Assembly: GCF_020520425.1 (NCBI RefSeq)
Contig: NC_079490.1
Span: forward strand, 2,418,001-2,482,000
Direction of reading: 5' to 3'
Length of the DNA: 64,000 nt
Origin: Spinacia oleracea
Lineage: Eukaryota > Streptophyta > Magnoliopsida > Caryophyllales > Amaranthaceae
Made by a program: the position numbers and the translations under genes. Shown one piece after another: positions 1 through 64,000 of this stretch; the first letter of the stretch is position 1, and each line of letters starts with the position of its first letter. The notes beneath the pieces are model-generated. The model did not search any database. It was given only the letters and a program-made list of their open reading frames with translations, and was not told where the DNA came from.

Positions 1-123
1 ATAAAAATATGATGTGCAACCTGAATCGGATGATCTTAAAGGTAGTCAGAGTTAAGTTTAAGTGAACCATGTAAAAAATATATTAAAAACAAACAAACAA
101 CGAAAATGGGATGATCTTAAAGG

Positions 124-306
124 TAGGGTTATCAAAAACTGACCCGATCCAACTGATTTCTGACAAAAAACCGAAGTGACCCAAAAAAAAAATCACACAT
201 TCAATCCGCATAAGTACAAAGACCCTATACAACTACATTATCCGATTATACCCGACCCGATTATACCCGACCCTTAACCAACCGATGACCCGAATTGACA
301 CCTCTG
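124..306. mobile_element. hAT-like nonautonomous element with 8-bp TSD
   Basis: A 183-bp element starting TAGGGTTATCAA and ending TTGACACCTCTG is flanked by a perfect 8-bp direct repeat, CTTAAAGG (116-123 and 307-314). Its interior is rich in GACCCGA-type motifs, like the elements at 8604, 51311 and 53031. An 8-bp target duplication with TAGRG-type ends is typical of hAT transposons. It has no coding capacity. The flank is itself repeated: an 18-bp string beginning GGATGATC occurs at 28-45 and 109-126. Confidence 0.7.
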
Positions 307-1619
307 CTTAAAGGCTAGGGTTAGTGGCCCAGCCCAAAATGGAAGAAATACAGGTTGAGAATATAGCACGTGGTGAAGCAAGTAGAACCAAGTAAAAAAA
401 ATATGGGGAGGGGTACCCTCAAAATATATATATGGCGCGCGGAAAATCGTTTAAGGCTGTGTTTGGATTGGTCCCCTTTGGAAAACGAATTTGGTTCTTC
501 CTTTGCTTTTTTTCCTCCCTTAGATTTTTTTCATTATTTATATTATATTTTACAAAAGACAATATGAGAATTGAAAAGGAAGGGGCATTTTTGTAATTAT
601 GTAATGGTCCCTAGTAGGAGTAGCATGCAATAAAATTTTATGGTCAAAATTATAATAATATGGTCCTTTCCCTTAATTTATACTTCTTCTTAGACTTCTC
701 CTTTTTTTTTTCTTTCTATATAATAATAATTAAGTAAAAATAGCCGGTAAATCCTTGTATAATACTTTCTCCGTTTTCTTTACTTGGTCAATGGTCATTT
801 GGACTATGACACGTAGTTTTGTGAAACATATTAGAGAAGGTAAAGAACAATAAATCAAAATAAACTACTACTATAGGTCAATTTACCTTACTCGGGGGAA
901 GTTCTCTTTACCTTTAAAAAAAAATAAGTTTTAGGTCTAATAAGTTCGGGTAAATTAAGATAAGTTGCAATCATATCCTATAAGGTCTTATAAGTTCAAT
1001 CAGATCCTATAAATTAACTCGATCTCTCAAGTTTACTTTCTTAAAATCATGTATGGTCAGATTTAATAAGTTCCAATCATATTCTAATCAATTTCAATAA
1101 GTTCGGATTCGTAAAAGCACCCCCTAATTGATTTTTAATTCTTATATTAAATTATATGTTTACATTCTCTAATAATCTCTTGTTAAATTGTTTGTTCTAA
1201 GATCATAAGTGAAGGGAAAAAATGGATAAAGTGTTGTTCTTTTTTTTATCTTTAAGAACATGTCAAACCCACAACTTATATCTAATCCTTTTCAATTTTG
1301 TTTTCTTGTAACTCGGAGTTATTGCGTTGATATCGACTTAAGTGTGATCATACATCACATTGATGCATCTAGAGCTCTTGACAATTCAAGGATGATGACT
1401 ATGTTAGTTGAAAATTATTAGGTTGATCTAGAGGTGATCATCATTTGCGTGCTTGGACGAGTAGCGGGTCGGACCTAAGCTTATTTTTTTTGTCCAACGG
1501 ACCTAGAATGGAAAAAGGCAAGTCTTTTTTGCGGGTTTGACTTCTTGTCCGTACCCGTGTTAAACACGGGTCGGGTGAACATTTTATTCTTTTTCATATA
1601 CTTGTTATAACTTTATCAT

Positions 1620-2420
1620 CCCACATGGTAATTCCATTCTTTTTCACATACGCGTTATAACTGCATGACACATACTCATATCGTCCATATCTAGCATAAT
1701 AGTGTAGTATATTCTTGTACATTGTAATGGCCATAAGTTGATGTTGGCTAACACGTAAACAACGTCCCTGTTTTGTTCACCTTATTTCCAGTTATTTCAG
1801 GAAAAATAAGTTCATGTAAGTTCAGGAAAAATAAGAGTTGACCAAGTACAATTTATAACTAAAATAAATTTTGATAAGTTCTAATAAGTTCAGATAAATT
1901 CAGTTAAGTTCAGATAAAATAAGTTCAGGAAAAATAAGTGGAAATCAGGTGAATAAAACGCAGCCTAGCTTCAGCTTCAGTTTCCTAGCTATGTTATGTC
2001 ACTTTATATTGAGCCCTTTTATTCCTTTATTGATTAGAGGCTTCAGACAACAAAGTTTTTGTAACACATACAATAACTTCACTCTTTTCCACGTACGTGC
2101 TACTCCGTACAGTTGTATAAAATAAACTCATATCTGGCGTATGTAGCATTATAGTGTAGTATACATTGCATATTGTATTAACGTTCAAATCGACCAACTT
2201 CAGCTTCCTAGCTATGTCATGTCACTTTTTTTTTTCCGAACCCCTTTATTCCTTTATTGATTAGAGACTTGAGACAACAGAGTTTTTGTAACGCATACAA
2301 TAACTTCATTCTTTTCCACATACAGACCTGTCGTATGTAGTATTATAGTGTAGTATACCATTGTAATAGACATAAGTAGTAGATGTCGGCTAACAAAGAA
2401 AGGATCAATATGACAAAATC
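1620..2420. repeat. Diverged local tandem repeat, about 225-bp unit
   Basis: A unit containing CCTTTATTGATTAGAG, GACAACA and GTTTTTGTAAC followed by ACATACAATAACTTCA occurs at about 1980-2200 and again at about 2202-2420. The end of the unit (TAGTGTAGTATA, then CATTGTA) is also present around 1690-1735, ahead of the MITE-like insertion. Nothing suggests coding. Confidence 0.55.
1764..1965. mobile_element. MITE-like element, AAGTTCAGATAA-rich
   Basis: Imperfect terminal inverted repeats pair GTCCCTGTTTTGTTCACC at the left with GGTGAATAAAACGCAGCC at the right. The interior repeats words such as AAGTTCAGATAAA. A related copy lies at 21751-21933 in a hexokinase intron. It interrupts the first of three diverged copies of a local repeat (see 1620-2420). 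No clear target duplication was found. Confidence 0.45.
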
Positions 2421-2698
2421 TAGAAGAAATTGACACTATAGAGTAGAAGAAAGAATAGGGCAAACCGTCCAAAAAATTGTTTGTCAATATTCTAGAAGAT
2501 CACCACAATGTATCCTATGAAATAACTACTGACAGCCAAAATTAACAGAGTTGTTATTCAAGAACAACGAATCAAGGTGGAGCCTCAAATGTAATTTGCA
2601 CAAATTGGGGTATGAGCTTACAACAGCTGGAATTGGCATGGATTTTTTTTTATTTTCTAAAAGTTCACGAGTTTAGAATAAAAGGCAAAGGCAATGTT

Positions 2699-3175
2699 AT
2701 TCACACTTGTATTGGGCCCCACTTTGTATAACATACTTGCATAGTCAGATTAAGTGTTTTCTGTAGGTAGGTAAGATGAACTGTTTTGGCGGGTTGGAAG
2801 TCAGATCTCTGATTTTGTTTACCTAAATTCATAACCTGAATTAGCGGGTGAGAACTTGGAAGAACCGGAAGTGGAGGAGAAGAGTAAAAGATCGATATCT
2901 CATTCCCAAATAACCCCTAGAATTGAACCCGTGGGTTTGTATTCACACTTGAAGGATTGGGGCCCACTTTGTATAACACACTTGTATAGTCTGTGTTTTC
3001 TGTAGGTAGGTAAGATGAATTGCTTTAATTAACATGTCTGAAGGCAGGCTCTGTTTTTGCTTAATCTAAGTTAGAGGGTGAGAACTTGGAAGTTGGAACA
3101 ATCGGAAATGGAGGAGACGAGTAAAAGATCGAGATCTCATTCCCTAAGAACCCATTGTAGAATCAAACCCTCGGC
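2699..3175. repeat. Tandem duplication, about 240-bp unit
   Basis: Two diverged copies begin ATTCACACTTG at 2699 and 2940. Both contain CCCACTTTGTATAAC, TTTTCTGTAGGTAGGTAAGA, GGTGAGAACTTGGAAG and AGTAAAAGATCGA in the same order. Small indels and substitutions show that the duplication is old. Function unknown. Confidence 0.65.
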
Positions 3176-5950
3176 GTTTAGGGTTTAATTTGTAGTAATT
3201 TCCACTAGGTTTTTTTGAAGGATTAATTTCCATTTCCCACTAGTTAGGGAACCTTTATCGGGAAAACCTGGCATGAGATGAGTTAGTAGGTCTTGCGAAT
3301 TGTCAATTAAGTGATATCAACAACAATCCAATTTGAGATCGCCGATTTAAATTGTGTTATTCTGTACGGAGTGTAAAGTAGAATACTTTGTATATAATTG
3401 TGGGGTTTTCTTTTGTCCTTTGCCTTTTACAACACACTATGGCTTCCAACTTTGGGATAAATAATGCATGATTGTGTGATGAATGTAGTCTAGTAAGTAG
3501 GATGACTATGATCCCTATCTCTAGATTAAAACCTTTTTTTTTATTGAAGGTTTAAAATTTTCTCCCAATGTTATTTAACAGGGATATGCTTACTTTCACT
3601 TATTTGAAACAAAATAAGTTCAGACTAGTTTATATACAATAAAATAAGGTTTTTTCGGTCTAATTCACATAAAATAAGTATTTTTTTTCTAATTAAATAG
3701 ATAATCTTATAAGAAAACTAAATAAAGGAGGTTAATAGTTTAGTACAAGATGGGCTCAAAAAGGGTGTCTCCATATCAAGCTAAGTTTAAAAGAACCCCA
3801 TGCAAAACCCATGTTAGGAAATCCAAAAGTCCCCCTAATAACCATGTTATGAATAATTAATACGAGTCCAAATTTAGAGTGGGTCCAAAAATTCAAAAGT
3901 AGATGGCTCCATCCTCCAAGTGAATCTCTAATGAATTCTAACGTTAATATATAAGGCATGTTGGGACAAGTTGAAGACTTATGAATTATGTCATCTAAAG
4001 GAGGGAAATACTTATGTTAAAGTTTACTCATGTTAACTTGGGTCTTTATAACAAGTAAAAGATCACTTAATCATATTGCCTAAACTAAATTTGTGTGCTT
4101 TTATCTTTTAAATGTTCATACTGGATCAGATCAGAAACTAGAAAAATCAGAGTAGACCAGGTGAAGAGGAAAAAAAAAACTTAATTTGTCAAAGATGTAA
4201 TTAAAGGATTATGTAGTATCCCTTTGAAATTGGATCACACCATCTGTAAAAATACTACGGAGTACAATCTTTTCTGGTTGGAAAATATATAATGTGTATT
4301 GAAAAGCCAATTAAGCAGCAGATTGATTTAGAAATGTAGGAAATAATTGTTACTTCAGAACCGGTAAAAGTCGATTACCAAGAAGCTAATCAAATAGCAG
4401 ATTGGATCTAGCAAAAATCCGACAATCACATAGGGATTACATGATTAATATTGGGGCATTATGAAACTTTTAGTTAGTAGATAAAAAGAGGGAGAAAATG
4501 ATGGAAACAACTTGGAAAAAAGAGGAGAATGGGGGACATAAACATCTTAGAAATAGAGACTAGACCATGACCAAATCTAATTATTATGGGAAATTTTTTT
4601 GGTGATACTTTTTGGTCGGTCGGTTACTTTGGGTTTGGTAGGTTCATTTCAAGACCGGCCTATGCTAAGCTTTTCAATTTCCAAGCTTTTTCACTAGGAG
4701 TATTTGGGTAAATAAAATTATAATTATAAAATAAGTTAAAATCAAAACAAGAAAAAAACAGAAACAATTGAATTTTATGAAAATGACTTGTGGAGAAAAG
4801 AAATTAAAAGCTATGGTTCTCTTTCTTTGACTATGACGGTATGACCCCATGTAAAGTTTGTTACGGGAACGGGTTTTGGCACTCACACAGTCACACCCGA
4901 GTTATACGGTAAAAGCACAGAAAACAGTTTTCTATTTATTAAGAGGCGTGTCAAAATTAATAGAAAGTAGAATTGAGGAGTATCAAAATCAATTTTCCCG
5001 CTCTTACTAGCTAGTTAAAGAACATCGACATCTTTTTTCACCGTTGTAATTAAACCAGATCGATTAAAGTTACTTTCAAGTTTCTACTATTTGTAAATTT
5101 GAAGTGAGCTAAACTTTACGCTAGACGATTGTGTAGTAAGATATGAGATAACCGCCAATGTGTATTTCGGAGTATCAAATATGCTTTCTTTGTGCCAAAT
5201 TAATTATTGTGGTGTGTTTTGCAACATGATTGACTTCAACTTTTCATTTGACTTTCCTATCACTTGTTTTAACTTATTTTGCGGTATTTCAGTAACTTTC
5301 AGACATAACACACATATAAGTTATTTTCGGCACAAATAATTAAGTTTCAACTAATTCATATAAGTTCAACTAAATCCAGATAATTGTAGATAAAGTTCAG
5401 GTAACTTGATCTCAACCTTTACCGATGAACTAACACAGAGTCTAAAATGCACTACAATTGTTATCTAACCCACCATTTTTCCTCTAAAAAGGCGTACACT
5501 GAAGTCTGTACTATATACACGTAAGCGATCTAAAAACGTTGTTTAGGATTAAAAAAAACGTACTTTTGAATCTGTACTATATACAGGTAAGCGATCTAAA
5601 AACGTTGTTAAGGACTATCGGGAGATGATCAACTCATTTAGTTGGCAAGGACATAGCCACACACAAAAATTGGCCTTAATAAGTACACATAAATTATCAC
5701 TTAATTGTTAGATTTCCTTTTACTATAGAGTTTATTACGGAGTAGTTGCGCAACATTTGTTACGTTACGTACTCCCCCACTACTTTGTACTTTGCCCATG
5801 TCATGCAAATTAACTATCATCGTCACCTCGGAAAAAAAAAATGACGAGAGAAATTAAATAAAAATCATAAATAAATAAAATAGTAATAAAGTGATAAAGT
5901 TGACTTTATGAATAGTCAACGTACTATTAATTTAAAGTCAATAGTGAGTA

Positions 5951-6277
5951 CTCCATCCGTTCCGGAATACTCGATCCGGTTTGACCGGCACAGAGTTTAA
6001 GGTATTTGAATTGACTTATTTAATTTAATAGGTAGTAGTTGATAGTGGGGTATTATTTTAATGTAGTTAGTGGGAAATGTGTTAAGAGGTGGGGTTGGGG
6101 AGAGTAGGGGTTGAATTTTTAATTATTTTTTGTATGGAGTAGGGGGTAGGTGGGTTAATAGGGATGGAGTGAGAAATAATATAATATTGTTAGAATATTT
6201 CCATTTTTAGAAACAGGTCAAGTATTAAGGGACGGCCCGATAAGGAAAACAGGTCAAGTATTCCGGGACGGAGGGAG
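5951..6277. mobile_element. Stowaway-like (Tc1/mariner) MITE, 327 bp
   Basis: Terminal inverted repeats of the CTCCCTCCGTYCCGGAATACT type: the left end reads CTCCATCCGTTCCGGAATAC and the right end GTATTCCGGGACGGAGGGAG. It is flanked by TA at 5949-5950 and 6278-6279, the target duplication expected of Stowaway elements. A 327-bp relative lies in the opposite orientation at 34455-34781. Noncoding. Confidence 0.85.
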
Positions 6278-6527
6278 TAGTGAGTAGTGAGTACTTTTAT
6301 TTAATACACATTCTTTTTCTTTCGTGTCTTTAATTACTCTTTCTATTTAATCATTTTTCTTATTTATTCCACAAGTCAAAATGCTTCAATTTCATCTGCT
6401 TAAGAATTAATTAAGACACTATTTTTACTATTTTTTTTATTCTTGATAAAGTGCAAAAACGTCAATTACCTAATTCAGTTTAATTTTTGTTTTAAAAAGG
6501 TCAAACATAAAATATACGTATTTTTTA

Positions 6528-7221
6528 GGCCCTGTTTGACATAGTTGTTAGTCATTAACGATTATGTAGTTTGATTATCTGGTTGAATTAACTACTTAAG
6601 TAAACTGTTTGGGAAGTGATAAATTCAAGGAATATTTTACTTTTTCCAAAGAAATTTACATTTTTTTTAAGTTGATTTCCTTGGAAGAAGTGAAATTCTT
6701 CCTTGAATTTATCATTTCTCAAACTGTTTGGTACATGCGTTGTCAGCTTTTAAGTGTAAATGGATGACTATTAGTGTATTATATTGTTGCACTATATAAG
6801 TATATAATAGAGATTTTTTAAATATAAATGATGTTTTATGTTTCTAATGGTGGGATTTGGGGAGATTTTGCCTATTATATATGTGTGGTAATTTTTAGTT
6901 TTTATACTCTCGCACGTATCGCGTGCATATAAGACTAGTTTTTATATGTGTAAAGTGACCATTTACTACAATGACATGAAATTATATATGGAGTACATAG
7001 TAAGTTGGTAATGGTTATAATCATTGACAGTATTAGAATAAAGTTGTCCTTTACAATCACACCTATTTCTTTAAACCTCAGTTCTAACACAAAAAGTTTC
7101 TGTATTGAGTTTTTCATGCCAAAACTTTCCTAACCAAATTCTTTCTTTAACTATTTGAAATGGTCAAACTCTAATTAAGTCATGAATTAAGTCTCAAAAC
7201 CTCTCACAGCCAAACACCCTC
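6528..7221. mobile_element. Tourist-like (PIF/Harbinger) element, 694 bp, with nested insertion
   Basis: The left end GGCCCTGTTTGAC pairs with the right end GCCAAACACCCTC, and both flanks are TTA (6525-6527, 7222-7224), the usual PIF/Harbinger target duplication. A 110-bp palindromic element sits inside at 6611-6720. No transposase was recognised, so it is nonautonomous. The family assignment rests on the ends and TSD only. Confidence 0.65.
6611..6720. mobile_element. 110-bp palindromic element, Mutator-like MITE candidate
   Basis: The element begins GGGAAGTGATAAATTC and ends GAATTTATCATTTCTC; further pairing inside (GGAAGAAGTGAAATTCTTCC) makes it nearly a complete hairpin. It is flanked by a perfect 9-bp direct repeat, AAACTGTTT (6602-6610, 6721-6729), which fits Mutator-like insertion. 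A second copy is at 54187-54295. It is nested in the Tourist-like element. Confidence 0.7.
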
Positions 7222-7961
7222 TTAAACATACTATGTATAGTAAACTAAGTCATGAATTGATAGTATATTCACATTTTAATTTTGTTATACAATATAGCCG
7301 TAAAAAATCATCTAAAACCCTTCGGAGGCAAGTAAAAAACTAAGGTATACCCACTCTGTTTTTGCTTATAGAGAATTATTTTTGCTGAAATAAGTTGAAA
7401 CAAATTCTTTATACGCATTTAGTCATGAATTGACAAACATGTTCACATATTAAAGTCGCCATATGATAAAGCGGTAAAAATAATCTATTACTCCTTCACA
7501 GACAAGTAAAAACTAAGGTAAACTTGTAATTAATGTTAATTCGTTACAATACCGTCCCTTCACGGCCCCACCTCGACTGGGAGGCCACCACCACCGTCCA
7601 CCGGTAGGCCCGGCCCGTTGGGATCCCCAGTCCCTACCATAGAGAAAAGGAGAGGACAAGGGACATGGAAATTTGATGGGACAATTACATGGGTTAGTTG
7701 TCCCTCTAATAACGAAGTAGTATTTTTAGTATAAATCCGGCCCCAAATTAAGGTCAATTAGAATTTCATTGACTATTGGCTTTTGATTGACCACGTATAG
7801 TAAAGACAACCCTCTAATTTAACTTCTAATCAAAGCAAAATATATATGGTCAATGCTTCGACGTAATGACGTATTAATATTATGAATTTATTACGTACCA
7901 CTAATTATAATTTTTTTAATGAAGAAAAGTGAATAGAAATTAGATAGTCTTCTCTCAAGAC
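7222..7961. other. Intergenic, no gene seen
   Basis: AT-rich DNA apart from a GC-rich patch at about 7555-7650, rich in CCACCACC and GGCCCGGCCCG words. That patch resembles ends of GC-rich nonautonomous DNA elements but lacks a matching partner end. No coding region was recognised. Confidence 0.4.
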
Positions 7962-8101
7962 TAGGGGTGTTCATCGGTCTAAACTCGGACCGGACCGACT
8001 CGGACCGGAACGAAGACCGAAATTATGATAATTCAAGACCCGAAGACCGGACCGCTTATGCTTGGACCGAATCCGGACCGGACCGAAATTATGATAATTC
8101 A
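7962..8101. mobile_element. Truncated hAT-like element (left end only)
   Basis: Starts TAGGGGTGTTCATCGG, a common plant hAT-type terminus, and contains repeated CGGACCGGACCGA words. A segment containing CCGAAATTATGATAATTCAA appears twice (about 8018 and 8082). No right-hand CACCCCTA end follows; the sequence runs directly into the LINE fragment, so the copy is truncated or was joined to the LINE by deletion. Confidence 0.5.
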
Positions 8102-9909
8102 ATTTTGATTGTCATAAAGCCTTTAACACCTTGCTTTCTCCTCATAGTATGCAGTACTTCCTGAACAATGACAATATTATCAGTGATTTGTCGACCGGGT
8201 ACGAAGCTTTTTTATTGCTGTAATTTTGTTTCTCCACCTTCGAATGACAGTGCTCATGTGGAAAAAAGTAGTATTTCGATCACCATCAGTGATCCAGTCA
8301 ACTCGGGCTTTTTGGTACCATAACATTTCTTCTTGTTGGAGCACCATATCAAATTCTCTGCGGAGTGTACCCTCCAGTTTCAGAAGTCTGGAGTTTCTGA
8401 ATTTCTCATGGGTTAGCCATGCCGCTTGAAACCGGAATGGTTTTGATAGCTGTAAGAGGAGCGAAGCCATTGGAAGAGATTAGTAGAGGGCAGTGATCGG
8501 ATTGGATGGCAGGGAGGTGCTTGACCCGAGCTTTATCAAACTGAAGCCCCCAATCTGTATTGCAAAGGACACGGTCTAACCGTCCACTTCTTCTTGTCTC
8601 AACTAGAGCTGGCAATGGGTTGGGTTGGGTTGGGTCGAAATCAGGTCGACCCATTATAAACGGGTTGAGATTTTCCCAACCCAACCCGACCTGTTTAATT
8701 AAACGGGTTGAGATTTTCAACCCAACCCAACCCAACTATAAACGGGTTGACCTGAAGTTGACCCGTTTAATTTTTTTTTCCCACTTTTAATTGTAAATTG
8801 ATTTGACTATAGAATTGCGAGGTGATTTTGTTAGGGCATATCTCATTGCAAAAAGTAATTTTTCAATATGTATTTGACATGAATCAAAACGTCAAATAAT
8901 TATTCAACGTTGAAGGGAAAATGAGAAATAAAATCTTTCAAATCACATTATACATATATATATTACATACTTTCTTGCACTTAAACGGGTTAGACGGGTT
9001 GTTTTCGGGTTGAAAATTTCAACCTGACCCAATCCATTTAATTAAACGGGTTGGGTTGGGTTGACCCATTTAATTAAACGGGTTGAAAATCTTGACCCAA
9101 CCCTTTATTATTAGGTTGGGTTCGGGTTGGGTTGGTGGGTTGGGTCAATTTTTGCCAGCTCTAGTCTCAACGGAGTTTCCACGCGCCCATGTATGAGATG
9201 GTCCTGAAAATTCCACCTCCAATAACTGGTTGCTTTCGATCCAGTGATTAAACCGCACACTTCTTCTTGTAGTTTCAGAGCAACTAGAGTTCCTTTCCCA
9301 CCCATACCTTGTTTCATTGAAATCACCTGCTAACATCCAAGGCTTCCCATTGGTGTGAGCAAACTCCTCCAGGTTTTGCCATAGTTCATGTCTTTTAGTT
9401 GGGTCTGGACTAGCATAAATAGCTGTAAAGTACCAAGGGGTTTCACCATTGCGAGTTATCTCCATGGTAATATACTGATTATGTTGTTCTATGGGATTTA
9501 TTGTCACTAGCTCGGGTTTCCAGTACACCCAAATACCTCCACTGAAGCCTTGAGCATCGACACGAGTATGACCATTGTAATGTAACATTGTTGCAATCTT
9601 CGAGGCCTGTTGTCCCCCCATATGCGTTTCAACTAGGGCTAAGACCATTGGTTTGTGAGTTTGAATAATTTCCCGACTCCCGGCTCCTTGTACATTCCAC
9701 ACCATACACGTTATAGGTGGAAGGTTATCATGAATATTATGGGTAGTATTCATAAGACCAGATGAATTTGAAATATCTCGTAGTACATTATTAGGAGTCT
9801 TAGTGTGCTGTTTCCCACGAACTTGCCATTGCTTATTTTTGGCAGGAATCGAAGAGTTTGATCGATGTGGTCGTCGTTGCATTGACACACTTTGACAAAT
9901 TAAGTCCAT
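8102..9909 (-). pseudogene. Decayed LINE (L1-type) fragment: endonuclease and start of RT
   Basis: On the minus strand, 9909 down to about 9172 encodes an APE-type endonuclease of plant L1 LINEs: MVWNVQGAG, ALVETHMGG, GGIWVYWKP, FTAIYASP and MLAGDFNE are visible. After the inserted element at 8604-9163 the frame continues with RLDRVLCNTDW and the endonuclease-terminal SDHCPLL. A one-base frame change near 8465 leads into RFQAAWLTHE and WYQKARVDWITDGDRN, the linker before the reverse transcriptase. A deletion then joins this to VQEVLHTMRRKQGVKGF, the start of the RT domain, which ends at the hAT-like fragment near 8102. No complete RT, RNase H or poly(A) tail is present. Confidence 0.85.
8604..9163. 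mobile_element. hAT-like element inserted in the LINE, perfect 8-bp TSD
   Basis: A 560-bp element with ends TAGAGCTGGCAA and TTGCCAGCTCTA (perfect 12-bp inverted repeat) is flanked by identical 8-bp repeats, GTCTCAAC (8596-8603, 9164-9171). Both subterminal zones are arrays of GGGTTG/CAACCC words, about 150 bp each; the middle is AT-rich. Removing it restores continuous endonuclease sequence in the LINE, which proves insertion. No transposase. Confidence 0.9.
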
Positions 9910-12346
9910 ATTTTCACAATTTCACCACATTATCGATCACATTCTCTGGATTTTAATTTCACAAAAATAAGTAATAAAATTCTATTTTTACGTTAAAAGA
10001 AAATGACCCCATTTTTCAGAAGTCAGAACTTTCCTTTTTTGTCTTTTGGAATTTATAATCAGTCAACCAAGTACGTACAGTACATGTAAATGTACATGTA
10101 TATCAGTATGGATGGCCTCCCACATTATCGCATGCAATAACGTAACATTCATGTAAGGCATATGGATTGAGCATCACTAGCTAGGCAATTAACATGGTGC
10201 ACCATCAAGGATGGCGACAGGAGCATTGGGCACCACCGGACGTCGTGATGCACCATTGGAAAACGGAGTGCATCGAGTGTGATATCGAGTGTGATATCGT
10301 GGACGCTGGCACTGGGCGTATAGGAATTAACGCATTATGGGCACCAAAGGTGTGCTCTGGGCAGCAGGAGCGAGGAGCGTCCACCCCCTATAGGAGGTTG
10401 GTTAAATTCATAACATAATTGGTCCATTTTGGACATTAATAAGGTTTTATTGGTATAAATTAGTTTGTTATTGGTAGTGATGACTATCGATAAAGATTTT
10501 TTTAGTACTATTAGAGCAAAAGTCTTATCGGTAGTGCTTAGGTGTGTATTTGGGAATAATAATAGCATACAAATGTATAAAAAAAACATAATAAATTTGT
10601 ACTAATAAGGTTGTTATCTTGTTACTTGTTAGCAACCAAAATGGACCAGCTTTATTTTTAGACTTCCAACTCCCCCATATTGAGAATAATTTTGAACATG
10701 GTATAAATTTTAAGTGAACACACACATGACAATAACGTAACAATGGGTCGGCTGGGTTCAAATGAAGTTCGTTGGAGCTATAACTTGAGGGGGTCCCATC
10801 AGTTTTGACCCAATGAAGATGATGGTCGAGTCGTATTTTTCGAATCTGGCTCAAAAGACTCGTTTGGTAGCAGCTCAGTTCAGTTTAGCCCTAAAACTTC
10901 TAAAATGCTCTATGAATTTGAGCATTCAGCATGGACGAAACTTGAAGGTTCTTGATGGGAGCAAATTCTAGAACCCTTTTTTTACAAATTTAAGGGAGTT
11001 CTCTAGAAACCTCTTTGTATGTACAAGTTTCTTTGGAGGTGGGAACACTATAGAGAGTATGCAAAGGTTTCTTTGTATAGTAGGGTGTAGAATATTGTTG
11101 TATTGGGTGTCTATAAATAGCTTGGCCCTTTAATTTATACATCCATCCAACCCATTTGTATGTTGTAACCATTCTTCTAACGGTACAACAACCATTTCCA
11201 AATATATTCTTGCTTACTTACAATTTTATTATTTAGTCATTTTGATAACACACGCTTAGCTTAGCAAAATCATCGGATTTTCTTGACTAGTGATCCGATG
11301 AGAGTGTGACTCTAGCGGGCAACGTGCATAAGACTTAGCTTGAAAATAAGAAACACGTGACTATGTGACATGCTACTTTCTAGCTAATTTCTGATCAATT
11401 CTGATGTTCGTAAATACTAGTTACATATTGACATGCACATAGTAATAGAAAATAACTCTCATTAATTATGATTCGTAATCATGCATTTTATTTGTCTCTT
11501 TCTCTAAGTATTGAACTTAATGAAAATATGCGATTCATTTAGAACTGATAAAAGGCGGGCCAGACCGATCCACGACCCAAAAATACAACCCATTATCTCA
11601 GATCGTGCCAATTTTTTTGTCCGAAATCTATTTTTTCGTGCCAAAAAGAGGTATCGGGTCATTTTCATTACATGATGATTTTATAACTAAACTTCCAGAT
11701 TTGAGTTGCCCAAAGCCTCAAAAAATTAAAATTGGGATGCGTACGAAAAATTGGCTTAAAAATTCCGCCCAAAACCCGTTCGTTAGGGGATTAAGATGAC
11801 AAGATCTAAATTCAATGTATCAAAAAATTATAAATTAATTACTCCGCAATTATGACAAATATTTTAGTAATCATATCTTACTTATTCAAGGTTGGAGCTA
11901 CATGGATAATCTAAAAGCGACGATTAGAAAGGAACGAAAAAAGTTAGTTAAACCAACAATTAAAATGAACGAGTAAATACTCAATACACAACCTTTAATG
12001 AGTTGTTACATACGAGTGTCTGAGCAGTGGCGATGAATGAAAATTTATGCGCTTTAATGGTTGTTTTGGCTCCTAAACTTTGAGTATAATTGCATACTAT
12101 ATTTCTTAATTTTTTTTTTTGTTATTTTAATGTCAATCACATCAAGTGTTTGTTTGATGTATAGCTTGGTGAACTGTGTGAATTTAGGTAAAGATTGAGA
12201 GATGTGTAATTAAGTTTAAGTAATCCGTTAGGTTCCATAACAAAAAATATACTACTCCGTATAAGTAGTTAAGTAGGTGATTATGGGCGGTTAATTGAGT
12301 ATTAAAGTGGAATATTCTTGTTGTTCAACTGCTATTACATGACTTA
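9910..12346. other. Intergenic, no gene seen
   Basis: No host gene recognised. A GC-richer block at 10190-10400 contains a direct repeat (CGAGTGTGATAT twice near 10274-10297) and the word GAGCGAGGAGCGTCC, and looks like element-derived DNA of unknown family. Near 11110 a TATA-like CTATAAATAG lies upstream of T-rich and poly(A)-signal-like DNA. A GC-rich debris patch lies at 11545-11590. Confidence 0.4.
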
Positions 12347-12746
12347 GGCCCTGTTCGGCAAAATTAGCGGTAGCGGGTAGCGGTTAGCGGTTGAGTAGCG
12401 GGTAGCGGTTAAAGTAGCGAGTAGCGGTGAATAGTAGCGGGTAACGGTTAGCTGTCAAAGTAGCGGTAACTAATATGAATGTTCGGTAAAAGTAGCGGTT
12501 GATATTATAAAAATAAAAATAAAAGCAAGAATATTATTTAAAACTTTATTATAAATTTGTCAAACGCTACCCGCCACCTTAAACGCTACTAATTTTAACG
12601 TTTGACAAAAGCTACCCAACCGCTACCTCAACCGCTAACCGCTACCTAAATCGCTACTTTACCAAATACTTACAAATTTTACAAGTAGCGTCTTGACTAG
12701 GTCAAAACGCTACCCGCTACCTCAAACGCTACCGCCAAACACGCCC
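12347..12746. mobile_element. Tourist-like element with GTAGCGGGTAGCGGTT arrays
   Basis: The left end GGCCCTGTTCGGC pairs with the right end GCCAAACACGCCC, flanked by TTA (12344-12346, 12747-12749) as in PIF/Harbinger elements. The first ~125 bp is a degenerate tandem array of GTAGCGG words and the last ~200 bp carries the complementary CCGCTAC words, giving a large imperfect hairpin. The centre is a short AT-rich spacer. Confidence 0.7.
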
Positions 12747-14171
12747 TTAAAATATGTAGTCAAAAGCTACATTAACGGTACGTATTTGCCGTTAATTCTT
12801 TAATTAATATATTCGTAATATATAATTAGTTAACAATTAGAGCATGCAACAGAAATGGCCAACTCGTTAATTATTATTAGGGGCAACTACAGTATAGTAC
12901 AACGTACACGTACAAAGTAATAGTATTATTAATTAACTACTTTTCAATTTTTATTAGGTGGATTGCATGCTAGACGTGGTCCTATTTTTAACTAAAAATA
13001 TACATGTAAATTGATTTAGAATTATAATTGTTTATAAATTTAACCAAGATTCAATGATTTATACTATATAAAAACAAAAAAATATAAAAAAAATCAACGA
13101 CTTTCACTTCATAGTAGTCTGTATTTTTTAGGATGCGTTACTATTCACCTAATTTAACTAATAAATTAGTATAGTTTTTGGTCAGAGGCTTCGGAATTAA
13201 ACTTTGTACTAACATTAAAACATATATGCGAGATACAATTAAATTATTGGTGATATTTAGTGTTAATGAGACTCCGTAAAAGCTAAAATTGACCCCAATG
13301 ACACCAACTATGACTTGGGTGCAAAAAGCAACACAAACACCTACTGTATAACATGTTGGTTGTATCACAAATTGTACCCTGACTATATAGTTTGTGTTGT
13401 TAATTGTACTCGCTAAAGGTTGTGTTGTTTTTTGCAATCGAATCATAATAGAGGTCGTTGAGGCCAATTTTTCCAAAATAAAATCAATACACCTTATTTT
13501 AGAATTTTTAGACAAAGACAACATGTTGCTAGAAAATACGAGTATGATCGAGCATACGCATACGTTATCCAATGAGGTCATGTCCTTCTTAGCTTTATTC
13601 AGCTGAACTGAACTTGACTGGATTGAATTGAGTGAAGTTAAACTAAAATGAATTAAACTAAACTGAATGAAGCTGTATTGAACTAAACTGAGTGAAGCTG
13701 TACTGGAATGAAATTCAAAAAAACAGTAATTACATGAACATGCAAAAATCTTCCTACTGATAATGTGAGAGAATGCACGATAAACCAGAGTGCACCCTAT
13801 ACGGAGCATATTTTACCATCCTAAATTCTTATTTTTCTTACCCCTTTTGGCCGTACAATGGAGAATCAAACCAGAAGGGGAATCCATTTTTATTTTTTTA
13901 AATAAAAACAAAAAATGTTGGGGGGTGGGGCTTAGCTGGAAAATAACTGGAGACAGCTGGCAATAGTACGGCTTCTGAAAAACACTCCAAATACGCTGCT
14001 AAACGTCGCCGTTCCAACTGTCTAAAACTGTAGACGCGCCTTTGTCTCACGCTATTCTGATTTTCCCTTTCCCACTTTACATTTTACTGAATCCGTTTCA
14101 AAATACTCGTAACAGTTTGACTTTTGTATTATTCAAAATCCGTTATTGTGTAATGTATTGTCAAATTAGTC

Positions 14172-14174
<3 letters not shown>
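12747..14174. other. Intergenic with ACTGAA-type degenerate repeat
   Basis: A minus-strand open frame of 222 codons (13141-13809) crosses this stretch, but no family was recognised. Part of it is a degenerate repeat of CTGAACTGAA-like words at about 13600-13715, so it is not called as a gene. The rest is AT-rich filler. Confidence 0.4.

Positions 14175-14257
<83 letters not shown>
14175..14257. repeat. (AT)n microsatellite, about 41 units
   Basis: An uninterrupted AT dinucleotide run that ends directly at the terminus of the Stowaway-like element at 14258; the TA target site is part of the run. Such loci are expected to vary in length. Confidence 0.95.
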
Positions 14258-14258
<1 letters not shown>

Positions 14259-14511
14259 TTTCTCCGTTTCGAAAATATCGCATCATGGTTGTTTTTTAAT
14301 AATTTAACCGTTATTTTGACCCTTAATATCATTAATCGTGTGCAAGTAAAATTATATAAAAAAATTAATATTTAGAAAATATATATCGATAAGAATTTAA
14401 CATGACCTCACATAACTAAACTTTAATTACGTACGAATCACAACAAATGGCCAAAGTCGGAGTGTGAATAGTGTAAAAATAAATGGTGCGATATTTCCGA
14501 AACGGAGGAAG
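14258..14511. mobile_element. Stowaway-like MITE, 254 bp
   Basis: The left end CTTTCTCCGTTTCGAAAATA pairs with the right end TATTTCCGAAACGGAGGAAG, flanked by TA on both sides. Relatives with the same arrangement lie at 22411-22654 and 50605-50859. Noncoding. Confidence 0.85.
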
Positions 14512-16530
14512 TATATATATCTTTCAAATATCAACATTTATAATTTTTATTACGGGTAATATATTGTACGGAGTATATATTTAGGGTCAAACTAGCATAT
14601 TGACAAGTGTATCAGTCAAACTGTTGCGAGGAATACACGTCACCAAACATTGTTCCAATTACCCAAAGTTGGTCATTTTTTAAAGAAATATAATGAAAAT
14701 AATGTTTTTTATTTAAATATTAATATTGAATTTCCAGGTTTTTCCTTGTAAATTGGCCCAAATGCCAGTTGGATCCTCTCAACAAAATTATGGAAAAAAG
14801 AAGTAGTACTGGGTAGTACCATTGGAAGAATAATATTTATGCTTAAAATTATTAGAAATCAGTGCCTTTTGTTTGGTCAAGTCAGGTGCTTACCTGGTTT
14901 TTTTTATGCATTGGACAATTATGCCCTCTAACTTTTTATATTAATAAATCATCTAAAATATGGAAATTCAACAATTAATCGGATATAAAAAATACAAATT
15001 TAACAACTAATTAACCATTGTTTTATCATGGAAAATAATGTTATTGTGAGGAAAAAAAAAAGTTTTACGTTACAATGTTGCCTTTTGAGTATTGACCGCC
15101 TATTATCAAAAGTTTGATGCCTCTGGTGCCCTTAATCTCTCCGTGTTAGCAAAAAATTTGACGCTTTAAGAGACATTAAAGGAACACTCTCTCGAAAACG
15201 ACAATCATTGCATCAACAAACACTAAGAGCATCTCCAATGGTTGTAGCTAGGGACTAGCTTGAAATTTATAAAAGTTTCAAGCTAATAGCTAGACCATTG
15301 GAGTGAAAATAATAAATTAGCTTGGCCAAGCAAATTAGCTTAAACAAGCTAATTTGCTTGACAACTAGCTACCAAATGTTGCCAATTAATTAATTGACAA
15401 GTGGGCCAAATGGGACCAATTTAATAACAAGCTAGTTGCTAGTCATTGGAGTAAAAATTAGCTAGACAATGAAATAGCTTGAAATCTTATGTGGCATAAC
15501 AAGCTAATTATCAAATTAGCTTACCATTAAAGATGCTCTAACAAACAAAAATAGAAGATTACTTGAACAATTTTCAACATTGTCGCTAACGTCGAAAATA
15601 TATTCTAAATTTCAACATGTTCATTTTTCACTGGAACTTTCGAGAGACAAATTAAGTGGCGGGTTTTACGTCGAATTACGGTCGATCATAATCTCTCTTG
15701 TGTGTTTAATTGGTCTAGCTTTTGTAATAGTCGTAACAACTAGTTCTCTTCTATCATCCGAGAAAAGGATAAGTAGTTAGGTTTATCATAGGTTAAAGAC
15801 TGATCCAATTTTGATTGATTAATAACATATAAGATCGTTCACTCGAACTTTATCATAAATATCCTAGACAGATATTCTATAAAAAGTTGTACCCTTTGCA
15901 TCTAATTATCATCATAGAATCAAATGCCACACCATATTCCAAGTAAAGAAACTGTTTTTATTTCAAACATTCTAAAAATTTAACATGTTTATAAGAATTA
16001 CTCGTTTTATAATTGCTGATTATTCCAAGTACATCAATATATTCTCCCTTCCCCACACCATTTCTTTTTTCAAAAAATGAATTTAACTTGACTAATTCGT
16101 ACCTAAATTACCCCCACTAATGCTACTCCAACAAACATTAATCAAGTAAGCATACATAAGTACATAACTCATGTAAAATTAATAAAAAGGTTATTTTAGA
16201 CATTTAATTAAAATACTACAAAATAGGACCAATTGTCCATAAATAGTAGCAAGGAATCCATAAAAAAGGCACGTTTATATTGTAATTTTTGCTTCTTAGT
16301 AGGAGAAAAAGTCTCTATCAAATGAGTCAAAATAAATAAATGAAATCCCCCACACAACTTTTGTTCAACAGCCAAAACCCACCAACTACTCCAATGGCCA
16401 AGGGCAAAATCTGTAAAAATCAACCAACATATCCTTTTTGGTCCTTACATAAAAGCACATTGTGAGCTAATCAAAAATTGAAAACACATGAAATTGAAAG
16501 TCAAATCAAAATCAAAATCAAAATCAAAAT
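14512..16530. other. Intergenic, no gene seen
   Basis: AT-rich DNA with a Stowaway-end remnant at about 14580-14640 (AGGGTCAAACTAG, then GTCAAACTGTTGC, as in the 22411 element) and the palindromic MITE at 15226-15539. Short frames, for example 15580-15780 and 16208-16423, have no recognisable domain. Confidence 0.45.
15226..15539. mobile_element. GAGCATCTCCAATGG-type palindromic MITE
   Basis: The ends AGAGCATCTCCAATGG and CCATTAAAGATGCTCT form an inverted repeat. The interior is packed with complementary AGCTTG/CAAGCT and GCTAGT words and could fold into a long hairpin. If the ends are TAAGAGC and GCTCTA, the flanks give an 8-bp repeat with one mismatch (ACAAACAC/ACAAACAA), which would suggest hAT. 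A related copy in opposite orientation is at 34807-35112. Confidence 0.65.
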
Positions 16531-17150
16531 CAAACCTATGATACAATCGAGCACCAATCCATCGCGATAATAATACTCATATGATTTTATCGAAAAATCT
16601 AGCGATTTTGTAATACATGATAATATCGGCAGCTATCTTGCTATTTAGAATCCAGGAACAAACTCCACTTACCTATAGTATCGTTTAAGCTTAAGGAATG
16701 TCAACGTTTTACCTAAAATGTTTTAGTTATGCTACAATCTATCACGATACAATCAAGAAAAGGAAAGTCGAAACAAACTTATGATACAATAAACCACCAA
16801 TCCATCGCGATAACACCCACAATTTTTCTCAAAAAATCTTTCGATTTTGTAAAACAGGAAAAATATCGCTAGCTTTTTAGCTATCCAGAATCTAAACACA
16901 AACTTCGATTACCTATTATACAGTTTAAGATTATACAAACATTAACAGTTTACCCAGCACTTCGTGTTAGTTATGAGTTAGTTAAGCAAAAATCCATCTC
17001 GATGTCATCAATAGTATCTTACGATTTTGTTTACAAGAGAATATCGCCAACTTTCTAACTATCTAGATTCAAATTCCAATCACTTGAAATATCTTTTAAG
17101 ATTACACATATTGACACTTCAGTTCGCATTACGTATTAGTTATGGTATAA
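16530..17150. repeat. Three diverged tandem copies upstream of the hexokinase gene
   Basis: Copies begin near 16530, 16766 and 16986. Each carries the same order of words: CCAATCCATCGCGATA (or a variant), CGATTTTGT, AATATCG, then CTATC and AGAATC, ATTACCTAT and GTTTAAG. The offset of the first two is 243 bp and the third is shorter. They lie 0.6-1.2 kb upstream of the hexokinase start codon. Confidence 0.6.
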
Positions 17151-17399
17151 GTTTGGTGGATCATATGCATTATTAACTTGTGATTAACCAAATTACTTGT
17201 ATATTTTTATCAATCTTGATGAAAATATAACATCGAAATTTTGTACTCTTAAATTATGAAATGAGTATTATTATAATTCTTAAGTACAGAATTGACCCCC
17301 GCCAAAAAGAAAAAATAAAAAAATTGTAAAAATTATACGAGGGCAAAAACGTCATTTTCTAACGAGTATAAGTAACTATCGGTTCGCTTTCCAACACTA

Positions 17400-17718
17400 C
17401 TTAGCGCAACCCCAGTCCCTTCTTCGCTCTCCTTTTTCCCCTTCTCTTTCTTTCTCTCTCCAATTTTTACTCATTATTTTCTCTATCTCTCTCTGGAACA
17501 TTTCGTCGAGCAGGTGGCGTGCATCGCCGGCAAACCGCCGGTAACCGGCCAAAACAGCGAAAGCCAAAGACCACCCACTTCAAAACACCGCGTTTCAGAT
17601 CGACCCAGGTCAAGAGCTACGTCGTTGCAGCCTTCTTGGAGGTGACAAGATGAGAAAGAAGGGGTTTTTAGTATTGGGGTTTAAATAAAAAATTGTGTTT
17701 AATTAGAGAAGAAGAGAG
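17400..17718 (+). promoter_or_regulatory. CT-rich leader of the hexokinase gene
   Basis: A pyrimidine-rich tract (CTCTCCTTTTTCC, TTTCTCTCTCC, TCTCTATCTCTCTC) lies at about 17425-17500, followed by a GC-richer segment up to the ATG at 17719. Such tracts are common in plant 5' untranslated regions. No TATA box could be assigned with confidence. Confidence 0.35.
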
Positions 17719-23092
<5,374 letters not shown>

Positions 23093-24702
23093 AAAAAAAG
23101 AAAAAAAAAAGGTGTGAAAATGGGGGTTTGCTTGCTTTGCCTTATACATATAATGTGTGCATATAACATATATATTTACATAATATAAGTATAGGCCTTT
23201 GTACAAAGATGTAGAATTCATTGGGGGTTGATCCATATGTATTCAATCATATATGGTATTGGTTAGTATAACAGCGGGTTCGGGTTTGGGTCGGGTCTGG
23301 TCGGGTCTTGTGCAGCAGTTTATAGGAGTGTTCTTTCCATCCAATTCTTATTAGTATAGCACAAGTGTAATATTTGGTAAGATAGTAACATTTGTTATTG
23401 GGTTGTTTGTATTGTGTACATATAGGACAGGTTCTTAGTCTCATGGCCTATTTCTCTCTCTCTCTCTAAAAAGCTCATTTGTTCAATATTCTATAGTAAT
23501 TTTCGACGATTCAACTTTTTCGTTAACTTTTCTCATTATAGTGTCGTGAAAGCGGGCTCATACTAACGGAAAATTTAAACGTTTTATTGTGAATTGATAG
23601 TGGTTCGAAACATAAACAAACTAGAAGGTGTTAATGAATATAAGGTTGTTCGCAAAAGTTGAAACTAAAAAAGTTGTACGTAGAATCTTTATTTGTATTA
23701 ACAAACTTTAACATTGAATGAAAGACGTGACATGTTTCTAGTGCATTTCAGGTTTCATTCGATGCGTATACATGTTAGGAACGCTTTTTAGTGGAAGTAT
23801 ATGCATTAGTATTGATTTAGAAGATGCATGTTGTGATAATCTACCCAAATTCCAAATTATACAATCTCTAATACCAAAACAACCACACACACGAAAAAGA
23901 AATCATCATAAGAAACCGTAATATACCAATATAATATAAAAACCGCAGCAATGTATTTTGAATAATCTCGTTATAGTCTTTAAACATCGTCTCTCACTAA
24001 AAATATAATAAATTAAAAGTTAAAAAGCCAAAAAATAATGATGTAAACGATATTTGATCACAAGAATAAATAAATAATTGGCTAATGTTGCAAATGGTGG
24101 TTTGTTATAGTCTTGTTACTTTCCCAATAAAGCAACTTAGTATTTACTCCTATTAATCCACTTTGGAACTTCCATAATGTCTTTAACTTTTGATCAAGTC
24201 ACTCTAAAGCTACATTTCCAACTCACAAACAAATCAAATGGTAATGTTTGAATTTAGTTTGCTCCAAAATATGTGGCTTATACTATTCTTTTAACCGTTA
24301 AAAAACAGTCTAAGGTCAACATAAGAAGACATGCTACCCTTTTGACCTTTAATAGTTTTCACTAGCTCAATCTTAGTTTAAATTCCGTAATATGTAAAGA
24401 GCTATATACACTTTAATAGTTTCACTAGCCCGGTCTTAGTTTAAATCCCGTAATATGTAAAGATCCAGTCAGTCTAGTTGTTAGTTTGTTACTCGTACTA
24501 GTATTTATGCTCGCAATGCACACGTGAAACTTTACAAGCACATGAATGTTAAATAAGAGTCTCTACGCACATTAGTGGTTTTTATTTTGTTTCACTTCGT
24601 TGCAGTAGTTGTTGTATGTAAACTCTGCTCATTTACGTAAATTTAACCGACGTCAAAATCTACCTAAAAGTAATATGAAGTAGAAAAATCCAGTCAGGCT
24701 TA

Positions 24703-24735
<33 letters not shown>

Positions 24736-25038
24736 CAGGATGCGTGCGCGAAATTTTATAAATACACGACTGTTAAATATCATACAAAAAAAAAATATTA
24801 ACACCAATAACATAGACATTTCGTAGAGAGATCACCAAAAAAGTCAAACTCGAGTATCTGGGAAATGATTGTCATATCACTGTGAGACACATTTTTCTAT
24901 GCATTACTCACGAGATTGTATGCCAAAACTAATTTTTGATGTGTCAAAATCATTTTTGGTGGTCGCATTACATAATTATTATTTTTATTTTATTTGAAGG
25001 GAAACAATAAAACAACAAATCTTCTGCTAACTAAAAAC
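23093..25038. other. Hexokinase 3' region and intergenic spacer
   Basis: Starts with the hexokinase 3' UTR and continues as AT-rich DNA. It contains a G-rich GGGTTCGGGTTTGGGTCGGG patch at 23276-23299, a short CT run at 23451-23468, a ~60-bp tandem duplication at 24359-24478 (CTTAGTTTAAATYCCGTAAT in both), two diverged copies of a CCAGTCAG...TTTATGCTC...GTTAAAT segment at about 24465-24560 and 24688-24785, and a (TTG)n run at 24703-24730. No gene seen. Confidence 0.5.
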
Positions 25039-25049
25039 TAGCCGTTGGA
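25039..25049 (-). promoter_or_regulatory. MSA (mitosis-specific activator) motif upstream of the E2 gene
   Basis: The minus strand reads TCCAACGGCTA, a perfect match to the MSA consensus YCYAACGGYYA bound by three-repeat MYB factors that drive G2/M genes in plants. It lies 311 bp before the ATG at 25360. A near match, TTTAACGGTTA with one mismatch, lies about 1.06 kb upstream (around 24291-24302). The match is seen in the sequence; activity is inferred. Confidence 0.6.
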
Positions 25050-25359
25050 AAAGGACACGCAGAATCACGCCGCTCAACTCTAACGTTCCAAAACTAAAAT
25101 AAAACATTTTATTTTCCCTTTTTATTTTAAAATATCTTTCGTCATCCCCAATCTTTTTCTACCTTATTTTAATTTCAACATCACAGTGTTTAAAATCAAA
25201 TCAATCCCCCTTCTCATTCCTCATCAATTGTATTCTCTCTCTCTTTCTTACTTTCTCTCTCCTCTACACCAAGGAAGAAGAAGAAGAAAGAAAGGAAGAA
25301 ATTTCATTTCATTTCAATTCAATTCAAACCTCTTTCTTTCTCTCTCTAGTTTTATCTAA

Positions 25360-27348
25360 ATGTCGACGATTAACGGCAGCTACTCCGACAACACTCCGTC
25401 AACTACTCCGGCGGGTCTTCCGGCGAAGCAGAACGTTGCCCCTGTTAAAGCTGTTGATACTCAATCTGTTCTTAAAAGGTTCCTCTTCTTTATTTTAATT
25501 TCTTGTACTCATGTCAAGTTAATTAGTTCTGGGTTTTCGATTATTGGGTGTGTTACTTTCGATTATTCGATTAGTACCCACTGCTTAAAATGAAATCAAT
25601 TTATCTGGGTTTTGATTGAATTAGGTTTACTGTTGTTGATCTAGAAAATGAAAATTAGGGTTTTGAATTGGGGTTTTTGATTGAATTAGGTTAATTTCAT
25701 TGATTAGAAATGAAATTAGGGTTTTTCAATTGGGGTTTTGATTGAATTAGGTTAATTTTATCGATGTAGAAACGAAAATCAGGGTTTTTCAATTGGGGTT
25801 CTTTTGAATTTCATTATCACTGATTTCTAATGATTTCTTTCCTTCTTTTCTTTTGATTTTGAAACAGGTTGCAGTCTGAATTAATGTCTCTCATGGTAAT
25901 AAAATCATACTCTTACCAAGAATTGATTCTGCTAATTAGTAAAAATAAATTAAAAACTGATTCTGATTTTGTTGTTGTTTTTGGGTGGAATCAGATGAGT
26001 GGTGATCCAGGAATCTCAGCATTTCCTGAAGAAGACAACATATTCAATTGGAAAGGAACAATTCATGGAAGCAATGAAACAGTTTTTGAAGGCACAGAAT
26101 ATAAACTTGCTCTTAGTTTTCCAGCTGATTATCCATTTAAACCTCCAAAGGTCAAGTTTGAGACTGGTTGTTTCCACCCTAATGTTGATGTTTTTGGTAA
26201 CATCTGCTTGGATATTCTTCAGGTACATTTCATCAATTCTTGTTCATAATTGACAATACAAGTTTTACTGTTACCTGATTCGCTACCTAATTTGCTAATT
26301 CGCTTTCATAATTGACAAAGATGTACAATTTTCATGTTATAATTCGCTTTCATAATTGACAAAGATGTACAATTTTCATGTTATAATTCGCTTTTTTGGT
26401 TCATGGTTCGTTGGATGATTAGAGAATTAGGCACTAACTTAAAATCATGAATTGATTCGCTAGTATGTGACTGGGTTTGGGTTTTGCAATTCGCTACCTA
26501 ATTTGCTAAATTAGACCAAAAATGTACAATTTTATTATTGTAATTCGCCTTTTGGTTTGTGGGATGATTAGAGAACTAGGTACATTTCAATTCTTGTTCA
26601 TAATTGACAATACAAGTCTACACTGTTACATGATTCGCTAGAATGTGACTGGGTTTGGGTTCATGATTCGCTACCTAATTCGCTATGGGTTTGGGTTTAT
26701 GATTCGCTAAATTAGAAAAAAAGGGCACAATTTTCATGTTGTAATTCGCTTTTTGGTTCATGGGATGATTAAAGAATTAGGTAACACTGGGTTTGGGTTC
26801 ATGATTCGCTACCTAATTTGCTAAATTAGACCAAAATGTACAATTTTCATGTTGTAATTGGCTTTTCGGTTCATGGGATGATTAGAGAATTAGCCATTAG
26901 GGTAACACTGGTCGGACCACAACCGCGAACTGCCACTAACTTATAATCATGAATTTGTGCAGGATAAATGGTCATCTGCTTATGATGTGAGAACCATATT
27001 GTTATCAATCCAAAGTCTACTTGGAGGTATACTTACTTAAAAATTAAAATAGCACATTATTTGGGAATGTTAATTGTGCCTTCTATTTTTAGCAGTGATT
27101 AATTAACTTCTAATTTCCTGGTTGTGAATTCAGAGCCTAATACCAGCTCACCATTAAACACACAAGCAGCAGCACTTTGGAGCAATCAAGAAGGTTGGTG
27201 ATTTTGGGTTGTTGAATTTAATAACAATAATAATAAATAATTATTATTAATATAATAATGTATAAATTTTGACTAATATTTTGAATTTTGTTGGTTTGCA
27301 GAGTATAGAAAAATGGTGGAAAAGCATTACAAGCCATCAACAGCATAG
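25360..27348 (+). CDS. UBC19: Ubiquitin-conjugating enzyme E2, UBC19/UBC20 (UBE2C) class (6 exons, 181 aa)
   Basis: Coding exons are 25360-25478, 25868-25895, 25995-26222, 26963-27026, 27134-27193 and 27302-27348; all introns are GT-AG and the total is 546 nt. An N-terminal extension of about 35 residues rich in Ser, Thr, Pro and Ala precedes the UBC fold, which starts at SVLKRLQSELMSLM. HPN (110-112) and the active-site Cys120 in GNICLDIL are present, and the protein ends YRKMVEKHYKPSTA. UBE2C-type E2s serve the anaphase-promoting complex in cyclin destruction, and Arabidopsis UBC19/20 have that role by homology. The 28-bp second exon is very small. A perfect MSA motif upstream agrees with expression in mitosis. 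Intron 3 is filled with tandem repeats. Length and architecture match the family; this call is firm. Confidence 0.95.
26260..26930 (+). repeat. Degenerate tandem array in E2 intron 3
   Basis: Words such as GATTCGCTACCTAATTTGCT, TGTACAATTTTCATGTT, TAATTCGCTTTTTGGTT and CATGGGATGATTAGAGAAT recur five or more times in changing order and spacing. One unit of about 54 bp (AATTCGCTTTCATAATTGAC...) is a near-perfect direct repeat at about 26299-26393. The array fills almost the whole 740-bp intron and leaves the splice sites clear. Confidence 0.8.
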
Positions 27349-28713
27349 ATTGTGGGGTGTGTTAGATGGGTTTAGAGATGGATGATGATAAGGTTGGGTG
27401 GTTTGGGAGCACAAATGATGAATTGTTGAATTGAAAAAGACATAAATTCTTTCTGTTTTCAATCATTGTGCCAATCATTTGATGTAACACAAAGTGAAAA
27501 AGAAAGCTTCTTTTTTTAATGGAATTTCACATTTTTTGTCTAATAATATTATTATTGGTTCTTTCTCTCTTCATCTTTCTAGTTTATACTACTAATTAAC
27601 CAGAAAAGTTTATCCTATGCAAACGATGCTTCAATTGCAATCAATTCTTCTCATGTACTGCAATTTAAATACATGAATGATCATGTTTAAGTCCTTCGAT
27701 AACATGATCAACTTCGAGGTGAATGTTAACAAGGTGGTATGTTGTGTTCGCTTATGAACTTGTCTCGATATGATAACCTACATTGACTTATGCTACATGA
27801 TGATCAACCTATATTGACTTATTGAGATTGTGAGTAGGCTAATGTTGTTTGTAGGAATTCTAAGGCCATATGTACATGAATTAAGTTGGTTTTATAATCT
27901 TCGGGATTCCCTTGCAATGACGGATTCATAAAAGTTTACCTTTGATGAAAGAAAACAATTCCTTCTTTCGGAATTAGTTGTCATCCAAGAATAGGAAAAA
28001 TTCCGGGTGGAGGGAGTAAGTGAACATCTCTACTCCTCACAAGATTCCGGATGGAGGGAGTTCGCTAATTTATAGTAGTTGGGTTACTTAAAATGGTTAA
28101 ACTTTTAATTCCGGTCGGAGTGAGTACGTGAACATCACTATTCGTCACAAGAAAGAAAGAAAAACAATGGGATTACAATTTACAATCCATTTGTGTTTAA
28201 AGATAGCAGGGCCGGGCTTCAGCAGGGCCTAGCCTGGCCGAATCTAAGCCTAAATTTACTGAATTTAGTTTGTTTTGTCGTGGCAGACCTGACCTTATCG
28301 TGCTTTCCCCCAAAACATGGCCTAAGCCCGACCCCTAACTTCATGTCGGGCCTCACACCGGACCGGCCCAAAACTATCTTTACCTGCGTTGAACAACATT
28401 CGTATTCGAATTGAGGTTGTGGAGCCTTCAGAGGCCATGTAAAGGCCATGTAAGTATTCAGCAGAAATCTAGGTTTTCAACTTAAGATTCAAGCGCCAGT
28501 ATCTGAACTGTTAAAAATGATGAACTATCTGAAATTCAAGCTAATACAGATTTGTACTTGTATCTAATTCAAGACTCAAATTAATATCATCCTAAACTTA
28601 ACAAACACACAATAAAACAAATATAATGATACAAAAAGGGTGACAAAGAGATTATTGTATCCACAATTGTCTACAATTGTCTTTGTTCTTCTTGTCCAAA
28701 GTCAAATCTCGAG
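27349..28713. other. E2 3' region and spacer
   Basis: E2 3' UTR followed by AT-rich spacer. Two short Stowaway-end remnants with GGAGGGAG words lie near 28000-28060, and the hAT-like element at 28198-28382 is here. The plus-strand E2 gene and the minus-strand THUMP gene converge across this spacer. No other gene seen. Confidence 0.5.
28198..28382. mobile_element. Old hAT-like element, TAAAGATAG-type ends
   Basis: The left end TAAAGATAGCAGGGCCGGGC and right end CCGGCCCAAAACTATCTTTA form an imperfect inverted repeat. The terminal TAAAGAT and GGCCGGGC words and the GC-rich interior match the younger element at 61500-61739. Flanking 8-mers (TTTGTGTT/CCTGCGTT) agree at five of eight places, so any target duplication is weathered. 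Confidence 0.5.
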
Positions 28714-31700
28714 CTAAGGTGAAGTGAGTTGCCTCAAGTTAAACTTCGACAGCTCTTTGTATTTCTCTACGACACCAATCAAGCACACGGTCTGCAGAAA
28801 GCAAAGTCGAAAAATAAGAATCAGGAGGATTTAAGGAAAGAACTAGTAATGCACGGTTTCATTAGAAAAAATAACAATTAGTGATTCAAATGTTACATTA
28901 ATATGAGTGGTAATGGATAATTTCAAAGCGGACATTAGTTAATAATATTAATTTTCAATGCCAACAACTCAAAAAGGAGTTGTATTTAGATGTAATTAAA
29001 AAAAAAGGGAGTCACTTCGTAATTTACTCTGCATTAAATATTTTGAAATCATTATTGTTTCCAAGAAACATAAATGAGTGGTTGCACTTAATTTCTAAAA
29101 AAACATTAAATTAAAATATGAATAAAAGGAAAAAAACTGCGCTATAGTATAATATATAGATATAGACTAGAACAAATAACATATTCTTTATGTACCTTGA
29201 CAATTTGGACAATTATAGTCTTGTCTGGATTTTTGAGATCTACTTTGTGTGGTTCAGGAACAGATTTCGCAACAGCGTCTATTATCTTCATCCTCTCGAT
29301 GCCAGAATTGGCACGTGCATCGTATTGAACAGCAAACTGAAGAAAAGAATCCAAAACAAATCAGTTATCTGATTTATAAGAGGTCCACAAGAACATCATT
29401 ATTAAAGTTGATGGAACTCTAAGAAGCACCAATTTCAACTTTCTAGCTAAAAAAATTTGCAGATAGGTATATTCCCATGTCAATTACTCCATAGTTAAAA
29501 ACCCACAGTTCATCTACATTCGAATACACGACGAAGAAGAAGTCACGCCATCAGTAAGCTGGCATTGTTTGTGAAGTTCAACATGCATAACATTGGCTCC
29601 TAGGCTCCGTTTGGTTTGGCGTAAAATGTTTTAGTGAAAAATGATTTTCCATGGAAAACCTTTTTCAAGGAATAACACAATTCCAAACTAGTTTTACTTT
29701 GTTTGGTTCCTTACAAGAAAATTAATAGAAAAGAGGAAAATGGGAGAAAATGGGTGAATATTGATGGGAAGAAGGAAGATGAAGGTAAGGAGGAAAGATG
29801 GAAAAGTGGTTTTCCCGTCCTTTCAAATGGAAAATGTTTTTCTACCTTTGTGGGGAGTTATTGAAATTTGTTTTCCATCCCTTGCCAAACCAAACAACGT
29901 AAAATGATTGAAAAGAGGAAAATCGTTTTGCATGAAAACATTTTACACCCTACCAAACTGAAATCAGCCTGCACATAATACTGTATTTGAAGCATATATG
30001 GGGAAGTACCTTAACCGGTGTTCCACTGTTGACAGGGAAGTATTGTTCAATAAGTGGCTTGATAGCTCTAGAGATTTCCTCTTCAGAAGAATAGCACGAG
30101 ACTTCTACTGGTAGCACTCTCAGAAGAAACCTATAAAAATGAAAATCTTAGTGAATTTCACAACAAAAAAACTACTCATTTGCTTGTTAAATAATGATGT
30201 TATTTATATATATAAAAAAACCCCTAAAGTTGAACCTTGACATATGCTTCTTTGTTCTTGAAGCAGATTCCATCAGATGCTGTCCAATTTCTCCAGGGCT
30301 AGGGTCTCCATCCCTTTTACGCATTTGGACAATGACAACACCATTACAGCCAGTATCAATCTTGGAGAAACGCCGCTGGTTCAACATAAATTTTGTTGCT
30401 TCAAATACAAATTTGATAGAAACATATTTAAAATATTTAGCTTTACAGAAGCGGTTGGGACTTGCGGGGGGGGGGGGGGGGGGGGGGGGGGAGGGGGGCG
30501 GTTTTTCCTGGTTATCACATTAACTCACCTTGCTCTTATCTCCTAATTCTTTGAGTTCAGCTTCAATTAACCTATCAACAGACATCTCTGCATTTTGATG
30601 ATTGCTTTCTAACTTCTTGGTATCACAACACTGTTTCTTTTCTAGTGGTTCTTCATTCTCCTTGCTCTTTCCATCTTCTAGTTTAGCAACTTCTTCATCA
30701 TCACCAGCAACTTGTCCAGATCCAACACCATGCAACTCCTCCTTCTCCTTGCTTTTATCTTCATCAGCTAGTTTAGCAACTTCCCCAACATCGCCAGCAA
30801 CTTGTCCAGATCCAATCTCAACCAACTGATCATCCTTCTTAGCAGGATCAGTATTTTCTTCCACCGAACTTCCATTATTTGTACCCTCTTCTGCAACTTT
30901 TTCTGACTGGTTATCTTTCTCATTCTCGTCATCATCTTCGTCATTATCAGAAGAATCAGAGTAAGTAAACTTTATTTTTTTGTTCGCAGGTTTCTCTGGT
31001 TTCGCGGCCGGGTTAGAATCTGAATCCTTGCCATCGATCAGCTCTTCTAAAATCTAAAACAAAACCAAGATAGTACTCTTCAGGATCAAAAAGGAAAAAG
31101 AAAAAAAAACCAGAAAAGATGCAGCTACTTTTAAGTATATAAACATTTAAGTATTGAGGACATAAGACACTCCAGTTACTTCTTGTTTTTGTGCATTTTT
31201 ATGCATAAATGGAAGTACAAAGAACAAGAAGCAAGCAAGACTTGATAAATTTCAAATATCGAACAGTATGTGAGTGTCTGTGTATGTGCCAATTAAGGTC
31301 CAATATGAAACAGCTGCTTTGCAATTTTTCCTGTACAATTTATGATCTGTTGTCTGTTAGTTTAACCATAATTTTTTTGGCAGTTGACAAACTCTCATTA
31401 ATAGTGTTCTTGTGTCCAACACTTCCTTGATTCTTGTAAAATGACTTTTAGAAATATCCCAACACATTTCTTCCTTGACAATTAGAGCAGTTGTCTACCC
31501 TAAGAAACAATTGTAGTGCTTGGAAACTGTGTTTGTAGGGAAACCTCGTGATGGATTTTTATTTTAAAATTTTATACTTAGAATACTGAGTTTGGACCAG
31601 TCAAAGTGTCAAACCAATGAGAAATGCCCAGTCTATTGCTCTAACAGTCTAACCTCTTCATGCAACGCTGCAAGCATACGACTTAAGTTCTTTAAATTAA

Positions 31701-33089
31701 TACCCATTATAGGTAGCATAGATAAAAAAGGTCCACATTAAGCATGATCAGAAGATTCAGAACCCATACCTACTCAATATTTCTCAAACACTCGGTTCAC
31801 AAATATTCAACCAGTTACTCTTTTCGACAGTTTGACAAGCTCTCTTTGCTGTTTTCCCCCCTCTTTTCATCACTCTCCTTTCCTCAGTTTTAAAACAATT
31901 GTTCATTATCATTACCCCATTGCCTCAAAGAGGCTCCCATAAGAAGCGGGGTAGGGGGGGGTCGGGTGTACGCAACCTTACCCCTGCAATTTCAGAGAGG
32001 TTGTTTCCAATTGACCCAAAAGCGATAATGAGACAACAACGGGACGACCATCTTCTACTTCATGGAAAGAAAGCAAAGAGGTTTTAAGAGCCATTTTGAT
32101 TTAGTCCATTACATCCCACAGCCAAAAGAATAAATGAATCTTTGGCTCCATCGGAAATGGACAATTTTAAAACAATTGTTCTATTTAAAGAAAATTCCCT
32201 AACACGTTATTTCCATCATCATTCTTTCAGCCTAAAATACACTAATAACTCTTTGAAGCTCGCTAGTATATCACTAGCCTGAAACCTTTCAAGTTCAAAC
32301 CAACAATAAAGATCGCCGAAAATCAGCCCAACTTAGACTAGTACCCATGACCAGTTACTCAGCTAGTAAGGCTCACTAATCCAACCAGTTAATCACTTAA
32401 TAAATATATCTAAGCACAAATCAAAATTAAACCACACCCACCAAGATTGTAATTTGCAAGTTCAAATCAAACCCCATCAACAAATCATACAAAATAAAAC
32501 CATAAAATTATTTGCAGAGCTAAGATTGTAATTACACCCACCAAGATTGTAATTTGCAAGTTCAAATAAAACCCCATCAACAAATCATACAAAATAAAAC
32601 CATAAAATTATTTGCAGAGAGCTAAATTAACAAAATTAACAAAATGGAGGACATAAAAATTTAAGCTTCAACAATTAGGGTGCTAAAAATCTGTTCTTGC
32701 TTAATTAAACTAAATTAAAAAACCTTCCTGAATCTATAAATCAAAGAAAAAAAATAAACAAAAAGGAATACATACAGTATCAATGACATTGATGGCTTCC
32801 TGAGAAGCTTGGTGTTCTCTTCCACCATCACAGGTTATGAAGAACCCTTGGAATCCTGGTCTTAATGGGTTATACCCCTTCTTCTTCACTGGTTTCTGAT
32901 TAAAAAACACAAAAACCCCACAAAAAATCAAAAGAACAAAATTAGAACAGTTATTAATTAAAAAAGAGAGTTAAAATCAAGAGAATGAAATTGGGGAAAT
33001 GGGGATTTTACGTTGTGGGGTAAGTAAGATCGTTTGCGCTTCTTGGGGTCGTTGGTGGTTGCAGATTTTGCTTGATTTTCAGCACCCAT
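28714..33089 (-). CDS. TAN1: THUMP-domain protein, TAN1/THUMPD1 class (7 exons, 400 aa)
   Basis: Minus-strand coding exons in order are 33089-33012, 32895-32776, 31053-30529, 30375-30236, 30130-30010, 29336-29196 and 28791-28714; all introns are GT-AG and the total is 1203 nt. Exons 1-2 give a basic N-terminus (KKRKRSYLPHN) and then GFQGFFITCDGGREHQASQEA (41-61), diagnostic of the Tan1/THUMPD1 family. Exon 3 is a long acidic, low-complexity linker with an internal repeat. Exons 4-7 carry the THUMP domain (~242-390), including DTGCNGVVIVQMRKRDGDP, FLLRVLPVEV, FAVQYDARANSGIERM and the terminal KFNLRQLTSP. In yeast and human this protein binds tRNA and helps Kre33/NAT10 make N4-acetylcytidine at position 12 of Leu and Ser tRNAs; the same role is inferred here. 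Introns carry a SINE-like insert, a 100-bp duplication, a G26 run and a MITE. Confidence 0.9.
29602..29970. mobile_element. AGGCTCCGTTTGGT-type MITE in THUMP-gene intron 5
   Basis: The left end AGGCTCCGTTTGGTTTGGCG pairs imperfectly with the right end TACCAAACTGAAATCAGCCT. The interior carries complementary TTTTCCATGGAAAA and GGAAAATGTTTTTC words. It is one of three copies in the window; the others are at 43959-44319 and 48560-48902, both in CHLD introns. The target duplication is not clear. Confidence 0.6.
30466..30491 (+). repeat. Run of 26 G (C on the gene strand) in THUMP-gene intron 3
   Basis: Twenty-six consecutive Gs, followed by AGGGGGGCGG, lie in the intron between exon 3 (ends 30529) and exon 4 (starts 30375), 38 bp inside the exon 3 donor. 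The plus strand could form a G-quadruplex. The exact length may be a sequencing or assembly estimate. Confidence 0.85.
31905..32164 (+). mobile_element. SINE-like retroposon with 17-bp TSD
   Basis: A 260-bp insert in THUMP-gene intron 2 is bounded by a perfect 17-bp direct repeat, TTTTAAAACAATTGTTC (31888-31904, 32165-32181), a length typical of retroposition. It contains TTGCCTCAAAGAGGCTCCCA, CGGGGTAGGGGGGGGTCGG, TACGCAACCTTACCCCTGC and GAGAGGTTGTTTCC, words that recall plant Au-type SINEs. A sister copy is at 38620-38837. No clear RNA polymerase III A and B boxes could be assigned, so the SINE label is tentative. Confidence 0.6.
32435..32624 (-). repeat. 100-bp tandem duplication in THUMP-gene intron 2
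   Basis: Two nearly identical copies start CACCCACCAAG at 32435 and 32535, exactly 100 bp apart, and differ at only a few bases (for example AAATCAAACC versus AAATAAAACC). High identity implies a recent duplication. Noncoding. Confidence 0.9.
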
Positions 33090-34454
33090 TGAAAGGGAAG
33101 TTGAGTGAAGAAGGTAAAAGGGGGGGAGAAATGAAAGAAGAGGGTTTTGGGAAAACTGCTTCAATTGGATTTTAGAGTCTAAATTATAAACGCATCGTTT
33201 TAAATTGGTTTTGGGTCGTGCTAAAACAAACCCAATACATGGAACGTGGGTTCGGGTGGAACAACACAAAGGATGTCGAGTTTAGAGAATGCTTAGCTCG
33301 AGCTCGGTTCGTTATCACCTGTATAGATATATGGTTGGGCATAAAATAATATACTTTTGTCGATTTGTAATGTTTGTAGAATTGTTTGATTTTGAACATT
33401 GGTAAATGCTTTGTTGTTCGAAGGATAGAAAATCAATGTAAAATATGTATATAACGAATAAACACTTTTTTTTTTTTCATATAATAAGAGGTAGATTTTA
33501 TGAGTTACATTTAGGTCATTTGACAACTAATACACCATTTTGATTATTGGTTTATGTATATTGTCAATTTGGTAAGGAATGTTAGTATAGAGAAAGGAAA
33601 GGTCCATAAATTCAAGGCTAAGATTCGTTGGAGGTTAGCTTTCTCAACTTTAAGGTTTACGTAAGTTCAATTCACAAATACAAATATTTTGAAATAAGAA
33701 GAAAGGGTTAAGATTAATGAATTTTTATATGACGAGTGCATACGTTAAATAGCTTGTCAAATGTTGAAGTAATAACTTTTGTTGTACAAACTTTTATATA
33801 AGGCGGTCTTACACAAAAGACCACCTTGGTGTCATATAAGTTAAGCAATGAAACCAATTAGTTAAGAACTTGAATCAATTAGTTAAATACTAGAACTAAT
33901 TAGTTAAGCACTAATTAGTCCATGTGACTCCAACCTCTCACCCTAATGTGCCTTAGTGTGAGAACGGTGTGTGAACCTTAGAGAACGAATCCGCGAATAC
34001 AACTGAGCACACTGATTGCGCCGAATTATTGTTTTCAAGTTAGTGGTTCCTAATTGCCACGACACACCAAATCCTTGTTTATCTATCCTTGATGAATTTC
34101 TTGTTCCTATTTTCTTAGTTGTGTAGCCTTGAAAACCTTATGTTTCCAACATCAACCACCGTGTTATGTTACATCATATGCTTATGAGTTATGTCGTTAA
34201 CAAAATTAATACTTTATTAAAAAAAAACTCATGTTATTTGGTTGACAAAGGGAAAGCAGAGCTAAAGTTCACTAATATATGGACCTAATTTTAGTCAAGA
34301 CAAAATCCACATTACTCCACGTTCTAATCATGTTCTTATATGGCGTCTTATATTCGACCCAAATCAATAGAAGCAACAACTTGACTATTATTTCATATCA
34401 ATATTGAAGAGCTTTTTATGGGTCCAAATGCAGTTTACAACTCTTACAACACTA

Positions 34455-34781
34455 CTCCCTCTGTCCCGAAATACTTGACCTGTTTTCCTTACCGGGCCGT
34501 CCTTTAATACTTGACATGTTTCTAAAATGGAAATATTCTAACAATATTATATTATTTCTCACTCCAACCCTATTAACCCACCTACCCCCTACTCCATACA
34601 AAAAATAATTAAAAATTCAACACCTACTCTCCTTCAACCCCACCTCTTAACCCACCTCCCACTAACTACATTAAAATAATACCCCACTATCAACTACTAC
34701 CTATTAAATTAAATAAGTCAATTCAAGTTCCTTAAACTATGTGCCGGTCAAACCGGGTCGAGTATTCCGAGACGGAGGGAG
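34455..34781. mobile_element. Stowaway-like MITE, 327 bp (second copy)
   Basis: The left end CTCCCTCTGTCCCGAAATAC and right end GTATTCCGAGACGGAGGGAG are flanked by TA on both sides. It aligns with 5951-6277 in reverse orientation and has the same length. It lies about 0.8 kb upstream of the TITAN9-like start codon. Confidence 0.85.
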
Positions 34782-34806
34782 TATACGTTATTGTTCTCGG
34801 TGCGCT

Positions 34807-35112
34807 TAGAGCATCCACAATGGTAAGCTAATTTGACAATTAGCTTATCATGCCACATAAGATTTAAAGCTATTTTATTGTCTAGCTAATTTGTGCCCCA
34901 ATGGCTAGCAACTAGCTTGTTATTTAAATTTATTCCACTTGTCCACTTGTCAATTAATTATTTGGCGATTTTGAGAACTAGTTGTCAAGCAAATTAACTA
35001 ATTTGCTTGGCAAAGCTAATTTGTTATTTTCACTCCAATGGTCTAGCTATTAACTTGAAACTTTTATAAATTTCAAGCTAGAGACTAGCTACAACCATTG
35101 GATATGCTCTTA
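34807..35112. mobile_element. GAGCATC-type palindromic MITE (second copy)
   Basis: Starts TAGAGCATCCACAATGG and ends CCATTGGATATGCTCTTA. It is the reverse-oriented relative of 15226-15539, sharing for example TCTAGCTATTAACTTGAAAC against GTTTCAAGCTAATAGCTAGA. It ends 150 bp upstream of the TATA box of the TITAN9-like gene. No target duplication was identified. Confidence 0.65.
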
Positions 35113-35261
35113 CGATGAGAAATTATTTTCTTAACATAAATGTAACTTTCCAACAAAAAAATCACCTCATTATGCAATAATATATTTTTTTGATAATATC
35201 TCAAAAAAAAAAAAAATGATAATGTGTGCAAAACCTTTTGATTTTTTTTTTTTTACCGTTG

Positions 35262-35269
35262 TATAAAAA
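35262..35269 (+). promoter_or_regulatory. TATA box of the TITAN9-like gene
   Basis: TATAAAAA sits about 300 bp before the ATG. A start site about 30 bp downstream would give a CT-rich leader spliced with a donor near 35410 (TTCAAG|GTTCCG) and an acceptor at 35565. Inferred from position and sequence only. Confidence 0.5.
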
Positions 35270-35565
35270 GGCTCTTGTTCAATCCACTTCTCTCATAACG
35301 TCCTTCTCCATTTGAATTCAAGACATCTATTCTCGCGCGCCACTCACTCTCTCACTCACTCATCTTCCACTCAAAATTTCTCCATAGGAGAGCTTCATCT
35401 TCGAATTCAAGGTTCCGCATTTGCATTTCTCTCTCCTAAATCAATTTCAGCTTCCAATTTCCCAATTGTTAAGATTAGGGTTTATGTTTCGTTGTACCAA
35501 ATTTCAAATTTCCTGGTAGTAATTTCACAATTAGTAACTGAAATTTCATGTTTTTGTTGATGCAG

Positions 35566-38500
35566 ATGGAGACGCTTTACATCAAACTTTACGAAAAGTA
35601 CTCTAAACTCAAGGTTTGCTTCTCACACTCTCTTCTTCATTTCTTAATTTCTTCATTTTAGGGCTTTATTCCCCAATTTGAGAAACTTTTTGAATTTTGA
35701 ATTGATGTGGCTTTTGTCGATTAAGTTTTCCAGGGTTTCTTGCTTAAAATTGTTGTATACTTCTTCATGTGGAATTAAGGTAGCAAAGATCGTGAGTTGG
35801 ATCAAGCTAATAAAGAACAAGAAGGCTTTTTTCCCCAAATTGAGAAAATTATTGAATTTTGAGTTATAATGTAGCTTTTGTCGATGAATTTTTCTAGGGT
35901 TTCTTGCTTAAAATTGCTGTATTTTTCTTTATGTGGAATTAAGGTAGCAAAGGATCGTGAGTTGGATCAAGCTAAAAAAGAACAAGATGGCCTCTTTCCC
36001 CCCCCAATTTGAGAAAATTATTGAATTTGTGTTAATGGGGCTTTTTTGGACGATTTTTTCTAGGGTTTCTTGCTTAAAATTGTTGTCTATTTCTTTATGT
36101 GGAATTAAGGTAGCAAAGGATCACCAGTTAAATCAAGCTAATAAAGAACAAGAAGGGTTTTATTCCTCCAATTTGAGAAAATGATTGAATTTTGTGTTAA
36201 TGTGGCCTTTTTCGATGAAAATTTCTAGGGTTTCTTGCTTAAAATTGTTGTATGTTTCTTTATGTTGGAATTAAGGTATCAAAGGATCACGAGTTGGATC
36301 AAGCTGATAAGGAACAAGAAGGAAAATTCGTTGACTATATGAATGGTATTCTTTAAAAATATTAGCTTTATTCCGGTTTATGTCTAGTTTAATTTGGCCA
36401 TTCCGTTTTACTGGTTTTAGATTAGTGTTAATTTTCTCGGCTTTCGTATTTATCTAAAACTTATAGTACATTGTGGTGTATGTTTATTACACATCTTGGA
36501 TTATGGTGGTTACTCATTTTCTTTATCCCCATTTTGATCATCATTTCAGCTGCGGAAACTCTAATAAAGCATTTGAACAATGATAAAATGAGGTTGTCAG
36601 AAGTTATTGATGAACTACGGAGTGAAGTTGTTTCCCTGAGGTGTTTATCGTTCCAAGATTCACTGTGTCTAATTTGTTAACCCTCAAATTAAGCATTGTT
36701 TTTTTTTTGGTTGCAGAACTGCTAAAGACGAACAATATGATGATTTTCAGCAACGACTAATAGAGGAAAAACAAAAGAGTAAGTATAATCAACTTCTGAT
36801 TTTGTTGATAGTTGCTTTGTGTTTCCGGAATATGCCATTTAGATAACCTGTACCAGAATTGTAGGAATTAATTGCCAGAGATAAAACATTGGTATCCTTG
36901 TTATAAATTTGTACTAAAATAGTAACTTATTATTTTGGATGCTAATCATGCCATAGTAACAATTAGGATTGCTTGATGACTGGCTATATCTAGACTAAAT
37001 TGGTAGATATACGGCCCATTTGGTAACCGGTAATAATTGGTGGGAATAAAAATAAATCTAAGTGTTATTTGGTAAGAAAATAACATAATGATGTCCATGG
37101 TAATTAAATTTTGTCTCAAACTTTGGTGCTTTTCTTCATAAATTTGCATTTCCGCCTAATACCACTCCCCAAATGGTAATGGAAGTTTATAAGAAAAGAG
37201 ATAATATTGAGTGAACTTGCCTTACCATGGGAATGGAGATTGATTTTCCTTGCAAAGTTACTTACAAATTCATTTCCGTTGACACCATTTATGGCCGATT
37301 ACCAAAAGGGCCGATAGTGCTTTTGTTGCATTTGTGTTTGACTTGTGACTGTTATTGCCTTAAATATATGCAGATCGAGACCTTTCTGCGGAGGTTGAGC
37401 AACTGCGCGAGTTACAGCAAGAGATACCGAGAAGTGACCAACATGAGGAGCCAGCTATAATCAGTATGCAACATAGCCCATCCGTGTCTCGAGAAAAAGT
37501 TAACGAGTCACCAATGAGAATGACTAGGAAAAAACGTGCTAGACTTTCAATGGAAGCTAATTCTGAAACAAATAGTACAGCAAGTGGTCTTCATGCACCT
37601 TCAACAGGAAAAAAAGTATTACCAGATCAACCGATTGATATTTCCAAAGCATATTCGCAGGTATGTGTTATTGATTTTTGAGGATGGGTTAATGGGTTAT
37701 TGGGGAAGGGTTAATGGGTTATCAAGGAAGGGTTAATGGGTTATTGAGGAAGGGTTAATGGGTTTTTGAAGAAGGGTTAATGGGTTATTGATTTTTAAGG
37801 AAGGTTAATGGGTTATTGATTTTCTTAACTGATTGTTTTCTGTGTGAACATGCAGTCAGAGTGCTGTCAGGGTAACATCGATAATGAAGGTGCGTCTATG
37901 AAGTTTACCCCACTGTTCAAGTTGAGAATTTTACTGTCAAATTGCTAAACTCTTGTTAATTAACTAGTTTTCCTTTTCAATTGTAACAGGTCCTTGCAAA
38001 TGCGTGTTTCAGAATCTTGTTGAGTCCCTAATAGACATGAAAGTTTCTGTTGCTAATCATCCTGAAGGAAGATGTATACATTTAGTTCACCAGTCCAGTG
38101 GTAATTTATTATCTTCTTTTGGCATACACTATAATTTTCCACTCCCATTTTGAAAACTAGTTTTTTTTTATCCCATCAAACCTATACTTTCTAAACTAAG
38201 TGCACTTTGATTAGAGATATCTTTAGCCTTGACTTTCCACCCCATAGATTGCAATAATATTTTGTTATGTGTTGAACTTCACCCCTGTTCCAGCTGGAAA
38301 CCCTAGACATACCACCAAATATCATCATCATTATTATTTCCCTCTTTCTTGCTTTCAGGACTTCTTTTTGAAGTTAACTGCGTTTTTAGTATAATATACT
38401 ATAGTGATTTATACACATGCATACACACACATACACATGTCTTTCATGTACATTCTTTAGAGGATGGTCGTTAGGGTGCTCGTTACCGATTTCTCTTTGC

Positions 38501-39100
38501 TTGGATCATCTTATGGTCACCAACTAATTCATGGAAAGTTGTTTTTTCCCGCATAAGTGCATACACGGAACACAGTAGTATATGATAAAATTTACACTTT
38601 CAACGGATGTGATGAAATTGTGTCCATTTCTGATGGAGCCAAGATTCATTTGTTCTTTTGGCTTTGGATGTAAATATGTAATGCACTAAATCCAAATGGC
38701 TCTTTCGCTTCCTGTCCATGAAATAGAAGATGGTCGTCCCCTTATGTCCTACCCCCCCCCCCCCCTACCCCGCTTGTTGTGGGAGCCTCTTTGAGGCAAT
38801 GTGGTAATGGTAACGAATGATAATGATGAATGAACTAATGTGATGAGATTCAACTATATCTGAATAGCTTCATCAGAAAACTCAAAAATTGTCTAATTTT
38901 GATTGATTGCAGGTTATTCATTTGATTTGTTATGGAGGAACAAGGCTTCCTCAACTGGAGATGTATGGTATCATGTTTCTTCTTTGGGGGCATTTGCTAA
39001 CGTGGCTCCCGAGTGGATGCGACGAGAGATTCTCATCTTCAGCATGAGCATGTGCCGTGTTTTCTTTGAGAGGATATCTCGTTTTATCAAACACCATTAG
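35566..39100 (+). CDS. TTN9: TITAN9-like coiled-coil protein (8 exons, 296 aa)
   Basis: Coding exons are 35566-35613, 36276-36345, 36550-36640, 36717-36778, 37374-37660, 37856-37889, 37990-38100 and 38913-39100; all introns are GT-AG and the total is 891 nt. The N-terminus METLYIKLYEKYSKLK followed by a Glu/Lys-rich KDHELDQADKEQEGKF segment matches my memory of Arabidopsis TITAN9, whose loss gives giant endosperm nuclei. Residues ~20-110 look like coiled coil (LIKHLNNDKMRLSEVIDELR, RDLSAEVEQLRELQQEIP). A basic, low-complexity middle (RMTRKKRARLS, ~137-147) could be a nuclear signal. The C-terminal third (FQNLVESLIDMKVS to FIKHH) is ordered, with Trp-rich LLWRNKASSTGDVWYHVSSLG, and is probably the conserved domain. 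No catalytic motif is visible. Intron 1 carries an array of partial exon-2 copies, intron 5 a minisatellite and intron 7 a SINE-like insert. Confidence 0.75.
35661..36345 (+). repeat. Four ~165-bp tandem units carrying partial copies of TITAN9-like exon 2
   Basis: Units start with GGCTTTATTCCCCAATTTGAG-like sequence near 35661, 35824, 35989 and 36154. Each includes intron 1 DNA (TAGGGTTTCTTGCTTAAAAT), an acceptor context GGAATTAAG, and an exon-2-like segment GTAGCAAAGGATCGTGAG through CAAGAAGG. The first three segments stop about 50 bases into the exon and run straight into the next unit, so they have acceptors but no exon-2 donor. Only the last copy (36276-36345) continues to GACTATATGAATG and a donor. 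Unit 1 also lacks one base relative to the others. Confidence 0.9.
37012..37312. mobile_element. MITE in TITAN9-like intron 4
   Basis: The left end GGCCCATTTGGTAACCGGTA and right end GGCCGATTACCAAAAGGGCC form an imperfect inverted repeat. The interior has partly complementary GGTGGGAATAAAAATAAATC and CCGTTGACACCATTTATGGC. It ends about 60 bp before exon 5. The superfamily is uncertain because no target duplication was found. Confidence 0.5.
37680..37822 (+). repeat. GGGTTAATGGGTTATTGAGGAA minisatellite in TITAN9-like intron 5
   Basis: About six head-to-tail copies of a ~24-bp unit (GGAAGGGTTAATGGGTTATT) with small changes start 20 bp after the exon 5 donor. The last copies are separated by GATTTTTAA. 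Likely length-variable. Confidence 0.85.
38620..38837 (-). mobile_element. SINE-like retroposon, shortened sister copy
   Basis: Read on the minus strand it matches 31905-32164: CATTGCCTCAAAGAGGCTCC, then a G run, then GACGACCATCTTCTA, CATGGA, TTTAGTGCATTACAT, GCCAAAAGAACAAATGAATC and GGCTCCATC. The central ~80 bp of the other copy (TACGCAACC to ACAACAAC) is absent and a 14-base C run (38752-38765) occupies the junction. Flanking repeats ATGTGATGAAATT (38607-38619) and ATGTGATGAGATT (38838-38850) agree at 12 of 13 bases. It lies in TITAN9-like intron 7. Confidence 0.6.
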
Positions 39101-40289
39101 CTCTTTTCTTTGCTTCCTTTGCTGCTACAGGCTCGTTTAGGTGCAGTTCCTTTGATCCAACGACCGAAAACGAGAGTTTGGTTGTGCAATAATGAGGGAT
39201 TTGGTCTAATAGTTCTTGGTAGCATCCTAAATTGCTCATTGTATGTGATGTATGTAGTTTAACATGCAAATTTTCGAGTAGTTTCTGATCTAATCTCTTT
39301 CTGTAAGTTATAGTTTTAGATCTGATCCCTTTTACAGTGTTAGTATGTGTTAAAACTAGTTTATGTGTCTCATTGCTTTAGATAGAATCTTAGTAATTCT
39401 TTATCATGGATTAGCAACAATGATCTAGTTCTATTGGCGAAACTTGAGAGCCTTAGAGTTAGAATCCAAACTTCATTTACTTGGATTTTGCTTACCTATT
39501 GTTTACTATGTTTATGTCGATCTAACATTCACGAGAAATTTAAAGCAAATTCAAAATAAACCTCTTTGTAGAGTATTGACCAATACCTCTCATCAGAAGT
39601 TGCCTTTGCTTAATTACGTGCTTTGTTGCTAGCCTTTATAGATACTGTGTTGTCGCATTTTTTAAAGTTTTTCAAGACTTAACAAAGTCTCCACACAACA
39701 GATACATTCTCGTCGTCAGTCCCACTTGTGCCTATTGAGCGGACACAAGTGCCCCGATTTACCCTCGACACTCGCTCTTGTGGCCCATAGGCAAGAGTGC
39801 CCATTCTGAATCAAGCACCCGCTCATGCCCCAAGACTTAGAGATTCACTTTCAGCACAACGCTTATGCCCTTGCCGCCCATAGGCGAGAGCGTGACGCAC
39901 GATTCAGTGTCAAAACACTTGGACCGTGACACTTAGGCTCGAGATTAAATACACATGTTGCGGCGCCTTTCCGGGTGCCATTCCCTACAATGATGTCAGT
40001 TCATTGCTGAATGAACTTTAAGTCAAGCCTGAAACGTTATCGGGCCATATTACCTTCCACAAGTTCATAACAGAGGCTATAATTGCAAAGAATCAATAAT
40101 CTATATAACACATTACTGATAAGATACAAAAATGAGATGGGGTTTCCGGCATCTCTTCAGCACAAAAATCAACCAAAACATCGGAACCTATTAACATAAT
40201 AATTATATCGAGATCTACAAAATATTTGAAGCATTTTGAAGATACATTTTCCTTTCTTTAGTTGACAACATAATCTATGTATGTAATAA
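39101..40289. other. Convergent spacer between TITAN9-like and CHLD
   Basis: Holds the two 3' untranslated regions plus a GC-richer block of three short hairpins at 39723-39893 (listed separately). The rest is AT-rich with no recognisable gene. Confidence 0.5.
39723..39893. repeat. Cluster of three hairpins with a GCCCATAGGC-type loop
   Basis: Hairpin 1 (39723-39751): arms CACTTGTG and ACACAAGTG around CCTATTGAGCGG. Hairpin 2 (39773-39799): arms CGCTCTTG and CAAGAGTG around TGGCCCATAGG. The third (about 39860-39893) has TTGCCGCCCATAGGCGAGAG near its centre. The loops are related to each other on opposite strands (CCTATTGAGCGG versus CCGCCCATAGG). Copies share flanking GATTCA words. Family and role unknown. 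Confidence 0.5.
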
Positions 40290-43200
40290 TCATGAGTTTT
40301 TGAAATCTGCCAAAGCTTCCTTGGTTGTTGCCGAGATTACAGCATCAGATGCATTAGGCAGATAATAGTATTTTCCTGCAGAAAGAAGGTAACAAGTTTT
40401 TAGGTCGTGTGATACACAGGTTACATGTTCTTTTACAATTGTATTAAAACAGATTTGATATTCGAAAACGAAATTATTCAACACTTATTTGAAAGAGTAA
40501 CAAAAATGTTTATGAAAAAGTTGAAGGTGATCGAATAGAGCTAATGAGTACAAAGAATTTTTTTTAATTAAAATTTAAGAAGAGTCAATTAATATCTTCA
40601 TTTCAAAAAAAAAAATCAAAATCAAAATCAAAATGAAATGGAGTTTTAAAAAGATGACAAAGTGGCATATAAGTGTTTGTTGTTTTAAAATATTAGTATA
40701 GATGTGTTTACGTAGCCATACCTTGAGCTACTCTGGCTATCTCTTTGGCAAAGCCGGTTGAAACAAATTTGTTCTCCGTGTCAATGACAAGCAGCGACAT
40801 TCCTGCTTTGTATATTTTACCAGCCACTTCAAGTATCTCATCCTAATAAGAGACATAACACATGTAACATCATCAGTTTTCAGGCGCAATTTAAATGGTG
40901 AACCATGGTGCACAGTGAGAATGGTGCACCTTAAGAACATAAGTTTATAGCTAAAAGAACATTACCTTACATGAAAAGAACATGAATATATTCAACATTT
41001 ATACTTGCAATAAAAAGTGAAATATTTTTTTTTTTTGTTAATTTTGATAACAAAAAAGTGAATAATATGTGACATGTTCTTTTGTGGCAATGTCATGTTC
41101 TTTTACATGTGCACATCTATAAATGTATTCTTTTAGGTGCACCACGGTCCATAATCCACGAATTCATTTTCAGGACATACAAAATAAATTGCAAAAAGGC
41201 TGATATTTTGATAATTGAAAGGTTTCCAATGACCTTTTAGCCATCACAAAAATTGGACCTCAAGGTCCAGGAGATCTAAAGACTAAAATCATACCTTTAA
41301 CTCTTTTGAAGAAGGCCGAGGGGTATCTGCAGTGACTGCTTCTGGGTCATTAGATCGTTTCAGCGATATGTTTGCCCTACCATCGGTTATGGCAACAATC
41401 ATAATGCGTCCAACGTCCCCACTTTTTTCTGCATTTAGTCCAACCCTCACAGCCTAATCATATATAAGGAAGAATCAGAGACATGCACATGAACTTAATA
41501 GCTTTATAGCGAATTTAATTCAAGAGTCAAGACACATTAAGGCACAGGATATGCGTGGAAATGTACTGACCGTTGTAAGACCATGAGCTAGAGGAGAACC
41601 TCCACCACATGGAAGCCTCTCGAGACGTTTTCTTGCCATGGAAATTGATCTGGAAGGAGGCAGGAGAACTTCTGCAGCGTCTCCACGAAATGGAATTATA
41701 GAAACCTGAGTAAAATAGCCCAGAAAACATCAACGTAGGGTACCTTAATCGAAGTGATCTAACAGAAAGGGGCATAATGCCTCAGTTGGACAAGCTGAAA
41801 TGACCTACAGTATAATTTTTTGCCCGTCCACCTCTAGTAAAAGAGATACTGTGTGAAAGGATAGGTGTTGTAAAGGTGGAAGTGCAGTACAAAAGTATGA
41901 GACAGTACAATGGGGCATGTCTGGTCATTACTCATTATGAAGATAATAAAAAGTGACAAACCAATATATAGATACCAAAAGCAGTTTCATCTATTCAATA
42001 TCCCAAAAGCAGTATGGTCGGTTTGTTTATTTCATGCTGTCAAATTATTTGTGTTAAAGGAAATTCTACACGGTGGCCTTGTAATATTGGAAATTCCATA
42101 TGGTGGAAACAAAAAATTCTAAGTTTCTAAAATGACCTTATGATATTGTATAAATCCATTACGTGCCCTTATTTTTGTTTTAATGGCTAACTTACAATTT
42201 AATCTAACTTTAATCCTTACCAAATATTACCACTACCCCAACCACCCATAGCCCCCTGCATCAATCCACTAGTCCAACCCGAGCGTCCAACGATAACCAC
42301 CATCGAATCACAGAAAACCCCTACCAATCCTCAAAAGCACCACCGCAACCCATCCTTCAACCTCACTTCCTCATCCCTCCTAAAAATGTCAAACCCCAAC
42401 TCTCTTTTCCTCTCACTAAAAATGTCAGAAGAAAGAAACACCTCACCATAGAACTCATCACTTTCAGTAGGCAAATTAAAGTGAAGAAACAAGTTCAGGC
42501 TCTAGCGAGAAATCTGCGAAAATCGCCATCAAGAAGAAGCCTAAAATTGTCAAGCTCTACCACTTCAGGCTTGCCGTTAAACGACACCATCCAACTCGAA
42601 ATTTCTTGCTTGAGTGAGTTAATTATGTCACTGCTTTTCAACCGATGGATCAATCCCACTTATCATACAGTTAAAGAGAGGTGTAGAGAAGACGAGATGG
42701 GGAAGAAGAGGTGAGCTCGCGGGGTGAGGAGCCAAAAATAGGTAGATTGATTAGAAGATGAATGGTAGGCTAGTAATCTCATAATTAATTAAGGTTAAAC
42801 TAAATGGTGAGTTAACCATTAAAACACAAATAAGAGCACATAGGGTAATATACAATACTATAAGGTCACTTTAGAAACTAAAAGTCTTTTGTTTCCACCA
42901 TGTAGAATTTCCAATACCATGAGTCCACCGTAAGAATTTCTCTTGTATTAACGTAGGTGCAGAAAAAGTCAGTTTCGCCAGGGAATCCAAACTTATTTCT
43001 AAGTTTGTACATTAACCATTTCACACTTGAACAATGAGCATTCAAGTACTCCATCCATCAATTTTGTATGCACAATAATTAACAGTTTGTTTAGATATCC
43101 CTATGTTTGACTGGAGGCATTAATCCTATTTGTGCAAATGTCATCAAGAACAACATCATGTTGGTTTCATAACTTAAGATAGATTCACCTGATCTCTGCT

Positions 43201-46200
43201 TGTATAACTCTCAGCCAACAACTTAAGTGCTGCACCTTTTGCATTCTGCATACGGTTTAACGCCATACTCCCACTAGCATCAACCACAAATATAACCTGT
43301 CATCAAATAGTTATCCAGCCAATTAAATACAGCAGTATTAGTGCTGCTGTTTCTCAATATATATTTCTCAAGATCTTAGGAAGTTATTATTCTGCTATGT
43401 TAAGAGTTAGGTCTGGAAAAGCATGCAATCTAATGTTCGGAAACTGGGAAGTAATGGAATCAAAAGTATGAAGATGAAAATGACATAAATAGAGAGGTGT
43501 ATTAAAGCCAAAAGTGAATACCAAAGCTCCTGCTTTTCTAGCCATTCTTTTTGCTCTCATGTCCGTTTTTTCCACAAAAACTTTCCTCTCCTTGAGAACA
43601 TCCTTCTCCTTCCTCAGTTTTTGATATGGAGCAGCAGCTCTAAGAGTTGCATCCACGGCTAATCTCCTGACAGGACCCTGTTCAGAACAAGTTTTCTTTA
43701 GTGGAAATAGAAGAATGGTGGAGCACAATACTTTTTACAGAGGCAGCTAACAAGTTAATAAATCTTTAATCAAAATTTCTGGTTCTTGAAGTCTCATTGA
43801 GGCAAATAAACCGGTCCGGACTTAACAATGAGAGCATAACAGGAATATTTTACCTTGGTTCATCTTTTATCAATCTTTATTTATTTATTTACTTATTTTA
43901 TAATGGGTGGTAGGTTCTGTTGGGAATGGGGGTGGGGGGGACTTTGAAGCATTGGCTAAGGCTATGTTTAGTAGGGTGTAAAACGTTTTCATGGAAAACG
44001 GTTTTCCCCTTTTCAATCATTTTACGTTGTTTGCTTTGGCAAGGGATGAAAAACCATTTTCCATAACTTCCTCAAAGGTGGAAAAACATTTTCCATTTGA
44101 AAGGAAGGGAAATCACTTTTCCACTTTCCTCCTTAGCCCCATCTTCCTTCTTCCCATCACTCTTCACCCATATTCTCCCATTTTCCTTTTTTTATTAATT
44201 TTCTTGTAAGGAACCAAACAAAGGAAAACTAGTTTGGAATTGTATTTTTCACTGAAAAAAGTTTTCCATGAAAAATCATTTTTCACTGAAAACGTTCTAC
44301 ACCAAACCAAACGGAGCCTAATTGTAGACTGTCAGGGAGTAAAAAGCTCAGAAAAGTAAGTAAGCAAGCTATGATGCACTAGAAACCTTTGGAAGCATTG
44401 GCTTAATGTAGCGGCCTCTGTCTTCTGAAAATATGACATTCTTTGCTCTCCCAGCCTTCCCTTTGCGTCTCTGAGCTTGTTGAGCAAAGAAAAGAAGTTT
44501 CTCATCCACCAAACCTCCTTCTGCGTCAAAGATAAATTCCTCGGGTAATTGGTCCTGCTGTTGTTCGTTCTCATCATCTTTCTCCTCATCATTCTCATCC
44601 TGTAACACATCAAGAAAAGGTAAGTCCAAAAACAAGCCACGACTCACTTAACAAGCAGAGACTATAGAGTTCAGAAAGGGGACAAAGGAACCTCTTTATC
44701 TTCATCTTCTTCCTCATTTTGCTCCTCAGATGGGTCTTGATTCTGTTGAGGAGGTGGTGGTGGTGGAGGTTGCTGCTGATTTTGATCTTCTGGGGGCCTC
44801 TCTTGGATGTTCGAACGAGGAAGAATTACCAGTTCAACCTGAAAAGAAACAATATAATATATCAATATATCATTCAAAACTAGTTGCGTGCTTCAAAATG
44901 TCATCATATCATTTACCAGTTCCTGTGATATTAACACCTTGACAAAAAGTTAGAAACTACGAAGTCACATATGATAACCACAATATTGACACTTTTTCTG
45001 ATGATCCCAAGAAAAGTACGACTTCACATTTTCACATAAAGCAACTAAAAGAAATCCAGAAGGCAACAAGGTTTACATGAACGATACTTAACAGCTTTCT
45101 TCAGGTCATCCACGCCAACTTTTTCACGTCCCTCAAAAGCAGCCAGGCACTTGGCAACGCGCATAGCATACAACTCAGCTCTGTGGCCCTGCAAATAAAT
45201 GTTATACTTGTAGCAGCTCATATTACTTTCAAAAACAAATAGCAAGCATATGCTTAATTTTACAAAAGAATGAAAATACAGTTCAAACACCAATCTTGTT
45301 CTGGTATTGGCTTCATTCAAGAGTCTAAGCAGTGTGTATTTATTTCATCATTGTGTAAACCTAGTAATCTACATAACCCTTCCTCCACAAGTAGATGAGT
45401 ACCTTCTCACAAGCAGTTCCTAACGACCTAACAGTTACAGCAGCCACCATTTTAGATAAGAAATATCAGTTTAGTTTGTATGGTGACATCATTCTTTCCT
45501 ACTTGACTCTACTGTAATACATATCCTACTAAACGTCCTTGCATCTGCAATGTTTTTCTTTAACTTCTTCCCCAATTCGTAATTAATATACCATGGCGAC
45601 CCTCTTATTAGCTCAATAAAGCCTTTGACAATTGACTATTCAACAATATATTTTAAAATAGCAAACCTATACCCTTGCATCAGCACAAGTTATTATTTCC
45701 AAGACTTAACAGTTCTGCATGTTACTCTATCAATAAACCGGATAACCAAAAGTTATCTGCTCTAATTGCAAACGGAAAATGTGTCACTTTTACCTAAACA
45801 GTGATGGCCTGTGAGTCCATCTTAAGATTTCTAAGAAGAATACACAGGATTATAATCACGAGATAATCTTGTAAAAGATACACAGCATGCCAGAAAATGA
45901 AGAATAAATATAATATAATCATGATGACCAAAAGAGAGTCTATTTTTCAGAACCTGGCAACCACCTCGCATTGCTTCCATGACTAAGTATTTTAGTTGCT
46001 CCTTGCTAATAGTAACATCTTTCAAGTACTCCCGTGCCAAAATGATCTGCAATATAGTCAAATAGCCAGAGCATTAAACATAGCTTCAGAAATCCAGATC
46101 TCAAACAAGGACAAAGCCTTTCCAAGACAGCTGTTTGGAGAGTCTCAACATTATTAATAATGTGGAGCTTTGACAGCCAGATATGCGCATATATCCTAAT

Positions 46201-49200
46201 GCGCATGACGTGTGTGGTGTGCCTCAGGAAAGGTAAGGAAGAAGGTCTTCTGTTTGGGAAGGGGGGCATTTTGAGGTGATGGGAACAAAGTGGGTTATTT
46301 GTTTTATTTTCTCGTGTCTACAGGTCTTTTATACAAATTCTTAGAGGAATATGGGGAGGAAACTTCTACGGGGGTCGGGCTGACTGTTCCTTAATTCTTC
46401 TATACACAGTGTGTACCTTTGTTCACATTACTGCTACTCTATGGGGTTTTCCAGAGTTGATACTCTTGCTAGTGAAGAAGCACGAGTGGCAATCAAATAT
46501 TTATCGTTGAATCCCATTAACTTCTTCAGAGGACTTATCCTCAATTGTTGCTTTCGTTTTACTTCACACGTGAACAGAATGAAGTTAGTCAAGTCCAGCA
46601 CAAGAAAATCCTCCATTCTGGAACGAGTTCGTATGGTTTGCATATTATCATTAAGATCTATTCCATACTTCAGGTATTCAGGTGGATGGCGGGGAGGGAA
46701 ATCTTTCACAGTTACATAAAGGTGAAGATAAGAAAAAGCTCAAAACTCACGAAAACATACTATAAATAGAATGTTTTACACGATACTAGGTAAAAACCAA
46801 CTTGATCGTTACTTCATTACCTGTGTTTTTGCTAATTCTGTTTCCTCCTCGACCATTTTAAATACTTCATTAGTTTGTTCCTGAAACCGTGTAGCGATTC
46901 CAACAGCTGCAACACGGTCATCAAAGCTCATCGGAAGATCTGCACTGCAGAAGGATTAGGACATTAGTGTATGATAGTATATAGAAAAATCTAGGTAAGA
47001 ACAAGCCTACCAGATATGCTGTTCAGGCTCTAGGTACAATATAATACCAACTCAGAAAACCCCTAACTATCCATATTATAGAAACCCTTAAGTGGGTATA
47101 CCTTAGATTAATTGCCACACGATCCAACAAATGCTCACGTACAGCACCCTCTTCTGGGTTATAGGTGGCAATCAACAGAGGCTTGCACGGGTGACGAAAA
47201 CTGATTCCTTCTCTTTCAACAATATTCACACCCTCGGTTAAAACATTCAGGAGAAGATTACTAATCCCTTCATCCAGAAGGTTTATCTCATCAATATACA
47301 GGACACCTCTATGAGCTTCAGCCAGTAGTCCTGGCTGGAAAACAGTAGTTCCTGATTTCACAGATTCCTCAACATCAACAGACCCAATAAGTCTATCCTC
47401 CGTAACACCGAGAGGAATCTGCAAAGTGTAGAACCAATTGATGGATGAAGGTAAACAAAAAAACAAGGTAACTATAAGAGGATTTTCCATGTCTCGAATA
47501 AAGTACCTGTACAAATGGAGATTTTACAACTTTGGTCTTGATATTTCCAGACGAATCATACTCAATACGATCAGCCAATCCATCTTCCCACCTTCATTAT
47601 TTGCACCAGATTAAATGATTACGCAAGCAAACTAAATGCACATCAAACAAGGTATGGCTAACAAATGAAGTAGGACTGTGCAACTTATGATTTTAGTTAA
47701 TGAACAACAGAATTTTAAGTTTATTAGCAGAAAGTGAATACTGAGAATAAAAAGACCAAAGTATGTAACAATAAACTTCCTAAATAGAACATAATATAGA
47801 TGACAAAAAGAAAATGTTCAACGGTAGGGAAATTAAAAGAGAAAGGGTTCATTTCATACGGAGTAGAATGTATTTCAGATGAGCAAAAAGAAAAATAACA
47901 TGGAGTAACCTTACTCTTCTGGACAGGATGGGTCAGCATTTGAAATGGAATCCGCAACTACATCAATAGGTGGAAGAATGGCATGTAAACCACGGGCCAT
48001 AATTGTTTTTGCTGTCCCTCGCTTTCCTGAAATGCCTATCCCTCCTATTTCACGGTCAATAGCTCCAAGCAAAAGTGCAGTTTTTATGGCATCCTGCACT
48101 TAAATGTACACCTCTAAGGAGAAAGACAAGAGGTTGCAAGCAAGAACTATAATACGTGTACTGTTCCTAAAGGCTAGTTACGACATGCATACAGCTTCAG
48201 TGGAGCATTTAAATAAGCTCTATAGTACATCAAAAATATATCTTGACCCACATTTCAAATTAAATGTAGGATCCATTGTCAAAGCAGTTAGAAGTTCTTA
48301 AACAACGATATCCACTCTTAAGTTTTAACTACAAGGATGTGAAACAGTTGATTTACCAGGTTCTGTTAAAATTGGTAGAAGAGATTGTACCAAATTATAT
48401 TCAGACATAAACAAAATCAAGACCGGCTTTTCTGGCAGTTCACCATTTGTAGTCAAACGTATGACATATTTTTAAGAATGTTACTACCTTCATTTCCAAA
48501 AGGGGACTACCAAAGCTTCTTGGTTCACCTAGCCATATTTCGTATACCAAGAAGTACTAAGGCTCCGTTTGGTAGGTTGTAAAACGTTTTCATTGGAAAA
48601 GGATTTTCCCTTTTTAACCATTTTACGTTGTCTGGTTTTTCAAGGGATGGAAAACAATTTTCCATTACTCCCTCAAGGGTGGAAACACCTTTTCCATTTG
48701 AAAGGGATGGAAACAACTTTTCTACCTTTCCTCCTTAACCCACTCTCTCTTCTTCCCCTCAATCTTCACTATCTTCTCCCATTTTCTTTTAAGAAACCAA
48801 ACAAAGGAAAACTAGTTTGGAAGTGCGTTTTCTCTTGGAAAATGTTTTCAATGGAAAATTATTTTAGACTAAAAATGTTTAACACCAAACCAAACGGAGC
48901 CTGAATGAACTAAAGTCGCCTATGTCGCCATAATAACTTGATCAAGACAATAGATGAATTAATTAGGTGTTCATAAACTAATCACAACTATCAGTCCATT
49001 GAGATATATAACAGGCTCCCAATTAAGCAATAATAGGCGATTAGCTATATTTGGCATTACAACTAATAGGACATTTGGATGTGTAATTGAGTAAAAATGA
49101 TCCTCTATGGTAGACAGAATGTGGTAATTCTACATTAGGATCCTCCACAAAATCAACAAATCATTGCAACTTCCTCAACATCCAAATTAAATCCACATTT

Positions 49201-49963
49201 TAGCTTCTTTGTTCATTCTAATAAAATTCTTCAGAAATATGATCAACAATTAATTTATTCATGTTGAATTTCCCTCTGATAAAATTACTCTCACTGCCCT
49301 TTGAGTGAAATTGAACTCTAATTCGAACAATTGCAAGGCTCCCAATTAGGCAATAATAGGAGATTAGCTACAAACCATTGCAACTTCCTCAAAATCTAAA
49401 TTAAATCCACATTTAGCTTCTTTGTTCATTCTAATCAAATTCTTCAGAAATATGTATGATGAACAATTAATTTATTCATGTTGAATTTCCCTCTGATAAA
49501 ATTACTCTCACTGCCCTTTAAGTGAAATTGAACTCTAATCGAACAATTGCAAGCATTTCTGGGGTTATTCCGACCATCATTTCAATCATCAAGTACAAAA
49601 ACATACAAATCATTCGACAATTTAGGGGAAAATCGATAAACAAACATTAATCAAACAAAATTCGAGAATTAATGAGGGAGACCTCACCTGTCCAACAACA
49701 GCAGCAAGGGGGAAGAATTGGCGTCCATAATTAGCACCTTTAGGGGTTTCGGCGTCGGAAACAGCGGCACCATTGTCGGCATTTACAGTTGCGGTGGCGC
49801 GAATTCTGAACGCCGGTGGTGAGCGGTGGAAGTTGCGGCGGCGAGTGAGGTTAGTAGAGTTGAAGGTGGAGTAAGACAGAGAAAATGGTTTGTTGTTGGA
49901 GGAAGAGTGTGAATTGAGGAGAGAGAAGCATGGTGGAGGAGCAGGAGAAGAAGCCAGCGCCAT
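40290..49963 (-). CDS. CHLD: Magnesium-chelatase subunit D, chloroplastic (15 exons, 764 aa)
   Basis: Minus-strand exons are 49963-49688, 48093-47915, 47591-47507, 47418-47102, 46944-46821, 46046-45954, 45188-45093, 44838-44692, 44599-44387, 43677-43522, 43296-43189, 41705-41571, 41453-41295, 40842-40722 and 40375-40290; all introns are GT-AG and the total is 2295 nt. With ChlI and ChlH the protein inserts Mg2+ into protoporphyrin IX, the committed step to chlorophyll, in the plastid stroma. Residues ~1-55 are Ser/Asn-rich and read as a transit peptide. An AAA+ domain follows (~80-350), with [11 protein letters not shown] at the Walker A site and [14 protein letters not shown] as Walker B. 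A Pro run and an acidic linker (~400-490) lead to a von Willebrand A domain with the [14 protein letters not shown] and ITDGRAN. Start chosen at MALASS; an upstream in-frame Met gives an unusual extension. Length matches plant ChlD. Confidence 0.96.
40893..41159. mobile_element. GGTGCACC-ended element in CHLD intron 13
   Basis: The left part contains GAACCATGGTGCACAGTG and AATGGTGCACCTTAAGAAC, and the right part TTCTTTTAGGTGCACCACGGTCC, forming imperfect inverted ends. The interior carries AAAAGAACAT and ATGTTCTTTT words in opposite orientation. It resembles the element at 63338-63705 at the GGTGCACC terminus. No clear target duplication. Confidence 0.45.
42058..42942. mobile_element. Mutator-like element with long TIRs, possible gene capture, in CHLD intron 11
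   Basis: Terminal inverted repeats extend for roughly 165 bp: AGGAAATTCTACACGGTGG at the left against GAGAAATTCTTACGGTGG from the right, with shared TATTGGAAATTC, ATGGTGGAAACAAAA, AGTTTCTAAA, TGACCTTAT and TTTTAATGG. Flanks are TTGTGTTAA (42049-42057) and TTGTATTAA (42943-42951), a 9-bp target duplication with one mismatch. This is the hallmark of Mutator-like elements. The ~550-bp interior has no transposase and is GC-richer than the intron, with short open frames around 42481-42714. Confidence 0.8.
43959..44319. mobile_element. AGGCTCCGTTTGGT-type MITE in CHLD intron 9
   Basis: The left end AGGCTATGTTTAGTAGGGTG and right end ACACCAAACCAAACGGAGCCT pair imperfectly, with inner GTAAAACGTTTTCATGGAAA facing TTTCACTGAAAACGTTCTAC. 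It is related to 29602-29970 and 48560-48902. Noncoding, although it contains spurious open frames. Confidence 0.65.
48560..48902. mobile_element. AGGCTCCGTTTGGT-type MITE in CHLD intron 1
   Basis: The terminal 14 bp are a perfect inverted repeat: AGGCTCCGTTTGGT and ACCAAACGGAGCCT. The interior shares GTAAAACGTTTTCATT, CCATTTTACGTTGTCTGG and GGAAAACTAGTTTGGAA with the other two copies. Perfect ends suggest it is the youngest of the three. Confidence 0.75.
49130..49560 (-). repeat. Duplicated ~240-bp segment in CHLD intron 1
   Basis: The order CATTGCAACTTCCTCA, AATTAAATCCACATTT, AGCTTCTTTGTTCATTCTAA, TTCTTCAGAAATATG, TGTTGAATTTCCCTCTGATA, ATTACTCTCACTGCCCTTT and GAAATTGAACTCTAAT appears at about 49160-49330 and again at about 49375-49548. 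The copies are nearly identical apart from small indels, so this is a recent tandem duplication. Confidence 0.85.
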
Positions 49964-50456
49964 TGTTGAGAGCTTGAAGAAGAAGAAGAAGAAGATAGAC
50001 TGAAAAGTTTTTCGGAGTTTCACTTATCTGTTACTCTATCAGCCACGTGGACTTTTTTTTTTTTTTTTCTTCAAACAAAATTTATCAATTTATAAATGGG
50101 CCCACCAAGTTATCACCCCGTCCCCAGTCACCAAGCCAAACTTTTTGGCCCGACCCGACATGACATAGAGTAGACACGATCTGTTTAGACCAATGGCCCG
50201 TGGGCTCGGCTCAAAGCCCGGCCCCGTCCGACCCACGACCATCTTTAGATCTAGTGGTAAAGGAAATTGAGAAGCATCTAGGACCAGAGTTTTCCAAGAA
50301 TAAGAATCAAGGAAGTTTAGAAGGTCAGTTGGGAGGTCTTAAGAATGTAGAGACAACCAAGTTGAAGCAAAATGGTCAATCTTTTTATCCTTTAGCAAAG
50401 GGAGTACACCCGAATGAGAATAATGGTTCGGTTTTGAGTGAGAAAACCAATACCTA

Positions 50457-50957
50457 TGGCCCATTCGGTATCGTTTTTTGTTTCCAGTTTTCTGTTTCTT
50501 ACAAAACTAAAAACCAAAATATGAAAACCACAAAAATTAGTTTTCATTTTTTTGTTGCCAGTTTTCAAAATTAACATTATTACTATAAGTACGATTATTT
50601 TATACTACCTCTGTTTCATAAAATTCTTTACAGTTACTATTTGCACGGACTCCAATACAATACTTAACTACTAATATATCCAATTTCATATGTGAAAAAA
50701 TTATAAAAAGTTGATATTCCGAAAATGAATAACTAGACCAATCTAACAAGATCTTATATGTAACATTTTGATGTATATAATAGTGGGAATTTACGGTCAA
50801 AATTTTCATACTTTGGACACATTTTCCAAAGCGTAAAGAACTTTCTGAAACGGAGGTAGTATTTCATGATTCAATATAAATCATATACCTTATAAAAATA
50901 AAATAAAATAAAAAAGAACCAAAAACTGAAAACTAACAGTGATACCGAACGAGCCTA
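50457..50957. mobile_element. GGCCCATTCGGTATC-type element with nested Stowaway
   Basis: The left end GGCCCATTCGGTATCG and right end GATACCGAACGAGCCT form an inverted repeat. Next to them GTTTCCAGTTTTCTGTTTCT and AAAAACTGAAAACTAACAG also pair partly. A complete Stowaway-like element (50605-50859) sits in the middle, so the host element was about 245 bp before that insertion. Confidence 0.65.
50605..50859. mobile_element. Stowaway-like MITE, 255 bp, nested
   Basis: The left end CTACCTCTGTTTCATAAAAT and right end CTTTCTGAAACGGAGGTAG are flanked by TA on both sides. The next inner words AATTCTTTAC and GTAAAGAACT also pair. It is related to the copies at 14258 and 22411 by size and ends. Confidence 0.85.
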
Positions 50958-51310
50958 GGAGCTGATTCAGGGTTGTCCGAGAAAAAATCCCCTCGAGTTA
51001 GTTGTTAGTTGTGTTCCAAAAGGAAAAACAACCTTCATGAACAAAAGAAATCCATCTAAAAGCATGAATGTTTCGAGGGTGGATGCTAAACTTAAGCAAG
51101 GGAAGGAGTTATAATTTTATCACCCCCGTTTAATGGAAATATTGAAGGTTCGCAACTTCACCACAAAATTAAATATCTCGAAAATGCAGAAGAGACATCA
51201 TTCATACTATTGTCAACTAAAGAAAGGTGAGAAGGAAGATGGTGGTAGGCCGGCCCGAAGCCCGACCCTTGCTTAATTTTTAGCAGTGAAATTGCGGTTA
51301 CGGTTGCGGG

Positions 51311-51809
51311 TAGGGGTGTGCAAAAATTGGTCCGAACCGAAAAATGGATCGGACTGAAGACAATCGGTCCGGTCTTCGGGTCATAAAATATCAAATTTCG
51401 GTCTTCGGTCCTGTCTGGTGCGGTCCAAAACTCGATTTTGGCCCGAACCGATATTTCCTTAATAAAATATAATATAAACTATTCAAAAATTTAATTCTCT
51501 CCTTTACTATGTTGTAAATATTATTATATTATGATATATTTTATTTTATCTTACAAAAAAGCCTTAAACAATTGGTTTTTTTATATATATATTTTTCTTT
51601 TTTACCATAATTTGTAGAAAAAATAAAAAATATATAATAGGCCTACAATTGGTCCAAAACGGTATGGTTCGGGTTTTGAACCGATTTTTTCAGTTCGGTC
51701 CGGTCCGTTCCATGCATAATTGGTCCGGTCTTCGGGTTTTGAATATCAAAATATCGGTCGGTCCGGGTTGGTCCGTTCCGGTCCGGGTTTGGACCAATGA
51801 ACACCCCTA
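51311..51809. mobile_element. hAT-like element, GGTCCGGTC-rich, 8-bp TSD
   Basis: The ends TAGGGGTGTGCA and TGAACACCCCTA are flanked by GTTGCGGG (51303-51310) and ATTGCGGG (51810-51817), seven of eight matching. Both subterminal zones are arrays of CGGTCCGG/CCGAACCG words around an AT-rich core. Left-end relatives include the truncated piece at 7962. No transposase. Confidence 0.75.
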
Positions 51810-53030
51810 ATTGCGGGAGGGTGTTGAGGATAACGTAGTTATCTTACAGGATAGAATATCATATGAGATATATAATAATTTTACCACAAATTCTTATTTA
51901 CAAGGGTTGTACAATAAATATTGTACACCAGAGTAAAAGTTAACTCAACATGCTTAAAAGTTAAGCTTATATATGTAAAAATTATCTATTTTTTAGTGAA
52001 TTTTTTTTCATTTTAATAAAACTTATTTCTTCAAAATCACTAATAATGTGTAAAATTATCATTTAAATGTTTATCTTCAACTTTTTATTTACTAATATAA
52101 AAGTTAATCAAACTAGGTTAAAGTTACAAAAAATGAGTAAAAGTTATCTTGGTGTACAATAAATTTATTGTACACCTTGTGCGCACAAGACCTTTTGTTG
52201 TAGAGTTTGCGCTTAATTTGGTATGACTTTTGTTTATGGGACATCATGTTTGACCATGAAACTGTGGTGGAGTACTTTGCTTGATTCCGATCTAGAGCTG
52301 ATCAAAAGTCGGGTTCGGCCTAGGCCATGGCCAAAATCAACCCATTTTTGTGCAAAAAATAGTGGGCTTTTCGGGCTATTTTTTTGCCCTACCAAATTTT
52401 GTATCTAAAATTCGAAATTTGACTTGCCGAAAAAGGTTAATATCATGACAGGTCGGGGTAGGCCTGATTTTCCGGGCCTAAAAATCTGCCCAAATTCCGT
52501 TATTTTTCGGGTCGGGTCAGGCTTAAAGTGACCAAGACTGATCCAATCGATCCAGACCGGTTAGTCACTCAGACAAATTCATTACTCCATCATTTCTCAT
52601 TTTACATGCATGAATCCATTTGTTTTGTATTACTCGAAACGGGTACTTGTATCCGAGGCAAAAGTCAAATTGAAATCGAAAAAAGAGACGAATTACTAAC
52701 AATAGTTGGGGAATTTTTCTTACTAAACTCTTTGTAATTTGCATAGCAATAAACGGGTAATGAAAAAAATTAAGTCATACGCAAGGAAACATAAATTCAC
52801 ACGATATTTAGCGCGATTGTAAGAGAATAAACTATTACACATTTGATTTCTCGTATTTTAGAAAACCATACGAATCTTAGACTGTATCGTAGAGTCGTCG
52901 GAGATATTGCAATCAACATTACGACATAAAATTTTCTTAAAATATGTGTCTAGTGAAGTGTGTCATTTATTACGAAACGCAAATTGCCACCTCATATTGG
53001 ATATGTTTGTGATTGTGGATTGGATGGGAT

Positions 53031-53578
53031 TAGACCTGTCAAAAATCGACCCGACCCGAAACCCGACCCGAACCCGACCCGAAAATACTGGGTCCTGAAC
53101 AAGATTTTGTGACCCGTAACCCGATTTTATCCGAACCCGAGCAACCCGAAAAGTAATGGGTCAAAACCCGACCGAACCCGTTTTGGACCCGACCGATTGA
53201 AAATCGTTGTATTTATAGTAATAAATGTGATTATGAGAAAATTTAAGCATAATAAACACGTTGTTTTTACTATTATTGTGTGTAATATGATTTTGATTTG
53301 AATTATACGTCATTTTATGGTTGAATTTGACTAAATATAAACTTGTGTAGGAAAATTTGTTAATTTGTGCCCATATTTTGTATATTTATCACCTAAATTA
53401 ATGAAAATATAATGCGCGTTTTAAAATCTCTCAACCCGTTGGGTCGACCCGAACCCGAAAGTTCTGGGTCTTGAACAAGCATTTGTAAACCCGAACCCGA
53501 AAGTGACCGACCCGATCTAACCCGAACCCGAAAATAATTTTTTACAACCCGACCCGACCGACCCGTTTGACAGGTCTA
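53031..53578. mobile_element. hAT-like element, GACCCGAACCC-rich, 8-bp TSD
   Basis: The perfect 13-bp ends TAGACCTGTCAAA and TTTGACAGGTCTA are flanked by GATGGGAT (53023-53030) and GATGAGAT (53579-53586), seven of eight matching. Subterminal arrays of GACCCGACCCGAACCCGA-like words extend about 160 bp from the left end and 150 bp from the right. The core is AT-rich and noncoding. Confidence 0.85.
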
Positions 53579-54186
53579 GATGAGATGGATTTAAAAGTTG
53601 GTCCAAGTATTGTGTAAATTATTAGATACCAATGCAAAGCAATGGGGTTTGTAAGGAAAAAAGGGCAATCCACTTTTTCCCATCAAAAAGAATAGATTGA
53701 TGTACCACTACTACAAGGTTAGTTTGGTTAGAGTAGGGAAGGAATATGACCACTCAAAGCAAGTTTATAAAATATGTTTTCCTCATTTTTTTGGGGGATA
53801 ATTTCTTATTGGGTTTAAAGCAAGATATTTATTATAACTAGTTATAATTATAATCTTGATTGTTTATGAAAAAAAATCATCTAAGTTATTAAAAAGTTAC
53901 TCACATATGATTTGTCACTCAATTGTGTAAAAGAGGAAGTTATATTATCACAAATTTGATCATTATTGTCAACTCTCATACTTGATTTAGATATATCTAG
54001 AATATCAATGATGTCCTGACTTAGCGATTAAAATCTAATATTTGTGTACGATATGTCACAAGTTCAAAGTGGATGTGGGAATGGTTGGGTTGTAGTTGTA
54101 TTGGAAAAGGGAAAAATTTAAGCGTTGTTTAATTACTGAAAAAGTAAACCAAAAAGTGGGAGCGAGGATGGTTGGGTAGAAAATTA

Positions 54187-54295
54187 GGGAAATGATAAAT
54201 CCAAGGAAAATTTTACTTGTTTCAAGAAAATCTATATTTTTTTAAGTTGATTTCCTAGGAAGAAGTGAAATTCTTCCTTGGATTTATCATTTCCC
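54187..54295. mobile_element. Palindromic element, second copy (109 bp)
   Basis: GGGAAATGATAAATCCAAGG at the left and CCTTGGATTTATCATTTCCC at the right are a perfect 20-bp inverted repeat. The interior matches 6611-6720 (AAGTTGATTTCCT, GGAAGAAGTGAAATTCTTCC). Flanks show only a weak direct repeat (GAAAATTA/GGAAATTA). Confidence 0.7.
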
Positions 54296-55716
54296 GGAAA
54301 TTACATGGCTAAAACTAAAAACAGATCGAAGAACAAAAAGATGTATTGATTAAAATATCAGAAATGATAATATGAAACAGAGGGAGTATATAATTGCGGG
54401 TATCTATCATCATAGGGTCCTACCCTATTAGCCAAATAACAAGAAGTAGTCACTAACTTATACACCACCCAATTCAATGATCAAATTCATGCAACATAAG
54501 GTAGGACCCATTGATGTAACACAAAGTTTGTAGAGAATTTGTGAGTTGTCCCAAATCTCTTGGTAAAACTTACTCTTTAAAGCAAATGTTTTTTGTGTAT
54601 AGTATTAATGGACCTTGTCTAAGACATTTTGGAAGGCCTTAAAGTCCACCTATTCTTTGCACATGGACATTATTCTTGTACAAATCAACCTTGAAATCAC
54701 ATTCGAGAAATTGGATATTAATTTGGTTAATGCGATGTGATAACTTGAGCTGATCACAATTTTGTTGTACACAAATATATTCCTAACTATTAATAGAAGT
54801 ATGGTTATTTTAAAACTTATTTTCTATTTTGCGTTGGAATGAAATTTAATTACCAAATTACTGACTATGTAGGCTCGGTATGAAGTTCATCTTTTTTTCC
54901 CAAAACATAATTACTATGTGAGATAGCGGTTACACCCAGCTGAACTATAAACCTTATGAAATTTAATGATCGTTTCATGACTTTCATCTTTATTCACCAA
55001 GAGAACGTATGTTAACGTTCTTATTATATTCGTACCCTTCCTAATCAAAATACACCTATGGAGATTTTTCTATAATCAGAGTATTTATCTTTCATGTAAC
55101 AATACACATTAGTTGAGTCATAGACCTCCTTTTATGTCTTTTCATTATCCCAATAATATATTAAAACAACAAATGAGTTAATTTAGGTCCAGTCACCATT
55201 CATATATCCTCTAAAGATAATTGTTGGCCGGATCAACGTGCTTTGTGCCTGAACAGGCCCAACCGACGACAAACTCACATGTAGAGTCCGGGGCTGTGCA
55301 AGAAATTTAAAAAATGACACGACCCATCTCGCATTTTCTCGTGATGGGTCGGGCCGTGCTTTCCCTCAATTTAACGTTCTTTTGTCGTGTTAGACCGTGA
55401 CCGACTTGTCGAGCTTTTGGCAAAAAAGTGAAATATTGCATGAGCCCAACTCACGACCTGCGACTTTATATTCGTGTTGTGTCGTGTCGTGATTTTTCCG
55501 TGCCATTATATTTTTTGCCATTAATTTAGATGACAAATATTTCTCAACTTTATTTTTTCTCCCTTTTTCTTTATACCTTTTTCTTCTCCTTTCCCTTTAT
55601 TTTCATTTTCATTTTCATTTTTTTTTTTCTGGAGGAGTAAAAAAGTACTGGTACTATAGTAAATTACTAAACTGGTCCTCCTCCTTTTCTCACTCACTCT
55701 CTCTCCTCACAGAAAC

Positions 55717-55720
<4 letters not shown>

Positions 55721-55753
<33 letters not shown>
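55721..55753 (+). repeat. (CT)16 microsatellite in the PRAF leader
   Basis: A CT dinucleotide run within a longer pyrimidine-rich tract (about 55670-55900), probably the 5' untranslated region of the PRAF gene. Such GA/CT tracts are common in plant leaders and can bind BPC/GAGA-type factors; binding here is inferred only. Confidence 0.8.
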
Positions 55754-55755
<2 letters not shown>

Positions 55756-56327
55756 ATTCTCTCTCTATCACTTTCTCTCTCCTCTGAACTCTCTGCAACT
55801 GATTCCCAGATCATTTACTCCCTCCCTCTCTCTCTCAGATTCTCTCTCTCCAACCTTTTCGCTGATTTCTCCACTTCTGACCATTTTCTTCAATTCATTC
55901 ATCAATCCCCCCCAAAAAGCTGCTATTTTCTCTCTCCTCTTTTCTTTTTTCCGGCGCTAGTCAATCGACGTTTGACTTTCAATTGACCTCAAAAGAAATT
56001 AAAAAAATAATTCCACTATTTTTTTTTTGTTTTCTTTCGCATTTTCGATTTCGATTTTGTAATTCTTGTCATTTCTTAGTGTTAATTCAGCTTGAATTAA
56101 GCTGCTTATTGAATAAATAAATGGCGGAAATCCGAAGTTTCTGGATTGCTTGATGAAGTGGAAATTGATTTGATGAAATTCTGCAACATTTTGTTGAAGA
56201 ATTTGATGTATGGAAGGGTTTCATTACTTTGAGAATGGATGAATTGAGTTTAAGTTGATTTTCTTTAGTTTTTTCTGTTTGATTTTTGGGGCAAAAGTCT
56301 GATTTCTGAGCTCGATTTTTTGCGGAG

Positions 56328-59300
56328 ATGGATAGAATGACTACAGATCTTACTCGCAATGGCCCTGTTGAAAGAGATATTGAGCAGGTAAACTCTTAAT
56401 TTCTTACTGTTTTTAGTACTAATTTCTGTTTTTATGCTTAATTATTTTGCAATTATGAGTGTTCGAGCATTTTGGTGTAAGAACTGTGAAGTTTGTACTA
56501 GCAATTGCTATTTTTAGGTGAAACTATTGAACTTATCTTGAGCATTTGTTGCAATTGAAAATTGAAAGTGCTATTAATTTGATCATAATCGAGTGCTACG
56601 AGTTGAGGCATTTGGAGTTCATCTGCCGCCCAATTCGGCTAAGCAGGAGAGTCCGAGTGTTGTTTTGTGTTCCATTGTGTTAATTAAACGACATTGCTAC
56701 TTTTGGTGAGGAGGAATTTGAGTAACTAGGTGTTGATAGTAAATCTGAGGATAAACTTGGCATTGTGAGACCTATTTCGGCTAAATTTATCACGTTTTTC
56801 ATTAAATTAAGTGAGTATGCACGTAGTATCGGTTTCCAGTGTTCCCATTAGACGATTTTGATGTCGTGTTGAAGAGTACGAGTAACATAGATGTTCACAG
56901 TAAATCTATGTAGAGTCCGAGTGTTGTTTTGTGTTCGAGTGTGTTAATTAGATGACATTGCTAAGGTGAGGAGGAATACGAGTTACTAGGTGTTGATAGT
57001 GAATATGAGGATAAACTATCCATGCATTTGAAACTTGGGGAAATTGTCTGAGACCAAATTCGGCTAAATTTGTCATGTATTTCATAAAATTAGGAGAGTT
57101 TGCACGTAGTATCGGTTTTAATTGTTCCCACAGTAAATCTATGTAGCCATGAGTTTGGTATCTTGTCCAGTGAATCAAGTTCTTTATGTGACTTTATTAA
57201 ACCCTTTCTGAAGGGTTTGTAATCTCAATTCAACTTCACTTCAATACTGATTTAGATACTATGCAACTTCATTGTTTTGCTTCTGATAAATGATTGGTTT
57301 TAAGTGCATGTTTGGTATAAATTCAGGAAAGAGAATGGAATGGGAACAAACAGAAAGGGGGAAGGGGAAAGGGTAATGTTAATTGTTACTATTATGAGTT
57401 GTTTGACATAACTTAGGAAAGGAATCACTTGTATCAAGTTGGGGATTGAGGAGGGTAATAATTTTGTTACCATAGTCTTGGGAAAGGTAGCAAATGACTG
57501 GTGAAGGTTACACTTAGTAAATGGATTATGTTACCCCAACTCTCATACCTACCAACAATAGATGATGGAAACAGTTAATTTATTCCGTTTCCAACACATA
57601 AAATGTGCTCTAAGAGTATGTTAGGAGAAAATGCAAGATTTTAGTGTTACAGAAATGCCAAAGATTTAACTTAAAAATCTTGAGCATCTTATGAACTGCT
57701 AATATTACTTGAAAAAGAGGGTAGTTTAGGTGTCATTAGAAGGGCTACATTGCTGGGGAGTAAGATACAATTACACTACAGACAAGTTTCATATACGATT
57801 TGTCTCGGATTATATCTATCAAACTTCTGATCTTCAATTACAACTATGTTACACTTGGCCTCATACCAGTGGTTGCCAAGAAGCAGCTCAGTCTTAGCTT
57901 TTAATTGCTTCTGTCAGTAACTCAGTATGTAGTTCTTGTTTGCTGCCTTCTATAACAGACCAGAGGCCACATGAATATCATAGTTATTGTAATAGTTGTT
58001 TAAGTTTTTGAAAGATTCATGATTATGTATAGTTGTATACTCTATCCTCTTGCACGAAGAAGACTTGTGGGACAGATTTAAACTGCGTCAGTATGTTACC
58101 CATGAATAATCTCCTTTAAGCATTTCAGCGACCACTTTGAGCATGATTCTTATCCTCTTCCCAGCTTGTATATTGAATCCATTTATAGGTTATTAGCTGG
58201 ATTCATTGCAGGCAATTACTGCCCTTAAAAAAGGTGCATATCTGCTTAAGTATGGAAGAAGAGGAAAGCCAAAGTTCTGTCCATTCCGGCTATCGAATGT
58301 AAGTTTTTCTGTTTTCATGAACTTGTTTGGTTTATGTTGTTCTTTCCTGCTTCAAATATAGGATTCCTCAAATATATGACCAAGTTTGTAGTACTTTGAC
58401 TGCTTTCATCTAGTAACTTTATGACTTAAATATTGGTTACAGGATGAATCTGTTTTGATATGGTTCTCGGGGAAAGAGGAGAAGCACCTGAAGCTGAGCC
58501 ATGTATCCAGAATTATTTCTGGCCAGCGCACAGTAAGTCACTTTCTTTAACTCTTACGATCTTATTAAAGAATAATATTTTTTCTATCAACTAACAGGGA
58601 AGTTACTTATGAGCATCCTGTAAATTAACCAAGAATCTAGTAATTTTTAATGTAAATGTTTTGGTTTACGTGAAAAAATCATATATCCAGTGTGTTTGGT
58701 TTTATTTCGGGGTGAGTGGGTGATGGTGGTGGAAGGGATGGGGGCGTATAAGCCTCCGTTTTATGGTCATTTAGATTTTTTCCTATGGTCTTGTATGGTT
58801 TTGATTGAAGTCCATTTTGAATTCATTATGGTGGATCTGTACTAATCAATTCTATCTCCATACAGCCAATTTTTCAAAGATATCCTCGACCTGAGAAGGA
58901 ATATCAGTCATTTTCTCTCATATATAATGATAGATCGTTGGACTTGGTAAGAAATTTTCCATACCTTCTTGTATGTAATTCTCCTTCCGCTGGCCCTTTC
59001 TTCTATCATTTCTCTTCAACAGTTGTCATATTACTTCTCATTTTCAGATTTGCAAGGACAAGGATGAAGCTGAAGTATGGTTTAGTGGTCTCAAAGCTTT
59101 GATTTCGAGGAGTCATCAGAGGAAGTGGAGAACGGAATCAAGGAGCGATAGCATTCCATCTGAAGCAAATAGTCCTAGGACCTATACACGAAGAAGCTCT
59201 CCTTTACACTCTCCCTTTGCTAGTGGAGATGGCTTGCAAAAGGTACCATATAATAAAATAAAGTATCAATTTCTTGTTGACATTTTATATTTCATGCTTG

Positions 59301-62300
59301 ACTGATTTTTATTTTAATGATTTCAGGATAGCAGCGATCACCTTCGTCTCCAAAGCCCATACGGCAGCCCCCCTAAAAATGCTCTGGACACAGCATTTTC
59401 AGATGTGATGTTCACTGCGCCTCCTAAAGGTTTTTTCCCTTCAGATTCTGCTACTATGTCAGTCCATTCCATCTCATCAGGTTCAGATAGTGTATATAAT
59501 CACATGAAAGGAATGGGTCCAGATACTTTTAGAGTCAGTCTATCAAGTGCTGTTAGCTCATCAAGTCAAGGTTCTGGTCTTGACGAGGGGGATGCCCTGG
59601 GTGATGTTTTCATCTGGGGAGAAGGTACAGGAGATGGTGTATTGGGTGGTGGAGTGCGTAGACTAGGTAGTTGTTTTGGTAATAAGATCGATTCTTTGTT
59701 GCCTAAGGCATTAGAGTCTGCTGTAGTCCTGGATGTCCAGAACATAGCTTGTGGCGGACGGCATGCAGCTTTAGTTACCAAGCAAGGAGAGATTTTTTCA
59801 TGGGGTGAGGAAACTGGCGGCAGACTGGGGCATGGGGTGGATGCTGATGTATCACATCCAAAGCTCATTGACGCCCTAAACACCACCAACATTGAGCTAG
59901 TAGCATGTGGGGAGCATCATACTTGTGCTGTCACCCTTTCTGGTGAATTGTACACCTGGGGTGATGGTGCTTTCAATTTTGGCCTTCTTGGGCATGGAAA
60001 TGATGTTAGCCACTGGGTCCCGAAAAGAGTGAATGGTCCATTAGAGGGCATACATGTCTCATACATCTCGTGTGGACCTTGGCACACAGCTGTTGTGACC
60101 TCTGCTGGGCAATTATTTACTTTTGGAGATGGCACATTCGGTGTTTTGGGCCATGGAGACCGTAAAAGTGTTTCCATGCCCAGAGAAGTGGATTCTCTAA
60201 AGGGTCTTCGCACAGTTCGAGCTGCTTGTGGTGTCTGGCATACTGCTGCAGTTGTGGAAGTTATGGTGGGCAGTTCAGGGTCCAGCAACTGCTCTTCAGG
60301 TAAGCTATTTACTTGGGGTGATGGAGATAAAGGTCGACTTGGGCATGGTGATAAGGAAGCAAAACTTGTGCCCACGTGTGTTGCTGCCCTCGTTGAGCCT
60401 ACTTTTTGTCAGGTTGCCTGTGGACATAGCATAACAGTTGCACTTACAACTTCTGGTCATGTTTATACAATGGGTAGCCCTGTTTATGGCCAGCTTGGTA
60501 ATCCTCATAGTGATGGGAAGCTTCCAACACGTGTGGAAGGAAAGATCCTAAAGTGTTTTGTAGAGGAGATAGCTTGTGGTGCTTATCATGTTGCTGCCTT
60601 GACCTCAAGAACTGAAGTTTACACGTGGGGTAAGGGTGCCAACGGACGATTAGGTCATGGGGATACAGAAGATCGAAATGGGCCCACATTAGTAGGAGCT
60701 CTGAAGGATAAACAAGTGAGAAGTATTGCTTGTGGTACAAACTTCACTGCCGCAATCTGTCTGCATAAGTGGGTCTCGGGGGTCGATCAGTCAATGTGTT
60801 CTGGGTGTCGCTTGCCGTTTAACTTCAAAAGAAAACGGCATAACTGCTACAATTGTGGGCTTCTATTTTGTCATTCGTGTAGTAGTAAGAAGTCTTTCAA
60901 GGCTTCTATGGCGCCTAATCCAAACAAACCTTATCGGGTCTGTGATAATTGCCTTGCTAAACTTAGAAAAGCAGTTGAGACTGGTGCTTCTACCCGCTCC
61001 TCTGCTAGTAGAAGAGGAATTGTGAATCAAGGGAGTGAGTCAAATGAGAGAGAGGACAAGCTTGATTCTGGATCTCGTGGTCAGCTTGCAAGATACTCTT
61101 CAATGGACTCCTCGGAAGGTCGATCTAAGAAAAACAAGAAGTATGAATATGATAGCAGTCGCGTATCACCTATACCAAATGGAGGGTCACAATGGGGAGC
61201 TAATATATCTAGATCTTTTAATCCCATGTTTGGTTCATCAAAGAAATTTTTCTCTGCTTCAGTTCCGGGATCCAGAATAGTTTCTCGAGCAACATCACCA
61301 ATCTCTAGACGACCAAGTCCTCCTCGTTCAACAACACCTACCCCAACCCTCTCAGGACTCATGTCTCCAAAAGTGACTGTTGATGATGCCAAGCGGGCCA
61401 ATGATGGCCTTAGCCAGGAGGTTATCCGATTGAGAGCACAGGTATGGAGCTTACTTGCTTTGCTTGTTTGCTTGTACGTCTGTTACTTCCATGACTATTT
61501 AAAGATGGTTGTGGGCCGGGCTGACCCGAGACCCAACCCGGTACGAAAAAAAGCATGACCCGACACAAGCACAAAGTCGTGGGCCGATTTTTTTGGAAAA
61601 AGCACGGCACGACAAAGCATGCTAAATTTAGTAAAATTAGGCTTAGGCAAGGCGACTTGGCCCGGCCCGACAGCCCATGGGCCCTTGACCCATGGGCTCG
61701 GCCCGGAGCACGACCCGTCCTGCCCCACAGCCATCTTTATGACTATTGATTCATCCCTTTATGTTGAATATTTTACTTTTTCCTAGAAAGTATGAATGTT
61801 TTTTTTTTGTTTTTTTTTTTTGACAAGCAAGAGAGAAATTATATTACCTTGAAACTGGTTACAACCTAGGCAGAAAGTGAACAAAGCACACCAACATGGA
61901 GCACTTAGAATACAGACTGCCAGAAACAACAAGACTCAACAAGCTGAGTCTGAACTGTCCTAAAACCAGTTATAGAGCATACAACCAGTTTCTATCTATC
62001 TCATTGATCCTCTTACTACAGACCTTCAGGACTCTATGTTTTACATCAAATTTTAGAGATTGAACAATAGAAGCCGCTGTTGGGACTCTGACCTGCTAAG
62101 TTGTTTGATTGGCACCTTTTCTTTTTCTAAATGTAGTCTCAAATACGTGACACATGTCTTCTTTAGTCTTTCGGCGAGATTATGAGTCAAGGCTCTACTT
62201 TTAGACACTTTCTTGGCATTTCCCTTATATTGGACAGGGGACCAATACTGTTTATAGCATCACTCCTAAATCCTAATTCCATTGTATCTTAAATAATAAT

Positions 62301-63989
62301 ATGTCTTTTGACAGTTTCTTGCGTATTTGGAAACATTAAATTCTCATGACTAACTGAAATCTGTTAATCAAGTTTGTTATGAGAATGTGGATTATTATCG
62401 TTGATTTCAAAATTAAGGCCACTTGGTTGTTTATGATTTTAATATTATTTCTCTGTTCCTTTCTTATAGGTGGAAACTCTCACTCGCAAAGCCCAGGTTC
62501 AAGAAGTTGAATTGGAAAGAACAAACAAACAACTAAAGGAGGCGATTGCAATAGCAGGTGAAGAGACTGCGAAATGCAAAGCGGCTAAGGAAGTGATTAA
62601 ATCACTAACTGCCCAGGTATTTCTCAACTTTCTCCTTATTTCTTCATATTGTGTGCTCGACTCTTGACCGAAACTTATATCACATTCTTTTGACATCACT
62701 ACGGAGTATGGAGTCTTGTTGTATAATGTGGTGCACATGTGTTATGAGTTTGATATTTGATTCACGAAAATCTGTGATAGTTAATTTTGTTGCAAGAATC
62801 TACTGATTGTAGATGTGATTTTTCTCTAATGAGTAATTTTTACCTTTCTTATTCTTTAAACAGCTAAAAGAGATGGCTGAAAGGCTGCCTGTTGGAGCTA
62901 CACGAAACAACAAGTCTCCTTCATTTCCATCGTTGTCCTCCTCCACCCCTACTTTTGCAGACATCTCGAATTCCTCAATTGAACAATTTAATGATCAGAT
63001 AATACCTAGCCTTGACTCATTTGGTTTTAACGGTCTGGTTCTTTCAAACGGGTCAGCCACCCCTAGTAGCCGTAGTTCTGTTCAAAGTAGAATAGTTAAT
63101 TCAGAGGCAACAAGAAATGGAAATAGAACTCGAGAAGGTGAACCTCGTCCAGAGAACGAATGGGTTGAGCAAGATGAGCCCGGTGTATATATTACATTTG
63201 TCTCCTTACCTGGCGGTATCAAGGATCTAAAGAGAGTTCGTTTTAGGTCAGTGCTTTTCTTCTCTAGTCCTATTTTAGTTTTTGTTCGAGCTGTTTCGTA
63301 GATTTTTATATTCAGGTCCTTGTGATATTCAATTGGTAGAAGGTACACCGTGCAACCGGGTCATTTTGTATTTTTAATCTTTCAAAAAACACATTTTTAT
63401 TGTTTTAAATCACATATATACCCACTAAAAGCACATATTTACTAACACAAAACACATCCGCTTTAAAAGCACATATTGTTAAGTACAAAACAATCACTAA
63501 AATAAAAAGAACTTTTCTAAAAAATGTATGTGCTTTTAAACTGTAAAAGTGTGCTTTAAAACTGTAAAAATTTGCTTTTAAATTGTAAAAATGTGCAAAA
63601 CTACAAAAATGTGCTTTTAAATTGAAAAAATGTGGTTTAAATAACCGTAAAAATGTGTTTTACCCCGCTTGCATCTAGAGCTACATACAACCTGGTGCAC
63701 CTTCTAATTTGTGATATTCAATAACACTTCCCCTGCTCCAAGTAGACGGTAGCTCAAATCTCTTTTGCTTGTCAGAAACAGAAGCATTTCAACCGTTTTT
63801 AAGTTAAAATCCTTGTTTTTTTCCCCTGTTTATTGCAGCCGGAAAAGGTTTAGTGAAAAGCAAGCAGAACAATGGTGGGCAGAAAACCGAGCAAGAGTAT
63901 ACGAACACTACAATGTTCGTACAGGTACAGGTGATAAGTCGAGTATTGGTGTTGAAAGTGAACTTGGCTCATTCATCACCGATAAATGA
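56328..63989 (+). CDS. PRAF: PH, RCC1, FYVE and BRX domain protein, PRAF family (9 exons, 1102 aa)
   Basis: Coding exons are 56328-56387, 58212-58298, 58443-58532, 58866-58946, 59048-59242, 59327-61441, 62470-62616, 62864-63246 and 63839-63989; all introns are GT-AG and the total is 3309 nt. Exons 1-5 encode a PH domain (~20-135: AITALKKGAYLLKYGRRGKP, VLIWFSGKEEKHLKLS, SLIYNDRSLDLICKDKDEAE). The 2115-bp exon 6 has seven RCC1 repeats (~264-655; repeated WG-x-G and LGHG motifs). It then carries a FYVE finger (~660-720; CSGC, RKRHNCYNCG, CHSCSSKK, CDNC) and a Ser/Pro-rich region. A coiled coil (~855-935) precedes the BRX domain (~1030-1085: PGVYITFVSLPGGIKDLKRV, KQAEQWWAENRARVYEHY). Arabidopsis PRAF1 binds phosphoinositides and acts on Rab GTPases in vitro; the family is also tied to cell polarity. 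A hAT-like element follows exon 6 by 58 bp. The stop lies 11 bases from the window end. Confidence 0.96.
61500..61739. mobile_element. Young hAT-like element in PRAF intron 6, perfect 8-bp TSD
   Basis: The 240-bp element starts TAAAGATGGTTGTGGGCCGG and ends TGCCCCACAGCCATCTTTA. It is flanked by identical TGACTATT (61492-61499 and 61740-61747). The interior is GC-rich with GACCCG, GCCCGGC and CACGACC words. Related but decayed ends occur at 28198-28382, 50247 and 51234. Perfect duplications and well-paired ends suggest a recent insertion. Confidence 0.9.
63338..63705. mobile_element. AGAAGGTRCACC-ended element in PRAF intron 8
   Basis: The left end AGAAGGTACACCGTGC pairs with the right end CCTGGTGCACCTTCT. 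A 13-bp direct repeat, TGTGATATTCAAT, stands just outside each end (63320-63332 and 63710-63722), separated from the terminus by four bases. The right half is a degenerate array of GTGCTTTTAAATTGTAAAAA units. The superfamily is uncertain. Confidence 0.55.
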
Positions 63990-64000
63990 TATCTGTATTT

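Follow-up and report, generated by a model that had tools for sequence, protein, structure and literature searches.

Three decoy copies of an acceptor-bearing exon 2 fragment in the first coding intron of a TITAN9-like gene of Spinacia oleracea

Introduction

In a TITAN9-like gene of Spinacia oleracea the first coding intron contains three partial copies of exon 2, each with its own acceptor, ahead of the real one. The questions raised by this locus are how the copies arose, which of the four acceptors would be used and whether the decoys matter to the gene. The array is a natural counterpart of the classical experiments with duplicated 3' splice sites: four nearly identical acceptors are present in one intron, a complete exon follows the last only, and the Arabidopsis counterpart of the gene is essential. 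RNA reads of the species would reveal whether the plant spliceosome chooses the first acceptor, one with a downstream donor, or proceeds along the series. The most useful feature of the locus is this natural competition of four near-identical acceptors, together with AG|GT sites that renew themselves. The window, that is the whole stretch of DNA analysed, comprises 64,000 nucleotides (64 kb).

Results and discussion

The host gene

The gene is intact, with eight coding exons, 296 codons and internal stops absent from the gene model; its features and those of the array are collected in Table 1. DUF7806 (PF25091) was identified at the C-terminus of the product, residues 200-294, with E=3.8e-39 and 133.2 bits (cut-off 27), covering positions 2-95 of the 95 of the profile. 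This domain, which we take to be that of Arabidopsis TITAN9, is the basis for naming the host gene. According to the accessible text of PMC12595034, AT3G20070 is CSM1/TITAN9, a partner of the kinetochore KMN complex that is essential in Arabidopsis. The domain match and this identity make plausible the TITAN9-like label given in an earlier note on this DNA, and the host may plausibly be a kinetochore gene of CSM1/TITAN9 type.

The kinetochore family FTA4 of Pfam reached E=0.0041, yet its 17.4 bits lie under the cut-off of 24.8 and it was set aside. Searches for relatives of the 296-aa product gave 4 pattern stretches in viral contigs and 30 in prokaryote genome contigs, none of them confirmed, and the comparison with solved structures returned nothing meaningful (two rows, E=0.35 and 0.85). 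Neither Rfam families at the gathering score nor tRNA were identified in the whole window. A candidate other acceptor for exon 2 (AAAG|GATC) lies 9 nt downstream of the real one, in frame, and would give a product of 293 aa. The DUF7806 score is indifferent to this choice, 133.2 bits with 36276 and 133.1 bits with the downstream site, because the domain sits elsewhere in the protein.

Three further features of the gene were observed. In the region 35255-35565 a TATAAAAA box (35262) and ATGCAG, an acceptor-like sequence immediately 5' of the start codon, suggest an intron in the 5'-UTR, so that the first coding intron may be the second of the transcript; candidate donors of such an intron are at 35412 (-4.1 kcal/mol) and 35516 (-6.0 kcal/mol). 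Another intron of the gene contains a minisatellite (37678-37823) with a unit of 22-28 bp (TTGAGGAAGGGTTAATGGGTTA). The last coding intron carries a dispersed repeat (38621-38817) found again in opposite orientation at 32163-31902, in the region of a neighbouring gene, with 79% identity over 133 bp and 92% over 60 bp; it is possibly a small mobile element.

Table 1. Coordinates of the coding exons, the first coding intron and the four array units (positions in the window)
Feature	Position	Strand	Remarks
First coding exon	35566..35613	+	48 nt, ATG to AAG; gene model
First coding intron	35614..36275	+	662 nt; donor 35614, true acceptor 36275|36276; three decoy units and intron part of unit 4
Unit 1	35662..35825	+	164 nt; acceptor end 35779; 1-nt deletion in exon-like part
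Unit 1, further marks	TAG 35781-35783; GTGAGT 35792; read-through stop TAA 35867	+
Unit 2	35826..35990	+	165 nt; acceptor end 35943; GTGAGT 35957; in frame; read-through stop TGA 36010
Unit 3	35991..36156	+	166 nt; acceptor end 36109; without GTGAGT; in frame; read-through stop TGA 36182
Unit 4	36157..36322	+	166 nt; acceptor end 36275 (real); continues into true exon 2; GTATCA replaces GTAGCA
Second coding exon (true)	36276..36345	+	70 nt; then donor GTATTC at 36346
Coding exons 3-5	36550-36640, 36717-36778, 37374-37660	+
Coding exons 6-8	37856-37889, 37990-38100, 38913-39100	+

Structure and age of the array

The array was identified by TRF as a single tandem array at 35662-36322 (period 166, 4.0 copies, 85% matches, 3% indels, score 912) and by an independent repeat search as four head-to-tail units spaced 164-166 nt. 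With unit 4 as blastn query just the four units were recovered in the window at E of about 2e-48 or lower; no fifth copy was found there, the next match being of 13 bp (E=0.34). In each of the units, which sum to 661 nt, a stretch of 118-119 intron nucleotides leads to the acceptor GGAATTAAG; the first 46-47 nt of exon 2 follow, after which the sequence goes back to intron. Only unit 4 reaches the exon 2 donor, units 1-3 breaking off before it. The earlier note had described tandem copies of about 165 bp spanning the intron-exon border, with acceptor context in all four units and with the frame kept in units 2 and 3. TRF, the repeat search and the alignment agree with the copies and their acceptors, and the frame is indeed retained in those two units, where the exon-like part has the 47 nt of unit 4; it is lost in unit 1 because of the 1-nt deletion in its exon-like part (46 nt). 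The breakpoint was claimed to sit at a shared GG/GGG indicating slippage or microhomology. The 2-3 bp common to the flanks of the junction are present, but they are weak evidence of microhomology because at least 2 bp are expected in ~16% of random junctions (usual formula, own arithmetic).

The units differ from each other by 10-17% in pairwise comparison. In the four-unit alignment 122 of the 171 columns are invariant; a single terminal gapped column arises because position 35826 was entered in unit 1 as well as in unit 2. All six of the two-against-two sites without gaps pair unit 1 with 2 and unit 3 with 4, and other groupings have none; since one of these sites falls at the start of the unit, where the alignment is poor, and two sit side by side in a single codon, they stand for fewer than six independent changes. 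This divergence rules out an assembly artefact and, together with the grouping, points to several rounds of duplication of some age. At a substitution rate of 7e-9 the K2P distances between units (0.106-0.196) translate into about 8-14 My.

Selection on the decoys was considered from the same alignment. Over 15 codons, with ~7.5 synonymous sites, the exon-like parts of units 2 and 3 show two synonymous differences and five that are non-synonymous. The acceptor and exon part varies less than the first part of the unit when all columns are used (permutation p=0.012), and p=0.051 is obtained without the first five columns and the last. The difference in variability appears borderline, and the substitutions suggest no clear coding constraint.

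Splice signals of the decoys and the real copy

The acceptor is AAG in the four units and CAG in the other six acceptors of the gene. A candidate branch sequence (CTTAA/TTAAA) starts 36-38 nt upstream of the acceptor in every unit, and the upstream U content is 0.45, 0.59, 0.55 and 0.59 in units 1 to 4. A TAG ending 4 nt past the AAG acceptor is found in decoys 1-3, its place being taken by TAT in the real copy. No local feature was seen that would favour the last acceptor over the decoys; it differs from them in the sequence that follows and in the change from TAG to TAT. Most simply, on the grouping of the four units given above, the GTAG of units 1-3 would be ancestral and the coding copy would have become GTAT after the duplications by one substitution.

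Every acceptor is at the same time an overlapping AAG|GT site because exon 2 starts with GT. When exon 1 is joined to a decoy the junction is CTCAAG|GTAGCA, with a U1 duplex of -6.2 kcal/mol, the values being -4.9 kcal/mol for the authentic donor CTCAAG|GTTTGC and -5.7 kcal/mol for the true junction CTCAAG|GTATCA. The rebuilt decoy junction pairs with U1 better than four of the seven authentic donors of the gene, on a pairing energy that is a crude measure. A second donor-like motif, GTGAGT, is located 12-13 nt past the acceptor in units 1 and 2 (-5.8 kcal/mol) and is absent from units 3 and 4 in the alignment. The overlapping AG|GT sites, these GTGAGT motifs and the TAG/TAT contrast early in the exon part are omitted from the earlier reading, in which the copies were called acceptor-only. 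The name is right in that the authentic exon 2 donor is missing from every decoy, but it neglects the donor-like AAG|GTAGCA and the GTGAGT of units 1 and 2. The units are not complete exons with an acceptor and a donor per copy, the arrangement of mutually exclusive or duplicated exons, since the donor at 36346 is reached by unit 4 only.

Predicted products of decoy use

Read-through from the AAG of decoys 1, 2 and 3 to the exon 2 donor would yield peptides 45, 38 and 40 aa long, ended by stops 479, 336 and 164 nt ahead of the next junction; those of units 2 and 3 are the in-frame TGA codons that had been pointed out before. The TAG acceptors of the three decoys would lead to 19, 94 and 21 aa. 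If GTGAGT were used as donor, unit 1 would contribute an in-frame micro-exon of 12 nt that inserts VAKI after residue 16 (300 aa), while the 13-nt micro-exon of unit 2 would break the frame (30 aa) and the two jointly would give 34 aa.

Origin of the array and known systems

The array is probably an old neutral tandem duplication over the intron-exon border, removed mainly as one intron of 662 nt. A 166-bp segment, made up of the terminal part of the first coding intron and the adjoining 47 nt of exon 2, would have been duplicated repeatedly in tandem. The ancestral intron probably measured ~166 nt (35614-35779) before reaching its present length, and the three upstream units would be former acceptors converted to intron. 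The origin is well explained by known processes. Tandem repeats multiplying one kind of splice site are found in the interferon-induced gene IFI6/6-16, whose minisatellite yields multiple splice donors; here acceptors are multiplied instead, in a much longer unit. Zhuo (2007) reportedly traced human introns to tandem arrays.

The closest precedent is the potato RdRp gene PGSC0003DMG402000361, where, in the accessible part of PMC4974935, an intron was gained through nearly the same event, a tandem duplication over intron 1 and exon 2. As in spinach, a plant gene had the end of its intron 1 and the beginning of its exon 2 copied in tandem, the acceptor, putative branch site and pyrimidine tract were inherited, and a cryptic donor lay in the copied exon piece, its counterpart here being the GTGAGT of units 1 and 2. 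Potato has two copies and a new intron backed by 106 RNA-seq reads (PMC4974935), whereas the spinach locus has four older copies known from genomic sequence, and lengthening of the existing intron would be the simplest outcome there, not the gain of another. A tandem duplication carrying splice signals, as intron gain of this kind implies, is what was found, all four units having the acceptor, branch candidates and AG|GT. Duplication of AG/GY proto-splice sites was proposed as an intron source in the Rogers model, with cases in Drosophila (PMC2891723, accessible part); likewise the unit holds AG|GT and successive units could form an intron one unit long, but in that model AG|GT is inside an exon, whereas here it is made of an existing acceptor and the exon start. 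Searches of a literature mostly outside subscription journals turned up neither this array nor any array that multiplies acceptors in a TITAN9/CSM1 gene.

Consequences for splicing

Under the neutral duplication the main junction is most likely that of 35613 with 36276, because the last acceptor alone precedes a complete exon and its donor, as exon definition would prefer. The productive splice to 36276 is also to be expected since the downstream gene is intact and CSM1 is essential in Arabidopsis (accessible text of PMC12595034). The decoys match the real acceptor in AAG, branch candidates and U content, lie upstream and are met first, so the preference for the last copy is one that we infer. 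Decoys would be used at some level, and their read-through products would presumably be degraded because of an early stop with six introns downstream; the array itself would be neutral, a tolerated accident of duplication.

It is unlikely that the decoys are used often enough to cut the functional mRNA via early stops, with the number of units setting the output. Their local equivalence to the real acceptor speaks for such use, and the three AAG read-through isoforms are all short, stopping at 38-45 codons and 164-479 nt ahead of the junction that follows. A human partial duplication of a BRCA1 exon, predicted to double the acceptor as well as the donor site, led to a transcript that included the duplicated segment and carried a premature stop (PMC11839443, accessible part), which cautions against taking the decoys to be silent. 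No clear constraint on the decoys was seen, though, and in an essential gene selection would probably oppose an effect on dose. The proposal of the earlier note that the array tunes the mRNA level or yields functional truncated peptides is not supported.

Stepwise or recursive removal of the intron is decidedly unlikely. A decoy acceptor would act as a zero-length exon, AAG|GTAGCA: once exon 1 is joined to it, the donor formed at the junction would be spliced onward to the following acceptor, and so on up to 36276, so that decoy use would be harmless and the final mRNA seamless. The GTGAGT lying 12-13 nt beyond the acceptor in units 1 and 2 would compete with that donor, in the manner of the RS-exon model. 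The pairing of the rebuilt junction (-6.2 versus -4.9 kcal/mol of the authentic donor, and stronger than at four of the seven donors of the gene) agrees with this, and the RS-exon layout, a GT straight after the acceptor and a second GT downstream, is on record in the accessible part of PMC5126111. Such sites are ordinary, as 58 of the 162 AAG|GT sites counted over the two strands of the window, with those of the array included, reach -6.2 kcal/mol and three of the seven coding exons after an intron start with GT. The recorded sites are moreover YAG (PMC5126111, accessible part), whereas all four units here have A at position -3 (AAG|GT) and so depart from the consensus YAG|GT; unlike the recorded sites, those of spinach lie in a short plant intron of 662 nt, come from duplication and are known as sequence only. 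The real copy rebuilds a site too (-5.7 kcal/mol), and resplicing there would skip exon 2 and give a 20-aa product.

A self-correcting acceptor array is very unlikely; in it the decoys would rebuild donors that equal or surpass the original in U1 pairing, mis-splicing would be repaired and the GTAT coding copy would be the sole stable end point, because it alone lost the competing TAG in the change from GTAG to GTAT. Highly improbable is a new micro-exon, an intron gain under way as in the potato RdRp: GTGAGT is present in units 1 and 2 (-5.8 kcal/mol), the unit 1 version is in frame, the donor of the potato intron was a cryptic GTAAG within the duplicated exon fragment (PMC4974935) and a single-nucleotide exon reported in Arabidopsis indicates that tiny plant exons can be spliced (PMC4674806; both in their accessible parts), but the unit 2 version and the two together would yield the truncated products given above, a C precedes GTGAGT, and the three exon positions are unpaired with U1.

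Other tandem repeats in the window

Apart from the array, TRF identified seven arrays with a period of 40 or more in the 64 kb, six of which were inspected (all but 19445-19551); duplications of this kind, within genes or close to them, are thus commonplace in this DNA. Three tandem units of 226 bp (20462-21137) are located just ahead of an apparent acceptor, TTAAACAG|GTAAATGATACCGTGGGAAC, and stop 4 nt short of it, so this acceptor is not copied; the exon start that follows is presumably hexokinase-like, from a translation of 12 residues. The minus-strand acidic ORF 30520-31053 contains a tandem duplication of 90 bp (30656-30827, 1.9 copies) that repeats in frame the protein segment around GSGQVAGD. 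Finally, a 100-bp tandem duplication at 32434-32619 (98% matches, 1.9 copies) is apparently recent and probably lies within an intron of the minus-strand neighbour gene, with TTTGCAG on the + strand in both units.
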